From Flavobacterium lindanitolerans (lineage in GTDB: Bacteria > Bacteroidota > Bacteroidia > Flavobacteriales > Flavobacteriaceae): a stretch of 64,000 nucleotides of DNA. Below, in pieces: positions 1-64,000 of the stretch. Both the position numbers and the translations under genes were made by a program. Within the stretch, counting starts at the first letter, position 1; each line of letters begins with the position of its first letter. The stretch lies in assembly GCF_002846575.1 (NCBI RefSeq), contig NZ_PJND01000007.1:434001-498000 (forward strand). Reading direction: 5' to 3'. The notes under the pieces were generated by a model that did no database searches, was not told where the DNA came from, and saw only the letters and a program-made list of their open reading frames with translations.

Positions 1-3000
1 TGTAATACTTCCAATGTGGTGAATACTTCAACTATTACAGTAACTGTTGAAAATGACACAACAGGAAATCCTTCCGGAACAGCTCCCTATTTCTATAGTA
101 TTGATGGAACTAATTTCCAAAATACCAACACATTTAATATTATTGACAATGGAAGCACACAGAATATAACCGTAACGGTAAAAGACAGTAATAACTGTAC
201 ACAAACCACAACGGTAATTATCAATCCTTTACCGGAAATAACAGCAGTTGCTGCAGTTCGCGGAACAGCAATTACCTGTACCAATGACGAATCTGTACAG
301 ATAAATGTAACGGGCGGTTCCGGAGATTTCACTTTTGATGTCTTGCCATTAGGGTCACAGGCATCTGTCACTCCGGGTCCGGGGAATAACTCCGCTACAT
401 TACTACTGACTCAGCCCGGAAGCTACACTTTCCAGGTCAAAGACAACGTAACCGGATGTTATATGCTTACCGTTCCTTACGAAATTCTGCCGTTTGACAC
501 GATTGAAGTAATAGCATCCAATCCTACCCCGGTAACTTGTTTTGGAGATTCGGACGGAACCCTTACCATTAACGTAACAGGATATACCGGTGCTTATTCA
601 TACAATGTTATCAATACAGCAGGAACAACCGTAGCAACAGGAAACGGAAGTACAGCAGTAAATCCGTTTACAATAAACGGCCTGACAGCAGGAAATCTTC
701 ATGTCGTAGTTACGGCAACTGATACACCTTTCTGTACGGAAGACTCAAACACCGTAACCGTTACTTCTCCTGATAGTCCATTACAGTTGACCGCTAATCA
801 GACTGCCAATGTAACCTGTGACAACAATCAGGGAGAAATCACAGCCTCTGCCACTGGCGGATGGGGAACCTATCTATATGAATTAGTAAACAATACAACC
901 TCAACAACTATTCAGGCGTATGCCGCCAATAGCTCCTTTACAGGTTTGGCTGCAGGAAATTATACTGTTTCGGTAAGAGATTCCGGAGGTTGTATCGTAA
1001 GCCAAACGGCTGTATTAGTACAACCGGCACTTATATCGGCTACAATAAATGCCTCTGTTACCCAGGTACTTTGCCATGGTGATACTACCGCCATGATTGA
1101 AGCCTTAAGCGTAGCAGGAGGACAAGGAAGCTATCAATTTATTCTTAATCGTTATGATGCAACAGGAACTACAATTGTTTTGAGTTCCGGACCTCAAACA
1201 AGTCCGCAATTCCCTGGACTTGGAGCAGGAATCTACAGCATCACGATTACTGATGGCTGGAATTGTAACCTGACAACACCAACATTAACAATCACTGAAC
1301 CAACTCCGGTACAAGGATTTTTATCTACAAACAGCAATATGACCTGTTTAACACAGGCAGAAATCATCGTATCCGGCTTGGGTGGAACACCGCCGTACCA
1401 ATTCAGTGCTGACGGAATATCCTATTCAAATACTTCTGTGTATACTGTAGGTCCAGGCACGTACCAATATTATGTGAAAGATGCTAACGGATGCCAGGCT
1501 GTATTGACAAATCAGGTAACCATATTGCCGGTTCCAGCTTTACAGTTAAATCTGGACCTGAGCAGCGCTTCAATAAACTGTTCAGGAGAATCGACAGCAG
1601 CCATTACAGCCAATGCAACCGGAGGATTAGGCAATTATATGTATGAATTATTAGACGGAGCATCCAATGTTCTGGCAGGACCACAAGCAGCAAATAGTTT
1701 TACCGGACTTCCTGCAGGAAATTATTATGTTCGCGTGGTAAGTCTTGACTGTAGAGAAACATCATCTGTCATCAACATTACTGACCCTGCCCAATTAACC
1801 GTAAGCTATATCAAACAAGATGTTCTTTGCTTCGGAGATGCAAACGGAAACATTGAAATTCATACAACAGGAGGAACAGGAATTATTCAATATGCAATAT
1901 CTCCTAACCTCAACCAATTTGTTACCGACAACGTGTTTGATGCACTTCCTCCAGGAAGTTATGAAGTCATCGTTCAAGACCAGAAAGGCTGTTTTGAATT
2001 GTTGAATATTGACATTTTAGAACCTGCTCCGCTTGTGGCAACAGTAGATGCCGTAAATCAGGAACTTTGTCTTAATGATGCCAATGGTTCGATAGCAATC
2101 AGCATTACAGGTGGAACAGGAAATTATCTGGTAAGTCTTGACAACGTTACATTTGTACCTGTTGTGGGTAACCAGCACACCTTCACGAATTTGGTTGGTG
2201 ATACCCTATACCTGATTTATGTAAGAGATTCTAACGGATGTAATGTAAATCCACCTGTAGAACAATATATGAACCCTGCAGTAGAGGTAATTCCAGCCGT
2301 ATCAGTACAGCCAAATTGTACGAACAACGTACCAGGAAACATCGTAACGGTAACCGTAAATGTTGAAGTTGTAAGTGATGTCCAATACTCTTTAGATGGA
2401 ATCAACTATGTGCCTTCCAACACGTTTACGAATCTTGCTCCCGGAAATTATACTGCCTATGTACAACATACAAATGGCTGTACAAAACAGGTTCCTTTCA
2501 CAATTGACAATTTATTGCCAATTACTGCAACTCCAAATGTAACAGCAAATGTGTTGTGCTTTGGAGATACTACAGGAAGTATTGAAGTAACCGCTACCGG
2601 AGGAACGGGAACAATTGAATATGCCATATCGCCTGCATTCGCCTACGGAACGGCCAACACGTTCAACAACCTGGCTGCGGGAACCTATACCGTTAAGGTT
2701 AGGGACAACATCGGCTGTGAGGTCGAACTGGCAAACATTACGGTAACAGAGCCTGCGGCAGCACTTTCGGCCACGGTTAACGGAACGCATGAAATCTGCC
2801 TGGGCGACAATAACGGTACCATAACCATAACGCCTGCGGGTGGAACGGCGCCTTATACCACAAGCCTGGATTCCAACAACCCGGCCGACTTTACTTCGAC
2901 ACTGACCTACAACAACCTGAACGGTGGGCAGACCTACACCATTTATGTGAAAGATGCCAACGGTTGCGAGATCACCCCTCAGACATTCACGATAAACAAC

Positions 3001-6000
3001 GGGGTAGACATACAGCCTACGGCAACGGTGGTAGCAAACTGTACCGGCAACGTACCAGGAAACACGGTAACCATTGGCGTAAATTCTGCAGTAGCCTCAC
3101 AGGTTCAGTACTCACTGGACGGAGTAACCTATGTAACATCAAACACGTTCAACAACGTTGCTCCGGGAACCCACACGGCTTACGTACAGCACACCAATGG
3201 CTGTACCAAAACTGTTCCTTTCACAATCAATACGCTATTACCTATCACGGCTTCGGCTAATGTAACGGCCAACGTATTGTGCTTTGGCCAGTCAACCGGA
3301 AGCATTCAGGTAACGGCCACAGGTGGAACGGGAACGATTGAATATGCCATATCGCCTGCATTCGCCTATGGGACATCAAACACGTTCAACAACCTGGCGG
3401 CAGGAACCTATACCGTTAAGGTAAGGGACAACATCGGCTGTGAGGTCGAACTGACAAACATTACGGTAACAGAGCCTGCGGCAGCACTTTCGGCTACGGT
3501 TAACGGAACGCACGAAATCTGCCTTGGCGACAATAACGGTACGATAACCATAACGCCTGCGGGTGGAACGGCGCCTTACACCACAAGCCTGGATTCCAAC
3601 AATCCGGCCGACTTTACCTCGGCACTGACCTACAACAACCTGAACGGTGGACAGACCTACACCGTATACGTGAAAGATGCCAACGGATGCGAGATTGCGC
3701 CCCAGACGTTCACGATAAACAACGGGGTTGACATACAGCCGACAGCAACGGTAGTACCTAACTGTACCGGCAACGTACCTGGAAACACGGTAACCATTAA
3801 CGTAAACCCTGCAGTAGCCTCACAGGTTCAGTACTCACTGGACGGAGTAACGTATGTAACATCAAACACGTTCAACAACGTTGCTCCGGGAACCCATACC
3901 GCCTACGTACAGCACACCAATGGCTGTACCAAAACGGTTCCTTTCACAATCAACACGCTGTCGCCTGTTACAGCTTCAGCTAACGTAACGGCAAACGTAT
4001 TGTGCTTCGGACAGTCAACCGGAAGCATTCAGGTAACGGCCACAGGTGGAACGGGAACGATTGAATATGCCATATCGCCTGCATTCGCCTATGGAACATC
4101 AAACACGTTCAACAATCTGGCGGCGGGAACCTATACCGTTAAGGTAAGGGACAACATCGGTTGCGAAGTAGAACTGACAAACATCACGGTAACCCAGCCT
4201 GCGGCAGCACTTTCGGCCACGGTTAACGGAACGCACGAAATCTGTCTGGGGGACAATAACGGTACGATAACCATAACGCCTGCCGGAGGAACGGCACCTT
4301 ACACCACAAGCCTGGATTCCAACAACCCGAGCGACTTTACATCGGCACTGGCCTACTCCAACCTGAACGGTGGGCAGACCTACACCGTTTACGTGAAAGA
4401 TGCCAACGGATGCGAGATTGCGCCTCAGACATTCACGATAAACAACGGGGTAGACATACAGCCTACGGCAACGGTGGTAGCAAACTGTACCAGCAACGTA
4501 CCTGGAAACACGGTAACAATTGGCGTAAATTCTGCAGTAGCCTCACAGGTTCAGTACTCACTGGACGGAGTAACCTATGCTGCTTCCAATGTATTTACGA
4601 ATGTAGCACCGGGAAGCCATACCGCCTACGTACAGCACACGAATGGCTGTACCAAAACGGTTCCTTTCACCATCAATACGCTAATACCGGTTACGGCTAA
4701 CGCAAACGTAACTGCAAACGTATTGTGCTTCGGACAGTCAACCGGAAGCATTCAGGTAACGGCCACAGGTGGAACGGGAACCATTGAATATGCCATATCA
4801 CCTGCCTTCGCCTACGGAACTGCCAACACATTCAACAACCTGGCGGCGGGAACCTATACCGTTAAGGTTAGGGACAACATCGGCTGTGAGGTCGAACTGA
4901 CAAACATTACGGTAACAGAGCCTGCGGCTGCGCTTACGGCTACTGTTAACGGAACCCACGAAATCTGCCTTGGCGACAATAACGGTACGATAACCATAAC
5001 GCCTGCGGGTGGAACGGCGCCTTATTCCACAAGCCTCGATTCCAACAACCCGGCCGACTTTACTTCGACACTGACCTACAACAACCTGAACGGTGGACAG
5101 ACCTACACCGTTTACGTGAAAGATGCCAACGGTTGCGAAATCACCCCTCAGACATTCACGATAAACAACGGGGTTGACATACAGCCTACGGCAACGGTGG
5201 TAGCAAACTGTACCGGCAACGTACCTGGAAACACGGTAACCATAGGTGTGAATCCTGCTATTGCTTCTCAAGTGCAGTATTCATTGGATGGAGTAACCTA
5301 TGTAACATCCAACACATTTACGAATGTAGCACCGGGAACCCACACGGCTTACGTACAGCACACCAATGGCTGTACCAAAACGGTTCCTTTTACTATCAAT
5401 ACGCTGTCGCCTGTTACAGCTTCAGCTAACGTAACGGCAAACGTATTGTGCTTCGGACAGTCAACCGGAAGCATTCAGGTAACGGCCACAGGTGGAACAG
5501 GAACGATTGAATATGCCATATCGCCTGCCTTCGCCTACGGAACTGCAAACACGTTCAACAACCTGGCGTCGGGAACCTATACCGTTAAGGTAAGGGACAA
5601 TATCGGTTGCGAAGTAGAATTGACAAACATCACGGTAACCCAGCCTGCGGCTGCGCTTACGGCTACTGTTAACGGAACCCACGAAATCTGCCTTGGCGAC
5701 AATAACGGTACGATAACCATAACGCCTGCGGGTGGAACGGCGCCTTATACCACAAGCCTGGATTCCAACAACCCGGCCGACTTTACATCGGCACTGACCT
5801 ACAACAACCTGAACGGTGGACAGACCTACACAGTTTACGTAAAAGATGCCAACGGATGTGAAATCACACCTCAAACATTCACGATAAACAGGGGTGTAGA
5901 TATCCGACCAACGGTAACGGTAGTCCCAAACTGTACCAACAACGTACCAGGAAACACGGTTACCATTAACGTAAACCCTGCACTAGCCTCACAGGTCCAG

Positions 6001-8028
6001 TACTCACTGGACGGAGTAACGTATGCTGCTTCCAATGTATTTACGAATGTGGCTCCGGGAAGCCATACCGCCTACGTACAGCACACGAATGGCTGTACCA
6101 AAACGGTTCCTTTCACCATCAATACGCTAATACCGGTTACGGCTAACGCCAACGTAACGGCCAACGTATTGTGCTTTGGCCAGTCAACAGGAAGCATACA
6201 GGTAACGGCCACAGGAGGAACGGGTGTATATCAATATGCGATTTCACCTGCTTATAGCTATTCTTCTTCCAATACATTCACCAATCTTGCTGCCGGAACC
6301 TATACCGTTAAGGTAAAAGACCAGAATGGCTGTGAAATCACGCTTACAAATATTACGGTAACTCAACCTGCGGCAGCGCTTACAGCAGTCGTAAACGGAA
6401 CTCCTGAAACTTGTGACGGATTAGATGATGGTACTATAACAATTATACCTTCTGGAGGAACAGCACCTTATTATACAAGCCTTAACTCAAACAATCCTGC
6501 CAACTTTACGACTACACTGACTTACACCGGCTTAATTGGAGGAAGGCAATATACCGTATTTGTAAAAGATGCCAATGGATGTCAGATTACTCCGGCAGTT
6601 TTCCGTGTAAACGATGGCTTAAATCTGCAACCTACTGCGGTCGTAGCTACGAATTGCAACGGTAATACACCGGGAAATACGGTAACAGTTTCTGTAAATC
6701 CGGCGGTTGTAAATGACGTACAGTATTCCTTGGATGGAGTTAATTATGTAAGCTCAAATGTATTCAACAACCTGCCGGTTGGTCCGCATACTATTTATGT
6801 CAGACATACAAACGGCTGTACTAAAACGACAACAGTTAGGATAAATCCTGTGACACCAATTACGGCTAGCGCAACAGCTGTCAATGCAACATGTAACGGC
6901 TTGTCAAACGGACGAATCACTGTAACGGCTTCCGGAGGAACAGGACCATTGCAATATGGAATTTCTCCTGATTTCAACCTTACTTCAAGCAATGTATTCC
7001 AGAATCTTGCAGCAGGAAACTATATTGTTAGGGCTGTCGATTCTAAAGGATGTTACAAAGAGGTAACTATTGCCGTAACAGAACCTAATGCATTACAGGC
7101 AACCGTAGTAGATGTACTTCAGGAAATTTGCGTAGACGATGATAATGGGGCTATTGAAATTGCGGTCACCGGAGGAACAGCTCCTTATTCAACAAGTCTT
7201 TCAGAAAATGGTACTTATGTTCGAAATGAATTCTTATACGAGAATCTGAACGGCGGACAGACCTATACCATTTATGTAAAAGATTCAAGAGGCTGTACTA
7301 CTTCTGTACAGGTAACCCTGGACGCTCCTGTTGATATTGATGCAAGAGAAAATATAGTTTACAACTGTAACGGAAATACAGTTACTATATCAGTAAGTCC
7401 GGGTGTAGCCAATAACGTAACCTATTCCTTAGATGGCGGTACACCCCAAACAGGAAATATATTTACAGACCTTACCAACGGACGCCATACGGTTGAAGTC
7501 CTTCATACTTCTGCTTGTACAGATACGGTTTCATTCTTCATCAGCAATGCCGTACCTGTGACTGTTACTCTTGCAGAAACCGGACTTAACAAAATTACCG
7601 CAACCGCTTTCGGAGGAACAGGAAATTATACTTACACTTTCAACGGCTATGATAACGGAAGAAACAACGTATATGTTTTCTATCAATCCGGCACTTATGA
7701 AGTTATAGTAACCGACAGTAACGGATGTGAAGCACGGGCTACAATCAACGTAGTCTTTGTCGACATCACGATTCCAAACGTAACGACCCCTAATGAGGAC
7801 GGTGACAATGACACCTGGTCGCCTGGCAATACGCAAAACTATCCTAACATTACCACAGACATTTTTGACAGGTATGGAAGGAAACTTGCAACATTGAGAC
7901 AAGGACAATCATGGGACGGAAAATACAATGGTACCGAAATGCCTTCAGGAGATTACTGGTACATCATCAAACTTGGAAATCCAAATGATAACCGGGAATT
8001 TGTCGGAAACTTCACTATTTACAGATAA
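1..8028 (+). CDS. Giant SprB-repeat surface protein with T9SS type B sorting domain (5' end outside window)
   Basis: The frame is open from the first base, so the N-terminus is missing; 2,675 residues are visible. It is built almost wholly of roughly 80-residue SprB-type repeats with the pattern C-x-G-(5-6x)-G-x-I-x-V-x-A-x-GG-(4x)-Y and a later 'A-G-x-Y-x-V-x-V-x-D-x-x-G-C'. In the middle, three different repeats form a 241-residue superunit that recurs almost unchanged. The last ~90 residues (P-N-V-T-T-P-N-E-D-G-D-N-D onward, then FDRYGRKL and W-D-G-K-Y-N-G) match the gliding-motility CHU_C / T9SS type B C-terminal domain. By family knowledge such proteins are exported by the type IX secretion system and act as cell-surface adhesins, SprB being moved along the surface during gliding. 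Whether this is SprB itself or a paralogue cannot be decided without the N-terminus. The SprF-like gene downstream supports this reading. Confidence 0.93.
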   Translation, partial: CNTSNVVNTSTITVTVENDTTGNPSGTAPYFYSIDGTNFQNTNTFNIIDNGSTQNITVTVKDSNNCTQTTTVIINPLPEITAVAAVRGTAITCTNDESVQINVTGGSGDFTFDVLPLGSQASVTPGPGNNSATLLLTQPGSYTFQVKDNVTGCYMLTVPYEILPFDTIEVIASNPTPVTCFGDSDGTLTINVTGYTGAYSYNVINTAGTTVATGNGSTAVNPFTINGLTAGNLHVVVTATDTPFCTEDSNTVTVTSPDSPLQLTANQTANVTCDNNQGEITASATGGWGTYLYELVNNTTSTTIQAYAANSSFTGLAAGNYTVSVRDSGGCIVSQTAVLVQPALISATINASVTQVLCHGDTTAMIEALSVAGGQGSYQFILNRYDATGTTIVLSSGPQTSPQFPGLGAGIYSITITDGWNCNLTTPTLTITEPTPVQGFLSTNSNMTCLTQAEIIVSGLGGTPPYQFSADGISYSNTSVYTVGPGTYQYYVKDANGCQAVLTNQVTILPVPALQLNLDLSSASINCSGESTAAITANATGGLGNYMYELLDGASNVLAGPQAANSFTGLPAGNYYVRVVSLDCRETSSVINITDPAQLTVSYIKQDVLCFGDANGNIEIHTTGGTGIIQYAISPNLNQFVTDNVFDALPPGSYEVIVQDQKGCFELLNIDILEPAPLVATVDAVNQELCLNDANGSIAISITGGTGNYLVSLDNVTFVPVVGNQHTFTNLVGDTLYLIYVRDSNGCNVNPPVEQYMNPAVEVIPAVSVQPNCTNNVPGNIVTVTVNVEVVSDVQYSLDGINYVPSNTFTNLAPGNYTAYVQHTNGCTKQVPFTIDNLLPITATPNVTANVLCFGDTTGSIEVTATGGTGTIEYAISPAFAYGTANTFNNLAAGTYTVKVRDNIGCEVELANITVTEPAAALSATVNGTHEICLGDNNGTITITPAGGTAPYTTSLDSNNPADFTSTLTYNNLNGGQTYTIYVKDANGCEITPQTFTINNGVDIQPTATVVANCTGNVPGNTVTIGVNSAVASQVQYSLDGVTYVTSNTFNNVAPGTHTAYVQHTNGCTKTVPFTINTLLPITASANVTANVLCFGQSTGSIQVTATGGTGTIEYAISPAFAYGTSNTFNNLAAGTYTVKVRDNIGCEVELTNITVTEPAAALSATVNGTHEICLGDNNGTITITPAGGTAPYTTSLDSNNPADFTSALTYNNLNGGQTYTVYVKDANGCEIAPQTFTINNGVDIQPTATVVPNCTGNVPGNTVTINVNPAVASQVQYSLDGVTYVTSNTFNNVAPGTHTAYVQHTNGCTKTVPFTINTLSPVTASANVTANVLCFGQSTGSIQVTATGGTGTIEYAISPAFAYGTSNTFNNLAAGTYTVKVRDNIGCEVELTNITVTQPAAALSATVNGTHEICLGDNNGTITITPAGGTAPYTTSLDSNNPSDFTSALAYSNLNGGQTYTVYVKDANGCEIAPQTFTINNGVDIQPTATVVANCTSNVPGNTVTIGVNSAVASQVQYSLDGVTYAASNVFTNVAPGSHTAYVQHTNGCTKTVPFTINTLIPVTANANVTANVLCFGQSTGSIQVTATGGTGTIEYAISPAFAYGTANTFNNLAAGTYTVKVRDNIGCEVELTNITVTEPAAALTATVNGTHEICLGDNNGTITITPAGGTAPYSTSLDSNNPADFTSTLTYNNLNGGQTYTVYVKDANGCEITPQTFTINNGVDIQPTATVVANCTGNVPGNTVTIGVNPAIASQVQYSLDGVTYVTSNTFTNVAPGTHTAYVQHTNGCTKTVPFTINTLSPVTASANVTANVLCFGQSTGSIQVTATGGTGTIEYAISPAFAYGTANTFNNLASGTYTVKVRDNIGCEVELTNITVTQPAAALTATVNGTHEICLGDNNGTITITPAGGTAPYTTSLDSNNPADFTSALTYNNLNGGQTYTVYVKDANGCEITPQTFTINRGVDIRPTVTVVPNCTNNVPGNTVTINVNPALASQVQYSLDGVTYAASNVFTNVAPGSHTAYVQHTNGCTKTVPFTINTLIPVTANANVTANVLCFGQSTGSIQVTATGGTGVYQYAISPAYSYSSSNTFTNLAAGTYTVKVKDQNGCEITLTNITVTQPAAALTAVVNGTPETCDGLDDGTITIIPSGGTAPYYTSLNSNNPANFTTTLTYTGLIGGRQYTVFVKDANGCQITPAVFRVNDGLNLQPTAVVATNCNGNTPGNTVTVSVNPAVVNDVQYSLDGVNYVSSNVFNNLPVGPHTIYVRHTNGCTKTTTVRINPVTPITASATAVNATCNGLSNGRITVTASGGTGPLQYGISPDFNLTSSNVFQNLAAGNYIVRAVDSKGCYKEVTIAVTEPNALQATVVDVLQEICVDDDNGAIEIAVTGGTAPYSTSLSENGTYVRNEFLYENLNGGQTYTIYVKDSRGCTTSVQVTLDAPVDIDARENIVYNCNGNTVTISVSPGVANNVTYSLDGGTPQTGNIFTDLTNGRHTVEVLHTSACTDTVSFFISNAVPVTVTLAETGLNKITATAFGGTGNYTYTFNGYDNGRNNVYVFYQSGTYEVIVTDSNGCEARATINVVFVDITIPNVTTPNEDGDNDTWSPGNTQNYPNITTDIFDRYGRKLATLRQGQSWDGKYNGTEMPSGDYWYIIKLGNPNDNREFVGNFTIYR
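2551..6165 (+). repeat. Five in-frame 723-bp near-identical tandem units inside the SprB-like gene
   Basis: The anchor encoding V-L-C-F-G occurs at 2551, 3274, 3997, 4720, 5443 and 6166, exactly 723 bp (241 codons) apart each time. Units are nearly identical at the nucleotide level from about 2640 to 6220, including synonymous sites, whereas the same repeats outside this span are diverged. Each unit carries three SprB-type repeats beginning with CFG, CLGDNNG and NCT(G/S/N)NVPGN. The array is richer in G/C-ending codons (gcc, acg, ggc) than the flanks by eye; GC was not computed. This pattern indicates recent amplification or homogenisation. Confidence 0.95.
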
Positions 8029-8038
8029 ATGAGAAGAG

Positions 8039-8072
8039 CCGTTCCTATCGGAAATGGGTAGGAACGGTTTTA
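8039..8072 (+). terminator. Hairpin terminator after the SprB-like gene
   Basis: Nine-base arms at 8039-8047 and 8059-8067 (CCGTTCCTA / TAGGAACGG) are followed by TTTTAATT. The hairpin lies 10 bp after the stop codon and before the sprF-like gene, so it may attenuate rather than fully end transcription if the two are co-expressed. Confidence 0.75.
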
Positions 8073-8101
8073 ATTAAAGTGCCCCAAAAACAAGATATAA
8101 A

Positions 8102-9046
8102 ATGAAAAAAATATACCACTTTCTGTTGATTTTCTTGACAATACATACAGTACATTCTCAAGAACTGTCGATACCAACCTTCACCCAATACCTGGCAGAT
8201 AACCCATTTGTTATTTCGCCATCTTATGCAGGGATAGGTGACAATGTGAAAATCCGAATGAATGGCCTCACACAATGGGTCGGAATCAAAGATGCCCCGG
8301 ATATGCAATCGTTAGCCGCTGATATGAGGATTTCAGACAACTCCGGAATCGGGCTGTTTCTTTACAATGACAAAAACGGAAATACACGGCAGTATGGAGG
8401 CAAGTTTTCTTTTGCCCATCACCTTATCCTGGATAAATATTACGACCAGTTCCTGTCTTTCGGGATTTCATACAACCTGAACCAGTTCCGGCTTGAAATC
8501 GAAAATTTCAATGTCCCGGATATGGGTGTAAAAGACGACCGGGCTCTCATCAACCATAACTTTGACGTATCCGTATTGTATCGTATTCAGGATTTTTATT
8601 TCAGCTTCAACGCCAGCAATATTCTAAATAAAAACCTGGACAAGTTCAACATCAACGAACCTGGAAAACTCCGAAATTATCAGTTTTATACCGGTTATAT
8701 TTTTAGAGAAAACCGAAATAGTGCTTTCGAAGTAGAGCCGTCTGCTTATGTACAATATTTTGAAAGTGACGGACGTTCCTCAACAGACCTGAATGTAAAG
8801 TTACGCTGGAAAGATAATAATGACGACTATTATTGGGCAGGATTAAGCTACCGCTTCCTGAACGACCAGATGATGGAACCCATAAACATTGGACCAATGG
8901 CCGGACTAAAAAAATCTAACTTTTATTTTGCCTATTCCTACCAGCTCACTACCAACGAGCTGATGGCATATAACAGCGGAACGCATATGATTACGCTTGG
9001 TCTTGATATTTTCCAGGGAGTCAGCAATTGTCCTTGTACTTTTTAA
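8102..9046 (+). CDS. PorP/SprF family type IX secretion outer-membrane protein
   Basis: This 314-residue protein starts with a signal peptide (MKKIYHFLLIFLTIHTVHSQ). It then shows the typical PorP/SprF start, in which a short 'PTFTQYLADNPFVISPSYAGIGD' stretch precedes a string of amphipathic beta strands. Family members are about 300-residue outer-membrane barrels. SprF is needed for surface delivery of SprB in Flavobacterium johnsoniae, and paralogues usually sit directly downstream of the large type B-sorted cargo they serve. The position 73 bp behind the giant repeat protein fits that rule, so it probably secretes or anchors that protein. Substrate pairing is inference; family assignment is firm. 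Confidence 0.9.
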   Translation: MKKIYHFLLIFLTIHTVHSQELSIPTFTQYLADNPFVISPSYAGIGDNVKIRMNGLTQWVGIKDAPDMQSLAADMRISDNSGIGLFLYNDKNGNTRQYGGKFSFAHHLILDKYYDQFLSFGISYNLNQFRLEIENFNVPDMGVKDDRALINHNFDVSVLYRIQDFYFSFNASNILNKNLDKFNINEPGKLRNYQFYTGYIFRENRNSAFEVEPSAYVQYFESDGRSSTDLNVKLRWKDNNDDYYWAGLSYRFLNDQMMEPINIGPMAGLKKSNFYFAYSYQLTTNELMAYNSGTHMITLGLDIFQGVSNCPCTF

Positions 9047-9068
9047 GGAATATATAACACACTGAAAG

Positions 9069-9099
9069 ACGCGGGTCAATTGACCCGCGTTTCTTTTTT
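9069..9099 (+). terminator. Hairpin terminator after the sprF-like gene
   Basis: A perfect 22-bp palindrome at 9069-9090 (arms ACGCGGGTCAA / TTGACCCGCGT) is followed by TTCTTTTTTG. It is a strong intrinsic terminator 22 bp after the stop codon. Confidence 0.85.
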
Positions 9100-9188
9100 G
9101 ACTAATTTAGCTGTTCTCCTACCGCGCTTACCTACCTTATTTATTTCTTGTACACGCCTTCAAAACTAGCGCCACATATAGTTTTAGA

Positions 9189-9638
9189 ATGGATATATTC
9201 ACAAAAGAGAAGCGAAGCAAAATCATGCGCGCTATCAAAAGCAAGGATACCAAAGAAGAACGACTTTTGGCAAAAGCGCTATGGCGTCGCGGACACCGAT
9301 ACAGAAAACATGACCGCACTGTTTTTGGAACCCCTGACCTTTCTTTTAAAAAATATAGAATTGCCATTTTTGTAGACGGCGAATTTTTCCATGGCAAAGA
9401 TTGGGAAAGTATACAGCAACGACTCGACACCAATAAAGAATTCTGGCTTTCCAAAATTGAAAGAAACAGGAATCGTGACAAAATCGTCAATGAATATCTC
9501 ACTTCAAAAGGATGGCTGGTACTTCGATTCTGGAGTAAAGACGTAAAACGAAAACTATACACCACCGTGAGGACTATCGAAAAAGAAATCGAAAACGTCC
9601 ATAAAAAAATATATTTTCAGGACACTCCACACCAATAA
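9189..9638 (+). CDS. vsr: Very short patch repair (Vsr) family DNA mismatch endonuclease
   Basis: The 149-residue product matches Vsr throughout: an N-terminal 'KIMRAIKSKDTKEE' segment, 'ALWRRGHRYRKHD', the catalytic-core stretch 'GTPDLSFKKYRIAIFVDG' with the metal-binding Asp of PDL, then 'FFHGKDW' and a C-terminal 'GWLVLRFWSKDV' segment. In E. coli Vsr nicks 5' of the T in T:G mismatches produced by deamination of 5-methylcytosine made by Dcm. No cytosine methyltransferase or restriction gene lies next to it here, so its partner, if any, must be elsewhere. The start is the ATG giving MDIFTKEKRSK; a competing upstream frame is only a shadow. It is flanked by hairpins and reads as a single-gene unit or leads into the next gene 40 bp on. 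Confidence 0.88.
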   Translation: MDIFTKEKRSKIMRAIKSKDTKEERLLAKALWRRGHRYRKHDRTVFGTPDLSFKKYRIAIFVDGEFFHGKDWESIQQRLDTNKEFWLSKIERNRNRDKIVNEYLTSKGWLVLRFWSKDVKRKLYTTVRTIEKEIENVHKKIYFQDTPHQ

Positions 9639-9678
9639 AGACTTCGGGCAATTTTCCTATCTTTAAACAAAAATACAC

Positions 9679-10188
9679 ATGAAAAAAACAGTACTTCTCC
9701 TCTTCCTGATGGCAACCGTAACCGTATACGGACAAAAGAAAAAAGCAGATGCCGTAGAGAAAGAAAAAATCACAAAACTTTTAGATGAATGGCATGCCGC
9801 TGCTGCCCGGGCCGATTTTAATGAGTATTTCGGAAAACTCACCGAAAACTCTATTTTTATAGGAACCGATGCAACCGAAAACTGGAACAAAAAACAATTT
9901 GAAGCTTTCTCCAAACCCTATTTTGACAAAGGAAAAGCATGGAATTTCAAAGCCCTGGAAAGGAATATCTTTTTGAGTGATGATGGAAAACTGGCCTGGT
10001 TTGACGAACTTCTCGATACCCAAATGAAAATATGCAGAGGTTCCGGCGTTTTGGAAAAAATAAACGGCAAATGGATGATTCGGCACTATGTCTTGTCTAC
10101 AACTGTGCCCAACGATGTCATAGATGAAGTCATCAAGGTTAAAACACCAATTGAAGACAAACTGATTGAAACGCTAAAAAAGAAATAA
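9679..10188 (+). CDS. Exported SnoaL/NTF2-like protein
   Basis: 169 residues with a signal peptide ending near VYGQ (residue 19). The mature part 'KITKLLDEWHAAAARADFNEYFGKLTENSIFIGTD' followed by 'W-(5x)-F-(4x)-P-Y-F' and 'GVLEKINGKWMIRHYVLS' is the hallmark of the NTF2-like/SnoaL_3 (DUF4440-like) cone fold. These small alpha+beta domains bind or turn over hydrophobic ligands, but the substrate cannot be read from sequence. Export suggests a periplasmic role. A TATCTTTA element at 9658-9665 could be its -7 box. A strong terminator follows directly. Confidence 0.75.
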   Translation: MKKTVLLLFLMATVTVYGQKKKADAVEKEKITKLLDEWHAAAARADFNEYFGKLTENSIFIGTDATENWNKKQFEAFSKPYFDKGKAWNFKALERNIFLSDDGKLAWFDELLDTQMKICRGSGVLEKINGKWMIRHYVLSTTVPNDVIDEVIKVKTPIEDKLIETLKKK

Positions 10189-10200
10189 CGACAAATAAAA

Positions 10201-10226
10201 ACCCGTTGAGTTCAACGGGTTTTTTA
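10201..10226. terminator. Bidirectional hairpin terminator between convergent genes
   Basis: Arms 10201-10208 and 10213-10220 (ACCCGTTG / CAACGGGT) with a 4-nt loop are followed by TTTTTTA on the plus strand and by a T-rich run on the minus strand. It separates the NTF2-like gene from the convergent threonine dehydrogenase gene. Confidence 0.85.
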
Positions 10227-10230
10227 TTGA

Positions 10231-11178
10231 TTAAACATTTTCTGATAAATGTTCCAACATATCTTTTGTCATGCTTTCCAAATCAAATTCATGTTTCCAG
10301 CCCCAATCCTTTCTTGCATAAGAATCATCAATACTCGAAGGCCAGCTGTCGGCAATTTTTTGTCTGAAATCCGGCACGTATGAAATCGAAAAATCAGGAA
10401 TATGCTTTTTAATTTCGGCCGCAATTTCTTTAGGTGTAAAACTGATTCCTGCCAGATTATAGGAAGAACGAATCTTAATATTTTCTTTCGGCGCATCCAT
10501 GATACTCATGGTAGCACGAATCGCATCGTCCATATACATCATTGGCAATTCTGTATTTTCAGATAAAAAACATTCGTATTTTCCATCACTTAACGCCTTG
10601 TAATAAATATCAACGGCATAATCTGTGGTACCACCACCCGGAGGTGTTGACCAGCTGATTAATCCCGGATAACGGATGCTTCGAACATCTACTCCAAAAA
10701 TGTTATGATAATATTCGCACCATCTTTCACCAGACTGCTTACTGATGCCATAAACGGTAGAAGGTTCCATGACCGTATATTGAGGCGTATTGTCTTTTGG
10801 AGTTGTAGGTCCAAAAACGGCAATACTCGACGGCCAGAATATCTTTTTAATTTTTCCGGCTTTCGCCAAATTCAAAACGTGAAAAAGAGAATTCATATTA
10901 AGGTCCCAGGCAAAAGCGGGATTTTTTTCTGCGGTGGCAGAAAGTAATGCAGCCATCAGATAAACATCTTCAATCTGGTATTTCTCAATTACGGTTTCAA
11001 CCTGGTTAAAGTCCAAAGCATTGACCACTTCAAACGGACCGGAATTTACAAACTCCGGACTCCCTTTTCGCACATCCGATGCGATTACAGCGTCCTTGCC
11101 ATACTGGCTTCGAAGCTTTTTTGTCAATTCAGTTCCAATTTGGCCACAAGCCCCAATAATTAAGATTTTTGCATGCAT
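10231..11178 (-). CDS. SDR-type L-threonine 3-dehydrogenase
   Basis: The enzyme oxidises L-threonine with NAD+ to 2-amino-3-ketobutyrate in the cytoplasm, the first step of threonine conversion to glycine and acetyl-CoA. The 315-residue product has the extended-SDR NAD motif GACGQIG (residues 9-15), the S-S of 'WPSSIAVFG' (117-118) and the catalytic Y143-G-I-S-K147 pair, plus 'PGLISWSTPPGGGTTDYAV', typical of the GalE-like threonine dehydrogenases first described in Flavobacterium frigidimaris. I use the ATG at 11178 rather than an upstream in-frame TTG at 11202, because that TTG lies inside a TATATTTG promoter element (11200-11207). No 2-amino-3-ketobutyrate CoA ligase gene is adjacent. An epimerase acting on another substrate is possible but less likely. 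Confidence 0.87.
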   Translation of the reverse strand: MHAKILIIGACGQIGTELTKKLRSQYGKDAVIASDVRKGSPEFVNSGPFEVVNALDFNQVETVIEKYQIEDVYLMAALLSATAEKNPAFAWDLNMNSLFHVLNLAKAGKIKKIFWPSSIAVFGPTTPKDNTPQYTVMEPSTVYGISKQSGERWCEYYHNIFGVDVRSIRYPGLISWSTPPGGGTTDYAVDIYYKALSDGKYECFLSENTELPMMYMDDAIRATMSIMDAPKENIKIRSSYNLAGISFTPKEIAAEIKKHIPDFSISYVPDFRQKIADSWPSSIDDSYARKDWGWKHEFDLESMTKDMLEHLSENV

Positions 11179-11199
11179 CTCACTTGTTTTTTTGTCGCA

Positions 11200-11207
11200 C
11201 AAATATA
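11200..11207 (-). promoter_or_regulatory. Promoter -7 element for the threonine dehydrogenase gene
   Basis: TATATTTG read on the minus strand is a perfect match to the Bacteroidota -7 box TAnnTTTG, 21 bp upstream of the chosen ATG. A TTTG lies upstream at 11222-11225, with a spacer (14 bp) shorter than usual. Confidence 0.6.
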
Positions 11208-11423
11208 ACGATTTCGAAAAACAAATTTTGCTTAGATTGGTTTGATTTCAGAGTCAAATCTAAAAGATTTGTGATTATTGTTCAGCAAAAATCAGGATTT
11301 CATAATTTAGCACGCCTAATTACCTCATTCACTACCAATTATTCATTTGTGTAAAACTGAAATTTTAGTGAAGTTTTATGAATATGACCTGATAGGCGCT
11401 CTTTTTCTTATACAATTGTTTGC

Positions 11424-11431
11424 TAACTTTG
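11424..11431 (+). promoter_or_regulatory. Promoter -7 element for the lipoprotein-mfd operon
   Basis: TAACTTTG is a perfect TAnnTTTG -7 box, 18 bp before the lipoprotein ATG at 11450. No clear -33 TTG is seen. It also shows that a farther upstream in-frame start (11420) for the next gene is not used. Confidence 0.6.
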
Positions 11432-11449
11432 CATTTCAAAATTATTCTG

Positions 11450-12109
11450 ATGAAAATCTATTCCTATATCCTGTTGGTTTTATTTTGCTTTTTAGTTTCC
11501 TGCAAAGATGACGAAGCAGCCAGACTGCAAGCCAATGCAAAAGACGCCAAGAAAAATGAGCAAATTTTTGCCTCTATTGACAAAGCATGGAATTTTAATC
11601 CGCAACCAATGAATCCTACTGTTGTAACTATGATTCAAAACTGGAGCGAATGGCGATTGTTTATGACAGAACTACAGCAAAAACCGAAAAGTTCCATTGG
11701 TGCTTTCCAGCAAAAAGCAAGAACCTTGTCACAAAAAGCAATGAATCTGAACAATAACATTCCGGCCGCTTTTGACAAACCTGAAATCAAGAGCCGTATA
11801 ATGACACTAATTACCAAAGTGCGCTCACTTGATTTGTTTATAAATCTAAACCAGATACAGGAGCAGAAAGTCATAAAACTAATCCCGGAAATCAATGAAG
11901 AATTGGCTTCGCTACAATCCCAAATGGATGAAATTGTCAGAAAAAGTCAAATCCGTCTGGAAGAAGGTGAAGCAGAAATGCTTCGTTCATTGGCCAAAGA
12001 TTCATTACAAAAACCACAATCTGAGCCAGGAAACCTTCCAAAACCAAGCAATTCTACACAACAAGGAGGTATTGTTCCAACCTTAAACCCAAAACAAAAA
12101 AGTCAATAG
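11450..12109 (+). CDS. Putative lipoprotein of unknown function upstream of mfd
   Basis: 219 residues from the ATG at 11450. A lipoprotein signal peptide (MKIYSYILLVLFCFLVSC) puts the lipidated Cys at residue 18, followed by K-D-D. The mature protein is strongly helical with charged heptad-like stretches (about residues 40-175) and ends in a Pro/Gln/Ser-rich tail, so it may form a periplasmic coiled coil. I do not recognise a family. It ends 6 bp before the TTG start of mfd and shares its promoter, so the two are likely co-transcribed, but that says little about a shared role. Confidence 0.75.
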   Translation: MKIYSYILLVLFCFLVSCKDDEAARLQANAKDAKKNEQIFASIDKAWNFNPQPMNPTVVTMIQNWSEWRLFMTELQQKPKSSIGAFQQKARTLSQKAMNLNNNIPAAFDKPEIKSRIMTLITKVRSLDLFINLNQIQEQKVIKLIPEINEELASLQSQMDEIVRKSQIRLEEGEAEMLRSLAKDSLQKPQSEPGNLPKPSNSTQQGGIVPTLNPKQKSQ

Positions 12110-12115
12110 TATAAT

Positions 12116-15100
12116 TTGAAACCACATATTCTAAAAACATACGCCGGTAATCCGAAAGTCAGGCAGATTTCTGAAAGTCTTGCCGTCAGGGAAAACAAAA
12201 TTCAGCTTAAGGGCCTTATTGGGTCCTCGCTTTCTTTTGTTGTGGCCTCATTGTTCGAAAAAAGTGAACTTCCTTACCTTCTTATACTTCAGGACAAAGA
12301 AGAAGCCGCCTATTACCTTAATGACCTGGAACAGCTCGTTGGTGAAGAAGATGTACTTTTTTATCCGGGTTCCTATCGTCGTCCTTATCAGATTGAAGAA
12401 ACAGATAACGCCAGCGTACTTCTTCGTGCTGAAGTGCTGAACAGGATTAACTCCAGAAAAAAACCGGCTGTTATCGTGACCTATCCAGAAGCCCTTTTTG
12501 AAAAGGTCGTGACACGAAAAGAATTAGACAAAAACACCCTCAAAGTTGCCGTTGGCGACCAGATTTCTATAGACTTTATAAACGAAGTACTCTTTGAATA
12601 TGAATTTAAGCGCGTCGACTTTATAACAGAACCGGGTGAATTCTCTGTCCGTGGAGGTATTCTCGACGTATTTTCATTTTCGAATGAAAACCCTTTTCGT
12701 ATCGAATTTTTTGGCAATGAAGTGGACAGCATAAGAACCTTTGATGTTGAAACCCAATTATCTATTGAAAAGCAGAAAAAAATCACGATTATCCCCAATG
12801 TGGAAAATAAATTTTTTCAGGAAAATCGCGAGAGCTTTTTAAATTACATCAACGAAAAGACCGTTCTTTTTATTCAAAACACAGAACTTCTTTTTTCAAA
12901 ACTGGACCAGCTCTATGGGAAAGCAAAGGAAATCTTTGGCTCAATGCAGTCAACAGTAAACCACATCGCTCCCGAAGAATTATTCCTCAATCAGGAAGCA
13001 TTTATCAAAAAAGCATTGGATTTTACCATTGCAGAAATAAGTCCGCGGGCTATTTTTAAAACCCAGAAAACTTTCGAATTTCACATACTTCCGCAGCCGT
13101 CTTTCAACAAACAGTTTGATTTATTGCTGAATAACCTCAACGACAACCACTTCAACGGCTATAAAAACTTTATTTTCTGTTCCAATGAGCAGCAAACAAA
13201 ACGCTTCCATGATATTTTCGAATCATTAGACGAAGCCAATAGTGAAAATATAAGGAAACAATACCACACCATCGTTTTTCCATTATACCAGGGATTCATC
13301 GATGAAGAAAATCAGATTGCCTGCTATACAGACCACCAGATTTTTGAACGTTATCATAAATTCAGTATCAAAAACGGCTATTCCAAAAAGCAAACAATTA
13401 CTCTCAAGGAACTGAATACACTTTCTGTAGGCGATTATGTAACACACATTGACCATGGAATTGGAAAATTTGGAGGTTTGCAGAAAATCCAGGTCGAGGG
13501 AAAAACGCAGGAAGCCATCAAACTGGTCTATGCAGATAACGACATCGTATATGTAAGTATCCACTCCTTACACAAGATTTCAAAATTTAACGGAAAGGAC
13601 GGGACACCGCCAAAAATATACAAACTGGGTTCCAATGCATGGAAAGTTCTAAAGCAGAAAACCAAGGCCAGAGTCAAGCACATTGCATTCAATCTTATTC
13701 AGTTATATGCAAAGAGAAGACTCGAAAAAGGATTTCAATTTGCACCCGACAGCTATCTGCAGGCAGAATTGGAGTCGTCATTTATATATGAAGACACTCC
13801 GGACCAGGTTAAAGCCACCCAGGAAGTCAAGGCCGATATGGAAAACGAGCGCCCAATGGACCGACTGGTTTGCGGTGACGTAGGCTTTGGAAAAACCGAA
13901 GTTGCTATCCGTGCGGCATTCAAGGCTGTAGACAATGGAAAACAGGTTGCCGTTTTAGTTCCGACTACGATTCTGGCTTTCCAACATTACAAGACTTTTT
14001 CGGAACGTTTAAAAGACATGCCTGTTTCTGTAGGATACCTGAACCGTTTCCGTACAGCAAAACAGAAAACCGAAACCTTAAAACAATTGGCTGAGGGCAA
14101 ACTGGATATTATCATAGGAACGCACCAGCTTGTCAATAAAAATGTCGTATTCAAAGATTTGGGACTGCTAATCGTAGACGAAGAACAAAAATTTGGCGTT
14201 AACGTAAAAGACAAACTCAAAACAATAGGCACCAATATCGATACACTCACGCTAACAGCAACACCAATTCCAAGAACCTTACAGTTTTCGTTAATGGCCG
14301 CCCGTGATTTATCAGTCATCACAACGCCACCGCCAAACCGTTATCCTATAGAAACTCAGGTAGTACGATTTGGAGAAGAACTAATCCGTGACGCTATTTC
14401 TTATGAAATACAAAGAAACGGACAGGTTTTCTTTATCAATAACCGTATTGAAAATATCAAAGAAATTGCCGGAATGATTCAGCGTCTGGTTCCGGGCGCA
14501 AGAGTTGGCGTAGGTCACGGACAGATGGACGGCAAAAAACTGGAAGAACTGATGCTTGCTTTTATGAACGGAGAATTCGACGTTTTGGTTGCCACGACCA
14601 TTATTGAAAGCGGACTTGATGTTCCAAATGCCAATACGATATTCATTAACAATGCCAACAATTTCGGATTATCAGACCTGCACCAGATGCGTGGCCGCGT
14701 AGGACGAAGCAATAAAAAAGCATTCTGTTATTTTATCACACCGCCTTATTCTTCAATGACAGACGATGCCCGAAAGAGAATTCAGGCGCTGGAACAATTC
14801 AGCGAATTGGGAAGCGGATTCAACATTGCCATGAAAGATTTGGAAATCAGAGGAGCGGGAGATTTATTAGGCGGAGAACAAAGCGGTTTCATTAATGAGA
14901 TTGGTTTTGAAACCTACCAAAAAATCATGAACGAGGCCATTGAAGAACTGAAAGAAAACGAGTTCAAGGATTTATATGAAGAGGACAAAGGCACTGAAAA
15001 AGAATATGTAAAAGAAATCCAGATTGATTCCGATTTCGAACTCTTATTCCCTGACGAATACATCAATAACGTTTCCGAAAGGCTCAACCTGTACAACGAA

Positions 15101-15466
15101 CTAAGCAATGTAAAGAATGAGGAAGAACTTTTAGCTTATGAAAGAAAATTAATCGACAGATTCGGAACTTTGCCAAAACAGGCCGTTGCCTTGCTGAACA
15201 GCATCCGAATCAAATGGATTGCCACCCGTTTAGGAATAGAAAAACTGGTTCTGAAACAGGGCAAAATGGTAGCTTATTTTGTTTCAGACCAGCAGTCGGA
15301 ATATTACACATCCAACCAGTTCCATAAAGTACTGCAGTTTGTACAGCGCAATGGAAACCTCTGCAAGATGAAAGAAAAAGAAACCAAAAACGGTCTGCGC
15401 CTTCTGCTGACTTTTGAGAATGTCAAGTCAGTCCGGAAAGCTCTGGAGTTAATGGAAATGATTTAA
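12116..15466 (+). CDS. mfd: Transcription-repair coupling factor Mfd
   Basis: The 1,116-residue product displaces RNA polymerase stalled at DNA lesions and recruits UvrA. Visible regions are an N-terminal UvrB-like module with 'YPGSYRRPYQIEETDNASVLLRAEVLNR' and 'GEFSVRGGILDVFSFSNENPFRIEFFG', the CarD-like RNA polymerase interaction domain (about 436-500, 'VGDYVTHIDHGIGKFGG'), then the RecG-like translocase with Walker A GDVGFGKT (587-594) and DEEQ box (688-691). Motifs 'TLTATPIPRTLQ' and 'QMRGRVGRSNKKAFCYF' follow, and the C-terminal TRCF domain ends the protein. The start codon is TTG at 12116, the only start that keeps the full N-terminal domain, 6 bp after the preceding stop. Length is normal for the family. 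A bidirectional terminator follows. Confidence 0.97.
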   Translation: MKPHILKTYAGNPKVRQISESLAVRENKIQLKGLIGSSLSFVVASLFEKSELPYLLILQDKEEAAYYLNDLEQLVGEEDVLFYPGSYRRPYQIEETDNASVLLRAEVLNRINSRKKPAVIVTYPEALFEKVVTRKELDKNTLKVAVGDQISIDFINEVLFEYEFKRVDFITEPGEFSVRGGILDVFSFSNENPFRIEFFGNEVDSIRTFDVETQLSIEKQKKITIIPNVENKFFQENRESFLNYINEKTVLFIQNTELLFSKLDQLYGKAKEIFGSMQSTVNHIAPEELFLNQEAFIKKALDFTIAEISPRAIFKTQKTFEFHILPQPSFNKQFDLLLNNLNDNHFNGYKNFIFCSNEQQTKRFHDIFESLDEANSENIRKQYHTIVFPLYQGFIDEENQIACYTDHQIFERYHKFSIKNGYSKKQTITLKELNTLSVGDYVTHIDHGIGKFGGLQKIQVEGKTQEAIKLVYADNDIVYVSIHSLHKISKFNGKDGTPPKIYKLGSNAWKVLKQKTKARVKHIAFNLIQLYAKRRLEKGFQFAPDSYLQAELESSFIYEDTPDQVKATQEVKADMENERPMDRLVCGDVGFGKTEVAIRAAFKAVDNGKQVAVLVPTTILAFQHYKTFSERLKDMPVSVGYLNRFRTAKQKTETLKQLAEGKLDIIIGTHQLVNKNVVFKDLGLLIVDEEQKFGVNVKDKLKTIGTNIDTLTLTATPIPRTLQFSLMAARDLSVITTPPPNRYPIETQVVRFGEELIRDAISYEIQRNGQVFFINNRIENIKEIAGMIQRLVPGARVGVGHGQMDGKKLEELMLAFMNGEFDVLVATTIIESGLDVPNANTIFINNANNFGLSDLHQMRGRVGRSNKKAFCYFITPPYSSMTDDARKRIQALEQFSELGSGFNIAMKDLEIRGAGDLLGGEQSGFINEIGFETYQKIMNEAIEELKENEFKDLYEEDKGTEKEYVKEIQIDSDFELLFPDEYINNVSERLNLYNELSNVKNEEELLAYERKLIDRFGTLPKQAVALLNSIRIKWIATRLGIEKLVLKQGKMVAYFVSDQQSEYYTSNQFHKVLQFVQRNGNLCKMKEKETKNGLRLLLTFENVKSVRKALELMEMI

Positions 15467-15467
15467 A

Positions 15468-15506
15468 AAACAAAAAGCCGTTTATTAATTAAACGGCTTT
15501 TTGTTT
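15468..15506. terminator. Bidirectional terminator between mfd and the ACT-domain gene
   Basis: Seventeen-base arms at 15468-15484 and 15490-15506 enclose a 5-nt loop, with A/T runs at both ends giving a U-tract on either strand. The right arm overlaps the stop codon of the minus-strand gene. Confidence 0.9.
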
Positions 15507-16164
15507 ATAGACTTTTCAGGTCCTTGATAACTTTGAAGGCAACATCTACTTCATCTTCGCTCACAAGAATCGTAAATTCATAAGATGTTGAAATTACTTC
15601 ATTAACAATGATTCCTTCCCAGGCAAGACGCTGGAAAATGAAATAATAAACGCCCGGTGTTGAAACGTTATCTTTAGGAAGTTTGACAGTAATAGATGCC
15701 AGATTTTCCCATTTGTGAAGCATTTTTTCGCCAACAAAATGTTTGTCAACCAAATGGCTTACACTTTCACTGACCACAATATTGGTTTCGCTTACACCTC
15801 TTGAAGACGTGTAAAAAATATCCGAATAAGTGTTGATTTCAGAAATCAGGCTGGCCTGTTTGTCCAAAATCTTATCAGAAACAGCAAAAGTAAAATCAGT
15901 AAGTGATGAACGTACCGTTATTTCGCCGATGCCTTTCAAAACTTTTAAGATTTTATGGTTTAATCTAAAATCCAAATCTTCTGAAAGACGTTTCAGAGCC
16001 ATAACAACGGCTCCTTGTTTTACCTCTTTTCCTAATTCTTGTTTTAAATCAGGAAGCATATTTCTGGACAATGATGTCAGATTTATGATTCCTTGAGACA
16101 AAGCGCTCAAGAGGAAAGGCTTTGTCTTGATGTAGTGCTCTACAACAGACGATATTGTTTTCAT
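15505..16164 (-). CDS. ACT-domain protein related to the aspartokinase regulatory region
   Basis: 219 residues from the ATG at 16164 (MKTISSVVEHYIKTKPF); a farther upstream in-frame start would add 13 residues with no family character. The N-terminal ~65 residues are helical and look like a small winged-helix-type domain ('NLTSLSRNMLPDLKQEL', 'GAVVMALKRLSEDL'). The C-terminal ~70 residues ('TPGVYYFIFQRLAWEGIIVN', 'VISTSYEFTILVSEDEVD') resemble the second ACT domain of aspartate kinases, which bind amino acids. There is no kinase domain. Relatives in Flavobacteriaceae are sometimes named aspartate kinase, which the sequence does not support. A ligand-sensing regulator is a reasonable inference; target unknown. 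Confidence 0.65.
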   Translation of the reverse strand: MKTISSVVEHYIKTKPFLLSALSQGIINLTSLSRNMLPDLKQELGKEVKQGAVVMALKRLSEDLDFRLNHKILKVLKGIGEITVRSSLTDFTFAVSDKILDKQASLISEINTYSDIFYTSSRGVSETNIVVSESVSHLVDKHFVGEKMLHKWENLASITVKLPKDNVSTPGVYYFIFQRLAWEGIIVNEVISTSYEFTILVSEDEVDVAFKVIKDLKSL

Positions 16165-16233
16165 AATGGGTAAATTGGTGGTAATAGTTTTACAAACATA
16201 CAATTTAAAAACAATTTGTTAAAACCATAACCG

Positions 16234-16593
16234 TTAAAAATGTAAAAAAGCATCAATCAGATGTTTAATTGTGACATTTTCCGCATTTTTATGAATTGAA
16301 ATGATATCAAAGCGAACGTTGACATCTAAATTTTTAACAATAACGTACTCATTAACCGCTTTTACTAAAAGCTGTATTTTTTTAGGCTTTACAAATTCCT
16401 GTGGCAAACCGTATTCTAAACTGGACCGAGTCTTGACTTCAACAATGGCAAGCACATCCCCTTTTAAGGCTATAATATCGACTTCTGCTTTTTGGAAAAC
16501 CCAATTGGTTTCTAAAATTTCATAACCTTCTTTCCGCAGATATTCTACAGCAAGCGCTTCTCCCTGTTTCCCAAGTTCATTATGGACCGCCAT
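16234..16593 (-). CDS. YraN/UPF0102 family endonuclease-like protein
   Basis: The 119-residue product has the whole UPF0102 signature: 'NELGKQGEALAVEYLRKEGYEILETN', the nuclease-like 'AEVDIIALKGDVLAIVEVKTR' (the D-x(n)-E-x-K motif of the PD-(D/E)XK fold) and the closing 'VRFDIISI'. The family is widespread and related to Holliday junction resolvases, but its cellular role is still unclear. It lies 7 bp downstream of the S66 peptidase gene on the same strand, so the two are probably co-transcribed. Confidence 0.9.
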   Translation of the reverse strand: MAVHNELGKQGEALAVEYLRKEGYEILETNWVFQKAEVDIIALKGDVLAIVEVKTRSSLEYGLPQEFVKPKKIQLLVKAVNEYVIVKNLDVNVRFDIISIHKNAENVTIKHLIDAFLHF

Positions 16594-16600
16594 GACCTAC

Positions 16601-17578
16601 CTATTCAAATTTCAAAACCGTTTCCTTATCATTAACGTCTAATGTTACGGTTTTTCCTAAAATCAAAGCACGATTATCTTTGATATGGCCTGCCGGAAAA
16701 TTATAAGCAATAGGTATTTTAAGGTCTTTTACAACATCTTCTATAATTTCAAGGGCGTCTTTTCCCCAGGGAATATCATTATCATTCATTGAAGTCATTC
16801 CACCAATGATGATACCCTTTAGCCCGTCAAGCGAACCATTTCTTTTCAGGTTCATCATCATCCTGTCAATATGGTAAAGGTATTCATCCAAATCTTCCAG
16901 AAAAAGGATTTTGCCTTTCATATCAACCGCAGATTTAGAACCCTGAATACTATATAAAACTGAAAGATTTCCTCCTACCAGTTCGCCCTGCGCTTTTCCT
17001 TTTTTATTAAACGGATGGGCCGGAATATGATATTCCAACTTTTCACCAAACAATGCTTTTCGAAAAGATTCTATGGCTTCAGGAGTCGCCGTTTTGGCAC
17101 TTATGGCCATAATCGCATGCAGCGTACCAATATCCATATTGTTGATATGGCTATGCAGTACCGTGATATCGCTGAATCCTATAATCCATTTTGGTTTTTT
17201 CTTGAATTCCGTAAAATTAATCCTGTCGACAATTCTCACGGTTCCGTAGCCCCCTTTTGCTGCCCAGATGGCTTTGATTGTTGGATTATCCAGCATTTCC
17301 TGAAAATCGGTTGCACGCTGCCAGTCTGCTCCCGCCAATTGATTCTGTTCCTTGCCAATCGTCTTTCCTATTACCACTTTGAGTCCCCAGCTTTCCAGCA
17401 ATTTAATACCCGGTTCAATAGTGGCTAAATCAATTTTTCTGGCAGTAGCTAAAATCCCCACCGTATCTCCTTTTTTTAAATATTCTGGCATGATAAGTTT
17501 GTTTTGTGCATGAAAGGTTAAGAAATGTAATAATGTTAGAAGAGTAAAAAGTAACTTAAATCGATTTGGCCTTTGCAT
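16601..17578 (-). CDS. Exported S66 family (LD-carboxypeptidase-like) peptidase
   Basis: 325 residues with an N-terminal signal peptide ending near FHAQ (residue 25). The body matches peptidase family S66: 'LKKGDTVGILATARK' near the start, 'KAIWAAKGGYGTVRI', the nucleophile elbow W-I-I-G-F-S136-D-I-T, 'GELVGGNLSVLYSIQGS', 'KGKILFLEDLDEYLYHIDRM' and 'YNFPAGHIKDNRALILG', supplying the Ser-Glu-His triad. LD-carboxypeptidases trim the terminal D-Ala from murein tetrapeptides; the MccF branch cleaves microcin C. The signal peptide favours a periplasmic murein-recycling role, which is inference. The 5' untranslated region contains an 8-bp tandem repeat (17595-17617). Confidence 0.88.
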   Translation of the reverse strand: MQRPNRFKLLFTLLTLLHFLTFHAQNKLIMPEYLKKGDTVGILATARKIDLATIEPGIKLLESWGLKVVIGKTIGKEQNQLAGADWQRATDFQEMLDNPTIKAIWAAKGGYGTVRIVDRINFTEFKKKPKWIIGFSDITVLHSHINNMDIGTLHAIMAISAKTATPEAIESFRKALFGEKLEYHIPAHPFNKKGKAQGELVGGNLSVLYSIQGSKSAVDMKGKILFLEDLDEYLYHIDRMMMNLKRNGSLDGLKGIIIGGMTSMNDNDIPWGKDALEIIEDVVKDLKIPIAYNFPAGHIKDNRALILGKTVTLDVNDKETVLKFE

Positions 17579-17594
17579 AATGTCTTGTTTCTGT

Positions 17595-17617
17595 TAAACA
17601 AATAAACAAATAAACAG
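17595..17617. repeat. 8-bp tandem repeat upstream of the S66 peptidase gene
   Basis: TAAACAAA is repeated at 17595 and 17603 with a partial third copy (TAAACAG) at 17611. It lies 17-40 bp upstream of the peptidase ATG on the minus strand (TTTGTTTA units), where the leader or core promoter should be. Confidence 0.7.
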
Positions 17618-17704
17618 GATAATCTGCAAGTAAGACACCTTGAAACCTACCGCCCTATCCCTTAGATTTGTAACGCCATTTTAGGTATTTCAACGCCAAT
17701 AGAT

Positions 17705-17712
17705 TATTTTTG
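17705..17712 (+). promoter_or_regulatory. Promoter -7 element for metG
   Basis: TATTTTTG matches TAnnTTTG exactly and lies 21 bp upstream of the metG ATG, a usual distance. The -33 element is not obvious. Confidence 0.5.
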
Positions 17713-17733
17713 CATACTTATTAAAGAAAATCC

Positions 17734-19791
17734 ATGATACAAGAACCAAAAAGATATACGATTACGGCTGCTTTGCCCTATACCAACGGACCTATACACA
17801 TTGGCCACCTGGCAGGAGTATATGTTCCTTCGGACATCTATGCCCGTTTCCTGCGTCTGCAAGGTCGCGATGTTGCTTTTATTTGCGGAAGCGATGAACA
17901 CGGAGTTGCTATTTCAATGAAAGCAAAAAAAGAAGGAATTACACCACAGGAAGTAATCGACAAATATCATACGCTGATCAAGAAATCTTTTGAAGATTTC
18001 GGGATTTCTTTTGACAACTATTCCAGAACATCGGCGAAAATCCATCATGATACAGCTTCTCAGTTTTTCAGGACTTTATATGACAAAGGCGATTTTATTG
18101 AAGAAGTAACAGAACAACTGTATGATGCCAAAGCCAATCAGTTTTTGGCAGACCGTTTTGTTATAGGAACCTGTCCAAAATGTGGCAACGAAGAAGCTTA
18201 TGGCGACCAATGCGAAAGATGTGGTTCGTCACTAAACGCTACAGACCTCATCAATCCCAAGTCGACAATCACAGGAGAAACACCAATATTAAAATCGACA
18301 AAACACTGGTTCCTGCCTTTAGACCGATATGATTCTTTCTTGAGAGAATGGATTTTAGTAGGCCATAAAAACGACTGGAAACCTAACGTTTATGGCCAGG
18401 TTAAATCGTGGCTGGAAGATGGATTAAAACCCCGTGCTGTTACCAGAGACTTAGACTGGGGGATCCCGGTTCCGGTTGAAGGTGCAGAAGGTAAGGTTTT
18501 GTATGTATGGTTTGATGCTCCTATTGGCTATATCTCTTCTACAAAAGAATGGGCACAGCGTGAAGGAAAAGACTGGGAACCGTATTGGAAATCTGATGAC
18601 ACGAAACTGGTACATTTTATTGGAAAAGACAATATCGTATTCCATTGCGTGATTTTCCCTGCCATGCTAAAAGCCGAAGGAAGCTATATACTTCCGGATA
18701 ATGTTCCGGCAAACGAATTCCTGAATCTGGAAGGAAACAAACTTTCGACATCGAAAAACTGGGCTGTCTGGTTACATGAATACCTGGAAGATTTTCCTGA
18801 AAAACAGGATGTATTGCGTTATGCACTGACATCTAATGCTCCTGAAACAAAAGATAACGACTTTACCTGGAAAGATTTTCAGGCAAGAAACAATAATGAA
18901 TTAGTTGCCATTTTTGGAAACTTCATCAATCGTGTTGTAGTACTAACCAACAAATATTATGATGGAATCGTACCTCAGCCAAATGAGTTTTCAGAAATAG
19001 ATGAGGCTACCTTGACAGAACTAAAAGCCTATCCGGCAGTAATTGCAAGTTCTGTGGAACGTTACCGTTTCAGAGAAGCATTAGGAGAACTGATGAATGT
19101 TGCCCGTCTTGGAAACAAATATCTGGCTGACGAAGAGCCATGGAAAGTCATCAAAGACAATCCGGAAAGAGTAAAGACCCAAATGTATGTTGCCTTGCAG
19201 ATTGCAGGCGCACTGAGTGTATTAGCAGAACCTTTCCTACCTTTCACAGCCCAAAAACTGGCCCGAATTTTAAAGACAGAAAACAAGCTCTCATGGAATG
19301 ACATTTCTGAAAATTCAGACCTGATTTCTGCAGGACATAAAATTGGTGAAGCCGAATTGCTTTTTGCAAAAATCGAAGACGAAGAAATACAAAAACAGGT
19401 AGATAAATTGGAAGCTACAAAAACAGCCAACAAGGCAGAAAACAAAAAAGCAGAACCTCAAAAAGACCTGATTCAATATGAGGATTTTGCAAAAATGGAC
19501 CTGCGTGTCGGAACCATTCTTGAAGCAGAAAAAATGCCTAAGGCAAATAAACTTCTTGTCCTCAAAATAGACACGGGAATCGATATCAGAACTATTGTTT
19601 CGGGTATAGCAGAAAGCTTTACACCAGAAGAGATTATTGGAAAAAAAGTTACCGTTTTGGCCAATCTGGCTCCAAGAAATCTTCGTGGCGTTGAAAGCCA
19701 AGGAATGATTCTGATGACGACAAATCCAGAAGGAAAACTCGTTTTTGTAAATCCGGATGCTGAAGCCGGTAACGGGGAAACTATAAATTAA
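17734..19791 (+). CDS. metG: Methionine--tRNA ligase with C-terminal tRNA-binding domain
   Basis: The 685-residue enzyme charges tRNA-Met and initiator tRNA. It shows the class I HIGH motif at 22-25 (G-P-I-H-I-G-H), the four-Cys zinc knuckle C147-P-K-C150 ... C160-E-R-C163, the KMSKS equivalent K336-L-S-T-S340, the anticodon-binding helical domain, a Lys/Glu-rich linker (about 545-580) and a C-terminal EMAP/Trbp111-type OB fold ('[20 protein letters not shown]', '[19 protein letters not shown]') that gives dimerisation and extra tRNA affinity. Length and domain order are normal for bacterial long-form MetRS. It is transcribed alone from the promoter at 17705. Confidence 0.98.
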
Positions 19792-19805
19792 TAAACTTCA
19801 ACTTT

Positions 19806-19854
19806 TTTTCTACGACCCTGGCAGGGTTTTAAACCCTGCCAGGGTCGTAGAAAA
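19806..19854. repeat. Long GC-rich palindrome (REP-like), copy 1
   Basis: Perfect 24-base arms at 19806-19829 and 19831-19854 meet at a single central base; the core is CAGGGTTT-N-AAACCCTG. The arms end in TTTT/AAAA pointing outward so neither strand has the U-tract expected of an intrinsic terminator. It lies between metG and the HAD gene. A related palindrome with the same 17-bp core is at 62589-62621. Confidence 0.8.
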
Positions 19855-19867
19855 GGATTACTAAAAA

Positions 19868-20554
19868 ATGAATATAAAAGTAATTGCTTTCGACGCAGAC
19901 GACACCCTATTTGTAAACGAGCCTTATTTTCAGGAAACAGAAGAAAAGTTCTGCGCCTTGATGCAGGACTATCTATCCCATCAGGGATTATCCCAGGAAT
20001 TGTTTCGGGTAGAAATCCAGAATCTTTCCTTATATGGTTATGGAATCAAAGGATATATCCTTTCCATGATTGAAGCTGCCATGAAAATTTCAAACAAGAC
20101 CATCAGCGTTGATGTCATTGAAAAAATCATTGAATACGGCAAAGAATTGCTTCAAAAACCTATAGAACTGCTTGATGGAGTTGAAGAAACATTACAAGCC
20201 CTGCACGGAAAATACAAACTGGTTGTTGCCACAAAAGGTGATTTGCTTGACCAACGTCGTAAATTGCATAATTCAGGACTGGGACATTATTTCCACCATA
20301 TTGAAGTTATGTCAGACAAACAGGAAAAAGATTATCACGACCTGCTGAACCGATTGGAAATAAAACCCCAGGAATTTTTCATGATTGGGAATTCCTTAAA
20401 ATCAGACGTATTACCTGTATTGGGAATAGGAGGACATGCCGTACATATCCCTTTCCATACGACCTGGGCACATGAAAAAATAGACCACAAAGTAGAACAC
20501 AAAAATTTCAAGGCTTTGGACAAGATTACCGAGGTTCTGCCTATTTTGCTATAA
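19868..20554 (+). CDS. HAD superfamily hydrolase (phosphatase)
   Basis: 228 residues with all HAD motifs: I, 'FDADDTLF' (nucleophile D9, acid/base D11); the alpha-helical type 1 cap (about 20-100); II, 'LVVATKGD' (Thr); III, a Lys near 'SDKQEKDY'; IV, 'FFMIGNSLKSDVLPVLGIGG'. It is cytosolic and similar in shape to YjjG/YigB-type nucleotide or sugar phosphate phosphatases, but the substrate cannot be told. Motif IV carries the single acidic position in 'SLKSD' seen in many type 1 HADs. It follows the palindrome with its ATG 13 bp away; the CAT-like gene follows after 33 bp. Confidence 0.88.
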   Translation: MNIKVIAFDADDTLFVNEPYFQETEEKFCALMQDYLSHQGLSQELFRVEIQNLSLYGYGIKGYILSMIEAAMKISNKTISVDVIEKIIEYGKELLQKPIELLDGVEETLQALHGKYKLVVATKGDLLDQRRKLHNSGLGHYFHHIEVMSDKQEKDYHDLLNRLEIKPQEFFMIGNSLKSDVLPVLGIGGHAVHIPFHTTWAHEKIDHKVEHKNFKALDKITEVLPILL

Positions 20555-20587
20555 TTAAAATACAACAGCACCTGTGCTGAAAACATA

Positions 20588-21217
20588 ATGAAAACCAAAT
20601 TAGACCTAAACAACTGGCCAAGAAAAGAACACTTTGAATTCTTTAGCAAATTTGAAGAACCTTTTTTTGGTATAACTGCCACTATAGACTGTACTAAAGC
20701 ATACGAAACCGCCAAGAAAAAAGGCACTTCTTTCTTTTTATACTACCTGCACAAAACATTGGCAGCGGTCAATGCCGTTGAGAATTTCCATTACAGAATT
20801 TCGGAAGGAGAAGTATACCGCTATGACAAAATTGATGCTTCGCCTACTTTAACTAGAGATGACAATACCTTCGGTTTTTCATTAGTCGAATTTTTTCCTG
20901 ATTATGAACTTTTTGAAGCTAAAGCCAAAGAAGAAATCGAAAGAGTCAGGAATACGCCGGGTCTGTTTACAAGAAGCTTCGAAGTAGACAACCTGATTCA
21001 TTTTTCTGCTATTCCCTGGGTAGATTTCACTTCCCTGTCACATGCCCGTAGTTTTTCATTTCCGGATAGCTGTCCTAAAATTTCTATCGGAAAGATGGTT
21101 GTACAAGACAATGGGAAAAGAACCATGGCCGTTTCCGTCCACGTTCACCACGGATTAATGGACGGGTTGCATGTCGGGGAATTTTTCAATAAATTCCAGG
21201 AAGTAATGGATTCTTAA
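20588..21217 (+). CDS. Chloramphenicol acetyltransferase-like enzyme (CatA fold)
   Basis: The 209-residue protein has the length and motif order of classical CAT trimers: 'NWPRKEHFEFF' at the N-terminus, 'SFFLYYLHKTLAAVNAVENFHYRI', 'PWVDFTSLSHA' and the active-site motif V-H-V-H-H188-G-L-M-D-G, where H188 is the general base. Classical CATs acetylate the 3-hydroxyl of chloramphenicol with acetyl-CoA. The motif reads HHGLMDG rather than the HHAVCDG of CatA enzymes, and the gene sits among housekeeping genes with no mobile element, so it is probably an intrinsic chromosomal homologue whose real acceptor is unknown. Resistance should not be assumed. Confidence 0.82.
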   Translation: MKTKLDLNNWPRKEHFEFFSKFEEPFFGITATIDCTKAYETAKKKGTSFFLYYLHKTLAAVNAVENFHYRISEGEVYRYDKIDASPTLTRDDNTFGFSLVEFFPDYELFEAKAKEEIERVRNTPGLFTRSFEVDNLIHFSAIPWVDFTSLSHARSFSFPDSCPKISIGKMVVQDNGKRTMAVSVHVHHGLMDGLHVGEFFNKFQEVMDS

Positions 21218-21225
21218 ACTGGTAT

Positions 21226-21233
21226 TATTTTTG
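21226..21233 (+). promoter_or_regulatory. Promoter -7 element for the exported unknown protein gene
   Basis: TATTTTTG matches TAnnTTTG, 29 bp upstream of the ATG at 21263. It suggests a new transcription unit starts here and includes the HDAC-like gene. Confidence 0.45.
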
Positions 21234-21262
21234 AGCAGAAAGAAACTAAAAAACAACAGCTT

Positions 21263-22666
21263 ATGAAAAAAATATTCCTTTCGCTTTTTACTCTTTGCTG
21301 CGTCAATCTTTCTTTCGGCCAGACATTGCTTGCCTCACATCCTTTGGAACTAAAAAAGGCAACAAGCTATCATCAGATAGTTAATACCGTCAATGACCAA
21401 AATCAGGTTTTTGTATTTGCCTCAGATAAAGAAAAATTAAAAGTATTGAAATACAACAATGCCTTGTTTTTCAAAGACAGTCTATCTGTAAATCGTCCTG
21501 ATAAAAACTATACCGCTATGGCAGGATTTAGTTTTGAAGATAACGGAAATCCTTACCTGTATTGGTCTTCTGATGATTATACGAAAATCCAGTCACACTA
21601 TTTTGATTTCAACAACAGGACATCAGTAACAGCTTCCCACCAGCTTTCTCTCAAAAATGAAAGTATCATTTCCGTCTTTAGCGAAAACAATTCATTCTAC
21701 ATCCTGTCGTTGCCCCAAAAAGAAGATAAGCTGAAATTTTACTGCTTTAATAAAGGGCAGTTAGATGAAAAAATCATTGATTTTTCTTCTTACAAATTCA
21801 TGGACGAAAAAGGAAAATCGTCGACTTTTTCCAGTCTAATCAAAGAGAATGGGATTGAGAAAATCGACACCCGTTCTTCAAATCCACTTTTCCAGAGTGT
21901 TCCCAAAATAAAATTTTATATTACCGGGAAACAAATGATGCTTACTATTGATTCATCAAGTAGGACACAGCTTTTTAACATCGACCTTACTACTTTTGCT
22001 GTAAATGAAAAAACAATTCCATCACTCACATTAAAGGGAAGTGGCGGCCAGTCCAACTCTTATTTCCACGACAATAAATTATACCAAATCAGGGCCAATG
22101 GAGAAGAATTGGCAATAGCTGCAGTTGATATAGCAACCGGAGAAGAATTAAAAAGATATACTGCCGGTTCCAAAGATTCTATTTCGTTTAGAAATTCTCC
22201 TCTCTATTCCCAAACCGGAAATGAAAGAGGACAGGAATTAAAAAACACCAAAAAATTCTTCAATAAATTAAGCAATTCCTCTTTAGGAATTACCGTATAT
22301 AAAACTCCTGCTTCCTTGATGGTGACAGCTGGCGGTATAAGAGACGTAAGTTCAGGTGGCGGAATCTTACTGGGAATAACAGCAGGTGTAGCGATGGCTA
22401 TTTCCGGAAGCTATTATGTTCCAGAGGATATATTTGACAGCCAAAATATGCAAACTATTTATTTTGAAAGTCTTTTTGATGATAAATTTGAACATAAAAA
22501 AGGCCCGCAGCAAGGATTGGCTGTAGATTACATATCACAATTCCTGCACGAAAACAATGCTTCTCTTGTTTCCGTTTTCCCATATAAGGATTATTTTATC
22601 ATGGGGTATTATGATTCTAAAAAGAAAGAATATGCAATGCGGAAATTTGAAGATTTTAATGAGTAA
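21263..22666 (+). CDS. Exported protein of unknown function, possibly beta-propeller
   Basis: 467 residues with a clear signal peptide (MKKIFLSLFTLCCVNLSFGQ). The mature part alternates short strands and polar turns with recurring 'F-x-x-x-x-Y/F-Y-W/I-S/L' patterns, reminiscent of a beta-propeller. A single hydrophobic glycine-rich stretch near residues 366-383 (GGGILLGITAGVAMAISGSYY) could be a membrane-contacting segment. No sorting domain, no lipobox, no recognised family. It is followed after 9 bp by the HDAC-like gene, so the two are probably one transcript. Confidence 0.7.
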   Translation: MKKIFLSLFTLCCVNLSFGQTLLASHPLELKKATSYHQIVNTVNDQNQVFVFASDKEKLKVLKYNNALFFKDSLSVNRPDKNYTAMAGFSFEDNGNPYLYWSSDDYTKIQSHYFDFNNRTSVTASHQLSLKNESIISVFSENNSFYILSLPQKEDKLKFYCFNKGQLDEKIIDFSSYKFMDEKGKSSTFSSLIKENGIEKIDTRSSNPLFQSVPKIKFYITGKQMMLTIDSSSRTQLFNIDLTTFAVNEKTIPSLTLKGSGGQSNSYFHDNKLYQIRANGEELAIAAVDIATGEELKRYTAGSKDSISFRNSPLYSQTGNERGQELKNTKKFFNKLSNSSLGITVYKTPASLMVTAGGIRDVSSGGGILLGITAGVAMAISGSYYVPEDIFDSQNMQTIYFESLFDDKFEHKKGPQQGLAVDYISQFLHENNASLVSVFPYKDYFIMGYYDSKKKEYAMRKFEDFNE

Positions 22667-22675
22667 TCCCGTTTG

Positions 22676-23578
22676 ATGCTTCCCATTGCTTTTCATCCCA
22701 TATACAAACATCCTCTGCCGGAAGGACATCGTTTTCCGATGTTGAAGTACGAACTGCTTCCGCAACAATTGCTCCATGAGGGAATTGTTTCCGAAAGCGA
22801 TTTTTTCAAACCGGGAATCCCAGACCTGCAACACATCCTGGCAGTTCATGATAAAGCATATGTTGACGAGCTGGTTAATCTGACTTTAGACGCAAGAGCC
22901 GCGCGTAAAATAGGGTTTCCGCTTTCTGCTGAATTGGTTGAACGCGAACTCCGCATTGCGCAAGGCACAATACTGGGCTGTGAAAAGGCATTGCAATATG
23001 GCATAGCCTTTAACATAGCAGGAGGCACTCACCATGCCTACTCGAATCGTGGCGAGGCCTTTTGCCTGCTGAACGACCAGGCCATTGGCGCACAATACCT
23101 TCTTGACAAAAAACTAGCATCAAAAATTCTTATTATTGATTTGGATGTCCACCAGGGCAACGGAACAGCGGAGATATTTCAGAACAATTCTAATGTTTTT
23201 ACTTTTTCTGTCCATGGAAAATCGAATTATCCGTTCAAAAAGGAAACCTCTGATCTTGATATTGCACTGCCGGATAAAACCGGAGATGAGGAATATCTTA
23301 AGATTATAAATGATACGGTTCCCAAATTAATCGAGCATGAAAAACCTGATTTTATCTTTTATCTTAGCGGAGTAGACATACTGGATTCTGATAAACTCGG
23401 AAAATTGGGCTGTTCAATAAACGGATGTAAAAAAAGAGATGAAATCGTATTGTCTCTTTGCCGCAAGTTTGAAATTCCTGTCCAATGCAGTATGGGCGGA
23501 GGCTATTCACCGGAAATAAAAACTATTATTGAAGCGCATACAAATACCTATCGAACAGCTAAGAATATCTTTTCATAA
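22676..23578 (+). CDS. Histone deacetylase-like zinc amidohydrolase
   Basis: The 300-residue product carries the arginase/deacetylase fold signature: 'HDKAYVDEL' early, the active-site pair H119-H120 in 'AGGTHHAY', the zinc ligands D157-V-H159 in 'LDVHQGNGT' and D234 in 'SGVDILDSDKLG', and the closing glycine loop 'SMGGGYSPE'. Bacterial members deacetylate small molecules such as polyamines, acetoin-pathway proteins or acylated lysines; the substrate here is unknown. I start at the ATG at 22676, one codon after an in-frame TTG, 9 bp after the upstream stop. Confidence 0.92.
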   Translation: MLPIAFHPIYKHPLPEGHRFPMLKYELLPQQLLHEGIVSESDFFKPGIPDLQHILAVHDKAYVDELVNLTLDARAARKIGFPLSAELVERELRIAQGTILGCEKALQYGIAFNIAGGTHHAYSNRGEAFCLLNDQAIGAQYLLDKKLASKILIIDLDVHQGNGTAEIFQNNSNVFTFSVHGKSNYPFKKETSDLDIALPDKTGDEEYLKIINDTVPKLIEHEKPDFIFYLSGVDILDSDKLGKLGCSINGCKKRDEIVLSLCRKFEIPVQCSMGGGYSPEIKTIIEAHTNTYRTAKNIFS

Positions 23579-23580
23579 AA

Positions 23581-23606
23581 AAACCATCTCAACATTGAGA
23601 TGGTTT
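23581..23606 (-). terminator. Terminator between convergent HDAC-like and ssb genes
   Basis: Arms 23581-23591 and 23596-23606 (AAACCATCTCA / TGAGATGGTTT). The minus strand has a strong U-tract after the stem, so it chiefly terminates ssb; only a short T run exists on the plus strand. Confidence 0.75.
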
Positions 23607-23699
23607 GGAGGGGAATTAATCTGGATGGCGCTTAAATGTTTCTGCTTTATGGTACAATCTAACTGGACATTTGCGACATCTTAAAAAATTTCAAAAGAA

Positions 23700-24032
23700 T
23701 TATTTACCCAACAATATAATCTCATTAACCACAATTTCCGAGATGTATTTTTTTTCGCCGTTTTTGTCATCATAACTTCTATGGACTAACTTTCCCTCAA
23801 TGGCTATCTGGTCACCCTTTGTGACATACTTTTCTATAATCTCCGCTGTTTTTCCCCAGGCTGCTATAGAATGCCATTGCGTATCTGTAACTTTTTCACC
23901 TTTGTCATTAGTATAAACTTCATTGGTAGCAATAGTAACGGAAGCCAGTTTTTTCCCACCGTCAAAATTCTTAATGTCCGGGTCCTTTCCGGTATGCCCT
24001 ATAAGCTGTACTCTGTTTCTTAATGTGTTCAT
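23700..24032 (-). CDS. ssb: Short single-stranded DNA-binding protein (SSB) without acidic tail
   Basis: 110 residues forming one complete OB fold: 'NRVQLIGHTGKDPDIKNF', 'KLASVTIATNEVYTNDKGEK', 'DTQWHSIAAWGKTAEIIEKYVTKGDQIAIEGKLVHRSY' and 'SEIVVNEIILL'. It binds ssDNA as a tetramer by family knowledge. It stops right after the fold at LLGK: the flexible linker and the acidic C-terminal peptide (D-D-x-P-F type) that recruits replication and repair proteins are absent. So it may be a secondary SSB rather than the replicative one, which would lie elsewhere in the genome. A candidate minus-strand -7 box is at 24062-24069. Confidence 0.93.
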   Translation of the reverse strand: MNTLRNRVQLIGHTGKDPDIKNFDGGKKLASVTIATNEVYTNDKGEKVTDTQWHSIAAWGKTAEIIEKYVTKGDQIAIEGKLVHRSYDDKNGEKKYISEIVVNEIILLGK

Positions 24033-24061
24033 GGCGTTTCGTTTTAAAGTTTAAATTATTT

Positions 24062-24069
24062 CAAAATTA
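24062..24069 (-). promoter_or_regulatory. Candidate promoter -7 element for ssb
   Basis: TAATTTTG on the minus strand matches TAnnTTTG and lies 29 bp upstream of the ssb ATG. No good -33 TTG is seen. Confidence 0.45.
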
Positions 24070-24150
24070 AATCAAATCGTACGTTTAACTAATATCACAA
24101 ATATGTAACGTTTTGTTTAATTTATTCGGTAAGTATTCGTTTACTTTCGA

Positions 24151-24200
24151 TTGTAAACGTTTGTAACCGCTTGTAAACCGAAAAAAATGCCGTAACTTTC
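24151..24200 (+). promoter_or_regulatory. Promoter with three helix-phased TTGTAA repeats ahead of the GNAT-nitrilase gene
   Basis: TTGTAAACGT, TTGTAACCGC and TTGTAAACCG start at 24151, 24161 and 24171, exactly 10 bp apart. The third TTG (24171-24173) is separated by 19 bp from TAACTTTC (24193-24200), one mismatch from TAnnTTTG, so it doubles as the -33 element. The ATG is at 24219. An inverted CGTTTAC lies just upstream (24138-24144). Confidence 0.65.
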
Positions 24201-24218
24201 GGAAAATGATTTTTTTTT

Positions 24219-25745
24219 ATGCAGGCAGAAATTAATAAAGTCGAATTACGAAACTTACAGATAGAAGATTATAAGCAGCTCAAGACTTCCATGTTGCATG
24301 CTTATGATGAATTTGACGAACCCTACTGGGAGGAAAAAGAAATAGAAAAATTGCTTTCGGTTTTTCCGGAAGGACAACTCGTCATTCTCGTTGATGACAA
24401 GGTGGTTGGCTCTGCTCTTTCCATTCTCGTGAATTACAAAAAAGCCAGTTCCAACCATACATACCAAAAAATCACAGGAAATTTTTCTTTCTCCACACAT
24501 GACCCGGATGGAGAAGTATTGTATGGTATTGATGTCTTTATCGACCCTGAATACCGTGGCCTACGGTTAGGAAGGAGACTCTATGATGCCCGAAAAGAAT
24601 TGTGCGAAACCTTAAACCTGAAATCGATAATATTTGCCGGAAGGATTCCAAAATATTCTCAATATTCGGAAGAAATGACCCCGAAAGAATATATTGACAA
24701 GGTAAGGCTAAGTGAATTGTATGACCCGGTACTTTCGTTTCAGTTAAGCAATGATTTCCATGTATTGAAAATCATGAAAAACTATCTTGAAGGCGATATC
24801 AGTTCTCAGGAGTATGCCGTACTGCTGGAATGGAACAATATATATTACGAAAAAAGTCCTAAGCTTATTAATGTCAAAAAAAGCGTCATCAGGCTCGGAC
24901 TCGTACAATGGCAGATGCGCCCTCTTGCTAATCTGGAAGCCCTTTTTGAACAGTCGGAATTTTTCATCGATGTTGTTTCGGGTTACAGTAGTGATTTTGT
25001 GTTGTTTCCAGAATTGTTCATTGCTCCTTTGATGGCTGATTATAACCATCTTTCTGAAGCCGATGCCATCAGGGAAATTTCCCATTTCTGCGAACCGATT
25101 CGCAAGAAATTCCAGGAATTTGCCATTTCATACAACATCAATATCATTACCGGCAGCATGCCTTACACTGAAGATGGAAATCTTTATAATGTAGGATTCT
25201 TATGCAAAAGGGACGGAACTTATGAAATGTATACCAAAATACATATCACTCCTAACGAAGTTCAATATTGGGGAATGAAAGGTGGGTCTGAAATCAGGAC
25301 TTTTGATACAGACTGTGGTAAAATCGGCATCATGATTTGTTATGATGTAGAATTTCCTGAGTTATCACGATTAATGGCAGATGAAGGAATGGAAATTCTT
25401 TTTGTTCCTTTTCTTACCGACACGCAAAACGCTTATACCCGCGTAAAATTTTGCGCCCAGGCCAGAGCTATCGAAAATGAATGTTATGTGGCCATAGCCG
25501 GATGTGTAGGCAATCTTCCGAAGGTAAACAACATGGACATCCAATATGCACAGGCAGCCGTCTTCACTCCTTCTGATTTTGCCTTTCCTTCTAACGGAAT
25601 CAAGGCTGAAGCTACTCCCAATACAGAAATGACACTCATTGCCGATGTCGACCTTGACTTGCTGAAAAAACTCCATGAACAGGGAAGTGTCAGAATATTA
25701 AAAGACAGGCGCGATGATTTATATAAAATTAAAAAGCTGAAATAG
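24219..25745 (+). CDS. GNAT acetyltransferase-carbon-nitrogen hydrolase fusion
   Basis: The 508-residue protein joins two enzymes. Residues about 7-165 are a GNAT domain ('GIDVFIDPEYRGLRLGRRLYDARKELCE' is the acetyl-CoA loop). Residues about 224-508 are a nitrilase-superfamily amidase with the full triad: E265 in 'LFPELF', K340 in 'YTKIHITPNE' and C374 in 'IMICYDVEFPE'. Similar fusions (YhcX in Bacillus subtilis) are known, with no settled substrate; a deamidase plus acetyltransferase acting on the same amine or amide is the natural guess. It is cytosolic, with its own promoter and phased repeats, suggesting specific control. Confidence 0.93.
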   Translation: MQAEINKVELRNLQIEDYKQLKTSMLHAYDEFDEPYWEEKEIEKLLSVFPEGQLVILVDDKVVGSALSILVNYKKASSNHTYQKITGNFSFSTHDPDGEVLYGIDVFIDPEYRGLRLGRRLYDARKELCETLNLKSIIFAGRIPKYSQYSEEMTPKEYIDKVRLSELYDPVLSFQLSNDFHVLKIMKNYLEGDISSQEYAVLLEWNNIYYEKSPKLINVKKSVIRLGLVQWQMRPLANLEALFEQSEFFIDVVSGYSSDFVLFPELFIAPLMADYNHLSEADAIREISHFCEPIRKKFQEFAISYNINIITGSMPYTEDGNLYNVGFLCKRDGTYEMYTKIHITPNEVQYWGMKGGSEIRTFDTDCGKIGIMICYDVEFPELSRLMADEGMEILFVPFLTDTQNAYTRVKFCAQARAIENECYVAIAGCVGNLPKVNNMDIQYAQAAVFTPSDFAFPSNGIKAEATPNTEMTLIADVDLDLLKKLHEQGSVRILKDRRDDLYKIKKLK

Positions 25746-25867
25746 AAAAAAATTTCTGATGTTTGTGTAAGAAAAAGATGTAGTTAGCTTCCGTAAAAAG
25801 TTTTAACCATAAAAGTTATAAGCTTATATGCCATTTAATTAATATTTACACCAAAAAAGAACAATAT

Positions 25868-26233
25868 ATGCCAAAATCATGTTTAGAATGTAAGGAGAGG
25901 ATTACGGGTCGGGAAGACAAAAAATTCTGCGGTGATGGATGCAGGAACGCTTATAATAACAAAATAAATAAAGATTCAAATAATTTAATGCGGAACATTA
26001 ACAACAAGTTACGCAAAAATTACAGAATTTTATCGGGGATAAATTCTGATGGCAAAATACAGGTTTCCAGGTCAAGATTGCTCACTAAAGGTTTTGACTT
26101 TGAATTTTATACCAGTACGCTGCCAACAGAAAACGGAAATACCTACTATTTCCTGTATGACCAGGCCTATTTGCCTATAGAGGATGATTCCTTTATAGTA
26201 GTAAAGAAAGAATATTTAACACCACCTAAATAA
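25868..26233 (+). CDS. Small zinc-ribbon protein
   Basis: 121 residues. The N-terminus 'CLECKERITGREDKKFCGDGC' places C5-x2-C8 and C22-x3-C26, a treble-clef/zinc-ribbon pattern like DUF2116-type proteins. A helical Asn/Lys-rich segment ('RNAYNNKINKDSNNLMRNIN') and a basic winged-like portion follow ('SRSRLLTKGFDFEFYTS'). Zinc binding and nucleic-acid contact are inferred from composition only. It lies 10 bp before the M28 peptidase gene and is likely co-transcribed. Confidence 0.7.
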   Translation: MPKSCLECKERITGREDKKFCGDGCRNAYNNKINKDSNNLMRNINNKLRKNYRILSGINSDGKIQVSRSRLLTKGFDFEFYTSTLPTENGNTYYFLYDQAYLPIEDDSFIVVKKEYLTPPK

Positions 26234-26243
26234 TCTCAACGGA

Positions 26244-28631
26244 ATGAAAAAAAGATATAGTTCCCTTATTTCTGCTTTACTTGTCGCAGGAATTATCTAT
26301 GGGATTTTCTTTGCAATGATGCCCCAAAACATTGCCGAAGAAGAAGTCCCACTGACGGAATTTTCTACCAAAAGAGCTCTTGAACAAGTCGCCTCTATAG
26401 CAAAATCTCCACATTATGTTGGTTCAGAAAATCATAAAACCGTTGCTTCCCTTCTCGAAAAAGAACTTCAAAAACTCGGATTAGAAACGGCAACCCAAGA
26501 AGGATATACGTTGACAGAATGGGGAAATCTGGCAAAATCAAAAAACATTCTTGCCCGGATAAAGGGTTCTAACAATTCCAAAGCACTGATGCTTTTGTCG
26601 CATTACGACAGCGCTCCACACTCTTCTTCTCTGGGTGCTGCTGACGATGCTTCCGGAATTGCTACCATACTGGAAAGTGTAAGGGCATTTCTTGCAAACA
26701 AAACGGCCAACAAAAACGACATTATCATTTTGTTTTCTGATGCGGAGGAACTGGGACTGAATGGAGCTGCTCTTTTTGTTACGGAGCATCCCTGGGCCAA
26801 AGATGTCGGGCTTGTCCTGAATCTCGAAGCAAGAGGAAGTGCCGGACCGTCTTATATGCTGATGGAAACCAACAAAGGAAATGCGGCCATGGTGAAAGAA
26901 TTCACAAAAGCCAATCCGGGTTTTCCTGTTTCGAACTCTCTGATGTACAGCATTTACAAAATGCTTCCCAACGACACAGACCTGACAGTTTTCAGGGAAG
27001 AAGGAAAAATACAGGGATTTAATTTTGCTTTTATTGACGACCATTTCAATTATCATACCCAACAGGATGATATACAACATCTGAGTCCTACTACTTTAGC
27101 CCATCAGGGCACCTACATCGTTCCTTTACTTAATTATTTCTCCAATACCAATCTGAGTACCCTGAACGATGGCGAAGATTATGTTTATTTCAACACTCCT
27201 TTTTACTTTGTAAGCTATCCATTTTCATGGAACTATATACTTGTTACTATTGCGGGAGTGCTTTTCATTTTCATTGTTTTTATCGGCATAGGCAAAAGAG
27301 CCTTATCCATTAAAGAAATCGGACGTGGTTTTGCCCCGTTCTTTGCTTCTCTTCTGGTTTCGGGTGCTGCTGCTTTCCTGGGATGGAAAATCCTGAATGA
27401 ATTTTATCCTCAATACAAAGACATTTTACACGGATTCACCTATAACGGCCACTATTACATAGGCTTTTTTGTCTTTATCAGTTTGGCCATCAGTTTTGCT
27501 TTCTATAAAAAATACTATTTCGAAAACCAGGCAATGAACTTTGCCATTGCACCTTTGTTCCTGTGGCTCCTGATAAATATTGCACTGGCGATTTATCTTC
27601 CCGGGGCAGGATTCTTTATAATTCCTGTTTTTTGTGCTTTAATCATGTTGGCGTATTTTGTAATTACACAGAAAAAAAGCTGGATACTGAACCTTATCCT
27701 CAGTATTCCGGCTTTTATAATTTTCATTCCGTTCATTACTACATTTCCAATCGGATTAGGACTAAAACTATTGGCCGGAAGTGCAGTATTAACCGTTTTG
27801 GTATTTACGCTTCTGCTTCCTGTTTTTGGCTATTATTCAAAAAAAGGTATCTGGGCCATGGCTATGCTTTTGATTGCAATTGGCTTTTTTATAAAAGCAC
27901 ACCTTGAGTCTGGCTATGAATCCGGAAAAGCAAAACCAAACAGCCTCCTGTATGTTTATGACGGTGATACCGGAAAAGCATTATGGGTGACCTATGACCA
28001 AAACCTTGACAGCTGGACTAAAGGATACTTAGGTGAAAAACCTTCTGATGCCAAACAATTGGAACCTTATAACCTGTTTAGTAAATACAATTCCAAATTT
28101 ACCTATTCGAATTCTGCTCCTGCAAAAGAACTGGAAGAACCTACTATCCAATTCCTGCGTGATACTGTAATTGGAACCCAAAGGCATCTTAAAATAAAAA
28201 TCAGTCCTAACCGGAAGGTAAACCGTTATGATATTTTTGCGCATGAAAACCTTACTTTCCATAACCTGAGAGCCAATGGGGTAAAACACATCAACCAGAA
28301 AGGTTCTGCTTTTAAGAGAAAAGGAAGAAAGCTTTTGAGCTATTATGTAACAGATAATGAGCCTTTGGAATTGCAGTTCAGTATTGCTTCAAAAGCGGTG
28401 CTTGACATGGATTTGATGGAATCTTCTTTCGACCTGATGAGCAACAAAATGTTCAGCATTGCAAAGCGTGAGAACTGGATGATGCCAACACCTTTCGTAC
28501 TAAATGACGCCGTAGTCATAAAGCAAAAGATAAAACCTAATTTCAGAAAGGAAATCATTCCTGAACAGCTATTAGACAGTTTACAGCAACAACCAACAAC
28601 TCTGGAAATCAATGCCAATGCAGCAAATTAG
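26244..28631 (+). CDS. Membrane-bound M28 family metallopeptidase
   Basis: 795 residues. An N-terminal anchor helix (about 8-27) is followed by a peptidase M28 domain with all zinc ligands: H120 in 'LSHYDSAPH', D134 in 'GAADDASG', E168/E169 in 'DAEELG', E195 in 'NLEARGS' and H271 in 'FNYHTQQDD'. From about residue 330 to 555 there are some eight or nine hydrophobic helices, and the last ~220 residues form a soluble domain. This layout is that of ERMP1/Pff1-like M28 proteins. The catalytic domain should face the periplasm. Substrates are probably peptides or aminoacyl groups, not determined. The stop overlaps the next gene by 20 bp. Confidence 0.9.
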   Translation: MKKRYSSLISALLVAGIIYGIFFAMMPQNIAEEEVPLTEFSTKRALEQVASIAKSPHYVGSENHKTVASLLEKELQKLGLETATQEGYTLTEWGNLAKSKNILARIKGSNNSKALMLLSHYDSAPHSSSLGAADDASGIATILESVRAFLANKTANKNDIIILFSDAEELGLNGAALFVTEHPWAKDVGLVLNLEARGSAGPSYMLMETNKGNAAMVKEFTKANPGFPVSNSLMYSIYKMLPNDTDLTVFREEGKIQGFNFAFIDDHFNYHTQQDDIQHLSPTTLAHQGTYIVPLLNYFSNTNLSTLNDGEDYVYFNTPFYFVSYPFSWNYILVTIAGVLFIFIVFIGIGKRALSIKEIGRGFAPFFASLLVSGAAAFLGWKILNEFYPQYKDILHGFTYNGHYYIGFFVFISLAISFAFYKKYYFENQAMNFAIAPLFLWLLINIALAIYLPGAGFFIIPVFCALIMLAYFVITQKKSWILNLILSIPAFIIFIPFITTFPIGLGLKLLAGSAVLTVLVFTLLLPVFGYYSKKGIWAMAMLLIAIGFFIKAHLESGYESGKAKPNSLLYVYDGDTGKALWVTYDQNLDSWTKGYLGEKPSDAKQLEPYNLFSKYNSKFTYSNSAPAKELEEPTIQFLRDTVIGTQRHLKIKISPNRKVNRYDIFAHENLTFHNLRANGVKHINQKGSAFKRKGRKLLSYYVTDNEPLELQFSIASKAVLDMDLMESSFDLMSNKMFSIAKRENWMMPTPFVLNDAVVIKQKIKPNFRKEIIPEQLLDSLQQQPTTLEINANAAN

Positions 28632-29433
28632 TATCTTAGGTTGCGGATGGCTTGGATTGCCTTTGGCTAAAGCTTTGCTAGAGAAAGGATTTTCAGTAAA
28701 CGGCTCTACAACTTCCGAAAACAAGCTTAGTATTCTGGAAAATTCCGGAATAAAGCCTTTTTTAATTGCTGTAAGTTCTGAAGGAATTCAGGGAAACCTA
28801 AATGATTTTTTGAATGGTTCTGAAATTCTGATTATTGATATACCGCCAAAACTAAAAGGCGATACAAATGAAAATTTTGTAGCAAAAATTAAAAATCTGG
28901 TTTTAGAAATTGAGAAATCTTCCATCAAAAAAGTACTGTTTATAAGTTCAACATCGGTATATGCTGATACTGAAAATACTCCCGTTATCACAGAAGAAAA
29001 CACTCCAAATCCGGATACCGAAAGTGGCAGGCAGCTTTTTGAATCTGAAAACCTCTTACTGAATAATCCTAAATTCAGTACTACCATTTTGCGTTTTGGA
29101 GGATTAATAGGCGAAGACCGCCATCCTGTAAAATTTCTCTCAGGCAGAGAAAACATTGAAAATCCTGACGGACCTGTCAATCTTATTCATCAACAAGATT
29201 GCATCGGGATTATTGAAAAGATTATTGAAAAAGATATTTGGAACAAAACATTTAATGCTGCAACACCCATCCATCCAGGGCGAAAAGAATATTATACTCA
29301 AAAAGCGGAAAGCCTTGGTTTGGAAGTACCGAGATTCAATGTTGAAAAAAAATCAGTTGGGAAGATTATAATTAGCAATAAGCTAGAAGCCATTTTGAAG
29401 TATAATTTTGAAGTAATGGACAGGGATTTTTAA
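28612..29433 (+). CDS. SDR-like NAD(P)-dependent epimerase (YeeZ-like)
   Basis: 273 residues with an N-terminal dinucleotide motif 'SILGCGWLGLPLAKALLEKG', 'VLFISSTSVYADTENTPVITEENTPNP', and 'TTILRFGGLIGEDRHPVKFLSGR', an atypical extended SDR. The usual catalytic Y-x3-K is replaced: after the 'SSTSVY' strand the segment reads 'ESGRQLFESENLLL', so an ordinary dehydrogenase function is doubtful. This is known for the YeeZ/ladder-type family. The ATG at 28612 overlaps the M28 gene by 20 bp (a second ATG at 28618 would overlap by 14), so translation is probably coupled. Confidence 0.8.
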   Translation: MPMQQISILGCGWLGLPLAKALLEKGFSVNGSTTSENKLSILENSGIKPFLIAVSSEGIQGNLNDFLNGSEILIIDIPPKLKGDTNENFVAKIKNLVLEIEKSSIKKVLFISSTSVYADTENTPVITEENTPNPDTESGRQLFESENLLLNNPKFSTTILRFGGLIGEDRHPVKFLSGRENIENPDGPVNLIHQQDCIGIIEKIIEKDIWNKTFNAATPIHPGRKEYYTQKAESLGLEVPRFNVEKKSVGKIIISNKLEAILKYNFEVMDRDF

Positions 29434-29493
29434 TTTAAAATAAGTTTAAATCCCTTTTCTATATACTTACAAGTTAATGTAAATGACCTGACA

Positions 29494-29631
29494 CTATTTG
29501 TATTTTTTAAAAAACTCGTCAGGGGGCAAACGAGTAGCATCATACTTTTTAATTGCATTAGGTATTGCAAAGGCTAAGTAAACTATCAGCAAGACCAAAA
29601 CTATATACCCTATCCTTTTTTTTGTTATCAT
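29494..29631 (-). CDS. 45-residue single-span membrane protein (hypothetical)
   Basis: The frame from the ATG at 29631 encodes MITKKRIGYIVLVLLIVYLA followed by a polar tail ending FFKKYK and a TAG stop. A Lys/Arg-rich start, one strong transmembrane helix (about residues 7-24) and a charged C-terminus make a plausible small inner-membrane protein. It begins 10 bp after the Cys-rich frame on the same strand, as in a two-gene unit. No family is recognised; it could also be a remnant. Coding is supported only by the amino-acid pattern and spacing. Confidence 0.4.
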   Translation of the reverse strand: MITKKRIGYIVLVLLIVYLAFAIPNAIKKYDATRLPPDEFFKKYK

Positions 29632-29641
29632 GGCGCTTATT

Positions 29642-29893
29642 TTATTTACATTTTTTACAAACTGTAGACTGTAAGCAATTCATATATGATTCTTGTTGGG
29701 ACTTTGTGTCTACCGGGAGCCCTGAACATGAAAAACTTATAAAGAAACTTACTTTTTGCCAAAAAGTACAGGCATCCAAATAAATAGTACCATTTTTATT
29801 TCTTGTGCATGGGTCTTTATCGTGAGTTCCTAACACCTTCGCTTCAATCTCGTAAAGTAATTTTACATCACAAAATAAGTGGCTAAAAGAAAT
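29642..29893 (-). pseudogene. Cys-rich reading frame without a good start (probable gene remnant)
   Basis: An 83-codon open frame on the minus strand runs from just after a stop at 29894-29896 to a TAA at 29642. It reads like a real protein ('DVKLLYEIEAKVLGTHDKD', 'YLDACTFWQKVSFFI', ending 'TVCKKCK') with seven cysteines, but has no ATG; only a GTG at 29836, after which 64 residues remain. Sense-like sequence continues upstream of that GTG, so a 5'-truncated gene is more likely than a complete one. No family recognised. Confidence 0.4.
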
Positions 29894-30090
29894 TTATTTA
29901 CGATTTGAATTTTAGATAAAACTAACAGTTAAAAATGTAGCGTCGACTACACAAATTGGTAGAATTTAATTCTCAACATAAAATCCATTATTTTGTGTAG
30001 TGTGCTAATTCAAAAAAGTCGCATAGCATTAAAAAGTATAGCTTAACTTTTAGCAAGAAGTCTCGAGAAAGAAGTAGTTTTTTGAAATAA

Positions 30091-30120
30091 AAAATCCCAA
30101 GCTCACACTTGGGATTTTTT
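30091..30120 (-). terminator. Terminator of the M13 peptidase gene
   Basis: Arms 30091-30101 and 30108-30118 (AAAATCCCAAG / CTTGGGATTTT) give a hairpin followed by a U-run on the minus strand. It lies just past the stop at 30126. Confidence 0.85.
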
Positions 30121-30125
30121 ATTTA

Positions 30126-32183
30126 TTACCAGATTTTAACTCTCTTTTCCGGTTCTACATACATTCCGTCTCCTTTTTTGATTTTGAATGCTTCATAGAA
30201 TGCGTCCACATTTTGAAGTGGCACATAAGCCCTGTACATTCCCGGTGAATGCGGGTCTGTTTTTACCTGATTCTTAATAGCCTCATCACGGGCTTTGGTT
30301 CTCCAGATGGTCGCCCATGAAATAAAGAAACGCTGTTCAGGAGTATATCCGTCAATCAATCCCGGACGTCCGTTCTCTTTTAAATACAATTGCAAACCAT
30401 CATAAGCTGCATTCACACCACCTAAATCTCCAATGTTTTCACCTAAAGTAAATTTACCGTCAACATAAATTCCAGGTAGAGGCTGCAAAGCACTGTATTG
30501 ATCTGCCAAAGCACCACCCAATCCTGTAAACTGCTTCAAATCGTCGTCAGACCACCAGTTTACCAAATTTCCATCGGCATTATATCGGGACCCTGAATCA
30601 TCAAATCCGTGTGAAATCTCATGTCCTATAACCGCTCCGATTCCTCCATAATTAACAGCTTCATCCGCTTTGTAATCATAGAATGGCGGCTGCAGGATAG
30701 CGGCCGGGAAAACGATCTCATTATACGAAGGGTTGTAATAGGCGTTTACAGTCTGTGGCGACATAAACCATTCATCTTTATCAACCGGCTTGTTTAATTT
30801 TTCGATGTCTTCCTTGTAGTTCCAACGCGCTGCATTTTTAATGTTTTCAAAATAAGTTCCTCCCTTTTCAGGAGCAACGATTGTCAATGCAGAATAATCT
30901 TTCCATTTGTCCGGATAACCAATTTTGATTCTTGACTTGTGCAGTTTTTCAATGGCACTAGCTTTTGTCGCTTTTGTCATCCAAGGCAATCTGTTGATTC
31001 TGTTTTCAAAAGCCAGGAAGATGTTTTTAATCATTTTTTCCGCTTTCGCTTTCGCTTCTGGCGGGAACTTTTCAGCAACATATAGTTTTCCTAAAGCTTC
31101 ACCAATCATTCCGTTTACTGTCTGCAATGCTCTCTCGTCGCGAGGTCTTTGCTTCACAGCTCCTGTCAGGGTTTTGCCATAGAATTCCCAGTTTGCCGTT
31201 TCAATTTCTGTTGAAAGCGTTCCGGCAGATTTGTTCAGCAACGTCCATTTCATATACTCTTTCCAATCATCAACTTTATTTTGCTTGAAGATTTCTTCCA
31301 ATGCGGTCATGTATTTTGGCTGAGATACGATAACTGAATCCAATTTTGGAAGTCCGATTCCAGTCAAATAGGTATTCCAGTTAATAGAAGGAGTCAGTTT
31401 CTGCAAATCGGCAATAGCCATCGGGTTGTAGGTTTTCCTTCTGTCTCTTCGTTCCACTCTATCCAATCTCGGCTTGGCCATAGCAATTTCCAATGCTACA
31501 ATTTTCGCCGCATTTTTCTTCGCTTCATCTGGTTTTTCACCAAGATATTGCAACATTCTGGCAACGTGCTGTTCGTATTTTTCTCTTTTTTCTTTAGAAT
31601 CGGCTTCATCAGAAACATAATAATCCCTGTCCGGAAGACCTAAACTTCCCAAGCCAACGGTTACCACATTTCTGTTACTGTTTTTAGCATCAGTACCTAC
31701 TCCGGCTCCTGTAAATCCAACTCCGCCAACCGGCTCCATTTCAATCATCAGAGCTTGAAGGTCTTTTACATTTTTAACCGCATTGATTTTTGCCAGATAC
31801 GGTTTCAGGGGAGTAATTCCCTGTTTGTTTCTTGTTACCGTATCCATAATAGACCTGTAAAGATTTACAGCCTTGGACTGGTCTGATTTAGGATCCAGCT
31901 TTTTATCCGAGACCGCTTTCTTGAGGATAGCTAACGCATCTTCATCTGTTCTCTGGCGAAGTTCGTCAAAACTTCCCCAACGAGTCCTGTCGGCAGGAAT
32001 CTCGGTTTCCTTAACCCATTTTCCGTTAACAAATTTAAAGAAGTCGTCATTGGGTCTTACTGACAAATCCATATATTGGATTTCAATACCAGGATGTGGT
32101 GATTTTTCCTGGGCATTCGCCGAAATTGCGGTCAAAATCATGGCCGTTACGGACAGCATACCCTTATTCGAAATTATTTTCAT
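30126..32183 (-). CDS. Exported M13 family zinc metallopeptidase (neprilysin/PepO-like)
   Basis: 685 residues from the ATG at 32183; the eight extra upstream codons available in frame lie before the inferred transcription start. A signal peptide ends near SANAQ. The N-terminal M13 lobe starts at 'DLSVRPNDDFFKFVNGKW', and the catalytic lobe has 'NAYYNPSYNEIVFPAAILQPPF', the zinc site H521-E-I-S-H525 in 'GAVIGHEISHGFDDSG', and the third ligand E582 in 'ENIGDLGG'. It ends with '-VKIW', matching the conserved C-terminal W. Such enzymes cut short peptides in the periplasm; some act in peptide nutrition. No lipobox is seen. It has its own near-consensus promoter and terminator. Confidence 0.95.
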   Translation of the reverse strand: MKIISNKGMLSVTAMILTAISANAQEKSPHPGIEIQYMDLSVRPNDDFFKFVNGKWVKETEIPADRTRWGSFDELRQRTDEDALAILKKAVSDKKLDPKSDQSKAVNLYRSIMDTVTRNKQGITPLKPYLAKINAVKNVKDLQALMIEMEPVGGVGFTGAGVGTDAKNSNRNVVTVGLGSLGLPDRDYYVSDEADSKEKREKYEQHVARMLQYLGEKPDEAKKNAAKIVALEIAMAKPRLDRVERRDRRKTYNPMAIADLQKLTPSINWNTYLTGIGLPKLDSVIVSQPKYMTALEEIFKQNKVDDWKEYMKWTLLNKSAGTLSTEIETANWEFYGKTLTGAVKQRPRDERALQTVNGMIGEALGKLYVAEKFPPEAKAKAEKMIKNIFLAFENRINRLPWMTKATKASAIEKLHKSRIKIGYPDKWKDYSALTIVAPEKGGTYFENIKNAARWNYKEDIEKLNKPVDKDEWFMSPQTVNAYYNPSYNEIVFPAAILQPPFYDYKADEAVNYGGIGAVIGHEISHGFDDSGSRYNADGNLVNWWSDDDLKQFTGLGGALADQYSALQPLPGIYVDGKFTLGENIGDLGGVNAAYDGLQLYLKENGRPGLIDGYTPEQRFFISWATIWRTKARDEAIKNQVKTDPHSPGMYRAYVPLQNVDAFYEAFKIKKGDGMYVEPEKRVKIW

Positions 32184-32206
32184 ATAAAACTCTGTTTGTG
32201 TTGTCA

Positions 32207-32236
32207 CAAATTTAAAAAGTAAACCAGTTGCATCAA
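32207..32236 (-). promoter_or_regulatory. Near-perfect promoter of the M13 peptidase gene
   Basis: On the minus strand TTG (32236-32234) is followed after 19 bp by TAAATTTG (32214-32207), matching TTG-N19-TAnnTTTG. The ATG is 24 bp downstream. Confidence 0.75.
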
Positions 32237-32304
32237 CTTATATAACTGTTAAAATAAAATCTGCATGACGCTTTCTTTTGTAATTTCGCAAAAATTTCTT
32301 CCAC

Positions 32305-32979
32305 ATGCTTACCTTTTTTAAAAAATATAGAATTTTCTTTCTAGTCCTTTTCCTGCTATCCGCGACTATCATCACACTCTTCTATTTTGCACTAAAGCCC
32401 AAAAAGACGCTTAAGATATACAATCCTGCCGATGTCAATCCTGAAATGGTAGACACCACGGTACAGTATGTAAAAAAATACCATACTATTGATGATTTTT
32501 CGTTTACCAACCAAAACGGAAAAACAATAACCCAGAAAGATTACGAAGGAAAAATCTATGTAGCCGACTTTTTTTTTACGACCTGCCCGTCAATCTGCGT
32601 ACCAATGGGTGAAAATATGGCATGGCTTCAGGAACAGATTAAGGACAATCCTAAAGTGATGCTGCTTTCCCATACCGTAATGCCAGATATTGACACGCCG
32701 GAAGTTTTAAAAGCTTATGCCGTTAAAAAGGGAGTAATTGACAGCAAATGGAATCTGGTTACGGGCGATAAAAAAGACATTTATTATATTGCCAGAAAAT
32801 CATATCTCGCCGTAAAAACTACAGATTCAAGCGAATTATATGATATGGTACATACCGAAAACTTTGTACTTGTAGATGCAAAAAGAAGAATCCGCGGATT
32901 TTATGACGGTACCAAACTTGAAGAAGTCAAAAGACTACTGGAAGATATTAATTATTTGAGTAATGAAAAATCAGAATAA
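32305..32979 (+). CDS. SCO1/SenC family copper-binding thioredoxin-like protein
   Basis: 224 residues with one N-terminal membrane anchor (about 9-30) and a thioredoxin-like domain facing the periplasm. The copper ligands are present: C94-P-S-I-C98 in 'FTTCPSICVPMG' and H183 in 'MVHTENFVLVD'; 'LSHTVMPDIDTPEVLKAYA' is the usual central stretch. SCO proteins deliver copper to cytochrome c oxidase CuA or act as thiol reductants. No oxidase gene is near. A bidirectional terminator follows at once. Confidence 0.92.
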   Translation: MLTFFKKYRIFFLVLFLLSATIITLFYFALKPKKTLKIYNPADVNPEMVDTTVQYVKKYHTIDDFSFTNQNGKTITQKDYEGKIYVADFFFTTCPSICVPMGENMAWLQEQIKDNPKVMLLSHTVMPDIDTPEVLKAYAVKKGVIDSKWNLVTGDKKDIYYIARKSYLAVKTTDSSELYDMVHTENFVLVDAKRRIRGFYDGTKLEEVKRLLEDINYLSNEKSE

Positions 32980-33008
32980 AAAAGAGAGGCCTAATGCCTC
33001 TCTTTTTT
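32978..33008. terminator. Bidirectional terminator between the SCO and glycine-zipper genes
   Basis: Thirteen-base arms 32978-32990 and 32996-33008 (AAAAAAGAGAGGC / GCCTCTCTTTTTT), U-tract on both strands. Confidence 0.9.
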
Positions 33009-33021
33009 ATTTGTTTCGGGT

Positions 33022-33456
33022 TTATTGTTTTTCTTTCTTCTTTTTGCTATCGTCAATAATGGCTCCGGTTCCGGCACCTACGGCTGCTCCGGCCAAACCA
33101 CCAATAATAGCACCTTCACCTTTTTTCTTTGAAACGGCAGCTCCTGTAATGGCTCCGGCTCCGGCTCCAATCACAGCACCTTTTGCCGTATTGCTCCATC
33201 CTTTTTTCTTCTGCTCAGCAGTTACCGGAGCAGCTTTATTTGCTGAAGCCCGAGCAGCTTTTGCTTCGGCTGCAGCTACAACGGCATTCATGGAATCAAT
33301 AGTTCTTTGTTTGGCCAATGCTTCTTCCTGTTCTTTCATCACCACTTTCATAGAATCTATCTCACGCTGTTGCTCCAGCATTGCATTTTCACTGGCCGTG
33401 TCTTTACATGCAGAGAAAACAATCACTATAAATGCGGCATAAATTAGCTTTTTCAT
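33022..33456 (-). CDS. Glycine-zipper lipoprotein with coiled coil
   Basis: 144 residues. A lipoprotein signal (MKKLIYAAFIVIVFSAC, Cys at 17) is followed by a helical segment with repeated 'EQQREIDSMK' and 'KQRTIDSMNA' units (about 27-75), then an Ala/Gly-rich region 'GAVIGAGAGAITGAAVSKKKGEGAIIGGLAGAAVGAGTGAI' with glycine-zipper spacing, and a Lys-rich end. Such domains insert in or lie along membranes. Probably anchored to the outer membrane; role unknown. A 159-codon frame on the opposite strand is just its mirror image in codon composition. Confidence 0.82.
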   Translation of the reverse strand: MKKLIYAAFIVIVFSACKDTASENAMLEQQREIDSMKVVMKEQEEALAKQRTIDSMNAVVAAAEAKAARASANKAAPVTAEQKKKGWSNTAKGAVIGAGAGAITGAAVSKKKGEGAIIGGLAGAAVGAGTGAIIDDSKKKKEKQ

Positions 33457-33648
33457 GACTTTTATTTTTGATTATGGTATAAAAGTAAGCTTATAAAACT
33501 GAGTAATTTTATAGGATTGCACTATAATTTTATAAAACTTAAATGCGGTATTTTCTTTATAGAGAATCATCAAACATAAAAAACAATTGAAAACACTAGG
33601 ATTTAACCTCTATTTTTTATTTAAACACCTTACTTCAATAATAATTCC

Positions 33649-33656
33649 TATTTTTG
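33649..33656 (+). promoter_or_regulatory. Promoter -7 element for feoAB
   Basis: TATTTTTG matches TAnnTTTG and lies 26 bp upstream of the feoA start. The preceding 190 bp are AT-rich; I found no inverted repeat like the one at 38936-38959 here. Confidence 0.5.
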
Positions 33657-33682
33657 CAATCTAAATTGAATCTAAATAAGGC

Positions 33683-33919
33683 TTGAAAACTTTAGCACAG
33701 CTCAAAATCGGTCAGAAGGCACAGATACTCGACGTTAATATCGATACGATTCCTTTAAAATTGCTTGAAATGGGATGTCTTCCCGGCAATTTTGTAGAGC
33801 TATTGCAGATTGCACCTCTTGGCGACCCGTTATATATTGATGTCAATGACAGTCATGTTGCCATTCGCAAAGAAACTGCCCTTGCTATAACTGTTGAAGT
33901 CGTGAATGAAGCTCTATGA
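33683..33919 (+). CDS. feoA: Ferrous iron transport protein FeoA
   Basis: 78 residues forming one SH3-like FeoA domain ('QKAQILDVNIDTIPLKLLEMGCLPGNFVELLQIAPLGDPLYIDVNDSHVAIRKETA'). FeoA is a small cytosolic partner required for FeoB-driven Fe(II) uptake. The start is TTG at 33683; no ATG or GTG in frame gives a full domain. Its TGA stop overlaps the feoB ATG by 4 bp (ATGA), so the genes are translationally coupled. Confidence 0.95.
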   Translation: MKTLAQLKIGQKAQILDVNIDTIPLKLLEMGCLPGNFVELLQIAPLGDPLYIDVNDSHVAIRKETALAITVEVVNEAL

Positions 33920-36153
33920 GTCATAAAAATCTTAAAGTAGCCCTTATAGGCAATCCTAATACCGGGAAAACTTCTGTCTTTAATCAGCTTACAGGATTGA
34001 AGCAACAGGTTGGTAATTATCCGGGAATAACCGTTGAAAAGAAAATCGGTTACAGCAAGCTGGCCGAAAATCTGAAAGCCACCATTCTTGACTTGCCGGG
34101 AACCTATAGTTTAAACGCCAGTTCTATTGATGAGAATGTGGTAATTGAACTATTGCTCAACAAAAACGACCCTAATTATCCGGATGTTGCGGTTGTAGTT
34201 ACCGAAGTTGAAAATCTTAAACGAAACCTGCTTCTTTTTACACAGATTAAGGATTTGGAAATCCCGACAATCCTGGCTATCAACATGTCGGACAGAATGG
34301 ATTATAAAGGCATCAGCCTGGATATTCCTTATCTTGAAGAGCAGTTAAAAACCAAAATAGCTCTTATAAGCTCTCGCAAAAACATTGGCATTGACAATCT
34401 GAAACAGCTTATAGCCGATTATAAAACACTATCAACAGAGCCTTGCCTGAATGCATCAAGCATTGATGTTGATTATTTTAACAGGCTCCGCCATGCTTTT
34501 CCGAAAGAATTGCTTTATAAATTATGGCTCGTCATTACACAGGACGTAAACTTTGGAGAACTGGAACGGAATGAGATTGCTGAAAAATCTTTTGCAAAAT
34601 CCAATTCTGAGCTGAAAAAAATGCAGCAAAAAGAAACCATCAAAAGGTATCAGTTTATCAATGATGTTCTTAAAGTCGGATATAAGGTTGATTCATCCAA
34701 AGCAAAAGGAGTGAGAGCAAAACTGGATAGAATCCTGATGCACAAAGTTTTTGGATATGTCATCTTTTTTGCCATTCTGATGCTGATTTTCCAATCGGTA
34801 TTTTCATGGTCAAGTATTCCGATGGATTTTATCGATGAAACTTTTGCTAAACTGGCTAGCTTTTCAAAAGAACACCTTCCTCCTGGTTTACTAACCGACC
34901 TTATTTCTGAGGGAATCATACCGGGAATTGGCGGAGTAGTAATTTTTATACCACAAATTGCCTTTCTGTTTCTTTTTATTTCTGTATTGGAAGAAAGCGG
35001 TTATATGAGCCGTGTGGTTTTCCTTATGGATAAAATCATGAGAAGATTTGGACTTAGCGGAAAAAGTGTTGTTCCATTGATTTCGGGAACGGCTTGTGCT
35101 ATTCCGGCTATCATGGCATCGAGAAATATCGAAAACTGGAAAGAGCGATTGATAACCATACTGATTACTCCTTTCACAACCTGTTCAGCAAGACTGCCTG
35201 TTTATGCCATTCTGATTGCCCTGATTATTCCCGACAAAAGAATCCTTGGTTTTTTAAACCTACAGGGGTTGACTCTAATGGCATTGTATCTTTTAGGTTT
35301 TTCCATGGCTATTTTTGCCGCCTATATCCTAAACAAAATATTAAAAATAAAATCCAAGTCGTATTTCGTTATTGAGATGCCCAATTACAGACTGCCTTTG
35401 TTTAAAAATGTGGCCATTAACGTAATCGAAAAAACAAAATCTTTTGTGGTTGGAGCAGGGAAAATCATCCTTGCCATTTCAATAATCCTTTGGTTCCTGG
35501 GTTCACACGGTATGTCTCACGAATATGCTAATGCGGAAACTATTGTCAAAGAAAGAATACAAAAGCAAGGTTTAACGCGATTCAACCAAAATTACATCGA
35601 CAATACACTTTCAGAGCATTATACAGCATTGCAGGACAGCGTTGCCAAAAACATTTACAAGATTAACAGTCAGGACATCGCTGATTCTATAGCTGCCAAA
35701 AAAACAGAACTTTTTGAAAAAGTAGAAAATCAGGAAATTTCCAGTTTTAAGCTCGAAAAATCATTTATAGGAGTTTTAGGAAAAGGTATAGAACCTGTCA
35801 TCAAACCATTAGGTTATGACTGGAAAATTGGCATCGCGGTTATTACTTCCTTTGCGGCAAGAGAAGTATTTATTGGTACGCTGGCTTCTATTTACAGCGT
35901 AGACAGTGAAGAAGAAGCAACCATAAAAAGCCGAATGGAAGCTGAAATCAATCCGGTTACAGGCGATAAGATTTTCAATTTTGCTACGGGAATATCGCTG
36001 TTACTTTTTTATGCTTTTGCGATGCAGTGTATCAGTACGCTGGCAATTACGAAGAAGGAAACCAACTCCTGGAAATGGCCTGTCATTCAGCTGGTTTTTA
36101 TGAGCTCATTTGCCTATGCCGTTTCGTTAATTGTCTATCAGATTTTGAAATAA
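33916..36153 (+). CDS. feoB: Ferrous iron transporter FeoB
   Basis: 745 residues in the inner membrane, taking up Fe(II). The N-terminal GTPase domain has G1 G12-N-P-N-T-G-K-T-S20, 'VEKKIGY' with switch I, G3 'LDLPGTYSL' and G4 'NMSDRMD'; a helical GDI-like domain follows. The membrane part has the two Gate motifs with conserved cysteines ('GKSVVPLISGTACAIPAIMASR' and 'AAREVFIGTLASIYSV'), 'TPFTTCSARLPVY', and eight or so helices. Length is within the usual 700-780. It overlaps feoA and is followed after 53 bp by a tiny Cys-rich membrane protein typical of Feo operons. Confidence 0.97.
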   Translation: MSHKNLKVALIGNPNTGKTSVFNQLTGLKQQVGNYPGITVEKKIGYSKLAENLKATILDLPGTYSLNASSIDENVVIELLLNKNDPNYPDVAVVVTEVENLKRNLLLFTQIKDLEIPTILAINMSDRMDYKGISLDIPYLEEQLKTKIALISSRKNIGIDNLKQLIADYKTLSTEPCLNASSIDVDYFNRLRHAFPKELLYKLWLVITQDVNFGELERNEIAEKSFAKSNSELKKMQQKETIKRYQFINDVLKVGYKVDSSKAKGVRAKLDRILMHKVFGYVIFFAILMLIFQSVFSWSSIPMDFIDETFAKLASFSKEHLPPGLLTDLISEGIIPGIGGVVIFIPQIAFLFLFISVLEESGYMSRVVFLMDKIMRRFGLSGKSVVPLISGTACAIPAIMASRNIENWKERLITILITPFTTCSARLPVYAILIALIIPDKRILGFLNLQGLTLMALYLLGFSMAIFAAYILNKILKIKSKSYFVIEMPNYRLPLFKNVAINVIEKTKSFVVGAGKIILAISIILWFLGSHGMSHEYANAETIVKERIQKQGLTRFNQNYIDNTLSEHYTALQDSVAKNIYKINSQDIADSIAAKKTELFEKVENQEISSFKLEKSFIGVLGKGIEPVIKPLGYDWKIGIAVITSFAAREVFIGTLASIYSVDSEEEATIKSRMEAEINPVTGDKIFNFATGISLLLFYAFAMQCISTLAITKKETNSWKWPVIQLVFMSSFAYAVSLIVYQILK

Positions 36154-36194
36154 GGTTTATCATTTTCTTGGCATAAGCCGAAGAATTTAATTTT

Positions 36195-36202
36195 TAACTT
36201 TG
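36195..36202 (+). promoter_or_regulatory. Possible -7 element directly before the Feo Cys-rich protein
   Basis: TAACTTTG is a perfect TAnnTTTG box but lies only 4 bp before the ATG at 36207, which would give an almost leaderless transcript. A TTG at 36168-36170 is 24 bp upstream, longer than the usual spacer. Confidence 0.3.
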
Positions 36203-36206
36203 AGAT

Positions 36207-36332
36207 ATGAATATTCAGGAAATCATAGCATACCTACTTGTAGCAGGAGCTTTTGCTTTTCTTGTCAAGAAATTCTTTTGGAAAAAGAAAAAGGCAGGAA
36301 ATTGCGGCAATGACGATTGCGGATGCCACTAA
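36207..36332 (+). CDS. FeoB-associated Cys-rich membrane protein
   Basis: A 41-residue protein: one N-terminal hydrophobic helix (MNIQEIIAYLLVAGAFAFLV), a basic stretch KKFFWKKKKAG, then N-C-G-N-D-D-C-G-C-H at the C-terminus. This layout and its place behind feoB match the small FeoB-associated Cys-rich membrane proteins common in Bacteroidota and Firmicutes. By inference it docks on FeoB and may handle iron or sense redox state. Its stop overlaps the stop of the convergent DtxR-type gene by 4 bp. Confidence 0.9.
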   Translation: MNIQEIIAYLLVAGAFAFLVKKFFWKKKKAGNCGNDDCGCH

Positions 36333-36982
36333 AGCAGTTTGACAAAAAGATTGCTTGCAATTTTATTGGAAATCGTAAGCTCTTTTCCATTCACTTTTAT
36401 TCTCAAGGACAAATCAAAACTTTCTCTGGACAGAAACTCGATTTTTGAACCCAAAGCAATTTCCTGCTTGTCGAGGTATTTCAAAAATTCTGAAGAAGTG
36501 TCCTTTACACCAACACAAATCCCGGACTGGTTTTCTGACAATTCCGAAAGCAATTGCTTTTCGATTTTTATAATTCTTCCTTCCCTGTCCGGTATAGGGT
36601 CACCATGTGGATCTTCTGTAGGATTGTCTAAAAAATCGTCGAGCTTATTGATGAGTTTTTCTGATTTGATATGTTCTAACTGTTCGGCAATATCATGCAC
36701 CTCATCCCATGAAAAACCAAGCTTTTCTACTAGAAAAACTTCCCAAAGGCGGTGTTTTCTCACAATCATTTTTGCAGCCAGCTTTCCATCTTGTGTTAAT
36801 GAAACTCCCTGATATTTTTTATAATTAATCAGGCCTTTTTCCGCAAGCTTTTTCAACATATCCGTAACAGAAGATGCTTTCGTTTCCATTTTTTCAGCAA
36901 TGGCATTCGTACTGACTTCAGCATCTGAAGCTGTTGTTAGGTGATAGATTGTTTTTAGGTAATTCTCTTCTGAAAAAGTCAT
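36329..36982 (-). CDS. DtxR/MntR-family metal-dependent transcriptional repressor
   Basis: 217 residues. The N-terminal winged helix ('SEENYLKTIYHLT', 'VSTNAIAEKMETKASSVTDMLKKLAEKGLINYKKYQGVSLTQDGK') is followed by the metal-binding dimerisation domain with the typical 'RKHRLWEVFLVEKLGFSWDEVHDIAEQLEHIKSEKLINKLDDFL' and 'DPHGDPIPD'. A C-terminal FeoA/SH3-like domain completes the long (DtxR/IdeR-like) form. With Mn(II) or Fe(II) bound such proteins repress metal uptake genes. It lies 29 bp downstream of the Nramp gene on the same strand, so it is probably made from the same transcript and represses it. Confidence 0.93.
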   Translation of the reverse strand: MTFSEENYLKTIYHLTTASDAEVSTNAIAEKMETKASSVTDMLKKLAEKGLINYKKYQGVSLTQDGKLAAKMIVRKHRLWEVFLVEKLGFSWDEVHDIAEQLEHIKSEKLINKLDDFLDNPTEDPHGDPIPDREGRIIKIEKQLLSELSENQSGICVGVKDTSSEFLKYLDKQEIALGSKIEFLSRESFDLSLRIKVNGKELTISNKIASNLFVKLL

Positions 36983-37011
36983 TGCAAAATATTTTGAGTG
37001 TAAAGGTAAAC

Positions 37012-38883
37012 CTACTTCTTGACAATAAATAACGGTATCGATATTTGATGGCGCAATTTATTAACCGTAGTTCCAAAAAGCAAATCCTTGAAACCGGTAT
37101 GCCCATGGGTTCCCATCACCAAAATATCAAAACTTCCAGTATTTACTATAGCCGGAATCACTTTACCTGGTTTTCCAAACCCTAATTGGATTTCAACCCT
37201 GAACCCTTTTTGAACAAGCATTTCCTTATATTCGTTCAGCAATTTTTCATCGATTGTGGTTTCATGGTCCTGTATGTTTTCGCCATACATCATGGCACCA
37301 ACAGTTTCTACTACGTGAATCAATGTATAATTTGCTTCTATTCCTCCCAATTCAAAAGCACTGTTTATGGCAACCTCATCTGCTTCCGAAAAATCAACAG
37401 AAATAGCAATATTCTTTTTCGTATACGTTGCCTTTTCTGAAAACTTAAGCGTGAGGTTGTGTGGTGAATGGTTGTAATTTTTCGCTTTTGACCTGACGAT
37501 AAACGGTTTGAAAACAATATATAAAAGCAGTACCAAAAATGCTATTGCCAAAGGAACAACTGTCAACCAAAGCACTAAAGGATTCTCTGCATTTTCAATC
37601 CATCCGGTAATTTCATCATAAACCAGTTTTGCATTGAGCGACACAATGGTTGATGCGATAATCCAGGCAGCTATTTGGGTAATCCTGCCAATATGGAAAC
37701 CTTTCATCTTTCGTTTGTCGCTTACAAAATGGATTAACGGAATAATGGCAAATCCTAATTGGAGGCTCAAAATCACCTGACTAAAAATCAGCAGTTTTCC
37801 CGTAACCTGCTCACCATAAATCATGATGACAATAACAGCAGGCACAATGGCAATCAATCGCGTAATTATTCGGCGAACCCACGGCTGTATTCTTAAGTTC
37901 AGATAACCTTCCATAACTATCTGACCGGCCAATGTTCCTGTAATTGTTGAGCTTTGTCCGGCAGCGATTAAGGCAACTGCAAAAAGTATCGGTGCCCATT
38001 TTGTTCCTAAAAGTGGTTGCAGAAACTGGTGTGCATCCTGAATCTCTGCCACATGAAACATCCCGTTGCGATAGAAGGTTGCCGCAGCCAGAATCAAAAT
38101 AGCCGCATTTACCAGAAAAGCCAGATTCAGTGCTATGGTAGAATCAATCAGATTGTATTTTAAGGCCTGTTTGATGCCCTTATCAGTCCTGTCAAACTTT
38201 CTTGTCTGCACCAGAGAAGAATGTAGGTATAAATTATGTGGCATTACAGTTGCACCAATAATACCAATGGCTATATACAATGCTGCTTCATTAGGTATGG
38301 ATGGAATCAGTCCCAATACAACCTTATCAAGTTCCGGTTCTGCAAATACCATTTCAAACACAAAAGAAAAACCTATTATAGCTACCAAGGCAATGATAAA
38401 CGCTTCCATTTTCCGGATACCTTTATTAATAAGAAACAGCAAAAGAAAAGTATCGAGAACCGTAATCAATACACCTTCAATCAAAGGAATATCAAACAAA
38501 AGGTTAATCCCGATTGCCATACCCAATACTTCTGCAAGGTCACAGGCCGCAATGGCAATCTCTGCTAAAAAATAAAGGATATAGTTAATGAAAGGCGAAT
38601 AGGTTTCCCGCGATGCCTGTGCCAGATCACGCTGTGTCACAATTCCAAGTCGGGCGCTCAAACTTTGCAAAAGCAATGCCATAATATTACTCATCAGAAG
38701 CACCCATAAAAGCGTATAGCCAAACTGGCTTCCTCCTGCTATATCAGTTGCCCAGTTCCCCGGATCCATATATCCAACGCTAATCAGATAGGCCGGTCCC
38801 AAAAAAGCCAGCACTTTTCTAAATGCCGATTTTTTATTTTGGGTAGCCACTGACCCGTGTACTTCTTCCAATGATTTACTCAT
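37012..38883 (-). CDS. mntH: Nramp (MntH-type) divalent metal transporter fused to a universal stress domain
   Basis: 623 residues from the ATG at 38883 (an in-frame TTG nine bases upstream is less likely). Residues about 25-455 form the eleven-helix Nramp transporter with the metal-binding D40-P-G-N43 of helix 1 and M214-P-H-N217 of helix 6, both typical of Mn/Fe transporters. After a short linker, residues about 485-623 form a universal stress protein domain ('KKNIAISVDFSEADEVAINSAFELGG', 'ILVMGTHGHTGFKDLLFGTTVNKL') with the nucleotide-binding G-x2-G-x(9)-G-(T)-like loop. The fusion is known in Bacteroidota; the USP domain may let nucleotide state modulate transport. A -7 box TATATTTG lies at 38902-38909. 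Confidence 0.94.
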   Translation of the reverse strand: MSKSLEEVHGSVATQNKKSAFRKVLAFLGPAYLISVGYMDPGNWATDIAGGSQFGYTLLWVLLMSNIMALLLQSLSARLGIVTQRDLAQASRETYSPFINYILYFLAEIAIAACDLAEVLGMAIGINLLFDIPLIEGVLITVLDTFLLLFLINKGIRKMEAFIIALVAIIGFSFVFEMVFAEPELDKVVLGLIPSIPNEAALYIAIGIIGATVMPHNLYLHSSLVQTRKFDRTDKGIKQALKYNLIDSTIALNLAFLVNAAILILAAATFYRNGMFHVAEIQDAHQFLQPLLGTKWAPILFAVALIAAGQSSTITGTLAGQIVMEGYLNLRIQPWVRRIITRLIAIVPAVIVIMIYGEQVTGKLLIFSQVILSLQLGFAIIPLIHFVSDKRKMKGFHIGRITQIAAWIIASTIVSLNAKLVYDEITGWIENAENPLVLWLTVVPLAIAFLVLLLYIVFKPFIVRSKAKNYNHSPHNLTLKFSEKATYTKKNIAISVDFSEADEVAINSAFELGGIEANYTLIHVVETVGAMMYGENIQDHETTIDEKLLNEYKEMLVQKGFRVEIQLGFGKPGKVIPAIVNTGSFDILVMGTHGHTGFKDLLFGTTVNKLRHQISIPLFIVKK

Positions 38884-38901
38884 ACAAAACAATTATTGAT
38901 A

Positions 38902-38909
38902 CAAATATA
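38902..38909 (-). promoter_or_regulatory. Promoter -7 element for the Nramp-regulator operon
   Basis: TATATTTG on the minus strand fits TAnnTTTG, 18 bp upstream of the ATG at 38883. The expected -33 region reads TTTTAC, a weak match. Confidence 0.6.
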
Positions 38910-38918
38910 ATTATTTTA

Positions 38919-38949
38919 TTTGCTTAGTAAAATATAATTTTTAGTTTTG
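38919..38949 (+). promoter_or_regulatory. Promoter of the TonB-dependent receptor operon
   Basis: TTTG at 38919-38922 and TAGTTTTG at 38942-38949 are separated by 19 bp: a full consensus Bacteroidota promoter. The ATG is 22 bp beyond the -7 box. Confidence 0.75.
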
Positions 38950-38959
38950 TCTAAAAATT
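38936..38959. promoter_or_regulatory. Perfect inverted repeat, candidate DtxR/MntR operator
   Basis: AATTTTTAG (38936-38944) and CTAAAAATT (38951-38959) form a perfect 9-bp inverted repeat with a 6-bp spacer, TTAG-N6-CTAA at its core, resembling the TTAG...CTAA halves of DtxR/IdeR boxes. It covers the -7 box of the receptor promoter and sits about 40-60 bp upstream of the divergent Nramp start, so one bound repressor could control both sides. Confidence 0.65.
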
Positions 38960-38971
38960 AATTATTGCTTA

Positions 38972-41233
38972 ATGAAAAACATAGCCCTACTGTTTCTAAT
39001 CTTTTCTTTTCACAACTTTTATGCACAAGAAAAAGGTGCTATTTCCGGAAAAATAACTTCCGAAGGGATTGCAGTTACCGATGCTGATATCAAAATCTTA
39101 GGAACAAATTTTGGCACATCCTCAGACAGCTTAGGTAATTATAAAATCGATAATATTCCTGCCGGAAATTATAAGATTCAGGTAGCTTATGTAGGTAGCA
39201 AAACACAGAGAAAAGCCATAACCATTAAAAAAAATGAAACCCTGGAATGGGATGCAGAATTGGAAAACGATAAAAATTCTTTGGAAGAAGTCGTTGTAAG
39301 CGGCACTTTAAAACCTGTCAGCCGTTTGGAAAGTCCCGTTCCCGTTGAAGTATACAAACCCTCTTATTTCAAGAAAAATCCAACTGCCAATATTTTTGAA
39401 GCAATGCAGAACGTGAACGGAGTCCGTCCACAACTCAACTGCAATATCTGCAACACGGGCGATATCCACATTAACGGATTGGAAGGGCCTTATACATTGG
39501 TGTTAATTGACGGAATGCCAATCGTTAGCGGACTGTCTACCGTTTACGGATTGTCCGGAATCCCAAATTCGCTGCTAGAACGGATTGAAATCGTAAAAGG
39601 CCCGGCATCTTCCTTATACGGAAGCGAGGCGGTTGGCGGCTTAATCAATATTATTACCAAAAATCCGTCCAATGCTCCACGGTTTTCAATAGACGGTTTC
39701 AGCAATTCATGGGGCGAAGTCAACCTGGATGCCGGATTCAAAGGAAACATCGGCAAAAACTCTTCCGTTTTATTAGGAGTCAATTATTTCAATTACAGTA
39801 ATCCGATAGACAACAATCATGATAATTTCACAGACGTTACACTACAGCATCGTATTTCAGTCTTTCAAAAATGGAATTTAGGAAGGAAAAGCAACAAATT
39901 GTTTTCGCTGGCCGGTCGTTATTTTTATGAAGACCGATGGGGTGGCGAAATGCAATGGGAGAAAAAATACCGTGGCGGAGACGAAGTCTATGGGGAAAGC
40001 ATTTATACTAAAAGATATGAACTATTAGGAGCCTATGAACTGCCTGTTGAAGAGAAAATGCTGTTTTCGTTTTCGTATACAGACCATGACCAGAATTCTG
40101 TATATGGAAATACGCCCTATTTGGCCCAACAACGTATTGGTTTCGGACAGCTAACCTGGGACAAGAAAATTTCCAACCATGACCTGCTTTTTGGAACAGC
40201 TATCCGCTATCAGTTTTACAACGATAATACTCCGGCTACTTCCACTGCCGACAAAACCTGGATTCAGAGCATTTTTGCACAAGATGAAATCAGGTTCAAC
40301 GATAAACACAGCATACTTCTTGGTGCACGATATGACTATAACAGTGACCACGGTTCTATTTTCACACCCCGTTTTGCTTATAAATTCAAAGCGACTGATA
40401 ACGATATTATCCGCCTGAATGCCGGAACCGGATTCCGCGTAGTAAACCTGTTCACCGAAGAACATGCCGCCTTAACCGGTTCCAGGGAAGTTGTTATTGC
40501 AGAAGAGCTAAAACCGGAAAAATCGTATAATGCCAATATCAATTACCTGAAGAAAATCTATACAGAAAACGGAACCTATATTGGCCTGGAAACGGCAGCC
40601 TGGTATACGTATTTCACAAATTCCATCCTGCCTGATTATGATACAGACCCGAATAAAATCATATACAAAAATCTGGATGGTCATGCCGTGACAACAGGAG
40701 TTAGTGCTAACTTAGACATTGTTTTCCAAAACGGGCTGAAATTTATTTTGGGAGCTACGTATATGGATGTTTCCAAAACCGAAAACGACACCAAGACAAG
40801 ACAGATTCTGACTGAAAAGTTTTCGGGAACCTGGGCTATTTCATATCGCATTCCAAAATTGTTTCTCGACATTGACTATACGGGAAATGTCTACGGTCCA
40901 ATGCGTTTGCCGTTGCTTGGAGAACTCGACCCGAGAAAAGAATACTCGCCAACGTGGAGCATACAAAACATCCAGTTCACTTACAATAAAATAAAAGATG
41001 TCGAAATTTATATGGGCATCAAGAACCTATTAAACTGGACGCCAAACAAAGGAAATCCTTTTATTATTGCAAGAGCTAACGACCCTTTTGATAAGAATGT
41101 ACAATATGACCCGCAGGGAAATGTCCTGCCAACACCAGACAATCCATATGCGTTGACTTTTGACCCAAGTTATGTTTATGGTCCGAATCAAGGCATCCGA
41201 AGCTTTTTTGGAGTGCGATATACTTTGAAATAA
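38972..41233 (+). CDS. TonB-dependent outer-membrane receptor linked to Mn/Fe uptake
   Basis: 753 residues. Signal peptide to about residue 18 (HNFYAQ); a carboxypeptidase-regulatory-like domain (about 22-105, 'GAISGKITSEG', 'GNYKIDNIPAGNYKIQVAYVG'); a plug (about 110-230) with 'SLEEVVVSGT', the Cys pair C157-N-I-C160 in 'LNCNICNTGDIHINGLEG', 'VLIDGMPIV' and 'ERIEIVKGPASSLYGSEAVGGLINIITK'; then a 22-strand beta-barrel ending 'FFGVRYTLK'. Substrate is not readable from sequence, but the operator and the divergent Nramp transporter and regulator argue for a manganese or iron chelate. The thioredoxin gene begins 2 bp after its stop. Confidence 0.92.
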   Translation: MKNIALLFLIFSFHNFYAQEKGAISGKITSEGIAVTDADIKILGTNFGTSSDSLGNYKIDNIPAGNYKIQVAYVGSKTQRKAITIKKNETLEWDAELENDKNSLEEVVVSGTLKPVSRLESPVPVEVYKPSYFKKNPTANIFEAMQNVNGVRPQLNCNICNTGDIHINGLEGPYTLVLIDGMPIVSGLSTVYGLSGIPNSLLERIEIVKGPASSLYGSEAVGGLINIITKNPSNAPRFSIDGFSNSWGEVNLDAGFKGNIGKNSSVLLGVNYFNYSNPIDNNHDNFTDVTLQHRISVFQKWNLGRKSNKLFSLAGRYFYEDRWGGEMQWEKKYRGGDEVYGESIYTKRYELLGAYELPVEEKMLFSFSYTDHDQNSVYGNTPYLAQQRIGFGQLTWDKKISNHDLLFGTAIRYQFYNDNTPATSTADKTWIQSIFAQDEIRFNDKHSILLGARYDYNSDHGSIFTPRFAYKFKATDNDIIRLNAGTGFRVVNLFTEEHAALTGSREVVIAEELKPEKSYNANINYLKKIYTENGTYIGLETAAWYTYFTNSILPDYDTDPNKIIYKNLDGHAVTTGVSANLDIVFQNGLKFILGATYMDVSKTENDTKTRQILTEKFSGTWAISYRIPKLFLDIDYTGNVYGPMRLPLLGELDPRKEYSPTWSIQNIQFTYNKIKDVEIYMGIKNLLNWTPNKGNPFIIARANDPFDKNVQYDPQGNVLPTPDNPYALTFDPSYVYGPNQGIRSFFGVRYTLK

Positions 41234-41235
41234 TT

Positions 41236-41694
41236 ATGAAAAAGTGGCTTCTTATACTAGCATTGGTAACGGCAGTTCCAACTTTTGCCCAACTCAAAAC
41301 GCACACTTTTGAAGAAGCAGAAAAATTAGCCGCTGCCACTTCCAAACCTTATGTCATTTTTATACATACGGATTGGTGCAAATTCTGCAAGATGATGGAA
41401 AACACGACTTTTAAAAACAAAGAACTTATAACAGCCCTGAACCAAAACTTTTATTTTATTTCTTTTGATGCGGAAGATAAAAAGGAAATCTTTTTTAACG
41501 GGACCGTTTTTAAATTCAAGCCAAAAGGAAATAATTCCGGCGTTCATGAATTGGCTACGGCATTGGCAGAAAAAAACGGAAACACGGCCTATCCGTCAAT
41601 TGTTATCCTAAATTCCGATTATTCTATAGCCGCACAGCTCCAATCTTACATAAATGCAAAAGACCTGCTGCAGATGCTGCGTAAAATCCGTTAA
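41236..41694 (+). CDS. Exported thioredoxin-like protein
   Basis: 152 residues. A signal peptide ends near PTFAQ (residue 19). The thioredoxin fold has the active site W47-C48-K-F-C51 in 'FIHTDWCKFCKMMENTTF' and the cis-Pro in 'TAYPSIVILN'. The pattern is of the thioredoxin_7/DsbD-gamma-like class, acting as a periplasmic thiol reductase or isomerase. It is only 2 bp behind the TonB receptor, hence co-translated with it; the receptor plug has a CxxC pair, which may be its target (inference). Confidence 0.88.
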   Translation: MKKWLLILALVTAVPTFAQLKTHTFEEAEKLAAATSKPYVIFIHTDWCKFCKMMENTTFKNKELITALNQNFYFISFDAEDKKEIFFNGTVFKFKPKGNNSGVHELATALAEKNGNTAYPSIVILNSDYSIAAQLQSYINAKDLLQMLRKIR

Positions 41695-41703
41695 AATATT
41701 CGC

Positions 41704-41711
41704 TATTTTTG
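41704..41711 (+). promoter_or_regulatory. Possible -7 element directly before the lycopene cyclase gene
   Basis: TATTTTTG fits TAnnTTTG but is only 4 bp before the ATG at 41716, the same geometry as at 36195. The start cannot move downstream because the FAD motif begins at once, so the mRNA would be nearly leaderless, or the gene is read from the receptor promoter. Confidence 0.3.
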
Positions 41712-41715
41712 GAAT

Positions 41716-42858
41716 ATGAAAAAGTACGACTACATTTTTGCCGGGGCGGGACTGTCCGCATTGATGACCGTCTACCAGATGATACTTTCCGGAAAATTCA
41801 AAGAAAAGAAAATCCTTCTTTTGGATGCCGATTCCAAAAATAACAATGACCGCACCTGGTGCTTTTGGGAAAAACCAGATGGAGATTACGAACACCTTGT
41901 CCATAGAAAATGGAATACGGCCATTTTTTCGGATGCAAATTTCACGCGTGATTTAAATCTAAGCCCTTATCAGTACAAGATGATACAGGGAATGGATTTT
42001 TACCAACATGTCTTTGAAGCAATTTCAAAAGAACACAATATTGAATTCTTACAGCAAAAGATAATTCGTTTCACAGAAGAAAATAACGGGATTTTGGCAG
42101 AAACGGAAACAGAAAAATTCTACTGCGATAAACTTTTCAATAGTATTTTAAATCCACAGGAAATTGTTGCTCAAAAAAAATATCCCTACTTGCAACAGCA
42201 CTTTATTGGATGGAAAATCAAGGCTAAAGAACCCGTTTTCAATCCGGAAAAAGCCACTTTCATGGATTTCTCAATAGCCCAAAAAGGAAATACGCGATTT
42301 ATGTATGTATTGCCTTTTTCAAAAACCGAAGCTTTGATAGAATACACTTTATTTTCGAAAGAACTGCTTCCTGAAAATGAATATGAAAACGAAATTCAGG
42401 ACTATTTCAAAAAATTAGGAATTACAAATTACGAATTGATTGAAAAAGAACAGGGCGCAATTCCAATGACTTGTTATCCTTTTTGGAAAAAAAACACTAA
42501 AAACATTGTACACATTGGAAGTGCCGGAGGCTGGACAAAAGCCAGTACCGGCTATACTTTTAAAAATGCCACAAAAAAATCAAAAGAATTGGTTGCTTTT
42601 TTGGCAACTGGAAACGATTTTAGAAAATTCCATAAAAAAACAAGGTTTTGGTTTTATGATTTGTTGTTATTAGACATATTGGATAGGAAAAACTACCTCG
42701 GAAGCCAAATATTTTCTGCCATGTTTCAAAAAGGAAATCCTGCCATTATTTTTAAATTTCTGGATGAAGAAACTTCATTCGTTGAAGACATACGCGTAAT
42801 TTCCAGATGCCCAAAAACACCTTTTCTTCAGGCATTAGGCAAAAGAATTGGCATATAA
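41716..42858 (+). CDS. crtY: Lycopene beta-cyclase family flavoprotein
   Basis: 380 residues. The N-terminal FAD-binding motif '[17 protein letters not shown]' leads into '[21 protein letters not shown]', a hallmark of CrtY-type cyclases; later '[23 protein letters not shown]', '[20 protein letters not shown]', '[11 protein letters not shown]' and '[21 protein letters not shown]' complete the family pattern. It converts lycopene to beta-carotene, needed for zeaxanthin or flexirubin-free carotenoid pigments in flavobacteria. No other carotenoid gene (crtB, crtI, crtZ) is present nearby, so it is separated from the main cluster. Confidence 0.93.
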
Positions 42859-42921
42859 ACCCGACTATGAAACTATAACAAATCTTTATACTCTATTTTT
42901 TTACAACACTCCAAAACTTCG

Positions 42922-42929
42922 TAACTTTG
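42922..42929 (+). promoter_or_regulatory. Promoter -7 element for the bacilliredoxin gene
   Basis: TAACTTTG matches TAnnTTTG and lies 29 bp upstream of the ATG at 42959; this rules against a longer in-frame start at 42848. Confidence 0.55.
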
Positions 42930-42958
42930 TGCTTTTAAACTTTAAACTAACAAAAGTT

Positions 42959-43369
42959 ATGTATCCAGAAGAAATGGTAAAACCAATGCGTGCTGAATTG
43001 GCTGACGCAGGTTTTGAAGAATTATATAGTGCCGGTGCAGTTGAAAACGCAATAGCAAAACCGGGCACCACTTTGGTTGTTGTAAATTCAGTTTGCGGAT
43101 GCGCTGCAAGAAACGCACGTCCGGGAGCAAAAATGAGTTTGAATGGCAGCAAAAAACCAGACCATTTAGTAACTGTTTTTGCAGGAGTTGATAAGGAAGC
43201 TGTAGATGCGGCACGTGGATTCATGTTCCCTTTCCCTCCTTCTTCTCCTAGTATGGCACTTTTCAAAGATGGCGAATTGGTTCACATGTTGGAGCGTCAC
43301 CATATTGAAGGTCGTCCGGCAGAAATGATTGCTGAGAACCTAAAAGATGCTTACGCAGAATTCTGCTAA
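42959..43369 (+). CDS. BrxA/BrxB family bacilliredoxin
   Basis: 136 residues from the ATG at 42959 ([19 protein letters not shown]), the canonical family start. The C46-G-C48 active site lies in '[16 protein letters not shown]', and the C-terminal part has '[33 protein letters not shown]', both diagnostic of the YphP/YqiW family. Bacilliredoxins remove bacillithiol from mixed disulfides on oxidised proteins; flavobacteria are reported to make bacillithiol-type thiols, which fits. It is cytosolic and ends with a hairpin terminator. Confidence 0.95.
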
Positions 43370-43392
43370 ACAATTTTTAAAATTTTTATACA

Positions 43393-43434
43393 AACCCTTT
43401 CAGTTTTTAAAAACTCTGAAAGGGTTCTGTTTTT
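43393..43434 (+). terminator. Terminator after the bacilliredoxin gene
   Basis: Arms 43393-43403 and 43416-43426 (AACCCTTTCAG / CTGAAAGGGTT) are followed by CTGTTTTT. The overall pattern (CAG, T-run, A-run, CTG) faintly recalls the palindromes at 19806 and 62589. Confidence 0.8.
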
Positions 43435-43452
43435 AAAAAGGATTCCCGAAAC

Positions 43453-43497
43453 ATGACAAATGTCATTTCCGATTCTTGGATAAAAGTCCTACTTTTG
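43453..43497 (+). promoter_or_regulatory. Promoter region of trhO with a 14-bp palindrome
   Basis: TACTTTTG at 43490-43497 matches TAnnTTTG. A palindrome ATGACA-AA-TGTCAT at 43453-43466 is centred roughly 42 bp upstream of the expected transcription start, the place of a class II activator site; no -33 TTG is present, which also fits an activated promoter. Confidence 0.5.
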
Positions 43498-43548
43498 CAC
43501 CAGATTTAAAAAATCGATATAATTCTCTCAACTTAAAACGTTTATAGC

Positions 43549-44928
43549 ATGCAACTGTACAACACTTTAAGCGCAGAAGAAAGAGCGGCACTTATTGACG
43601 AGGCCGGCAAACAGCGACTCACGCTGTCATTCTATGCGTATGCCAAAATTGAAGACCCGAAAAAATTTCGCGACGATTTATTTATAGCCTGGAACGAGCT
43701 TGATGCACTTGGCCGAACTTATGTTGCCAAAGAAGGAATCAACGCCCAAATGTCTGTTCCTGCGGAAAATTTGGAAGCTTTTCGTGAAACATTAGAAAGA
43801 TATGATTTCATGAAAGACATACGCCTGAATGTAGCTGTGGAGCAGGACGACCACTCTTTCCTGAAACTGACGGTTAAAGTACGTGATAAGATTGTTGCTG
43901 ACGGATTAGATGATGATACTTTTGACGTAACCGATATTGGCGTGCACCTAAAAGCTAAAGAATTCAATCAGATTTTGGAAGACCCAAATACCATTGTTGT
44001 TGATTTCAGAAATCACTACGAAAGCGAAATCGGCCATTTCAAAGGTGCCATAACGCCCGATGTAGAAACATTCCGCGAGTCATTACCCATAATCAACGAG
44101 CAATTAAAAGATTATAAAGAAGATAAAAATCTGGTGATGTACTGTACCGGAGGAATCCGTTGTGAAAAAGCTTCTGCTTATTTCAAACACCAGGGATTTA
44201 AGAACGTATTCCAGTTGGAAGGCGGTATTATCAATTATGCCAAACAAATCAAGGAAGAAAACCTGGAAAGCAAATTCATTGGAAAGAATTTTGTTTTTGA
44301 CCACAGGTTGGGCGAACGCATTACCGATGATATCATTTCACAATGCCACCAATGCGGAAAACCGTGTGACAATCACACCAATTGCGAAAATGAAGGCTGC
44401 CACTTATTATTCATCCAATGTGATGAATGTAAGGCCATCATGGAAAACTGTTGTTCTACAGAATGCCAGGAAATCATCCATATGCCGTTGGTAGAACAGG
44501 TAAAACTACGTCGCGGTGTGAAAAACGGAAACATGATTTTCAGAAAAGGAAAATCTGAAAAATTAAAATTCAAACATTCCGGAGAATTGTCTGATATGCC
44601 TTTGGCAAAAGCCGGCAATGATATTCCTGAAGCTGTTAAACCAAAAGACATCCGACAAAAAATCAAGATAAAGAAAACTTTACTTGGAAAAGCGGAGCAT
44701 TATTTTGTAAAAGCCGGAATCGGGCAATTTCTGATTGAAAAAGACGAATTAAAAATCAATGACAAAATTATTATTTCAGGTCCGTCAACAGGAAATCAGG
44801 AATTACAAATCTCTCAAATGTTTGTAAACGGCACAGAAGCAGCAGTTGCAAAGCCTGGAGATAAAGTAACCTTAGCTCTTCCTTTTCGAATTCGACTTTC
44901 AGATAAATTATACAAGGTTCTGGACTAA
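43549..44928 (+). CDS. trhO: Oxygen-dependent tRNA uridine(34) hydroxylase TrhO (rhodanese family) with C-terminal extension
   Basis: 459 residues. N-terminal UPF0176 domain ('NTLSAEERAALIDEAGKQRLTLSFYAYAKI', 'KEGINAQMSVPAENLEAF'), a rhodanese domain with C199 in 'VMYCTGGIRCEKASAYFKHQGF' and a Cys-rich zinc segment ('CHQCGKPCDNHTNCENEGCHLLFIQCDECKAIMENCCSTEC'), as in E. coli TrhO, which hydroxylates U34 of tRNA. Beyond about residue 330, where E. coli TrhO ends, there are some 130 further residues, the last ~85 with a beta-barrel-like pattern ('AEHYFVKAGIGQFLIEKDEL', 'DKIIISGPSTGNQELQISQM', 'AVAKPGDKVTLALPFRIR'). Confidence 0.92.
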   Translation: MQLYNTLSAEERAALIDEAGKQRLTLSFYAYAKIEDPKKFRDDLFIAWNELDALGRTYVAKEGINAQMSVPAENLEAFRETLERYDFMKDIRLNVAVEQDDHSFLKLTVKVRDKIVADGLDDDTFDVTDIGVHLKAKEFNQILEDPNTIVVDFRNHYESEIGHFKGAITPDVETFRESLPIINEQLKDYKEDKNLVMYCTGGIRCEKASAYFKHQGFKNVFQLEGGIINYAKQIKEENLESKFIGKNFVFDHRLGERITDDIISQCHQCGKPCDNHTNCENEGCHLLFIQCDECKAIMENCCSTECQEIIHMPLVEQVKLRRGVKNGNMIFRKGKSEKLKFKHSGELSDMPLAKAGNDIPEAVKPKDIRQKIKIKKTLLGKAEHYFVKAGIGQFLIEKDELKINDKIIISGPSTGNQELQISQMFVNGTEAAVAKPGDKVTLALPFRIRLSDKLYKVLD

Positions 44929-44952
44929 AAATATTTCTACTCTATTTACGTT

Positions 44953-44990
44953 AAACCTATTCCGGGATTCCGGAATAGGTTTTGTTTTTT
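44953..44990 (+). terminator. Terminator after trhO
   Basis: Thirteen-base arms 44953-44965 and 44970-44982 (AAACCTATTCCGG / CCGGAATAGGTTT) with loop GATT, then GTTTTTT. Confidence 0.88.
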
Positions 44991-45014
44991 ACTGAACGGC
45001 AACAAATTAAAGGC

Positions 45015-45047
45015 TTTGTATCATTAAAACTAAAAATGCTATCTTTA
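45015..45047 (+). promoter_or_regulatory. Promoter of the ricT-gldH-pbp operon
   Basis: TTTG at 45015-45018 and TATCTTTA at 45040-45047 (one mismatch to TAnnTTTG) are separated by 21 bp. The ATG is 58 bp beyond. Confidence 0.45.
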
Positions 45048-45105
45048 CGCACAAAATCATTTTACGAATTTTAAGTTACGTTAATCGTGACATCTATATA
45101 AAATT

Positions 45106-46416
45106 ATGGCTTGTACCAGTTGTTCAACGTCTGATGGCAGTGCGCCAAAAGGCTGTCAAAATAAAGGGACTTGCGGCACCGATAGCTGCAACAAATTAAC
45201 CGTATTTGACTGGCTGTCAAATATGAGCCTTCCTAACGGCGAGGCTCCGTTTGACTGCGTAGAAGTACGTTTTAAAAACGGAAGGAAGGAATTTTACAGA
45301 AATCCTGAAAAACTTTCGCTTAGCATGGGAGATATTGTGGCTACAGAATCTTCTCCCGGACATGATGTTGGAATTGTAACCCTGACCGGAGAACTGGTAA
45401 AGATACAAATGAAGAAAAAGTCGGTTAACCCTGCGAGTAATGAGATTCTTAAGATTTACCGCAAGGCTACCCAAAAAGATATCGATATCTGGTCTGAAGC
45501 ACGTGCCAAGGAAGAACCAATGAAAGTAAGGGCGCGCGAAATTGCCATTGCACTAAAACTGGAAATGAAAATTTCTGATATTGAGTTTCAGGGCGACGGT
45601 TCGAAAGCAACTTTTTACTATACCGCTAACGACCGCGTCGATTTCAGACAGTTAATTAAAGACTTTGCCAGAGAATTCAACACCAGAATTGAAATGAAAC
45701 AGGTTGGTTTCCGTCAGGAAGCTGCCCGTTTGGGAGGAATTGGTTCCTGTGGAAGAGAACTCTGCTGTTCCACCTGGCTGACCGATTTCAGAAGTGTCAA
45801 CACCTCAGCAGCAAGATACCAGCAACTGTCATTAAACCCACAAAAATTGGCGGGACAATGCGGAAAATTAAAATGCTGTCTTAATTATGAGCTGGACACT
45901 TATATGGACGCATTGCAGCATTTTCCGGATTTTGACACCAAATTAATAACAGAAAAAGGTGATGCCGTTTGCCAGAAACAGGACATTTTTAAAGGCCTGA
46001 TGTGGTTCGCATATACCAATAATTTTGCAAACTGGCATGTTCTTAAAGTAGAACAGGTCAATGAAATTATTGCAGAAAATAAACAGAAAAGGAAAGTTTC
46101 TTCGTTAGAAGATTATGTGCTTGAAGTAACTCAGGAACCGGAAAAAGATTTCAACAATGCTGTTGGACAGGAAAGCTTAACCCGTTTTGACCAGCCGAAG
46201 AAAAAGAAAAGGCCGAAAAAGCGTAAGCAGACTGCAACGGCAGACAGTCCTGTTACTGAAAAACCGGTAAACGAAAACAAGAATCCGAACGGAAATCAAA
46301 ACAAAAATAACAACCGAAATCACAATAAAAACAGGCCACAAAAACCTGCAAACGAAAAGAAACCGGATAACAAAAACAACAATAACAACCGTCCAAAAAA
46401 TGAGCCTAAAAAATAG
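45106..46416 (+). CDS. ricT: RicT/YaaT-like PSP1 domain protein with Asn/Lys-rich tail
   Basis: 436 residues. A short Cys-rich N-terminus (C3, C6, C17, C23, C28) precedes the PSP1 core (about 45-270) with 'GDIVATESSPGHDVGIVTLTG', 'FTARNDRVDFRQLIKDFARE'-like 'YTANDRVDFRQLIKDFAREF', 'GGIGSCGRELCCSTWL' and 'LAGQCGKLKCCLNYELD', the cysteines that bind iron-sulfur clusters in the B. subtilis Ric complex. The last ~80 residues are low-complexity Lys/Pro/Asn. In Bacillus RicT works with RicA and RicF in RNA processing by RNase Y; no RicA or RicF is seen here, so the role in Bacteroidota is open. It overlaps gldH by 17 bp. Confidence 0.88.
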   Translation: MACTSCSTSDGSAPKGCQNKGTCGTDSCNKLTVFDWLSNMSLPNGEAPFDCVEVRFKNGRKEFYRNPEKLSLSMGDIVATESSPGHDVGIVTLTGELVKIQMKKKSVNPASNEILKIYRKATQKDIDIWSEARAKEEPMKVRAREIAIALKLEMKISDIEFQGDGSKATFYYTANDRVDFRQLIKDFAREFNTRIEMKQVGFRQEAARLGGIGSCGRELCCSTWLTDFRSVNTSAARYQQLSLNPQKLAGQCGKLKCCLNYELDTYMDALQHFPDFDTKLITEKGDAVCQKQDIFKGLMWFAYTNNFANWHVLKVEQVNEIIAENKQKRKVSSLEDYVLEVTQEPEKDFNNAVGQESLTRFDQPKKKKRPKKRKQTATADSPVTEKPVNENKNPNGNQNKNNNRNHNKNRPQKPANEKKPDNKNNNNNRPKNEPKK

Positions 46417-46885
46417 CTTACTATTTGTTTTTGCAGCAATACTTTTGGTTTCCTGCGATAAGAAAAGGGTTTTTGACCAATATAAGTCGGTTGGAAAAGA
46501 ATGGCATAAAGACAGTATTGCAACCTTTACTTATAACAACCAGGACACCGCAAAGGCGTATAATTTGTTTATAAACCTGCGTTCCAATAATGACTATCCT
46601 TTCAACAATATTTTCCTTATTGTTGCTATGGAAGCGCCGGGCGGATTAACAAAAGTCGATACGCTCGAATACCAAATGGCGAATCCGGACGGAACCTTAT
46701 TGGGCGAAGGCTTTTCTGATGTAAAAGAAAGTAAGCTTTATTTTAAAGAAAAATACAAATTCAAATCCTTAGGAGATTACAAGATTGGTATAATGCAGGC
46801 ACTCCGCCAGACAGGAAAAGTAAATGGAGTAGAATCACTGGCAGGAATAACAGAAGTCGGCTTTAGAGTAGAAAAATTAGATTAG
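46400..46885 (+). CDS. gldH: Gliding motility lipoprotein GldH
   Basis: 161 residues. Lipoprotein signal 'MSLKNSLLFVFAAILLVSC' with the lipid Cys at 19, then 'DKKRVFDQYKSVGKEWHKDSIATF', 'NLFINLRSNNDYPFNNIFLIVAMEAPGG', 'DTLEYQMANPDGTLLGEGF' and a C-terminal 'GITEVGFRVEK', the GldH family pattern at the usual length. GldH is a lipoprotein needed for gliding motility in F. johnsoniae. The start lies within the 3' end of ricT (17-bp overlap), and the PBP gene begins 5 bp after the stop, so the three form a tight operon. Confidence 0.95.
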   Translation: MSLKNSLLFVFAAILLVSCDKKRVFDQYKSVGKEWHKDSIATFTYNNQDTAKAYNLFINLRSNNDYPFNNIFLIVAMEAPGGLTKVDTLEYQMANPDGTLLGEGFSDVKESKLYFKEKYKFKSLGDYKIGIMQALRQTGKVNGVESLAGITEVGFRVEKLD

Positions 46886-46890
46886 CAGTT

Positions 46891-49206
46891 ATGGCAACTA
46901 AAAAAAAGAACAATACACAACAGGTTAAGGATGTAGCTTACTACAACAAGAAATTCTGGAGAATATTCCTATATACTATGGGAGGAGTAGTCCTCATTTT
47001 CCTATTAGCCTCATGGGGACTCTTTGGTTCAATGCCTTCATTTGAAGAACTTGAAAATCCCGAATCCAATCTGGCAACAGAAGTCATTTCTTCTGATGGG
47101 GAGACTATAGGAAAGTTTTATAACGAAAACAGAACTGCTATAAAATACTCTGACCTTCCAAAACATTTGGTTGATGCGTTGGTAGCTACCGAAGATGAAC
47201 GTTTTTATGAGCATTCGGGTATTGATGCAAGAGGAACTTTAAGAGCCGTAACAAGTTTAGGAACAAGCGGTGGAGCAAGTACGATTACACAGCAATTGGC
47301 AAAAATGCTTTTCCACAAAGAAGGTTCCCGATTCCTGCCATTCAGGATGATTCAAAAAGTTAAAGAATGGATTATTGCTACCCGCCTGGAAAGACAGTAT
47401 ACTAAACAGGAAATTATCGCTATGTACTTTAACAAAGCCGACTTTGTTAATAACGCTGTCGGAATCCGTTCTGCGGCTAAAGTATATTTCGGGAAAGAGC
47501 CTCGCGATTTAAAAATTGAAGAAGCTGCAGTATTAGTAGGAATGCTTAAAAACCCTTCACTTTACAATCCTATTAAGGAAAAAAGAAAAGAACTGGTCTT
47601 TAAAAGAAGAAATACAGTTTTAGGACAAATGGTAAAAAATAACTTTTTGGAAGAAGCCGCAAAAGAATCTTTATCCAAAAAACCACTCGTTTTAGACTAC
47701 CATCCAGAAAGCCATAACGAAGGAATTGCTACGTATTTCAGAGAATACCTGCGTGATTTCATGAAAACATGGGTGAAAAACAATCCTAAAAAAGACGGAA
47801 CAGAATACGATATTTATCGAGATGGTCTGAAAATCTATACGACCATCGACTCAAGGATGCAGAAATATGCCGAAGAAGCCGTTGACGCACATTTGGCGAA
47901 CCTGCAACAAGAGTTCTTCAAACAGGCCAAAACCAACAAAAATGCTCCTTTTATTAAATTATCAGAAGCAGAAACTGAAAAATTAATGGACCGTGCCCGA
48001 CGAGCTTCAGAGCGTTGGAGACAAATGAGCAATCAAGGGAAAAGCGAAAGCGAAATCATAAAATCATTCAGTATCAAAACAGACATGACCGTATTTTCAT
48101 GGAAAGGCGAGCGTGATACTGTTATGACGCCTAATGATTCCATCCGATATTACAAGCACTTCCTTCAAACCGGAGTTATGGCTATGGAGCCAAAAACAGG
48201 TTTTGTAAAAGCCTGGGTTGGCGGTATCAACTACAAGCATTTCCAATACGACCACGTAGGACAGGGAGCAAGACAGGTAGGTTCTACTTTTAAACCTTTT
48301 GTTTATGCAGCAGCAATCGAACAACAGGGTTACTCACCATGTGATTCTATTATTGATGCGCCATATACCATTCCAAAAGGAAGACATAATGTAACCGAAA
48401 CTTGGACACCGCGAAATTCTAACGGAACCTATAAAGGAATGGTAACGCTCAAATATGCATTGGCACAGTCTATCAATACTGTTTCAGCTAAATTAATTGA
48501 CAAAGTAGGCCCTGATGCGGTTATCGACCTTGTTAAAAAACTGGGTGTCAAATCAAACATACCATCACAGCCTTCTATTGCCTTAGGAGCCGTTGAAATT
48601 ACTGTTGAGGACATGGTTGCCGCTTACAGTACTTTTGCCAACCAGGGTGTCTATATAAAGCCTCAGGTAATTACAAGAATCGAGGATAAAAACGGAGTCG
48701 TTTTATACGAAGCGGTACCGGAATCTCATGACGTATTAAACAAAGATATTGCTTATGCTGTTATTAAGCTTCTCGAAGGTGTTACTGAATCCGGTTCGGG
48801 CGGACGTTTAAGAACAGACGGTGGCGGCTTTGGTTACGAAATGATGACCGGTTATCCGTATGTGCTTAGAAATCCTATTGCAGGAAAAACAGGAACAACT
48901 CAAAACCAATCCGACGGTTGGTTTGTGGGTATGGTTCCAAATCTGGCAACCGGCGTATGGGTTGGAAACGAAGACCGTTCTGCACACTTCAAGAGCATCA
49001 CTTACGGACAGGGAGCCGTTATGGCCTTACCAATCTGGGGATTATTCATGAAGAAGTGTTATGCGGATAAAGAACTGAATGTTTCCAAAGAACCGTTTGA
49101 AAGACCGGCCAACCTATCCATAAAAGTAGATTGCTGGAAACCAGCCGTAAAAGACACGACAAATGTCGATATGGAAGAGCAAAACACATCCGAATTTGAT
49201 TTTTAA
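46891..49206 (+). CDS. Class A penicillin-binding protein (PBP1A-type)
   Basis: 771 residues, inner membrane, facing the periplasm; polymerises and cross-links peptidoglycan. A cytosolic basic N-terminus and one membrane helix (about 28-50) precede the GT51 glycosyltransferase domain with catalytic E101 in '[15 protein letters not shown]' and '[15 protein letters not shown]'. The transpeptidase domain has S465-T-F-K468 in '[15 protein letters not shown]', the S-I-N motif of '[12 protein letters not shown]' and K666-T-G in '[14 protein letters not shown]'. Length and order are normal. It is the last gene of the ricT-gldH operon. Confidence 0.96.
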
Positions 49207-49210
49207 TAGA

Positions 49211-49236
49211 AACGCCTTTTTTAAGGCGTTTTTTTA
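49211..49236 (+). terminator. Terminator after the PBP gene
   Basis: AACGCC-TTTTTT-AAGGCGTT hairpin at 49211-49230 followed by a T-run, 5 bp after the stop codon. Confidence 0.88.
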
Positions 49237-49268
49237 TATATTTATCCTCCAAAACAAACATTCTTTAT

Positions 49269-49970
49269 ATGATTAATAAAAAAGTAGCATCTGTTTCTGA
49301 TGCACTGAAAGATATTCAAAATGGGCAGACCATTATGCTTGGCGGTTTTGGCCTGTGCGGAATTCCGGAAAACAGTATTGCAGAATTAGTAAAACTTGGG
49401 GTTACAGATTTGACCTGTATTTCAAACAATGCCGGAGTTGATGATTTCGGATTGGGATTATTGCTCCAAAAACGCCAAATCAAAAAAATGATTTCTTCTT
49501 ATGTAGGAGAAAATGCCGAGTTTGAGCGCCAGATGCTTTCAGGCGAACTGGAAGTTGAACTGACTCCACAAGGAACGTTGGCTGAAAAATGCCGTGCAGC
49601 TCAAGCCGGAATTCCTGCTTTTTTCACACCAGCCGGTTATGGAACAGAAGTTGCTGAAGGGAAAGAAGCGCGCGAATTCAACGGTAAAATGCACATCATG
49701 GAAGAAGCTTTCAAAGCTGATTTCTCTATTGTAAAAGCATGGAAAGGCGACGAAGCCGGTAATCTCATCTTTAAAGGAACTGCCAGAAATTTTAATGCCT
49801 GTATGGCTGGTGCCGCTAAAATCACCATTGCGGAAGTGGAAGAATTGGTTCCGGCCGGAGTATTGGACCCGAACCAGATTCACATTCCGGGAATCATGGT
49901 ACAGCGTATTTTCCAGGGCGAAAAATTTGAGAAGAGAATTGAACAACGAACTGTCAGACAAAAAAACTAA
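49269..49970 (+). CDS. scoA: Succinyl-CoA:3-ketoacid CoA transferase subunit A
   Basis: 233 residues matching the alpha subunit of family I CoA transferases: '[32 protein letters not shown]' with the glycine loop, '[18 protein letters not shown]', '[14 protein letters not shown]', '[35 protein letters not shown]' and '[27 protein letters not shown]'. With subunit B it transfers CoA from succinyl-CoA to acetoacetate for ketone-body use. The stop is 2 bp before the subunit B ATG. Confidence 0.96.
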
Positions 49971-49972
49971 TT

Positions 49973-50632
49973 ATGGCACTTACTAAAGAAGATATTGCAA
50001 AACGAATCGCCAAAGAAGTAAAAGATAAATATTTCGTTAACCTGGGAATTGGTATCCCAACTTTGGTTGCCAATTATGTGCGTGAAGATATTTCAGTAGA
50101 ATTCCAAAGTGAAAATGGCGTATTAGGCATGGGACCTTTCCCTTTTGAAGGTGAAGAAGATGCCGATGTTATCAATGCTGGAAAACAGACCATCACTACG
50201 CTTCCGGGAGCCAGTTTTTTTGATTCTGCATTCAGTTTCGGAATGATTCGCAGCCAGAAGGTAGACCTGACCATTCTTGGAGCTATGGAAGTAGCTGAAA
50301 ACGGAGATATTGCCAACTGGAAAATCCCAGGAAAAATGGTAAAGGGAATGGGTGGCGCAATGGATTTGGTGGCTTCTGCTGAAAACATTATCGTAGCGAT
50401 GATGCACGTGAACAAAGCAGGAGAATCAAAACTTTTAAAAAGATGTTCGCTTCCCCTGACAGGTGTTGGGTGTGTGAAAAAAGTAGTAACAGAATTGGCC
50501 GTTTTGGAAATTGTTCCTGAAGGATTCAAACTTTTGGAAAGAGCTCCGGGTGTTTCTGTAGAAGATATTAAAAAAGCCACCGAAGGCAATCTGATAATCG
50601 AAGGAACGATTCCGGAAATGATTATCGATTAA
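49973..50632 (+). CDS. scoB: Succinyl-CoA:3-ketoacid CoA transferase subunit B
   Basis: 219 residues. The catalytic glutamate is E47 in 'EFQSENGVLGMGPFP', which forms the glutamyl-CoA thioester. The remaining motifs 'FVNLGIGIPTLVANYV', 'GASFFDSAFSFGMIRSQKVDLTILGAMEVAENGDIANWKIPGKMVKGMGGAMDL' (read in order) and 'LPLTGVGCVKKVVTELAVL' are typical. It is co-transcribed with scoA and ends at a long palindromic terminator shared with the convergent lipoprotein gene. Confidence 0.96.
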   Translation: MALTKEDIAKRIAKEVKDKYFVNLGIGIPTLVANYVREDISVEFQSENGVLGMGPFPFEGEEDADVINAGKQTITTLPGASFFDSAFSFGMIRSQKVDLTILGAMEVAENGDIANWKIPGKMVKGMGGAMDLVASAENIIVAMMHVNKAGESKLLKRCSLPLTGVGCVKKVVTELAVLEIVPEGFKLLERAPGVSVEDIKKATEGNLIIEGTIPEMIID

Positions 50633-50640
50633 GATACAGA

Positions 50641-50674
50641 AAACAAGAGCCACAAATTAATTTGTGGCTCTTGT
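50641..50674. terminator. Bidirectional terminator, 34-bp perfect palindrome
   Basis: Perfect 17-base arms 50641-50657 and 50658-50674, followed by TTTTATT on the plus strand; lies between scoB and the convergent lipoprotein gene. Confidence 0.9.
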
Positions 50675-50675
50675 T

Positions 50676-51413
50676 TTATTGTTTGTAATATTCCTCAAAA
50701 GTAAAATTCTCTTTACGGTATATTTTGCCTTTTTGTGTAAGCGGAATCTTTTTCCATTTTCCGTTTTCAAAATTATACCGAACAGAATCAGTATAAGAAA
50801 CTTCTACCCGTTCTATCGAATCATTTACGGTTTCATCAGAAGACACATCAATTGTCCTGGCAAAAAATGATTTCATTGGCTTGGTTTTAAAATCAGGCTC
50901 AAAGCGTTGGTCAACACCATAACCGCCATCCCACATAGAATCCCATTGTGTTACCAACTGTACGCCTTTTTCATCCAAAAAGAACAGGAAGTGGTTATGT
51001 GTATAACCGCAGGCGGCAATACCATAGTTGCAATGGATAAATCTCGTATCGATATTTTCATTTTCTGAATCTGCCATGAATTCCTGATTGATATTCCATT
51101 CGGCACCTCCTTCCATTCCAAAAACAATCTTGGTCGGATAGGTATAGATTACCTTATTATTCTTAAAAAAACCTATTTCAAAATAAGAAGTACCAATACT
51201 GTCTTTGTCATAGCTTCTTTTTATTTCGGTAATTACAACTTTATCTGCACAAATTCCTTTGGAATCCAGCAACAATGAATCTTTCTGTATAAAATTAGAT
51301 TCGGTTGTCGGAACTACTTCTACTTCTGAGGATGTTGCAACATCAACGGTTTCTTCTTTTTTGTCCGTACAGGAAACACATAGTAAAAAAAGTACAATAA
51401 GTATATATTTCAT
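50676..51413 (-). CDS. Putative lipoprotein of unknown function
   Basis: 245 residues. Lipoprotein signal 'MKYILIVLFLLCVSC' with Cys at 15, then an acidic Thr/Ser/Val-rich linker (about 16-45) and a globular part with three cysteines, including 'DTRFIHCNYGIAACGYTHNHFLFFLDEKG', and a basic end 'YRKENFTFEEYYKQ'. I do not recognise a family. It begins 8 bp after the ABC ATPase gene stop, so it is co-transcribed with it; a role in peptide uptake is conceivable but unsupported. Confidence 0.72.
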   Translation of the reverse strand: MKYILIVLFLLCVSCTDKKEETVDVATSSEVEVVPTTESNFIQKDSLLLDSKGICADKVVITEIKRSYDKDSIGTSYFEIGFFKNNKVIYTYPTKIVFGMEGGAEWNINQEFMADSENENIDTRFIHCNYGIAACGYTHNHFLFFLDEKGVQLVTQWDSMWDGGYGVDQRFEPDFKTKPMKSFFARTIDVSSDETVNDSIERVEVSYTDSVRYNFENGKWKKIPLTQKGKIYRKENFTFEEYYKQ

Positions 51414-51421
51414 AAGTCTAA

Positions 51422-53113
51422 TTAATTCCCTTTTGGAATTGCTGCGATTAATTTTTTAGTATATTCTTTTTGAGGGTTATCATATAATGCATCAGCGTCG
51501 GCCATTTCTTCAATTTTGCCCTTGTTCATTACCAAAATCTGGTCTGACATATATTTTACAACAGCCAGGTCATGAGAAATAAAAATGTAGGTAAAACCAA
51601 AATTTTCTTTCAGCTCATTCAAAAGATTCAGAACCTGTGCCTGAACAGAAATATCAAGGGCAGAAACAGATTCGTCACAGACAATCAATTTGGGCTGCAA
51701 GGCAATAGTTCTGGCTATTCCTATTCGCTGTCTTTGCCCTCCAGAAAATTCATGTGGATAACGATTGAAATATTCCGCACCCAGGCCAACCCTTTCCAAA
51801 ATTTCTATTGTCTTTGCTTTCCGTTCGGCATCATTTTTATACAGCTTATGAACTTTCATCGGTTCCATAATGGCTTTGCCAACCGGAATCCTCGGATTCA
51901 AAGACGAATATGGGTCCTGGAAAATAATCTGTATTTCTTTTCGTAATGCCCGGATATCTTCTTTTGGCAATTTCATAATATCAACGCCTCTATAAAAAAT
52001 CTGGCCTGCAGTTGCCCTATCCAATTGCAGGATGGCATTCCCTAAAGTTGATTTCCCACATCCGGATTCTCCTACCAGTCCTAATGTCTCTCCTTCATAT
52101 ATCCTAAAACTTACATCATTGACCGCTTTGAAGCCTATTCTTTTTCCAAAAAGTCCGGCAGAAGAAAAATATTCCTTTTCTACGTTTCTGACTTCCAGAA
52201 TTGGTGTTTGGCTGTATAATTTTTCATGTGCTTTTTTCCTTTCATCAGTGGTGATAATTTCATCACTGACAGAATTCTGCAGATAATCCTGTATGGTAGG
52301 AAGTCTTTTCAAACGCACATCAAGTGAAGGTCTTGAACTAACCAGTGCTTTGGTATAGATATGTTGCGGATTGTGGAAAACATCAGAAGCATTGCCTTGT
52401 TCTACAATTTCACCTTTATACATGACCAATACACGATTTGCAATTTCAGATACCAAAGCCAAATCATGTGAAATAAACATAATGCTCATTCCTGTCTCCT
52501 GCTGAATATCTTTCAGCAGTTGGATGATTTCCTTCTGTACGGTCACGTCCAGAGCGGTAGTTGGCTCATCGGCAATCAGTATTTTTGGCTTACAGGCTAT
52601 TGCCATCGCAATCATGACACGTTGTTTCTGTCCGCCGGAAATCTGATGCGGATAACTTTCATAAATTTTTTCCGGATTGGGCAGTTTTACCCTGTCAAAT
52701 AAATCAAGGGTTTCTTTTCGTATTTCTTTTTTGGAAAGTTTGGTGTGCTGCAAAAGCATTTCTTCTACCTGAAAACCGCATTTCAAAGAAGGATTTAAAG
52801 AACTCATCGGTTCCTGAAAAATCATTGAAATGTTCCTTCCTCTTAGATTCTGCAATTCCTCTTTTGAAAACCGGGACACATCTTTGCCCTGAAAAAGAAT
52901 TTCTCCTTTGGTAATTTTAGAAATATTTTTAGGAAGCAATCCCATAACAGCAAGAGAGGAAACCGATTTCCCGGAACCTGATTCTCCTACAATTCCTAAA
53001 ATCTCATTGCTTTGCAGGGCATAGCTTATAGAGTTGATAATGGGCTTAAAGCCATCATCTTTCTTAAAAGAAATTTCCAGAGCATTGACTTCTAACAAAG
53101 GCTGTTTTTTCAT
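51422..53113 (-). CDS. Peptide-type ABC transporter with two fused ATPase domains
   Basis: 563 residues from the ATG at 53113; a longer in-frame start adds 15 residues of no family character. Two complete nucleotide-binding domains are joined. The first has Walker A G-E-S-G-S-G-K49-S, signature 'ISGGQKQR' and Walker B 'ILIADEPTTALD'. The second has 'GESGCGK354ST', 'FSGGQRQR' and 'LIVCDESVSALD'. Each ends with the oligopeptide/dipeptide C-terminal extension. It equals DppD+DppF or YejF, driving uptake of peptides with separate permeases that are not encoded nearby. Confidence 0.95.
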   Translation of the reverse strand: MKKQPLLEVNALEISFKKDDGFKPIINSISYALQSNEILGIVGESGSGKSVSSLAVMGLLPKNISKITKGEILFQGKDVSRFSKEELQNLRGRNISMIFQEPMSSLNPSLKCGFQVEEMLLQHTKLSKKEIRKETLDLFDRVKLPNPEKIYESYPHQISGGQKQRVMIAMAIACKPKILIADEPTTALDVTVQKEIIQLLKDIQQETGMSIMFISHDLALVSEIANRVLVMYKGEIVEQGNASDVFHNPQHIYTKALVSSRPSLDVRLKRLPTIQDYLQNSVSDEIITTDERKKAHEKLYSQTPILEVRNVEKEYFSSAGLFGKRIGFKAVNDVSFRIYEGETLGLVGESGCGKSTLGNAILQLDRATAGQIFYRGVDIMKLPKEDIRALRKEIQIIFQDPYSSLNPRIPVGKAIMEPMKVHKLYKNDAERKAKTIEILERVGLGAEYFNRYPHEFSGGQRQRIGIARTIALQPKLIVCDESVSALDISVQAQVLNLLNELKENFGFTYIFISHDLAVVKYMSDQILVMNKGKIEEMADADALYDNPQKEYTKKLIAAIPKGN

Positions 53114-53274
53114 GTCATAAAAATAGCAAAAAGATTTTCCTAAAAATAAAAACCCCAACTTCTTTTTGGCCGTATATACTTTATGATTATTCTATAAAAC
53201 ACTAGAAATTCTTACGTTTTTATCTACACAAACCCGCCTTTTGACCAATTTGAAATAAAAATTTTAAAACATTA

Positions 53275-53302
53275 TTGAATATGAGACAATTCCCTATCTT
53301 TG
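53275..53302 (+). promoter_or_regulatory. Promoter of the T9SS subtilase gene
   Basis: TTG at 53275-53277, 17-bp spacer, TATCTTTG at 53295-53302, a perfect -7 box. The GTG start follows 31 bp later. Confidence 0.7.
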
Positions 53303-53333
53303 GGAAATTTTCAAAAACCCCTAATTACATCAA

Positions 53334-56279
53334 GTGACGAAAAACTCTACTTCCGCTTTTAAGGTACTTTCATTACTATTCCTGTTTTCAATTCCCACAG
53401 TCGGTTTTAGTCAGGATAAAAATGATATCCAGCAAATTACCAAAGACTACGATTTAAAAAAACTAAAAGAATTAGAAGAAATTTATCGGAAAAAGGCTGC
53501 TTCTCAAAAACGGCAAGCCCTCAAGGCCGCTAAATTGAATAACTGGCCTGAATTTATTAAAAATGAAAACGGTACGGTTGACGAATTGATAAAGCTTACT
53601 CCAGACGGATTCCCTTTATATTATTCCGTAGACAATAGAAGTGCGGCCCGCTCAACAAGAACTAACTTTTTAAATACCGGAGGCGCTTTAGGATTAAATC
53701 TTGATGGCCAAGGTATGGTTGCCCGTGTTTGGGATGGCGGTAAGGTAAGAGCTTCGCATAGAGAATTTGGCGGCAGAATTACCGTGAATGATGCTGTTGC
53801 AAGCTCATCAGGAAATAACTTCCATGCAACACACGTTACAGGAACTATTGCTGCGACAGGTATTACTGCTAGTGCAAAAGGTATGGCGCCATTGGCACAG
53901 GTCAGGACTTTTAACTGGACGGATGATGAAAGTGAAGCTTTGGCTGAAATCCAATCCGGAATGCTACTTTCCAATCACTCTTATGGGGTGCCAATTGTCA
54001 ATAACGGACAATTTGTTCCAGCATGGTACATCGGAGCCTATACTACCGATGCCAGATCTTGGGATGAAATCGCTCATAATGCGCCTTATTACCTGATGGT
54101 GGCATCAGCAGGGAATAACGGAGAAGATGAAAATCCTCAGCCTATGGCAGCAGGTTATGATAAATTGACCGGAAATAAAACAGCAAAAAACAATCTTGTA
54201 GTTGCCAATGCTGAAGATGCAATAATTGCATCTAATGGTACCCTTACCAATGTCACGATTAATTCCGGCAGCAGCCAGGGACCAACTGATGATTTTAGAG
54301 TAAAACCAGATATTACCGGAAATGGAACAAGCTTATATTCTACTTTTGAAACATCAGATTCTGCTTATGGAACACTTACCGGAACTTCTATGGCTTCCCC
54401 AAACGTAATGGGGACATTATTGCTTTTGCAGCAATATTATAAGATAAAAAACAAACACTTTATGAAAGCGGCAACCCTAAAGGCTCTTGCCTGCCATACT
54501 GCCGATGATGTTGGAAGTACAGGACCGGACGCTTTTTTTGGATGGGGATTGCTAAATGCTAAAAAAGCGGCAGAAACCATCACAGCCAATGGATTGGGAA
54601 CTATCATTTCTGAAGAAACACTACAACAGGGGCAAACATTTACAATGACTGTAAATTCAAATGGCACAGAACCACTAGAAGCAACTATTGCATGGACCGA
54701 TGTTCCCGGAAATGTAAACAACGGCATTCTAAATAGCACAACACCCGTTTTAGTCAACGATTTGGATATTCGAATCACAAAAGGAACTTCTACTTATTTC
54801 CCTTGGAGATTGACAAGTGACCCTAACTCGGATGCGGCAAATGATGGTGATAATAAAGTTGATAATATTGAAAAAATAAGCATTCCTGCTACTGCAGGTA
54901 CTTACACAATAACGGTAACACACAAAGGAACTTTGGTACAAGGTCCTCAAAATTTTTCTCTTATTGTTACTGGCGTAAATTCAACTTTTTCGTTGACACC
55001 TCTTTCTGAAGACCAAACCGTATGTAGTAATAGTAATGCTGTATATAATTTCCAACATACTACTACCACATCAGAAAACACAAACTTTACAATACTAGGC
55101 CTTCCTGCAGGAGCTACCGGAAATTTAAGCGCCTCTTCTTCATCAATAAATGAAGCCCTGACAATGACAATTTCCAACCTGAATACTCTTCCTGCCGGCA
55201 ATTATACTATTGGTATCAGAGGTACCCGGGGAACAGATGTAGAAACAAAATATGTAAATCTAAAAGTCTATAACGACACTTTCCAAAATAGTACACTTTT
55301 GAGTCCGGCAAATAACACAAACGGTGTGGCGCCAACTGTACAATTGGATTGGGCACCTTCTGTAAATGCAGAATCTTATATTGTTCAGGTTGCAACCGAT
55401 TCTGGTTTTGGAACCCTGGTTGTCAATCAGGAAGTAACAGAAACCTCTTATTTTTTAAACAATCTTACACCGCAATACAACTATTATTGGCGAGTTCTTC
55501 CAAAAAACAGATGTGCAACCGCTACCACAAGTACGGTATATAATTTCCAAACCGGAGCTTTAAATTGTGGTCAGGTTTTTTCTGCGACAGATTTCTCAGA
55601 AGCAACAATTGCTGCTACAGCCAATGCTGTGGCTTCTGTTCCTGTTCTTGTTACCGGCGGCATGACAGTTGGACGACTAACGGCAACAATAGACATTTCT
55701 CATACCTATATTGAAGATATGACTATTTATTTGGAAGGGCCGGAAGCAATAGGCTCACCTTATATCAAATTATTTGAAGAACCTTGCGGTGATAATGATA
55801 ATATTGTAGCTACTCTAAGCGATGCAGGCATTGCTTTTTCATGTGGCGCAACAGCTCCTTCAATTTCCGGAACTGTCAAACCTTTGGAGCCTTTGAGCAA
55901 TTTTAATAATCTTCCTGCTGACGGTATCTGGACATTATATGCCATCGATAAATATAATGGCGATGGAGGTGTTATTAATAGTTTCAGTCTTAATTTCTGT
56001 AATGTTACTCCTTCCAGCCTTACTGTAGCAGACAGCCAATTAGCCAACATTTCTGTTTATCCGAATCCTTCAAAAGGAATCTTAAATGTAAACCTGCCTG
56101 CCAACTCCGGTAACACTACCTTATATCTGAACGATATCCAGGGAAGAAGAATACTCACGAAAGAAACCTCAAACACAAATGAGGTGCTCAATATTGATAA
56201 TTTTTCGGATGGAGTTTATATCCTTACTATCCAAAACGGAAACTTAAAAACAACGAAAAAGATTATTTTGAACCGATAA
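53334..56279 (+). CDS. Secreted S8 subtilisin-like protease with P-domain and T9SS type A sorting domain
   Basis: 981 residues from a GTG at 53334; this start yields a proper signal peptide (to about FSQ, residue 27) behind a good promoter. The S8 domain has the triad D134 ('VWDGGKV'), H167 ('HATHVTGTIAATG') and S352 ('LTGTSMASPNV'). Then come strand-rich domains, one FN3-like ('NGVAPTVQLDWAPSVNAESYIVQV'), a proprotein-convertase-type P domain (about 745-885, 'IDISHTYIEDMTIYLEGP', 'DGIWTLYAIDKYNGDGG'), and a ~75-residue type A C-terminal sorting domain ('ISVYPNPSKGILNV', 'DGVYILTI', 'KKIIL'). So it is exported across the outer membrane by the type IX system and probably digests environmental proteins. 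Confidence 0.95.
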   Translation: MTKNSTSAFKVLSLLFLFSIPTVGFSQDKNDIQQITKDYDLKKLKELEEIYRKKAASQKRQALKAAKLNNWPEFIKNENGTVDELIKLTPDGFPLYYSVDNRSAARSTRTNFLNTGGALGLNLDGQGMVARVWDGGKVRASHREFGGRITVNDAVASSSGNNFHATHVTGTIAATGITASAKGMAPLAQVRTFNWTDDESEALAEIQSGMLLSNHSYGVPIVNNGQFVPAWYIGAYTTDARSWDEIAHNAPYYLMVASAGNNGEDENPQPMAAGYDKLTGNKTAKNNLVVANAEDAIIASNGTLTNVTINSGSSQGPTDDFRVKPDITGNGTSLYSTFETSDSAYGTLTGTSMASPNVMGTLLLLQQYYKIKNKHFMKAATLKALACHTADDVGSTGPDAFFGWGLLNAKKAAETITANGLGTIISEETLQQGQTFTMTVNSNGTEPLEATIAWTDVPGNVNNGILNSTTPVLVNDLDIRITKGTSTYFPWRLTSDPNSDAANDGDNKVDNIEKISIPATAGTYTITVTHKGTLVQGPQNFSLIVTGVNSTFSLTPLSEDQTVCSNSNAVYNFQHTTTTSENTNFTILGLPAGATGNLSASSSSINEALTMTISNLNTLPAGNYTIGIRGTRGTDVETKYVNLKVYNDTFQNSTLLSPANNTNGVAPTVQLDWAPSVNAESYIVQVATDSGFGTLVVNQEVTETSYFLNNLTPQYNYYWRVLPKNRCATATTSTVYNFQTGALNCGQVFSATDFSEATIAATANAVASVPVLVTGGMTVGRLTATIDISHTYIEDMTIYLEGPEAIGSPYIKLFEEPCGDNDNIVATLSDAGIAFSCGATAPSISGTVKPLEPLSNFNNLPADGIWTLYAIDKYNGDGGVINSFSLNFCNVTPSSLTVADSQLANISVYPNPSKGILNVNLPANSGNTTLYLNDIQGRRILTKETSNTNEVLNIDNFSDGVYILTIQNGNLKTTKKIILNR

Positions 56280-56314
56280 TCGAATTTATTTTAAAAACAT
56301 AAATACCTGATAAT

Positions 56315-56350
56315 AATCCCGATAGAAAAAAATATCGGGATTTTTCTTTT
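56315..56350 (+). terminator. Terminator after the subtilase gene
   Basis: Arms 56315-56324 and 56333-56342 (AATCCCGATA / TATCGGGATT) followed by TTTCTTTT. Confidence 0.85.
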
Positions 56351-56473
56351 TAAAGATGTTAGTTACAAAAAGTTTTGGCATATAAATTGGATAGCTATCA
56401 ATAACCTTGATTTTTTAAGGTTCGAAAAAGCTGAAAATCGAAAGAGTAGGCAAAATTTTAATTCTTTTGAATC

Positions 56474-57091
56474 ATGAAAAAAATTACTCTCTTAGTGGCT
56501 AGCATTTTATTCGTTGGAAACATAGCGAATGCAGAAACAACTCATTATTTGGGTGAAAAAAATTTTAGTGCAAACCTTGATATGGACGAACCAATTGCTT
56601 TCGTCGAAAGAGGAATTACCTTTTACGTATTTCCTGACGGGCAATTCGATTTTAATACAGAGCCAACCGTTGCTAATGACGTGTTCTATTATAAAAGCAG
56701 CAGAAGAAGTTCTAGTGCCAATGTAAATACAACGTATGGTGCTCCGGGAGTACGAAACGGGCAAGGTGTAAAAATTGAACATGACAGCCAGGGCAGAATC
56801 AGAAGAGTTGGGAACGTATTCGTAAACTACGATGCTTATAACAGAATCAAAAGAATAGGTACGGTTTATATGAGCTATAACCGTTATGCCCTATCTCAAA
56901 TTGGCGGACTGCAGCTTATTTACAACCGTCGCGGTGAAATTATTGATATGGTGGGAAGTGTTAAGGCTAATGATTATGCCGAAAATAATGGAAACTATTA
57001 TTACGGAAGCGGAAGCGGTTACCAATATGGGAATAACAACAATAATAACTATTATTACAGAACAGAAAAAACGCCTGAAAAAGAAAAATAA
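56474..57091 (+). CDS. Exported protein of unknown function with Tyr/Arg repeats
   Basis: 205 residues with a signal peptide ending near ANA (residue 20). The middle (about 100-165) repeats a short motif of the form I-x-R-(I/V)-G-x-V-(F/Y)-(V/M)-x-Y-(D/N)-x-(Y), seen at 'RIRRVGNVFVNYDAYN', 'RIKRIGTVYMSYNRY' and 'GGLQLIYNRR', resembling YD-type strands. A C-terminal low-complexity Tyr/Asn/Gly stretch and a charged end follow. No known family assigned. It has no close partner and ends at a bidirectional terminator. Confidence 0.7.
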   Translation: MKKITLLVASILFVGNIANAETTHYLGEKNFSANLDMDEPIAFVERGITFYVFPDGQFDFNTEPTVANDVFYYKSSRRSSSANVNTTYGAPGVRNGQGVKIEHDSQGRIRRVGNVFVNYDAYNRIKRIGTVYMSYNRYALSQIGGLQLIYNRRGEIIDMVGSVKANDYAENNGNYYYGSGSGYQYGNNNNNNYYYRTEKTPEKEK

Positions 57092-57110
57092 AATGCTCTG
57101 AAAAAGAAAA

Positions 57111-57135
57111 AGCCTTGGAATTCCAAGGCTTTTTT
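57111..57135. terminator. Bidirectional terminator between convergent genes
   Basis: Perfect 20-bp palindrome 57111-57130 (AGCCTTGGAA / TTCCAAGGCT) with an A-run before and a T-run after. Confidence 0.9.
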
Positions 57136-57137
57136 AT

Positions 57138-57851
57138 TTATATGTGAATTATTTCTTCTTCTATCAATAAGTCCTCACGCCTGAAGCGTAACAGGATTTG
57201 TGCAACAGTAATCACGTCCTTTTCACAATAGGTAATGATTCTGTCAATGTCTTTTTCAACATAATACACATGACCCACATCGCTTCCGCTAATATCGTCT
57301 TTTGGCGATGGGATGCCTAAGATTTTTGCCATCAATTTTAAGGAAGTATAATGTTTGAAATCGCCAAACTTCCATAATTCCATTGTGTCTAAATGCGGGA
57401 TTTCCCAAGGTTTCTTACCGAAAAGGTTCAGCTTACCCGGAATTTTTACCTGATTGATAATCATCCTCCTTGCAATAAAAGGAAAATCAAATTCTTTGGC
57501 ATTATGACCACATAAAATATGCTGTGGCTGTGCAAAATAGTTCTCCAGAAGATTGGTAAAATCTCCCAGTATTTTCTTCTCATCACCAAAAAAGGAAGTA
57601 ACCCTGAAATGGCGTATATCTCCCTTAAATGTAAAATATCCGACGGATATGCATACTATTTTTCCAAATTCGGCCCAGATTCCGGCACGGTCATAAAACT
57701 CTTCTGCCGTAAATTGCTCTTTCCTCTGGTATTGTGTTTTTAAATCAAATAGTTCCTTTTTTTCTTCGTCTAACGCAGTAAAGGTTTCTTCTTCCGGAAC
57801 GGTTTCAATATCCAAAAAAAGAATGTTTTCCAGATTAATTTTTTCTATCAT
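57138..57851 (-). CDS. Predicted 3'-5' exonuclease of the PolB-exonuclease-like family
   Basis: 237 residues with DEDD exonuclease motifs: D14-I-E16 in 'ILFLDIETVPEEE', the second Asp in 'CGHNAKEFDFPFIARRM', 'PHLDTMELWKFGD', and the last Asp in 'YCEKDVITVAQILLRF'. It matches the DNA_pol_B_exo2 family, predicted nucleases acting on DNA or RNA. It starts 17 bp inside the end of the serine hydrolase gene, so the two are translationally coupled. Confidence 0.92.
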   Translation of the reverse strand: MIEKINLENILFLDIETVPEEETFTALDEEKKELFDLKTQYQRKEQFTAEEFYDRAGIWAEFGKIVCISVGYFTFKGDIRHFRVTSFFGDEKKILGDFTNLLENYFAQPQHILCGHNAKEFDFPFIARRMIINQVKIPGKLNLFGKKPWEIPHLDTMELWKFGDFKHYTSLKLMAKILGIPSPKDDISGSDVGHVYYVEKDIDRIITYCEKDVITVAQILLRFRREDLLIEEEIIHI

Positions 57852-58995
57852 GGCTTATCATTTCGTAGGTCTCATCAATATATACATAAAAATCATTCCT
57901 GTGGAAATTCCCATCGGCTCTTTCGTCCCTGTTGCGACCTAACCGTACAATTATCAGGTCGTCTTTTGGAATTACGATAACATATTGTCCCAAATGTCCC
58001 TGCATATAATAAATCTGCTTGTCCCTATAATCGCTTATCCACCAACCGTAACCGTACATTGGCGCATCTGCAAATCTTGGCGTAACGCATTTTTCCACAA
58101 AAGCGGAATCCAGAATCTGTTTGCCATTCCATTTTCCATGCTGCTTGTATAATTTCCCGAAACGGGCAAAATCTCTCGCATTGCTTGCAATACAGCAATA
58201 TGCCTTTTCAACTCCATCCGGACGGTCAATTTGCCAAAGCGCTTCGTGTTCTGCTCCCAAAGGTTTCCAGAATTGTTCCGAAACATAATCGGCAAGATGT
58301 TCGCCCGTTGCTTTTTCAATTACCATAGACAGGAGTTGTGTGTTTCCACTCAAATATTTGAATTCTTTTCCCGGTTCTCCCACAACTTTCAAGCCCAGCA
58401 TCAAATCTGTAAGGTTGTCGTCAAAATAGGCTCTGGTTGTAATTGAAAAAGGACTGTAATAGGACTCGTCCCAATCCAGACCTGATGCCATTGATGACAA
58501 ATCGCCAACCGTCATCTTATCGCCATATTTTCCGGCATATTCAGGGAAAAAATCGGTTACTTTCTGGTCCAGGCTTTTAATTTTTCCTTGCATGATTGCC
58601 TTACCTAAAGCAGCAGTAACAATACTTTTTGCCATAGAAAAGGAATTCGATTTGCTGTCTTTGTCATATCCATCGTAATAGCTTTCATACCAAATACTAT
58701 CATTCTTGATGATTAGAAAAGCGACTGTTTCAAATTTCTTATGGGTTTCTTCCAGTATATCGGTTGGTTTTTGCTTGTTATACTCTTTGCTGATTGCCCA
58801 GGACTGACCTGTTCCTTTCTTGATTTCGCGATTTGGAAATTCGGTATAATCTTCAAGGAAAGCCGTTTTCTCTCCCTTCAGATACGTAATCCTGACAGCA
58901 CGTATAAGATAGTCGAGATTAAAAATATACAGCAACAGAATAAGGGTTGTCAATACAATTGCAAACCACAAAAGGAATTTTTTCAGAAATCTCAT
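57835..58995 (-). CDS. Membrane-anchored serine hydrolase (beta-lactamase/DD-peptidase fold)
   Basis: 386 residues. One N-terminal helix (about 5-27) anchors it, the rest being periplasmic. The class C beta-lactamase-like motifs are S120-M-A-K123 in 'SNSFSMAKSIVTAALG', 'LDWDESYYSP', the Tyr-containing 'YLSGNTQLLSMVIEKATG', and 'YMQGHLGQYVIVIP'. The pattern 'YLSGN' and 'GHLGQ' is closer to 6-aminohexanoate-dimer hydrolase or EstB-like esterases than to true beta-lactamases, so antibiotic resistance is not implied. The 3' end overlaps the exonuclease gene by 17 bp. Confidence 0.9.
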   Translation of the reverse strand: MRFLKKFLLWFAIVLTTLILLLYIFNLDYLIRAVRITYLKGEKTAFLEDYTEFPNREIKKGTGQSWAISKEYNKQKPTDILEETHKKFETVAFLIIKNDSIWYESYYDGYDKDSKSNSFSMAKSIVTAALGKAIMQGKIKSLDQKVTDFFPEYAGKYGDKMTVGDLSSMASGLDWDESYYSPFSITTRAYFDDNLTDLMLGLKVVGEPGKEFKYLSGNTQLLSMVIEKATGEHLADYVSEQFWKPLGAEHEALWQIDRPDGVEKAYCCIASNARDFARFGKLYKQHGKWNGKQILDSAFVEKCVTPRFADAPMYGYGWWISDYRDKQIYYMQGHLGQYVIVIPKDDLIIVRLGRNRDERADGNFHRNDFYVYIDETYEMISHDRKN

Positions 58996-59014
58996 ACCGC
59001 TTTACTTATTAGTT

Positions 59015-59488
59015 TTAGAATAAACTTTGCTGCTTTACCGGATTTTCATGTTCCAGAAGCCATTTTTTCCTCCATAATCCTCCTGCATATCCTGTGAGCG
59101 AACCATCAGAGCCAATAACACGATGGCAGGGAACTGCTATCCAAAGCGGATTTCTTCCGTTTGCAGAAGCTACGGCACGAATAGCCTTGACATCACCCAA
59201 CCGGATAGAAAATTCCTGATAAGACAAAGTTTTTCCAAAAGGAATTTCGAGCAGACCTTTCCATACTTTTTTCTGGAATTCTGTGCCCGACGGGTTCATT
59301 TTAAAAGTAAAATCTTTTCTTTTGCCATCAAAATAATCTTGCAATTGGTGTACGGCTTCCTGAAGTTCTGGAGGAATAGCCTTAGAAACAGGGCTTCCTT
59401 TGTCTAATGCCAAAATACTGGATATTCCGTTTTCATCGCCGCTAATTTCAGCAATGCCCAATGGCGTATTGATGTAGGCTTGTAACAT
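59015..59488 (-). CDS. ogt: Methylated-DNA--protein-cysteine methyltransferase
   Basis: 157 residues. The suicide alkyl acceptor C121 lies in P-C-H-R-V, preceded by 'RAVASANGRNPLWIAVPCHRV'-type helix-turn-helix ('FQKKVWKGLLEIPFGKTLSYQEF') and followed by 'GSLTGYAGGLWRKKWLLEHE'. It removes O6-alkyl groups from guanine. Stand-alone Ogt type without an Ada domain. It is transcribed in the same direction as the serine hydrolase gene, 19 bp ahead of it. Confidence 0.95.
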   Translation of the reverse strand: MLQAYINTPLGIAEISGDENGISSILALDKGSPVSKAIPPELQEAVHQLQDYFDGKRKDFTFKMNPSGTEFQKKVWKGLLEIPFGKTLSYQEFSIRLGDVKAIRAVASANGRNPLWIAVPCHRVIGSDGSLTGYAGGLWRKKWLLEHENPVKQQSLF

Positions 59489-59559
59489 GGAGGATTATTT
59501 AAAATCTAAAGTTATGAAAAAAAACTTTCGGATTTAAAGCAGGCTGTAAAGTAGGTTTG

Positions 59560-60243
59560 CTATTCCATTACCAGCTTGAAGCCTATTCTTGGGATGTTTT
59601 CAATTCTTACACTATTTTCTTCTTTGAAAATTTTTCGAAGACGTGAGATAAATACGTCGAGGCTTCTGCCCATAAAATAGTCATCGTCTCCCCACAGGGC
59701 TGTAAGGATTCTTTCGCGCTTCAGTATCTCATTCTTATTGTCTAAAAACAGCTTCAACAAAGCAGATTCCCGTTCTGTCAGGTTTACTTTTTCGGCATTC
59801 CTTGTCAGGCAATAATCATTGGGAAAAAAGAGAAAACTTCCAATCTCATAACTTTTCTGGATTACTATTGGAGCTTTGGAACTTCTTTTCAGAAAGACTT
59901 CTATTTTCAGGCTCAATTCCTCGAGACTGAAAGGCTTAACTAAAAAATCATCTGCTCCCAGTTTTAAGCCTTTAATACGGTCTTCTTTTAAAGATTTGGC
60001 AGAAAGGAACAGTATGGGTATTTCAGCATTGGCATTCCGTATCTCCTGTGCAATTTCAAAACCGTCTTTTTTAGGAAGCATGACGTCCAGAATACACAGG
60101 TCATAATTGTCTTTATGAAAATTTTTTACAGCTTCTGCACCATCCGAAAAGTGAGTGATGTCATAAAACTGTTCCAAATAATCTACAGTCAAAAACGCCA
60201 GGGTAGCATCGTCTTCTACATAAAAAATTTTGCTTTTTGCCAT
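59560..60243 (-). CDS. OmpR-family response regulator (RprY-like)
   Basis: 227 residues. The receiver domain has the acidic pair D11/D12, the phospho-acceptor D53 in 'CILDVMLPKKDGF', Ser in 'ILFLSAKS' and Lys in 'FLVKPFSLEEL'. The C-terminal winged helix has 'NLTERESALLKLFLDNKNEILKRERILTALWGDDDYFMGRSLDVFISRLRKIF'. The 'W-G-D-D-D-Y-F-M-G-R-S' stretch is shared with RprY of Bacteroides and Porphyromonas. It lies 4 bp after the kinase gene and forms a two-component system with it. Confidence 0.94.
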   Translation of the reverse strand: MAKSKIFYVEDDATLAFLTVDYLEQFYDITHFSDGAEAVKNFHKDNYDLCILDVMLPKKDGFEIAQEIRNANAEIPILFLSAKSLKEDRIKGLKLGADDFLVKPFSLEELSLKIEVFLKRSSKAPIVIQKSYEIGSFLFFPNDYCLTRNAEKVNLTERESALLKLFLDNKNEILKRERILTALWGDDDYFMGRSLDVFISRLRKIFKEENSVRIENIPRIGFKLVME

Positions 60244-60247
60244 ATAT

Positions 60248-61507
60248 CTATTTCGGAATACTGATTGTTACTGTTATGCCGTTATCCGGATTATTTTTAA
60301 CATTTATTTTCCATCGATGTAAGGTGCAGATTTTCTTTACGTAGAAAAGTCCTAATCCAAAGCCGCCAACTTCATTTCTTTTTGCACTTGAAATGCGATA
60401 GAATTTATCAAAAATAGCATTTAATTCGGGAGTTTCAATACCAATTCCGTTGTCTATAAATTCGAGTTTGGCTTCTTTTTGATTTTCGGTAATTACTATT
60501 AGTATTTTTGGAGTCGAGTCATTGTATTTTATGGCGTTATCCAAAATATTATAGACCACATTCGAAAAGTGAAATTCATCTGCAACGATTGGATATTCTG
60601 TCCTGTCACTTTGGATTTCAATCGAAATTTCCTTGCCATATTTAAGCAATATGGTTTCTTTTGCCAGGCTTATGACGTCAAACATATTGAATCTGGTTTT
60701 TTCCAGTTCCAGCATATGCGAATCGCTTTTGGCAATATGCAGGATTTTTTCAATATGCTGATTTAGCTTATTACTCTGTTCAATTATAATCTGTACGTAT
60801 TTGGAAAGTTTCGGGTTTTTGGTAATTTCTTCCTGACTTTTGGCATAATTCGATGCTATAAGAATTGAAGATATTGGAGTCTTGAATTCGTGTGTCATAT
60901 TATTGATAAAATCCGTCTGGAGTTCTGTATATTTTTTCTGTTTAATCAGAAGCAACACGGAATAAACATAAATTACCAGAACCAGCACGAGAACACCGGT
61001 ATAAATCCAATATTGCTGGAGCGAAGTAATATAATTGTATTTCAGTTGTGGAAAACGGATTGCAAAATAATAAACGAGACCTTCTTTTTTGGTAAAGCAT
61101 TTTTCACATCGCGGTGCTTTTTTATCAGATGAGGAAACGTATTTTCCGTACATCATTTCGTCCGAGCTGCAATCATAAATAGCATATTCATAATCAATAT
61201 TCAGCTTTACTTTCTGGAATTCGGTCTTCAGATAATATTCCAACACCGAAGCCTCAAAAACATCATCGACATTTACGATATAATAATCGTCGGTAATCTT
61301 TTTTATCTGGCTGGTTACAGGAACTTCGGTCTTATTGTCTTTATGAATTTTGGCTACCACATCCTGCAAAGCGAAATGAATCTTTTCGCTAAATTCTTTT
61401 TTCTCAAACGCATAGGCCTGTGACAAGGTTAGCAACTGCATAAACAAAACGCCTACGATTGCCAATAGCCCGATGAAGATAATAATATTTAATCTGTTGA
61501 ATTTCAA
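60248..61507 (-). CDS. Sensor histidine kinase (RprX-like)
   Basis: 419 residues. Start codon TTG at 61507; the upstream ATG is out of frame. Two membrane helices (about 7-27 and 165-190) bracket a periplasmic sensor domain with a Cys pair (C138ish 'RCEKCFTKKEG'). The kinase core has H206 in 'NNMTHEFKTPISSILIA', the N box 'NVVYNILDNAIKYN', 'IDNGIGIE' and 'GGFGLGLFYVKKI'. RprX homologues respond to envelope or redox stress in other Bacteroidota. The promoter region holds helix-phased repeats that may be the partner regulator's own binding sites. Confidence 0.93.
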   Translation of the reverse strand: MKFNRLNIIIFIGLLAIVGVLFMQLLTLSQAYAFEKKEFSEKIHFALQDVVAKIHKDNKTEVPVTSQIKKITDDYYIVNVDDVFEASVLEYYLKTEFQKVKLNIDYEYAIYDCSSDEMMYGKYVSSSDKKAPRCEKCFTKKEGLVYYFAIRFPQLKYNYITSLQQYWIYTGVLVLVLVIYVYSVLLLIKQKKYTELQTDFINNMTHEFKTPISSILIASNYAKSQEEITKNPKLSKYVQIIIEQSNKLNQHIEKILHIAKSDSHMLELEKTRFNMFDVISLAKETILLKYGKEISIEIQSDRTEYPIVADEFHFSNVVYNILDNAIKYNDSTPKILIVITENQKEAKLEFIDNGIGIETPELNAIFDKFYRISSAKRNEVGGFGLGLFYVKKICTLHRWKINVKNNPDNGITVTISIPK

Positions 61508-61564
61508 TACATGAAGTGTTAATAGAGCACGATATTACTATAAATTAGACTGCGAAACAACCCG

Positions 61565-61601
61565 TTAACAAGTCATTAACAAGAGTTGCGAAATGCTTAA
61601 C
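61565..61601. promoter_or_regulatory. Helix-phased TTAAC(AAG) direct repeats, candidate response-regulator sites
   Basis: TTAACAAG occurs at 61565-61572 and 61576-61583, 11 bp apart, and TTAAC again at 61597-61601, 21 bp later, that is one and two helical turns. TGCGAAA flanks the set at 61551-61557 and 61587-61593. OmpR-family regulators bind tandem direct repeats with this spacing. The site lies between the kinase gene and the divergent DUF1573 gene. Confidence 0.55.
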
Positions 61602-61622
61602 ATCTTTCTTAAAAAAACTAAA

Positions 61623-61630
61623 TACATTTG
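61623..61630 (+). promoter_or_regulatory. Promoter -7 element for the DUF1573 gene
   Basis: TACATTTG matches TAnnTTTG, 59 bp upstream of the ATG at 61690, leaving a leader of about 50 nt. The repeats at 61565-61601 lie in the -35 region and above. Confidence 0.5.
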
Positions 61631-61689
61631 TATTGTTCATTTGAAACACCAATCACGAAATCTAAATTAATTTAAAATTTATCTGATTT

Positions 61690-62130
61690 ATGAAAACATT
61701 AAAATTATCATTTTTTGCTCTAGCTGGTGCTTTATTGCTAAGCGCTTCTTCTTTTGCTCAAACGGCTGCTCCTGCAAAAGCGCAACCTGCTCCTGCAAAA
61801 CAAGCTGCAAAAGCATCTGGAGTAACCTGGACATCTGATGTTCATGATTTTGGAGATATCCAAAAAGGAAAACCGGCTTCTTTTGATTTTACTTTCAAAA
61901 ACACTACAAAACAAACTGTATTGATTACGAATGTAAAAGCTTCTTGCGGTTGTACAGCAACAAATTATACAAAAACTCCTATCAAACCAGGAGAAACTGC
62001 CAGCATCACTGCTACTTATAATGCCGCTTCACCTGGCCCATTCTCAAAATCTGTTACAGTAACAACTAACGATACTGAAACTCCAAAGATTTTGACTATC
62101 AAAGGAAAAGTTATCGAGCCACAATCATAA
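61690..62130 (+). CDS. Exported DUF1573 domain protein
   Basis: 146 residues. Signal peptide to about ASSFAQ (23), an Ala/Pro/Lys-rich linker with repeated 'PAKAQPAPAKQAAK' (25-42), then one DUF1573 Ig-like domain ('HDFGDIQKGKPASFDFTFKNTTKQTVLITNVKASCGCTATNYTKTPIKPGETASI') containing the C-G-C pair of the family and ending 'ILTIKGKV'. Periplasmic or surface-exposed; no enzymatic role is known for the family. It is divergent from the two-component operon and shares the regulatory region with it. Confidence 0.9.
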   Translation: MKTLKLSFFALAGALLLSASSFAQTAAPAKAQPAPAKQAAKASGVTWTSDVHDFGDIQKGKPASFDFTFKNTTKQTVLITNVKASCGCTATNYTKTPIKPGETASITATYNAASPGPFSKSVTVTTNDTETPKILTIKGKVIEPQS

Positions 62131-62153
62131 TTGTGACCCGTTCTAAAAATAAG

Positions 62154-62182
62154 AAAGCCATCTCAAGAGATGGCTTTTTTTA
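62154..62182. terminator. Bidirectional terminator between DUF1573 and cytochrome c genes
   Basis: Arms 62154-62164 and 62167-62177 (AAAGCCATCTC / GAGATGGCTTT) followed by TTTTT; overlaps the stop of the cytochrome gene. Confidence 0.88.
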
Positions 62183-62572
62183 TTTTTCGTTTTTCAGATG
62201 GCTGTAAAAATAGGCTTCAACAGCTTTTAGTTCTTCATCAGAAAATGTCTTGGTAATGGCAAAGTTGGTCTTCATGACAGAATACTGACTTGGGTCAACA
62301 ATAGGCTCGCTTTTTTCTTTGAGGAATAATTTGATATCCGCATTCTTTTCCTTGTAGATTTTCGCTATTTCAGTAATACTAGGACCTATAACTTTCTGGT
62401 CTGGCTTATGGCAGGAATAGCACATTCCTTTTCCGTCAAAAATTTCACGTCCCAATTCCAACTGTTTTTCTTCAGCAGAAAGTGTTTTCTCTGGATAAAG
62501 TGATTCTTTTTTTTGTTCCTTTTGACAGGAAATAAGAAATAAAACCGGAAGGATAAAAAATAGATTTTTCAT
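62180..62572 (-). CDS. Lipoprotein c-type cytochrome
   Basis: 130 residues. Lipobox 'LFLISC' with Cys at 16, a Lys/Glu-rich spacer, then a class I cytochrome c domain: heme-binding C51-Y-S-C54-H55 after 'GREIFDGKGM', the 'VIGPSITEIAKIY' segment, axial M100 in 'QYSVMKTNFAI', and a C-terminal helix 'DEELKAVEAYFYSHL'. Anchored to a membrane facing the periplasm, it should carry single electrons; partners not known. It lies downstream of hemB, separated by a palindrome. Confidence 0.93.
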   Translation of the reverse strand: MKNLFFILPVLFLISCQKEQKKESLYPEKTLSAEEKQLELGREIFDGKGMCYSCHKPDQKVIGPSITEIAKIYKEKNADIKLFLKEKSEPIVDPSQYSVMKTNFAITKTFSDEELKAVEAYFYSHLKNEK

Positions 62573-62588
62573 GTTGTAATACCTCTTA

Positions 62589-62621
62589 AACCCCGCCAGG
62601 GTTTGAAACCCTGGCGGGGTT
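62589..62621. repeat. Long GC-rich palindrome (REP-like), copy 2
   Basis: Perfect 16-base arms 62589-62604 and 62606-62621 with a single central base; core CAGGGTTT-N-AAACCCTG, identical to that at 19806-19854 over 16 of 17 core positions (the centre differs). No U-tract directly follows on the minus strand, so it is not a simple terminator for hemB. Confidence 0.75.
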
Positions 62622-62635
62622 AGGTTTGATTTTAA

Positions 62636-63628
62636 TTATTTATTCAAAATGATTGCTGCTTCTTTTGCAAAGTAAGTCGAAATAATATCGGCTCCTGCCC
62701 TTTTGATGCAATGCAATTGTTCAATCATAATTTTATCATGATCCAGCCATCCTCTTTCAGCAGCAGCTTTTACCATAGCATATTCACCTGAAACCTGATA
62801 TACTGAAACCGGAACGTTTACGGCATTTTTTACTTCTCTTACAATATCAAGATAGGCAATTCCCGGCTTGACCATTACAATATCGGCTCCTTCTTCGACA
62901 TCATGCAATGCTTCCTTAATTGCTTCAATTCGGTTTGCATAATCCATCTGATACGTTTTCTTATCCTTAGGAACATCCATATTATCTACCGGAGCACTGT
63001 CCAAGGCTTCACGAAACGGCCCGTAAAATGAGGAGGCATATTTGGCACTATAGCTCATGATTCCAACATTGTGATGCCCGTTTTCTTCCAAAGCTTTGCG
63101 TATTGCCAAAACACGTCCGTCCATCATATCACTTGGTGCTACAAAATCAGCTCCGGCTTCGGCATGGCTCAAACTCATTAAAGTAAGGGCATCAACCGTT
63201 GCATCATTGATTACCTGTCCTTTTTCGATAATTCCATCATGCCCATAAACGGAATATGGGTCAAGCGCCACATCCGGCATTACTATCATTCCCGGAACAG
63301 CATCTTTGATAGCGCGAATAGTCTGCTGCATCAGTCCGTTTTTATTCCAGGCTTCTTTTCCGGTATTGTCTTTCAGCTTGTCGTCTACTTTCACATAAAT
63401 ATTGACCGCCTTGATTCCCAAATCCCAAAGTTCTTTTACTTCCTTAACCGTCAAATCCAACGAACGACGGTAAATGCCCGGCATTGACGGAATTTCAACC
63501 TTATAGTCTTTTCCTTCTGCCACAAACATCGGGAACATAAAATCGTTAGGAGACAGATGCGTTTCCCGAACCAGGCTTCGAATGGAATCATTGGTTCTTA
63601 AACGGCGGTTTCTTTGTAGTGGAAACAT
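62636..63628 (-). CDS. hemB: Porphobilinogen synthase (delta-aminolevulinate dehydratase)
   Basis: 330 residues, joining two 5-aminolevulinate molecules into porphobilinogen for heme. The two active-site lysines are K196 in 'SYSAKYASSFYGPFRE' and K254 in 'IVMVKPG'. The metal-site motif reads D119-V-A-L-D123-P-Y-S-V-Y-G-H-D131-G, with Ala and Asp where zinc enzymes have three Cys, so this is the Mg-dependent, non-zinc type. Length and motifs are complete. hemF is 60 bp upstream on the same strand. A 7-bp triplet repeat lies just before the ATG. Confidence 0.97.
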   Translation of the reverse strand: MFPLQRNRRLRTNDSIRSLVRETHLSPNDFMFPMFVAEGKDYKVEIPSMPGIYRRSLDLTVKEVKELWDLGIKAVNIYVKVDDKLKDNTGKEAWNKNGLMQQTIRAIKDAVPGMIVMPDVALDPYSVYGHDGIIEKGQVINDATVDALTLMSLSHAEAGADFVAPSDMMDGRVLAIRKALEENGHHNVGIMSYSAKYASSFYGPFREALDSAPVDNMDVPKDKKTYQMDYANRIEAIKEALHDVEEGADIVMVKPGIAYLDIVREVKNAVNVPVSVYQVSGEYAMVKAAAERGWLDHDKIMIEQLHCIKRAGADIISTYFAKEAAIILNK

Positions 63629-63636
63629 AATTTTCA

Positions 63637-63657
63637 GATTTTAGATTTTAGATTTTA
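63637..63657. repeat. Three tandem GATTTTA units before hemB
   Basis: GATTTTA is repeated exactly three times (minus strand TAAAATC x3), ending 8 bp upstream of the hemB ATG, where the ribosome would land. The hemF-hemB spacer is only 60 bp. Confidence 0.75.
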
Positions 63658-63688
63658 GCGAGTGCCGCCGTCTAAAATTGATATTGAA

Positions 63689-64000
63689 TTAAATCCAGTC
63701 AATCGGATTTTCTAATATATTGATTAATTTCTCTTCTTCGCTTCCGGCTTCCGGATGATGGTCATAAACCCATTGCACATGTGGCGGCAGACTCATCAGG
63801 ATACTTTCTATCCTTCCGTTGGTTTTTAGTCCGAAAAGTGTGCCTTTATCATGAACCAGATTAAACTCTACATAACGTCCACGACGGATTTCCTGCCAGT
63901 TTCTGTTTTCTGGTGTGTATTCTAAATTTTTTCTTTTTTCTACAATCGGAACATAGGCTTCCAAAAAGCTGTTTCCAACTTCTGTTACAAAATCATACCA
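63689..64000 (-). CDS. hemF: Oxygen-dependent coproporphyrinogen III oxidase, C-terminal part (5' end outside window)
   Basis: The frame is open to the right edge; 103 C-terminal residues are visible. They read W-Y-D-F-V-T-E-V-G-N-S-F, then 'EAYVPIVEKRKN', 'WQEIRRGRYVEFNLVHDKGTLFGLKTNGRIESILMSLPPHVQWVY' and 'ENPIDWI', the conserved HemF C-terminus. It oxidises coproporphyrinogen III to protoporphyrinogen IX using O2. With hemB directly downstream it forms a small heme gene cluster. Confidence 0.96.
   Translation of the reverse strand, partial: WYDFVTEVGNSFLEAYVPIVEKRKNLEYTPENRNWQEIRRGRYVEFNLVHDKGTLFGLKTNGRIESILMSLPPHVQWVYDHHPEAGSEEEKLINILENPIDWI

Follow-up and report, generated by a model that had tools for sequence, protein, structure and literature searches.

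The window, a stretch of 64,000 nucleotides of Flavobacterium lindanitolerans DNA, carries a TonB-dependent receptor gene that diverges from an MntH-type Nramp transporter gene across a single DtxR-type palindrome. The same box recurs upstream of receptor and mntH homologs in related genomes, and it is very likely that one repressor site is common to the two genes. With moderate confidence, we propose that a manganese-responsive repressor switches the receptor, the thioredoxin encoded behind it, and mntH from this palindrome and that the receptor imports Mn(II). The locus is a Bacteroidota version of the kind of module published for Stenotrophomonas, with its own operator, its own spelling of a cysteine motif, and an exchangeable outer membrane part.

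Table 1. Features of the receptor-mntH locus, in window coordinates.
Feature	Position	Strand	Remarks
feoA-feoB	33683-36153		Tail-to-tail with the dtxR gene; own box absent
DtxR/MntR-type metalloregulator with FeoA domain	36329-36982	-	Pfam/NCBIfam profile scan
MntH-type Nramp transporter with C-terminal Usp domain	37012-38883	-	Pfam/NCBIfam profile scan
Possible -33 element TTTG	38919-38922	+	19-bp spacer to the -7 element
Operator palindrome TTTTTAG-TTTTGT-CTAAAAA	38938-38957	.	Perfect over 7-bp arms; core TTAG-N6-CTAA at 38941-38954
Receptor -7 promoter element TAGTTTTG	38942-38949	+	Inside the palindrome
TonB-dependent receptor	38972-41233	+	753 aa; signal-peptide-like start, CarboxypepD_reg-like domain, plug, barrel
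Plug CxxC, C157-N-I-C160 in NCNICNTGDIHINGLEG	39440-39451	+	Turn between predicted plug strands 151-157 and 162-167
Thioredoxin-fold protein (Thioredoxin_2)	41236-41694	+	152 aa; signal-peptide-like start; CKFC at 41377-41388

From the intergenic region between mntH and the receptor (38884-38971), mntH and then dtxR lie leftward, and the receptor and thioredoxin genes lie rightward, followed by a lycopene cyclase gene. The receptor matched the plug (PF07715, 76.1 bits) and beta-barrel (PF00593, 90.5 bits) profiles. The Nramp protein passed the MntH subfamily model NF001923 (596 bits; cutoff, 430); an alternative TTG start for its gene, at 38892, also appears in the open reading frame list. The regulator matched PF01325 (64.0 bits; cutoff, 26), PF02742 (109.2; 27), and the FeoA domain PF04023 (47.8; 23) and scored below the MntR equivalogs NF047407 (158 bits; cutoff, 350) and NF003025 (66.9; 138). 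It is a member of the DtxR/MntR family, not one of those NCBIfam equivalogs. A gap of 2 bp separates the receptor stop codon from the thioredoxin gene, with no terminator-like site between the two, and no Rfam match in the window reached the gathering threshold. The profile scans confirm the genes of an earlier note on this DNA, which had described a receptor diverging from an Nramp operon that ends in a DtxR-type gene. The range given there, 38883..41694, covers the receptor and thioredoxin genes, but the system extends to 36329.

TTAG-N6-CTAA is the layout of DtxR boxes. The perfect inverted repeat that had been placed on the receptor promoter is indeed there, 71 bp upstream of the mntH ATG, and it holds the -7 element of the receptor, which we assign by the consensus TAnnTTTG. 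Because this element lies inside the palindrome, a bound repressor would cover the receptor promoter. The palindrome is absent from the terminator-like sites listed for the window, where TTAG-N6-CTAA occurs only at 38941 and 29912 and TTTTTAG-N6-CTAAAAA has no second zero-mismatch match. The genome of F. lindanitolerans holds two such perfect 20-mer matches; the second was rejected as a further target, since it lies inside an open reading frame. Searched without mismatches, a refined 16-mer, TTTAGNTTNGYCTAAA, occurs once in the 3.72-Mb genome, as the palindrome at the receptor; with one mismatch it has ten matches, five in open reading frames of at least 120 aa and five that may be intergenic. 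We claim no wider regulon in this genome.

Conservation of the box was followed in 61 genomes of the genus, including that of F. lindanitolerans, 41 of which encode a receptor ortholog (47 to 100% identity; next best match, 32%). The exact 16-mer TTTAGNTTTGYCTAAA lies within 260 bp upstream of 37 of these receptors. In the remaining four, TTAG-N6-CTAA stands at -30 to -57, counted from where the receptor match begins, and a box in exact or short form precedes all 41. Across the 61 genomes, TTTAGNTTTGYCTAAA has 72 matches, versus 35 for a reversed control pattern. Our named homolog set comprised the best 80 of 583 confirmed homologs, and the top named receptor among the matches listed was that of F. 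microcysteis (95% identity). TTAG-N6-CTAA was found within 300 bp upstream of 77 of these 80, or 76 without one locus whose box falls inside the coding region, compared with 114 of 8,000 (1.4%) in a shuffle control. Related species are not independent observations, a caveat that applies to all counts given here. As controls, we took 20 paralogous TonB receptors from the same genus; none had a box, dtxR, a thioredoxin, or a plug CxxC. Among 20 distant receptors, ten have a box in which the arms are kept and the spacer varies (TTAGCCAAGGCTAA, TTAGTCAAGACTAA). The box recurs at receptors above the chance level. Exact boxes also precede a di-haem oxidoreductase-type gene in three genomes.

For mntH, we took 45 starts from chosen loci where 250 bp of upstream sequence could be read, with a few genomes represented twice. 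The box stands at -68 to -76 before 41 of them, compared with 84 of 9,000 in the shuffle control; dtxR is the first gene of the operon at the other four. The mntH gene keeps a box even when the receptor is kilobases distant. In 15 loci examined, a separate TTAG-N6-CTAA precedes mntH in all 14 where it lies away from the receptor, and in the fifteenth, mntH and the receptor use one divergent box. The dtxR starts at loci from the best 80 of 583 carry the box within 300 bp in 62 of 76 cases, mostly at -61 to -77. No box was found before sco (0/27), lycopene cyclase (0/65), or ZIP (0/47) genes, and only 2 of 36 feoA genes have one, both near -257. The box marks the receptor and the start of the mntH or dtxR operon, not the ferrous iron Feo system. 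Given this placement and its rarity at feoA, the regulon would belong to the manganese importer side. That outer and inner membrane import stand under one sensor, as the earlier note had it, agrees with the box common to receptor and mntH.

The metal site of the regulator was compared with DtxR and MntR reference sequences, and its ligands resemble those of MntR. Glu100, Glu103, and His104 occupy primary-site positions, and Asn7 stands at the Met10/Asp8 position, which is Asn in 60 regulators and Asp in 24. MntR Glu11 is replaced by Lys, a point that, like the scores below the MntR equivalog cutoffs, counts against the manganese reading. All 84 regulators with a residue at the Cys102/Glu99 position have Glu, and the equivalents of Glu105, His106, His79, Glu83, and His98 are likewise retained in all 84 regulators in which the position is occupied. 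By sequence, the nearest solved relatives are 5zr4, SloR, and ScaR, and we take the latter two to be manganese sensors. The regulator site, the MntH partner, and the missing box at feoA together favor Mn(II), with Fe(II) less likely, and we regard manganese as probably the main ligand. The alternative of an iron module, with a regulator that senses Fe(II), a receptor for an iron complex (siderophore, heme, or ferric citrate), and an Nramp protein for Fe(II), is unlikely. Boxes of the DtxR type often serve iron regulation in other organisms, 39 of the best 80 of 583 receptors have a feoB match no more than 8 kb away, and the general TonB-dependent receptor profiles that our receptor matched are those of siderophore, heme, and B12 receptors, all far under their cutoffs. 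An iron module fits poorly, however, with the near absence of the box from feoA, with Glu in place of Cys102 of the iron sensor DtxR, and with the kinship to SloR and ScaR; also, the six genes that were scanned here include none for a hemophore or siderophore.

The neighborhood of the receptor is in keeping with a metal importer under a DtxR-type regulator. The earlier note would have been undermined by receptor homologs that mostly lack Nramp or DtxR neighbors, which is not the pattern we saw. Of the best 80 of 583, 78 have a DtxR-type gene no more than 8 kb away, 64 have it directly upstream (within 300 bp), and 60 have either an mntH or a ZIP gene. The two loci without DtxR are one in which the end of the stretch cuts mntH and one on a short contig. 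An Nramp protein as the inner membrane partner holds for the 16 of these 80 loci with mntH, but ZIP is commoner (47 of 80). These ZIP partners would suit Zn or Fe as well, and Mn or Fe is the putative cargo of the receptor. Two of the same-genus genomes with the short box showed neither dtxR nor mntH in a region of ∼18 kb surrounding the receptor. At the 20 distant receptor loci, six have a DtxR-type neighbor and one has mntH; the neighborhood there is looser. A search of 5.8 billion proteins gave at least 120 relatives among the matches listed, which were close ones and did not reach other phyla.

The plug residues Cys157 and Cys160 do not vary among the 38 receptors aligned, which represent both subclasses, and a plug CxxC is present in 17 of the 20 distant ones. 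The other three (27 to 31% identity) are without the motif, the box, and the neighbors and probably belong to another receptor class. An AlphaFold model of the receptor (mean pLDDT of 78.4, ∼70 around the motif) has many barrel strands. In none of the four PDB alignments inspected does the matched receptor have the plug CxxC. A sister class of receptors reads CQNC or CQTC at the same position. Such receptors substitute for the CNIC type in two Flavobacterium genomes, G024 (CQNC, beside dtxR and mntH) and G059 (away from dtxR), each with the exact box upstream. In a phylum-level sample of 296 genomes, of which 74 matched our receptor profile at an E value of ≤1e-100, the sister class occurs at 27 places in 25 genomes, and all 27 receptors have the CxxC (17 by pattern, 10 by alignment). 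Within the ∼1.5 kb of flank viewed, 10 of the 27 have the box and 8 have a DtxR-type gene. At one place, dtxR follows 3 nt after the receptor match. In Bacteroides/Parabacteroides plasmid records with CQNC receptors, no mntH, dtxR, or thioredoxin appears among the annotated genes within 6 kb.

The cysteine pair bears on the identity of the metal. Mn(II) is seldom coordinated by cysteine, and thiols prefer Zn or Cu. A zinc or copper module, in which the plug CxxC and the ZIP partners imply a soft metal and Nramp is a local substitution, could further draw on the sco match in the neighborhood of 25 of the best 80 of 583 receptors. We consider it very improbable in view of the DtxR/MntR-type regulator near almost every one of these receptors, the sco genes that uniformly have no box, and the MntH-type Nramp behind the box at nearly all mntH starts.

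The thioredoxin gene has a patchier distribution. It lies downstream of the receptor in 21 of the best 80 of 583 (19 of them titled Flavobacterium) and, on the same strand and within 3 kb, in 29 of 41 same-genus receptors. It was not found at the other 59 named loci (best 80 of 583) or the other 12 same-genus loci, and the plug CxxC is kept there wherever receptors were aligned. The CxxC of the thioredoxin itself is retained in 53 of 54 homologs. Thus, the thioredoxin that the earlier note reported 2 bp behind the receptor is present and recurrent but accessory, and because it is often missing while the plug motif stays, it is not indispensable. Whether it has a specific relation to the plug is close to an even call, which we place slightly on the negative side. 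The protein may instead be a general oxidative stress repair factor in a metal starvation operon, with no specific link to the receptor, as its absence from loci with an intact plug CxxC would allow; we hold this to be rather unlikely. Against it, the gene is again directly downstream of the receptor in 4 of the 20 distant loci, in other families, and a thioredoxin with a signal-peptide-like start follows CQNC/CQTC-type receptor matches by 12 to 40 nt at five loci, while none of the 20 paralogous receptors has one.

The 20 Flavobacterium genomes without the receptor were sorted by what occupies its place. In eight, a gene for a barrel of ∼250 aa stands at the receptor spot behind the same box (with one mismatch in one genome; in another, the barrel gene is split into two pieces), and both barrels that were scanned for family belong to PF13557. 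Among the 61 genomes, only those eight encode an ortholog of the barrel (≥51% identity), and the 41 with a receptor all lack one; weaker matches (29 to 38%) were seen in four genomes. Two further genomes are G024 and G059, with the CQNC/CQTC receptor. One probably belongs with the receptor genomes but is interrupted at a contig end, with the thioredoxin opening another contig. Three carry the box ahead of mntH and showed none of these genes beside it, one of them ending on a short contig, and six, several of them incomplete assemblies, gave no dtxR match. The barrel bears on a further alternative, that the receptor takes up Mn or Fe on a small, possibly thiol-bearing metallophore, from which the thioredoxin or the plug cysteines free the metal. 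Bacteria usually reserve TonB energy for ligands that are scarce or bulky, and a plug thiol pair and a thioredoxin at one locus would suit such a role. A small barrel that can stand in for the receptor is nonetheless a better fit to a free ion, and we consider the chelate reading quite unlikely.

Elsewhere, manganese enters across the outer membrane through the TonB receptor MnoT (Burkholderia) and the channel MnoP (Bradyrhizobium); these belong to other phyla than the window system and are likened to it by description alone. A review of bacterial manganese (PMC9936198) has no match for outer membrane, TonB, MnoP, MnoT, or Bacteroid. The closest counterpart is the MntR regulon of Stenotrophomonas maltophilia, for which Argueta-Zepeda et al. 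2026 describe a CQNC-plug TonB-dependent receptor (TBDR) and a periplasmic thioredoxin-fold protein (pTFP), with predicted boxes at the receptor promoter and mntH (PMC13217887). Loss of MntR derepressed the TBDR locus, combined limitation for Mn and Fe induced it, and the authors suggest that the thioredoxin-fold protein may reduce the CQNC motif (PMC13217887). The window system, compared by description rather than by sequence, looks like this module in its MntR-type box upstream and in the adjacency of mntR and mntH. It differs in its plug motif (CN[IV]C, CNIC in the window, versus CQNC), in its directly downstream thioredoxin (CKFC versus CAPC in the pTFP), in its box (TTAG-N6-CTAA versus a 25-bp palindrome), and in having an exchangeable outer membrane part (PMC13217887). 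The spread of the CQNC-TBDR/pTFP pair is reported as restricted to Lysobacterales, Sphingomonadales, and Opitutales, and the main text has no match for "bacteroid" (PMC13217887). The earlier note's view of the receptor-thioredoxin pair as unusual thus has to yield to a precedent, though for Bacteroidota we found no description of a receptor-thioredoxin-MntR module in the open-license PMC literature. CQNC/CQTC receptors exist in other Bacteroidota as well, some of them beside DtxR, the box, and a thioredoxin.

Within Bacteroidota, PgMntR of Porphyromonas gingivalis binds the promoter of the manganese importer FB2 (FeoB2) and did not bind that of the iron transporter FB1, according to the accessible text of Zhang et al. 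2016 (PMC4805248). Like the window regulator, it is an MntR/DtxR-type protein with a FeoA domain; as described there, it has Cys108 at the metal site, where the window regulator has Glu, twin FeoA domains, and FB2 as its regulated importer, and that text has no match for "tonb" (PMC4805248). The heme receptors BfpR/HfpR of F. psychrophilum were considered as the same gene and set aside, the main text of PMC9331221 being without DtxR, FeoB, thioredoxin, or lycopene. The literature searched contained no expression or transport result for the window receptor.

The mechanism we propose would run as follows. The repressor encoded behind mntH would sense probably Mn(II), perhaps also Fe(II). When metal is plentiful, it would occupy the palindrome between mntH and the receptor and keep both promoters off; when metal is scarce, the receptor, the secreted thioredoxin, and the inner membrane importer would be produced together. 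The receptor would carry Mn(II), free or weakly chelated, over the outer membrane using TonB energy, and MntH would then move it into the cell. The plug cysteine pair may be part of a metal site or an outward-facing thiol gate, and the thioredoxin may keep it reduced. In a more speculative extension, which we think doubtful, plug thiols across the phylum would bind and pass Mn(II) only when kept reduced by a dedicated secreted thioredoxin, the gate being a plug-in part of one MntR regulon and the PF13557 barrel a manganese porin that replaces it in some Flavobacterium.

Manganese crossing of the outer membrane is understood in few bacteria. With this locus, Bacteroidota gain a concrete candidate for manganese entry whose operator is defined and which comes with a regulator, an importer as partner, and a cysteine pair open to test, and a kind of module reported in 2026 as restricted is extended to another large phylum. 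That an unrelated barrel takes the place of the receptor behind the same box amounts to a natural experiment on what the outer membrane step requires, and it gives PF13557, a family with an uninformative name, a functional hypothesis. If the redox-licensed gate is real, outer membrane manganese entry would be coupled to the redox state of the periplasm.

Genes of the feoA and feoB types, a gene that we take to be sco1 and a small Cys-rich ORF lie tail-to-tail with dtxR, the regulator gene of the window, where feoA is found without the DtxR-type palindrome that probably serves as operator before the receptor gene. The right-hand border of the locus, in the window as in many Flavobacterium loci, is often a lycopene cyclase gene, independently of which outer-membrane gene the locus carries. 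The TonB receptor is swapped for a PF13557 ("phenol MetA") barrel, with the same operator, in eight genomes.

Locations of the features (L-numbers, DNA stretches from other genomes)
Feature	Location	Remark
sco1-, feoA-, feoB-type genes and Cys-rich ORF	window 32305-36330	
Small Cys-rich ORF	36208-36330	presumably FeoB-associated type
Lycopene cyclase gene	window 41716-42858	
PF13557 barrel	L125:4089-4829	equivalents in the 8 genomes
Exact operator match	L121:4002, L123:4050, L135:4000	before di-haem gene

Three other genomes of Flavobacterium also have an exact operator match ahead of a gene of the di-haem oxidoreductase type (PF06537 in L121 and L123; in L135 the gene starts similarly). Behind this gene comes one of the Rieske type, and one of the DUF6660 type diverges from it; these last two were scanned in L123 alone.

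In Bacteroides/Parabacteroides (L217, L218), receptors of the CQNC type, the sister class, follow a hypothetical protein of ∼120 aa, with a TrkA-type or putative transporter gene nearby and no Mn genes in view around them. In L163, L170, and L188, the receptor match begins 2 bp after the end of a DtxR-type match (30 to 33% identity to the window's regulator) on the same strand, which suggests that regulator and receptor form one operon there.
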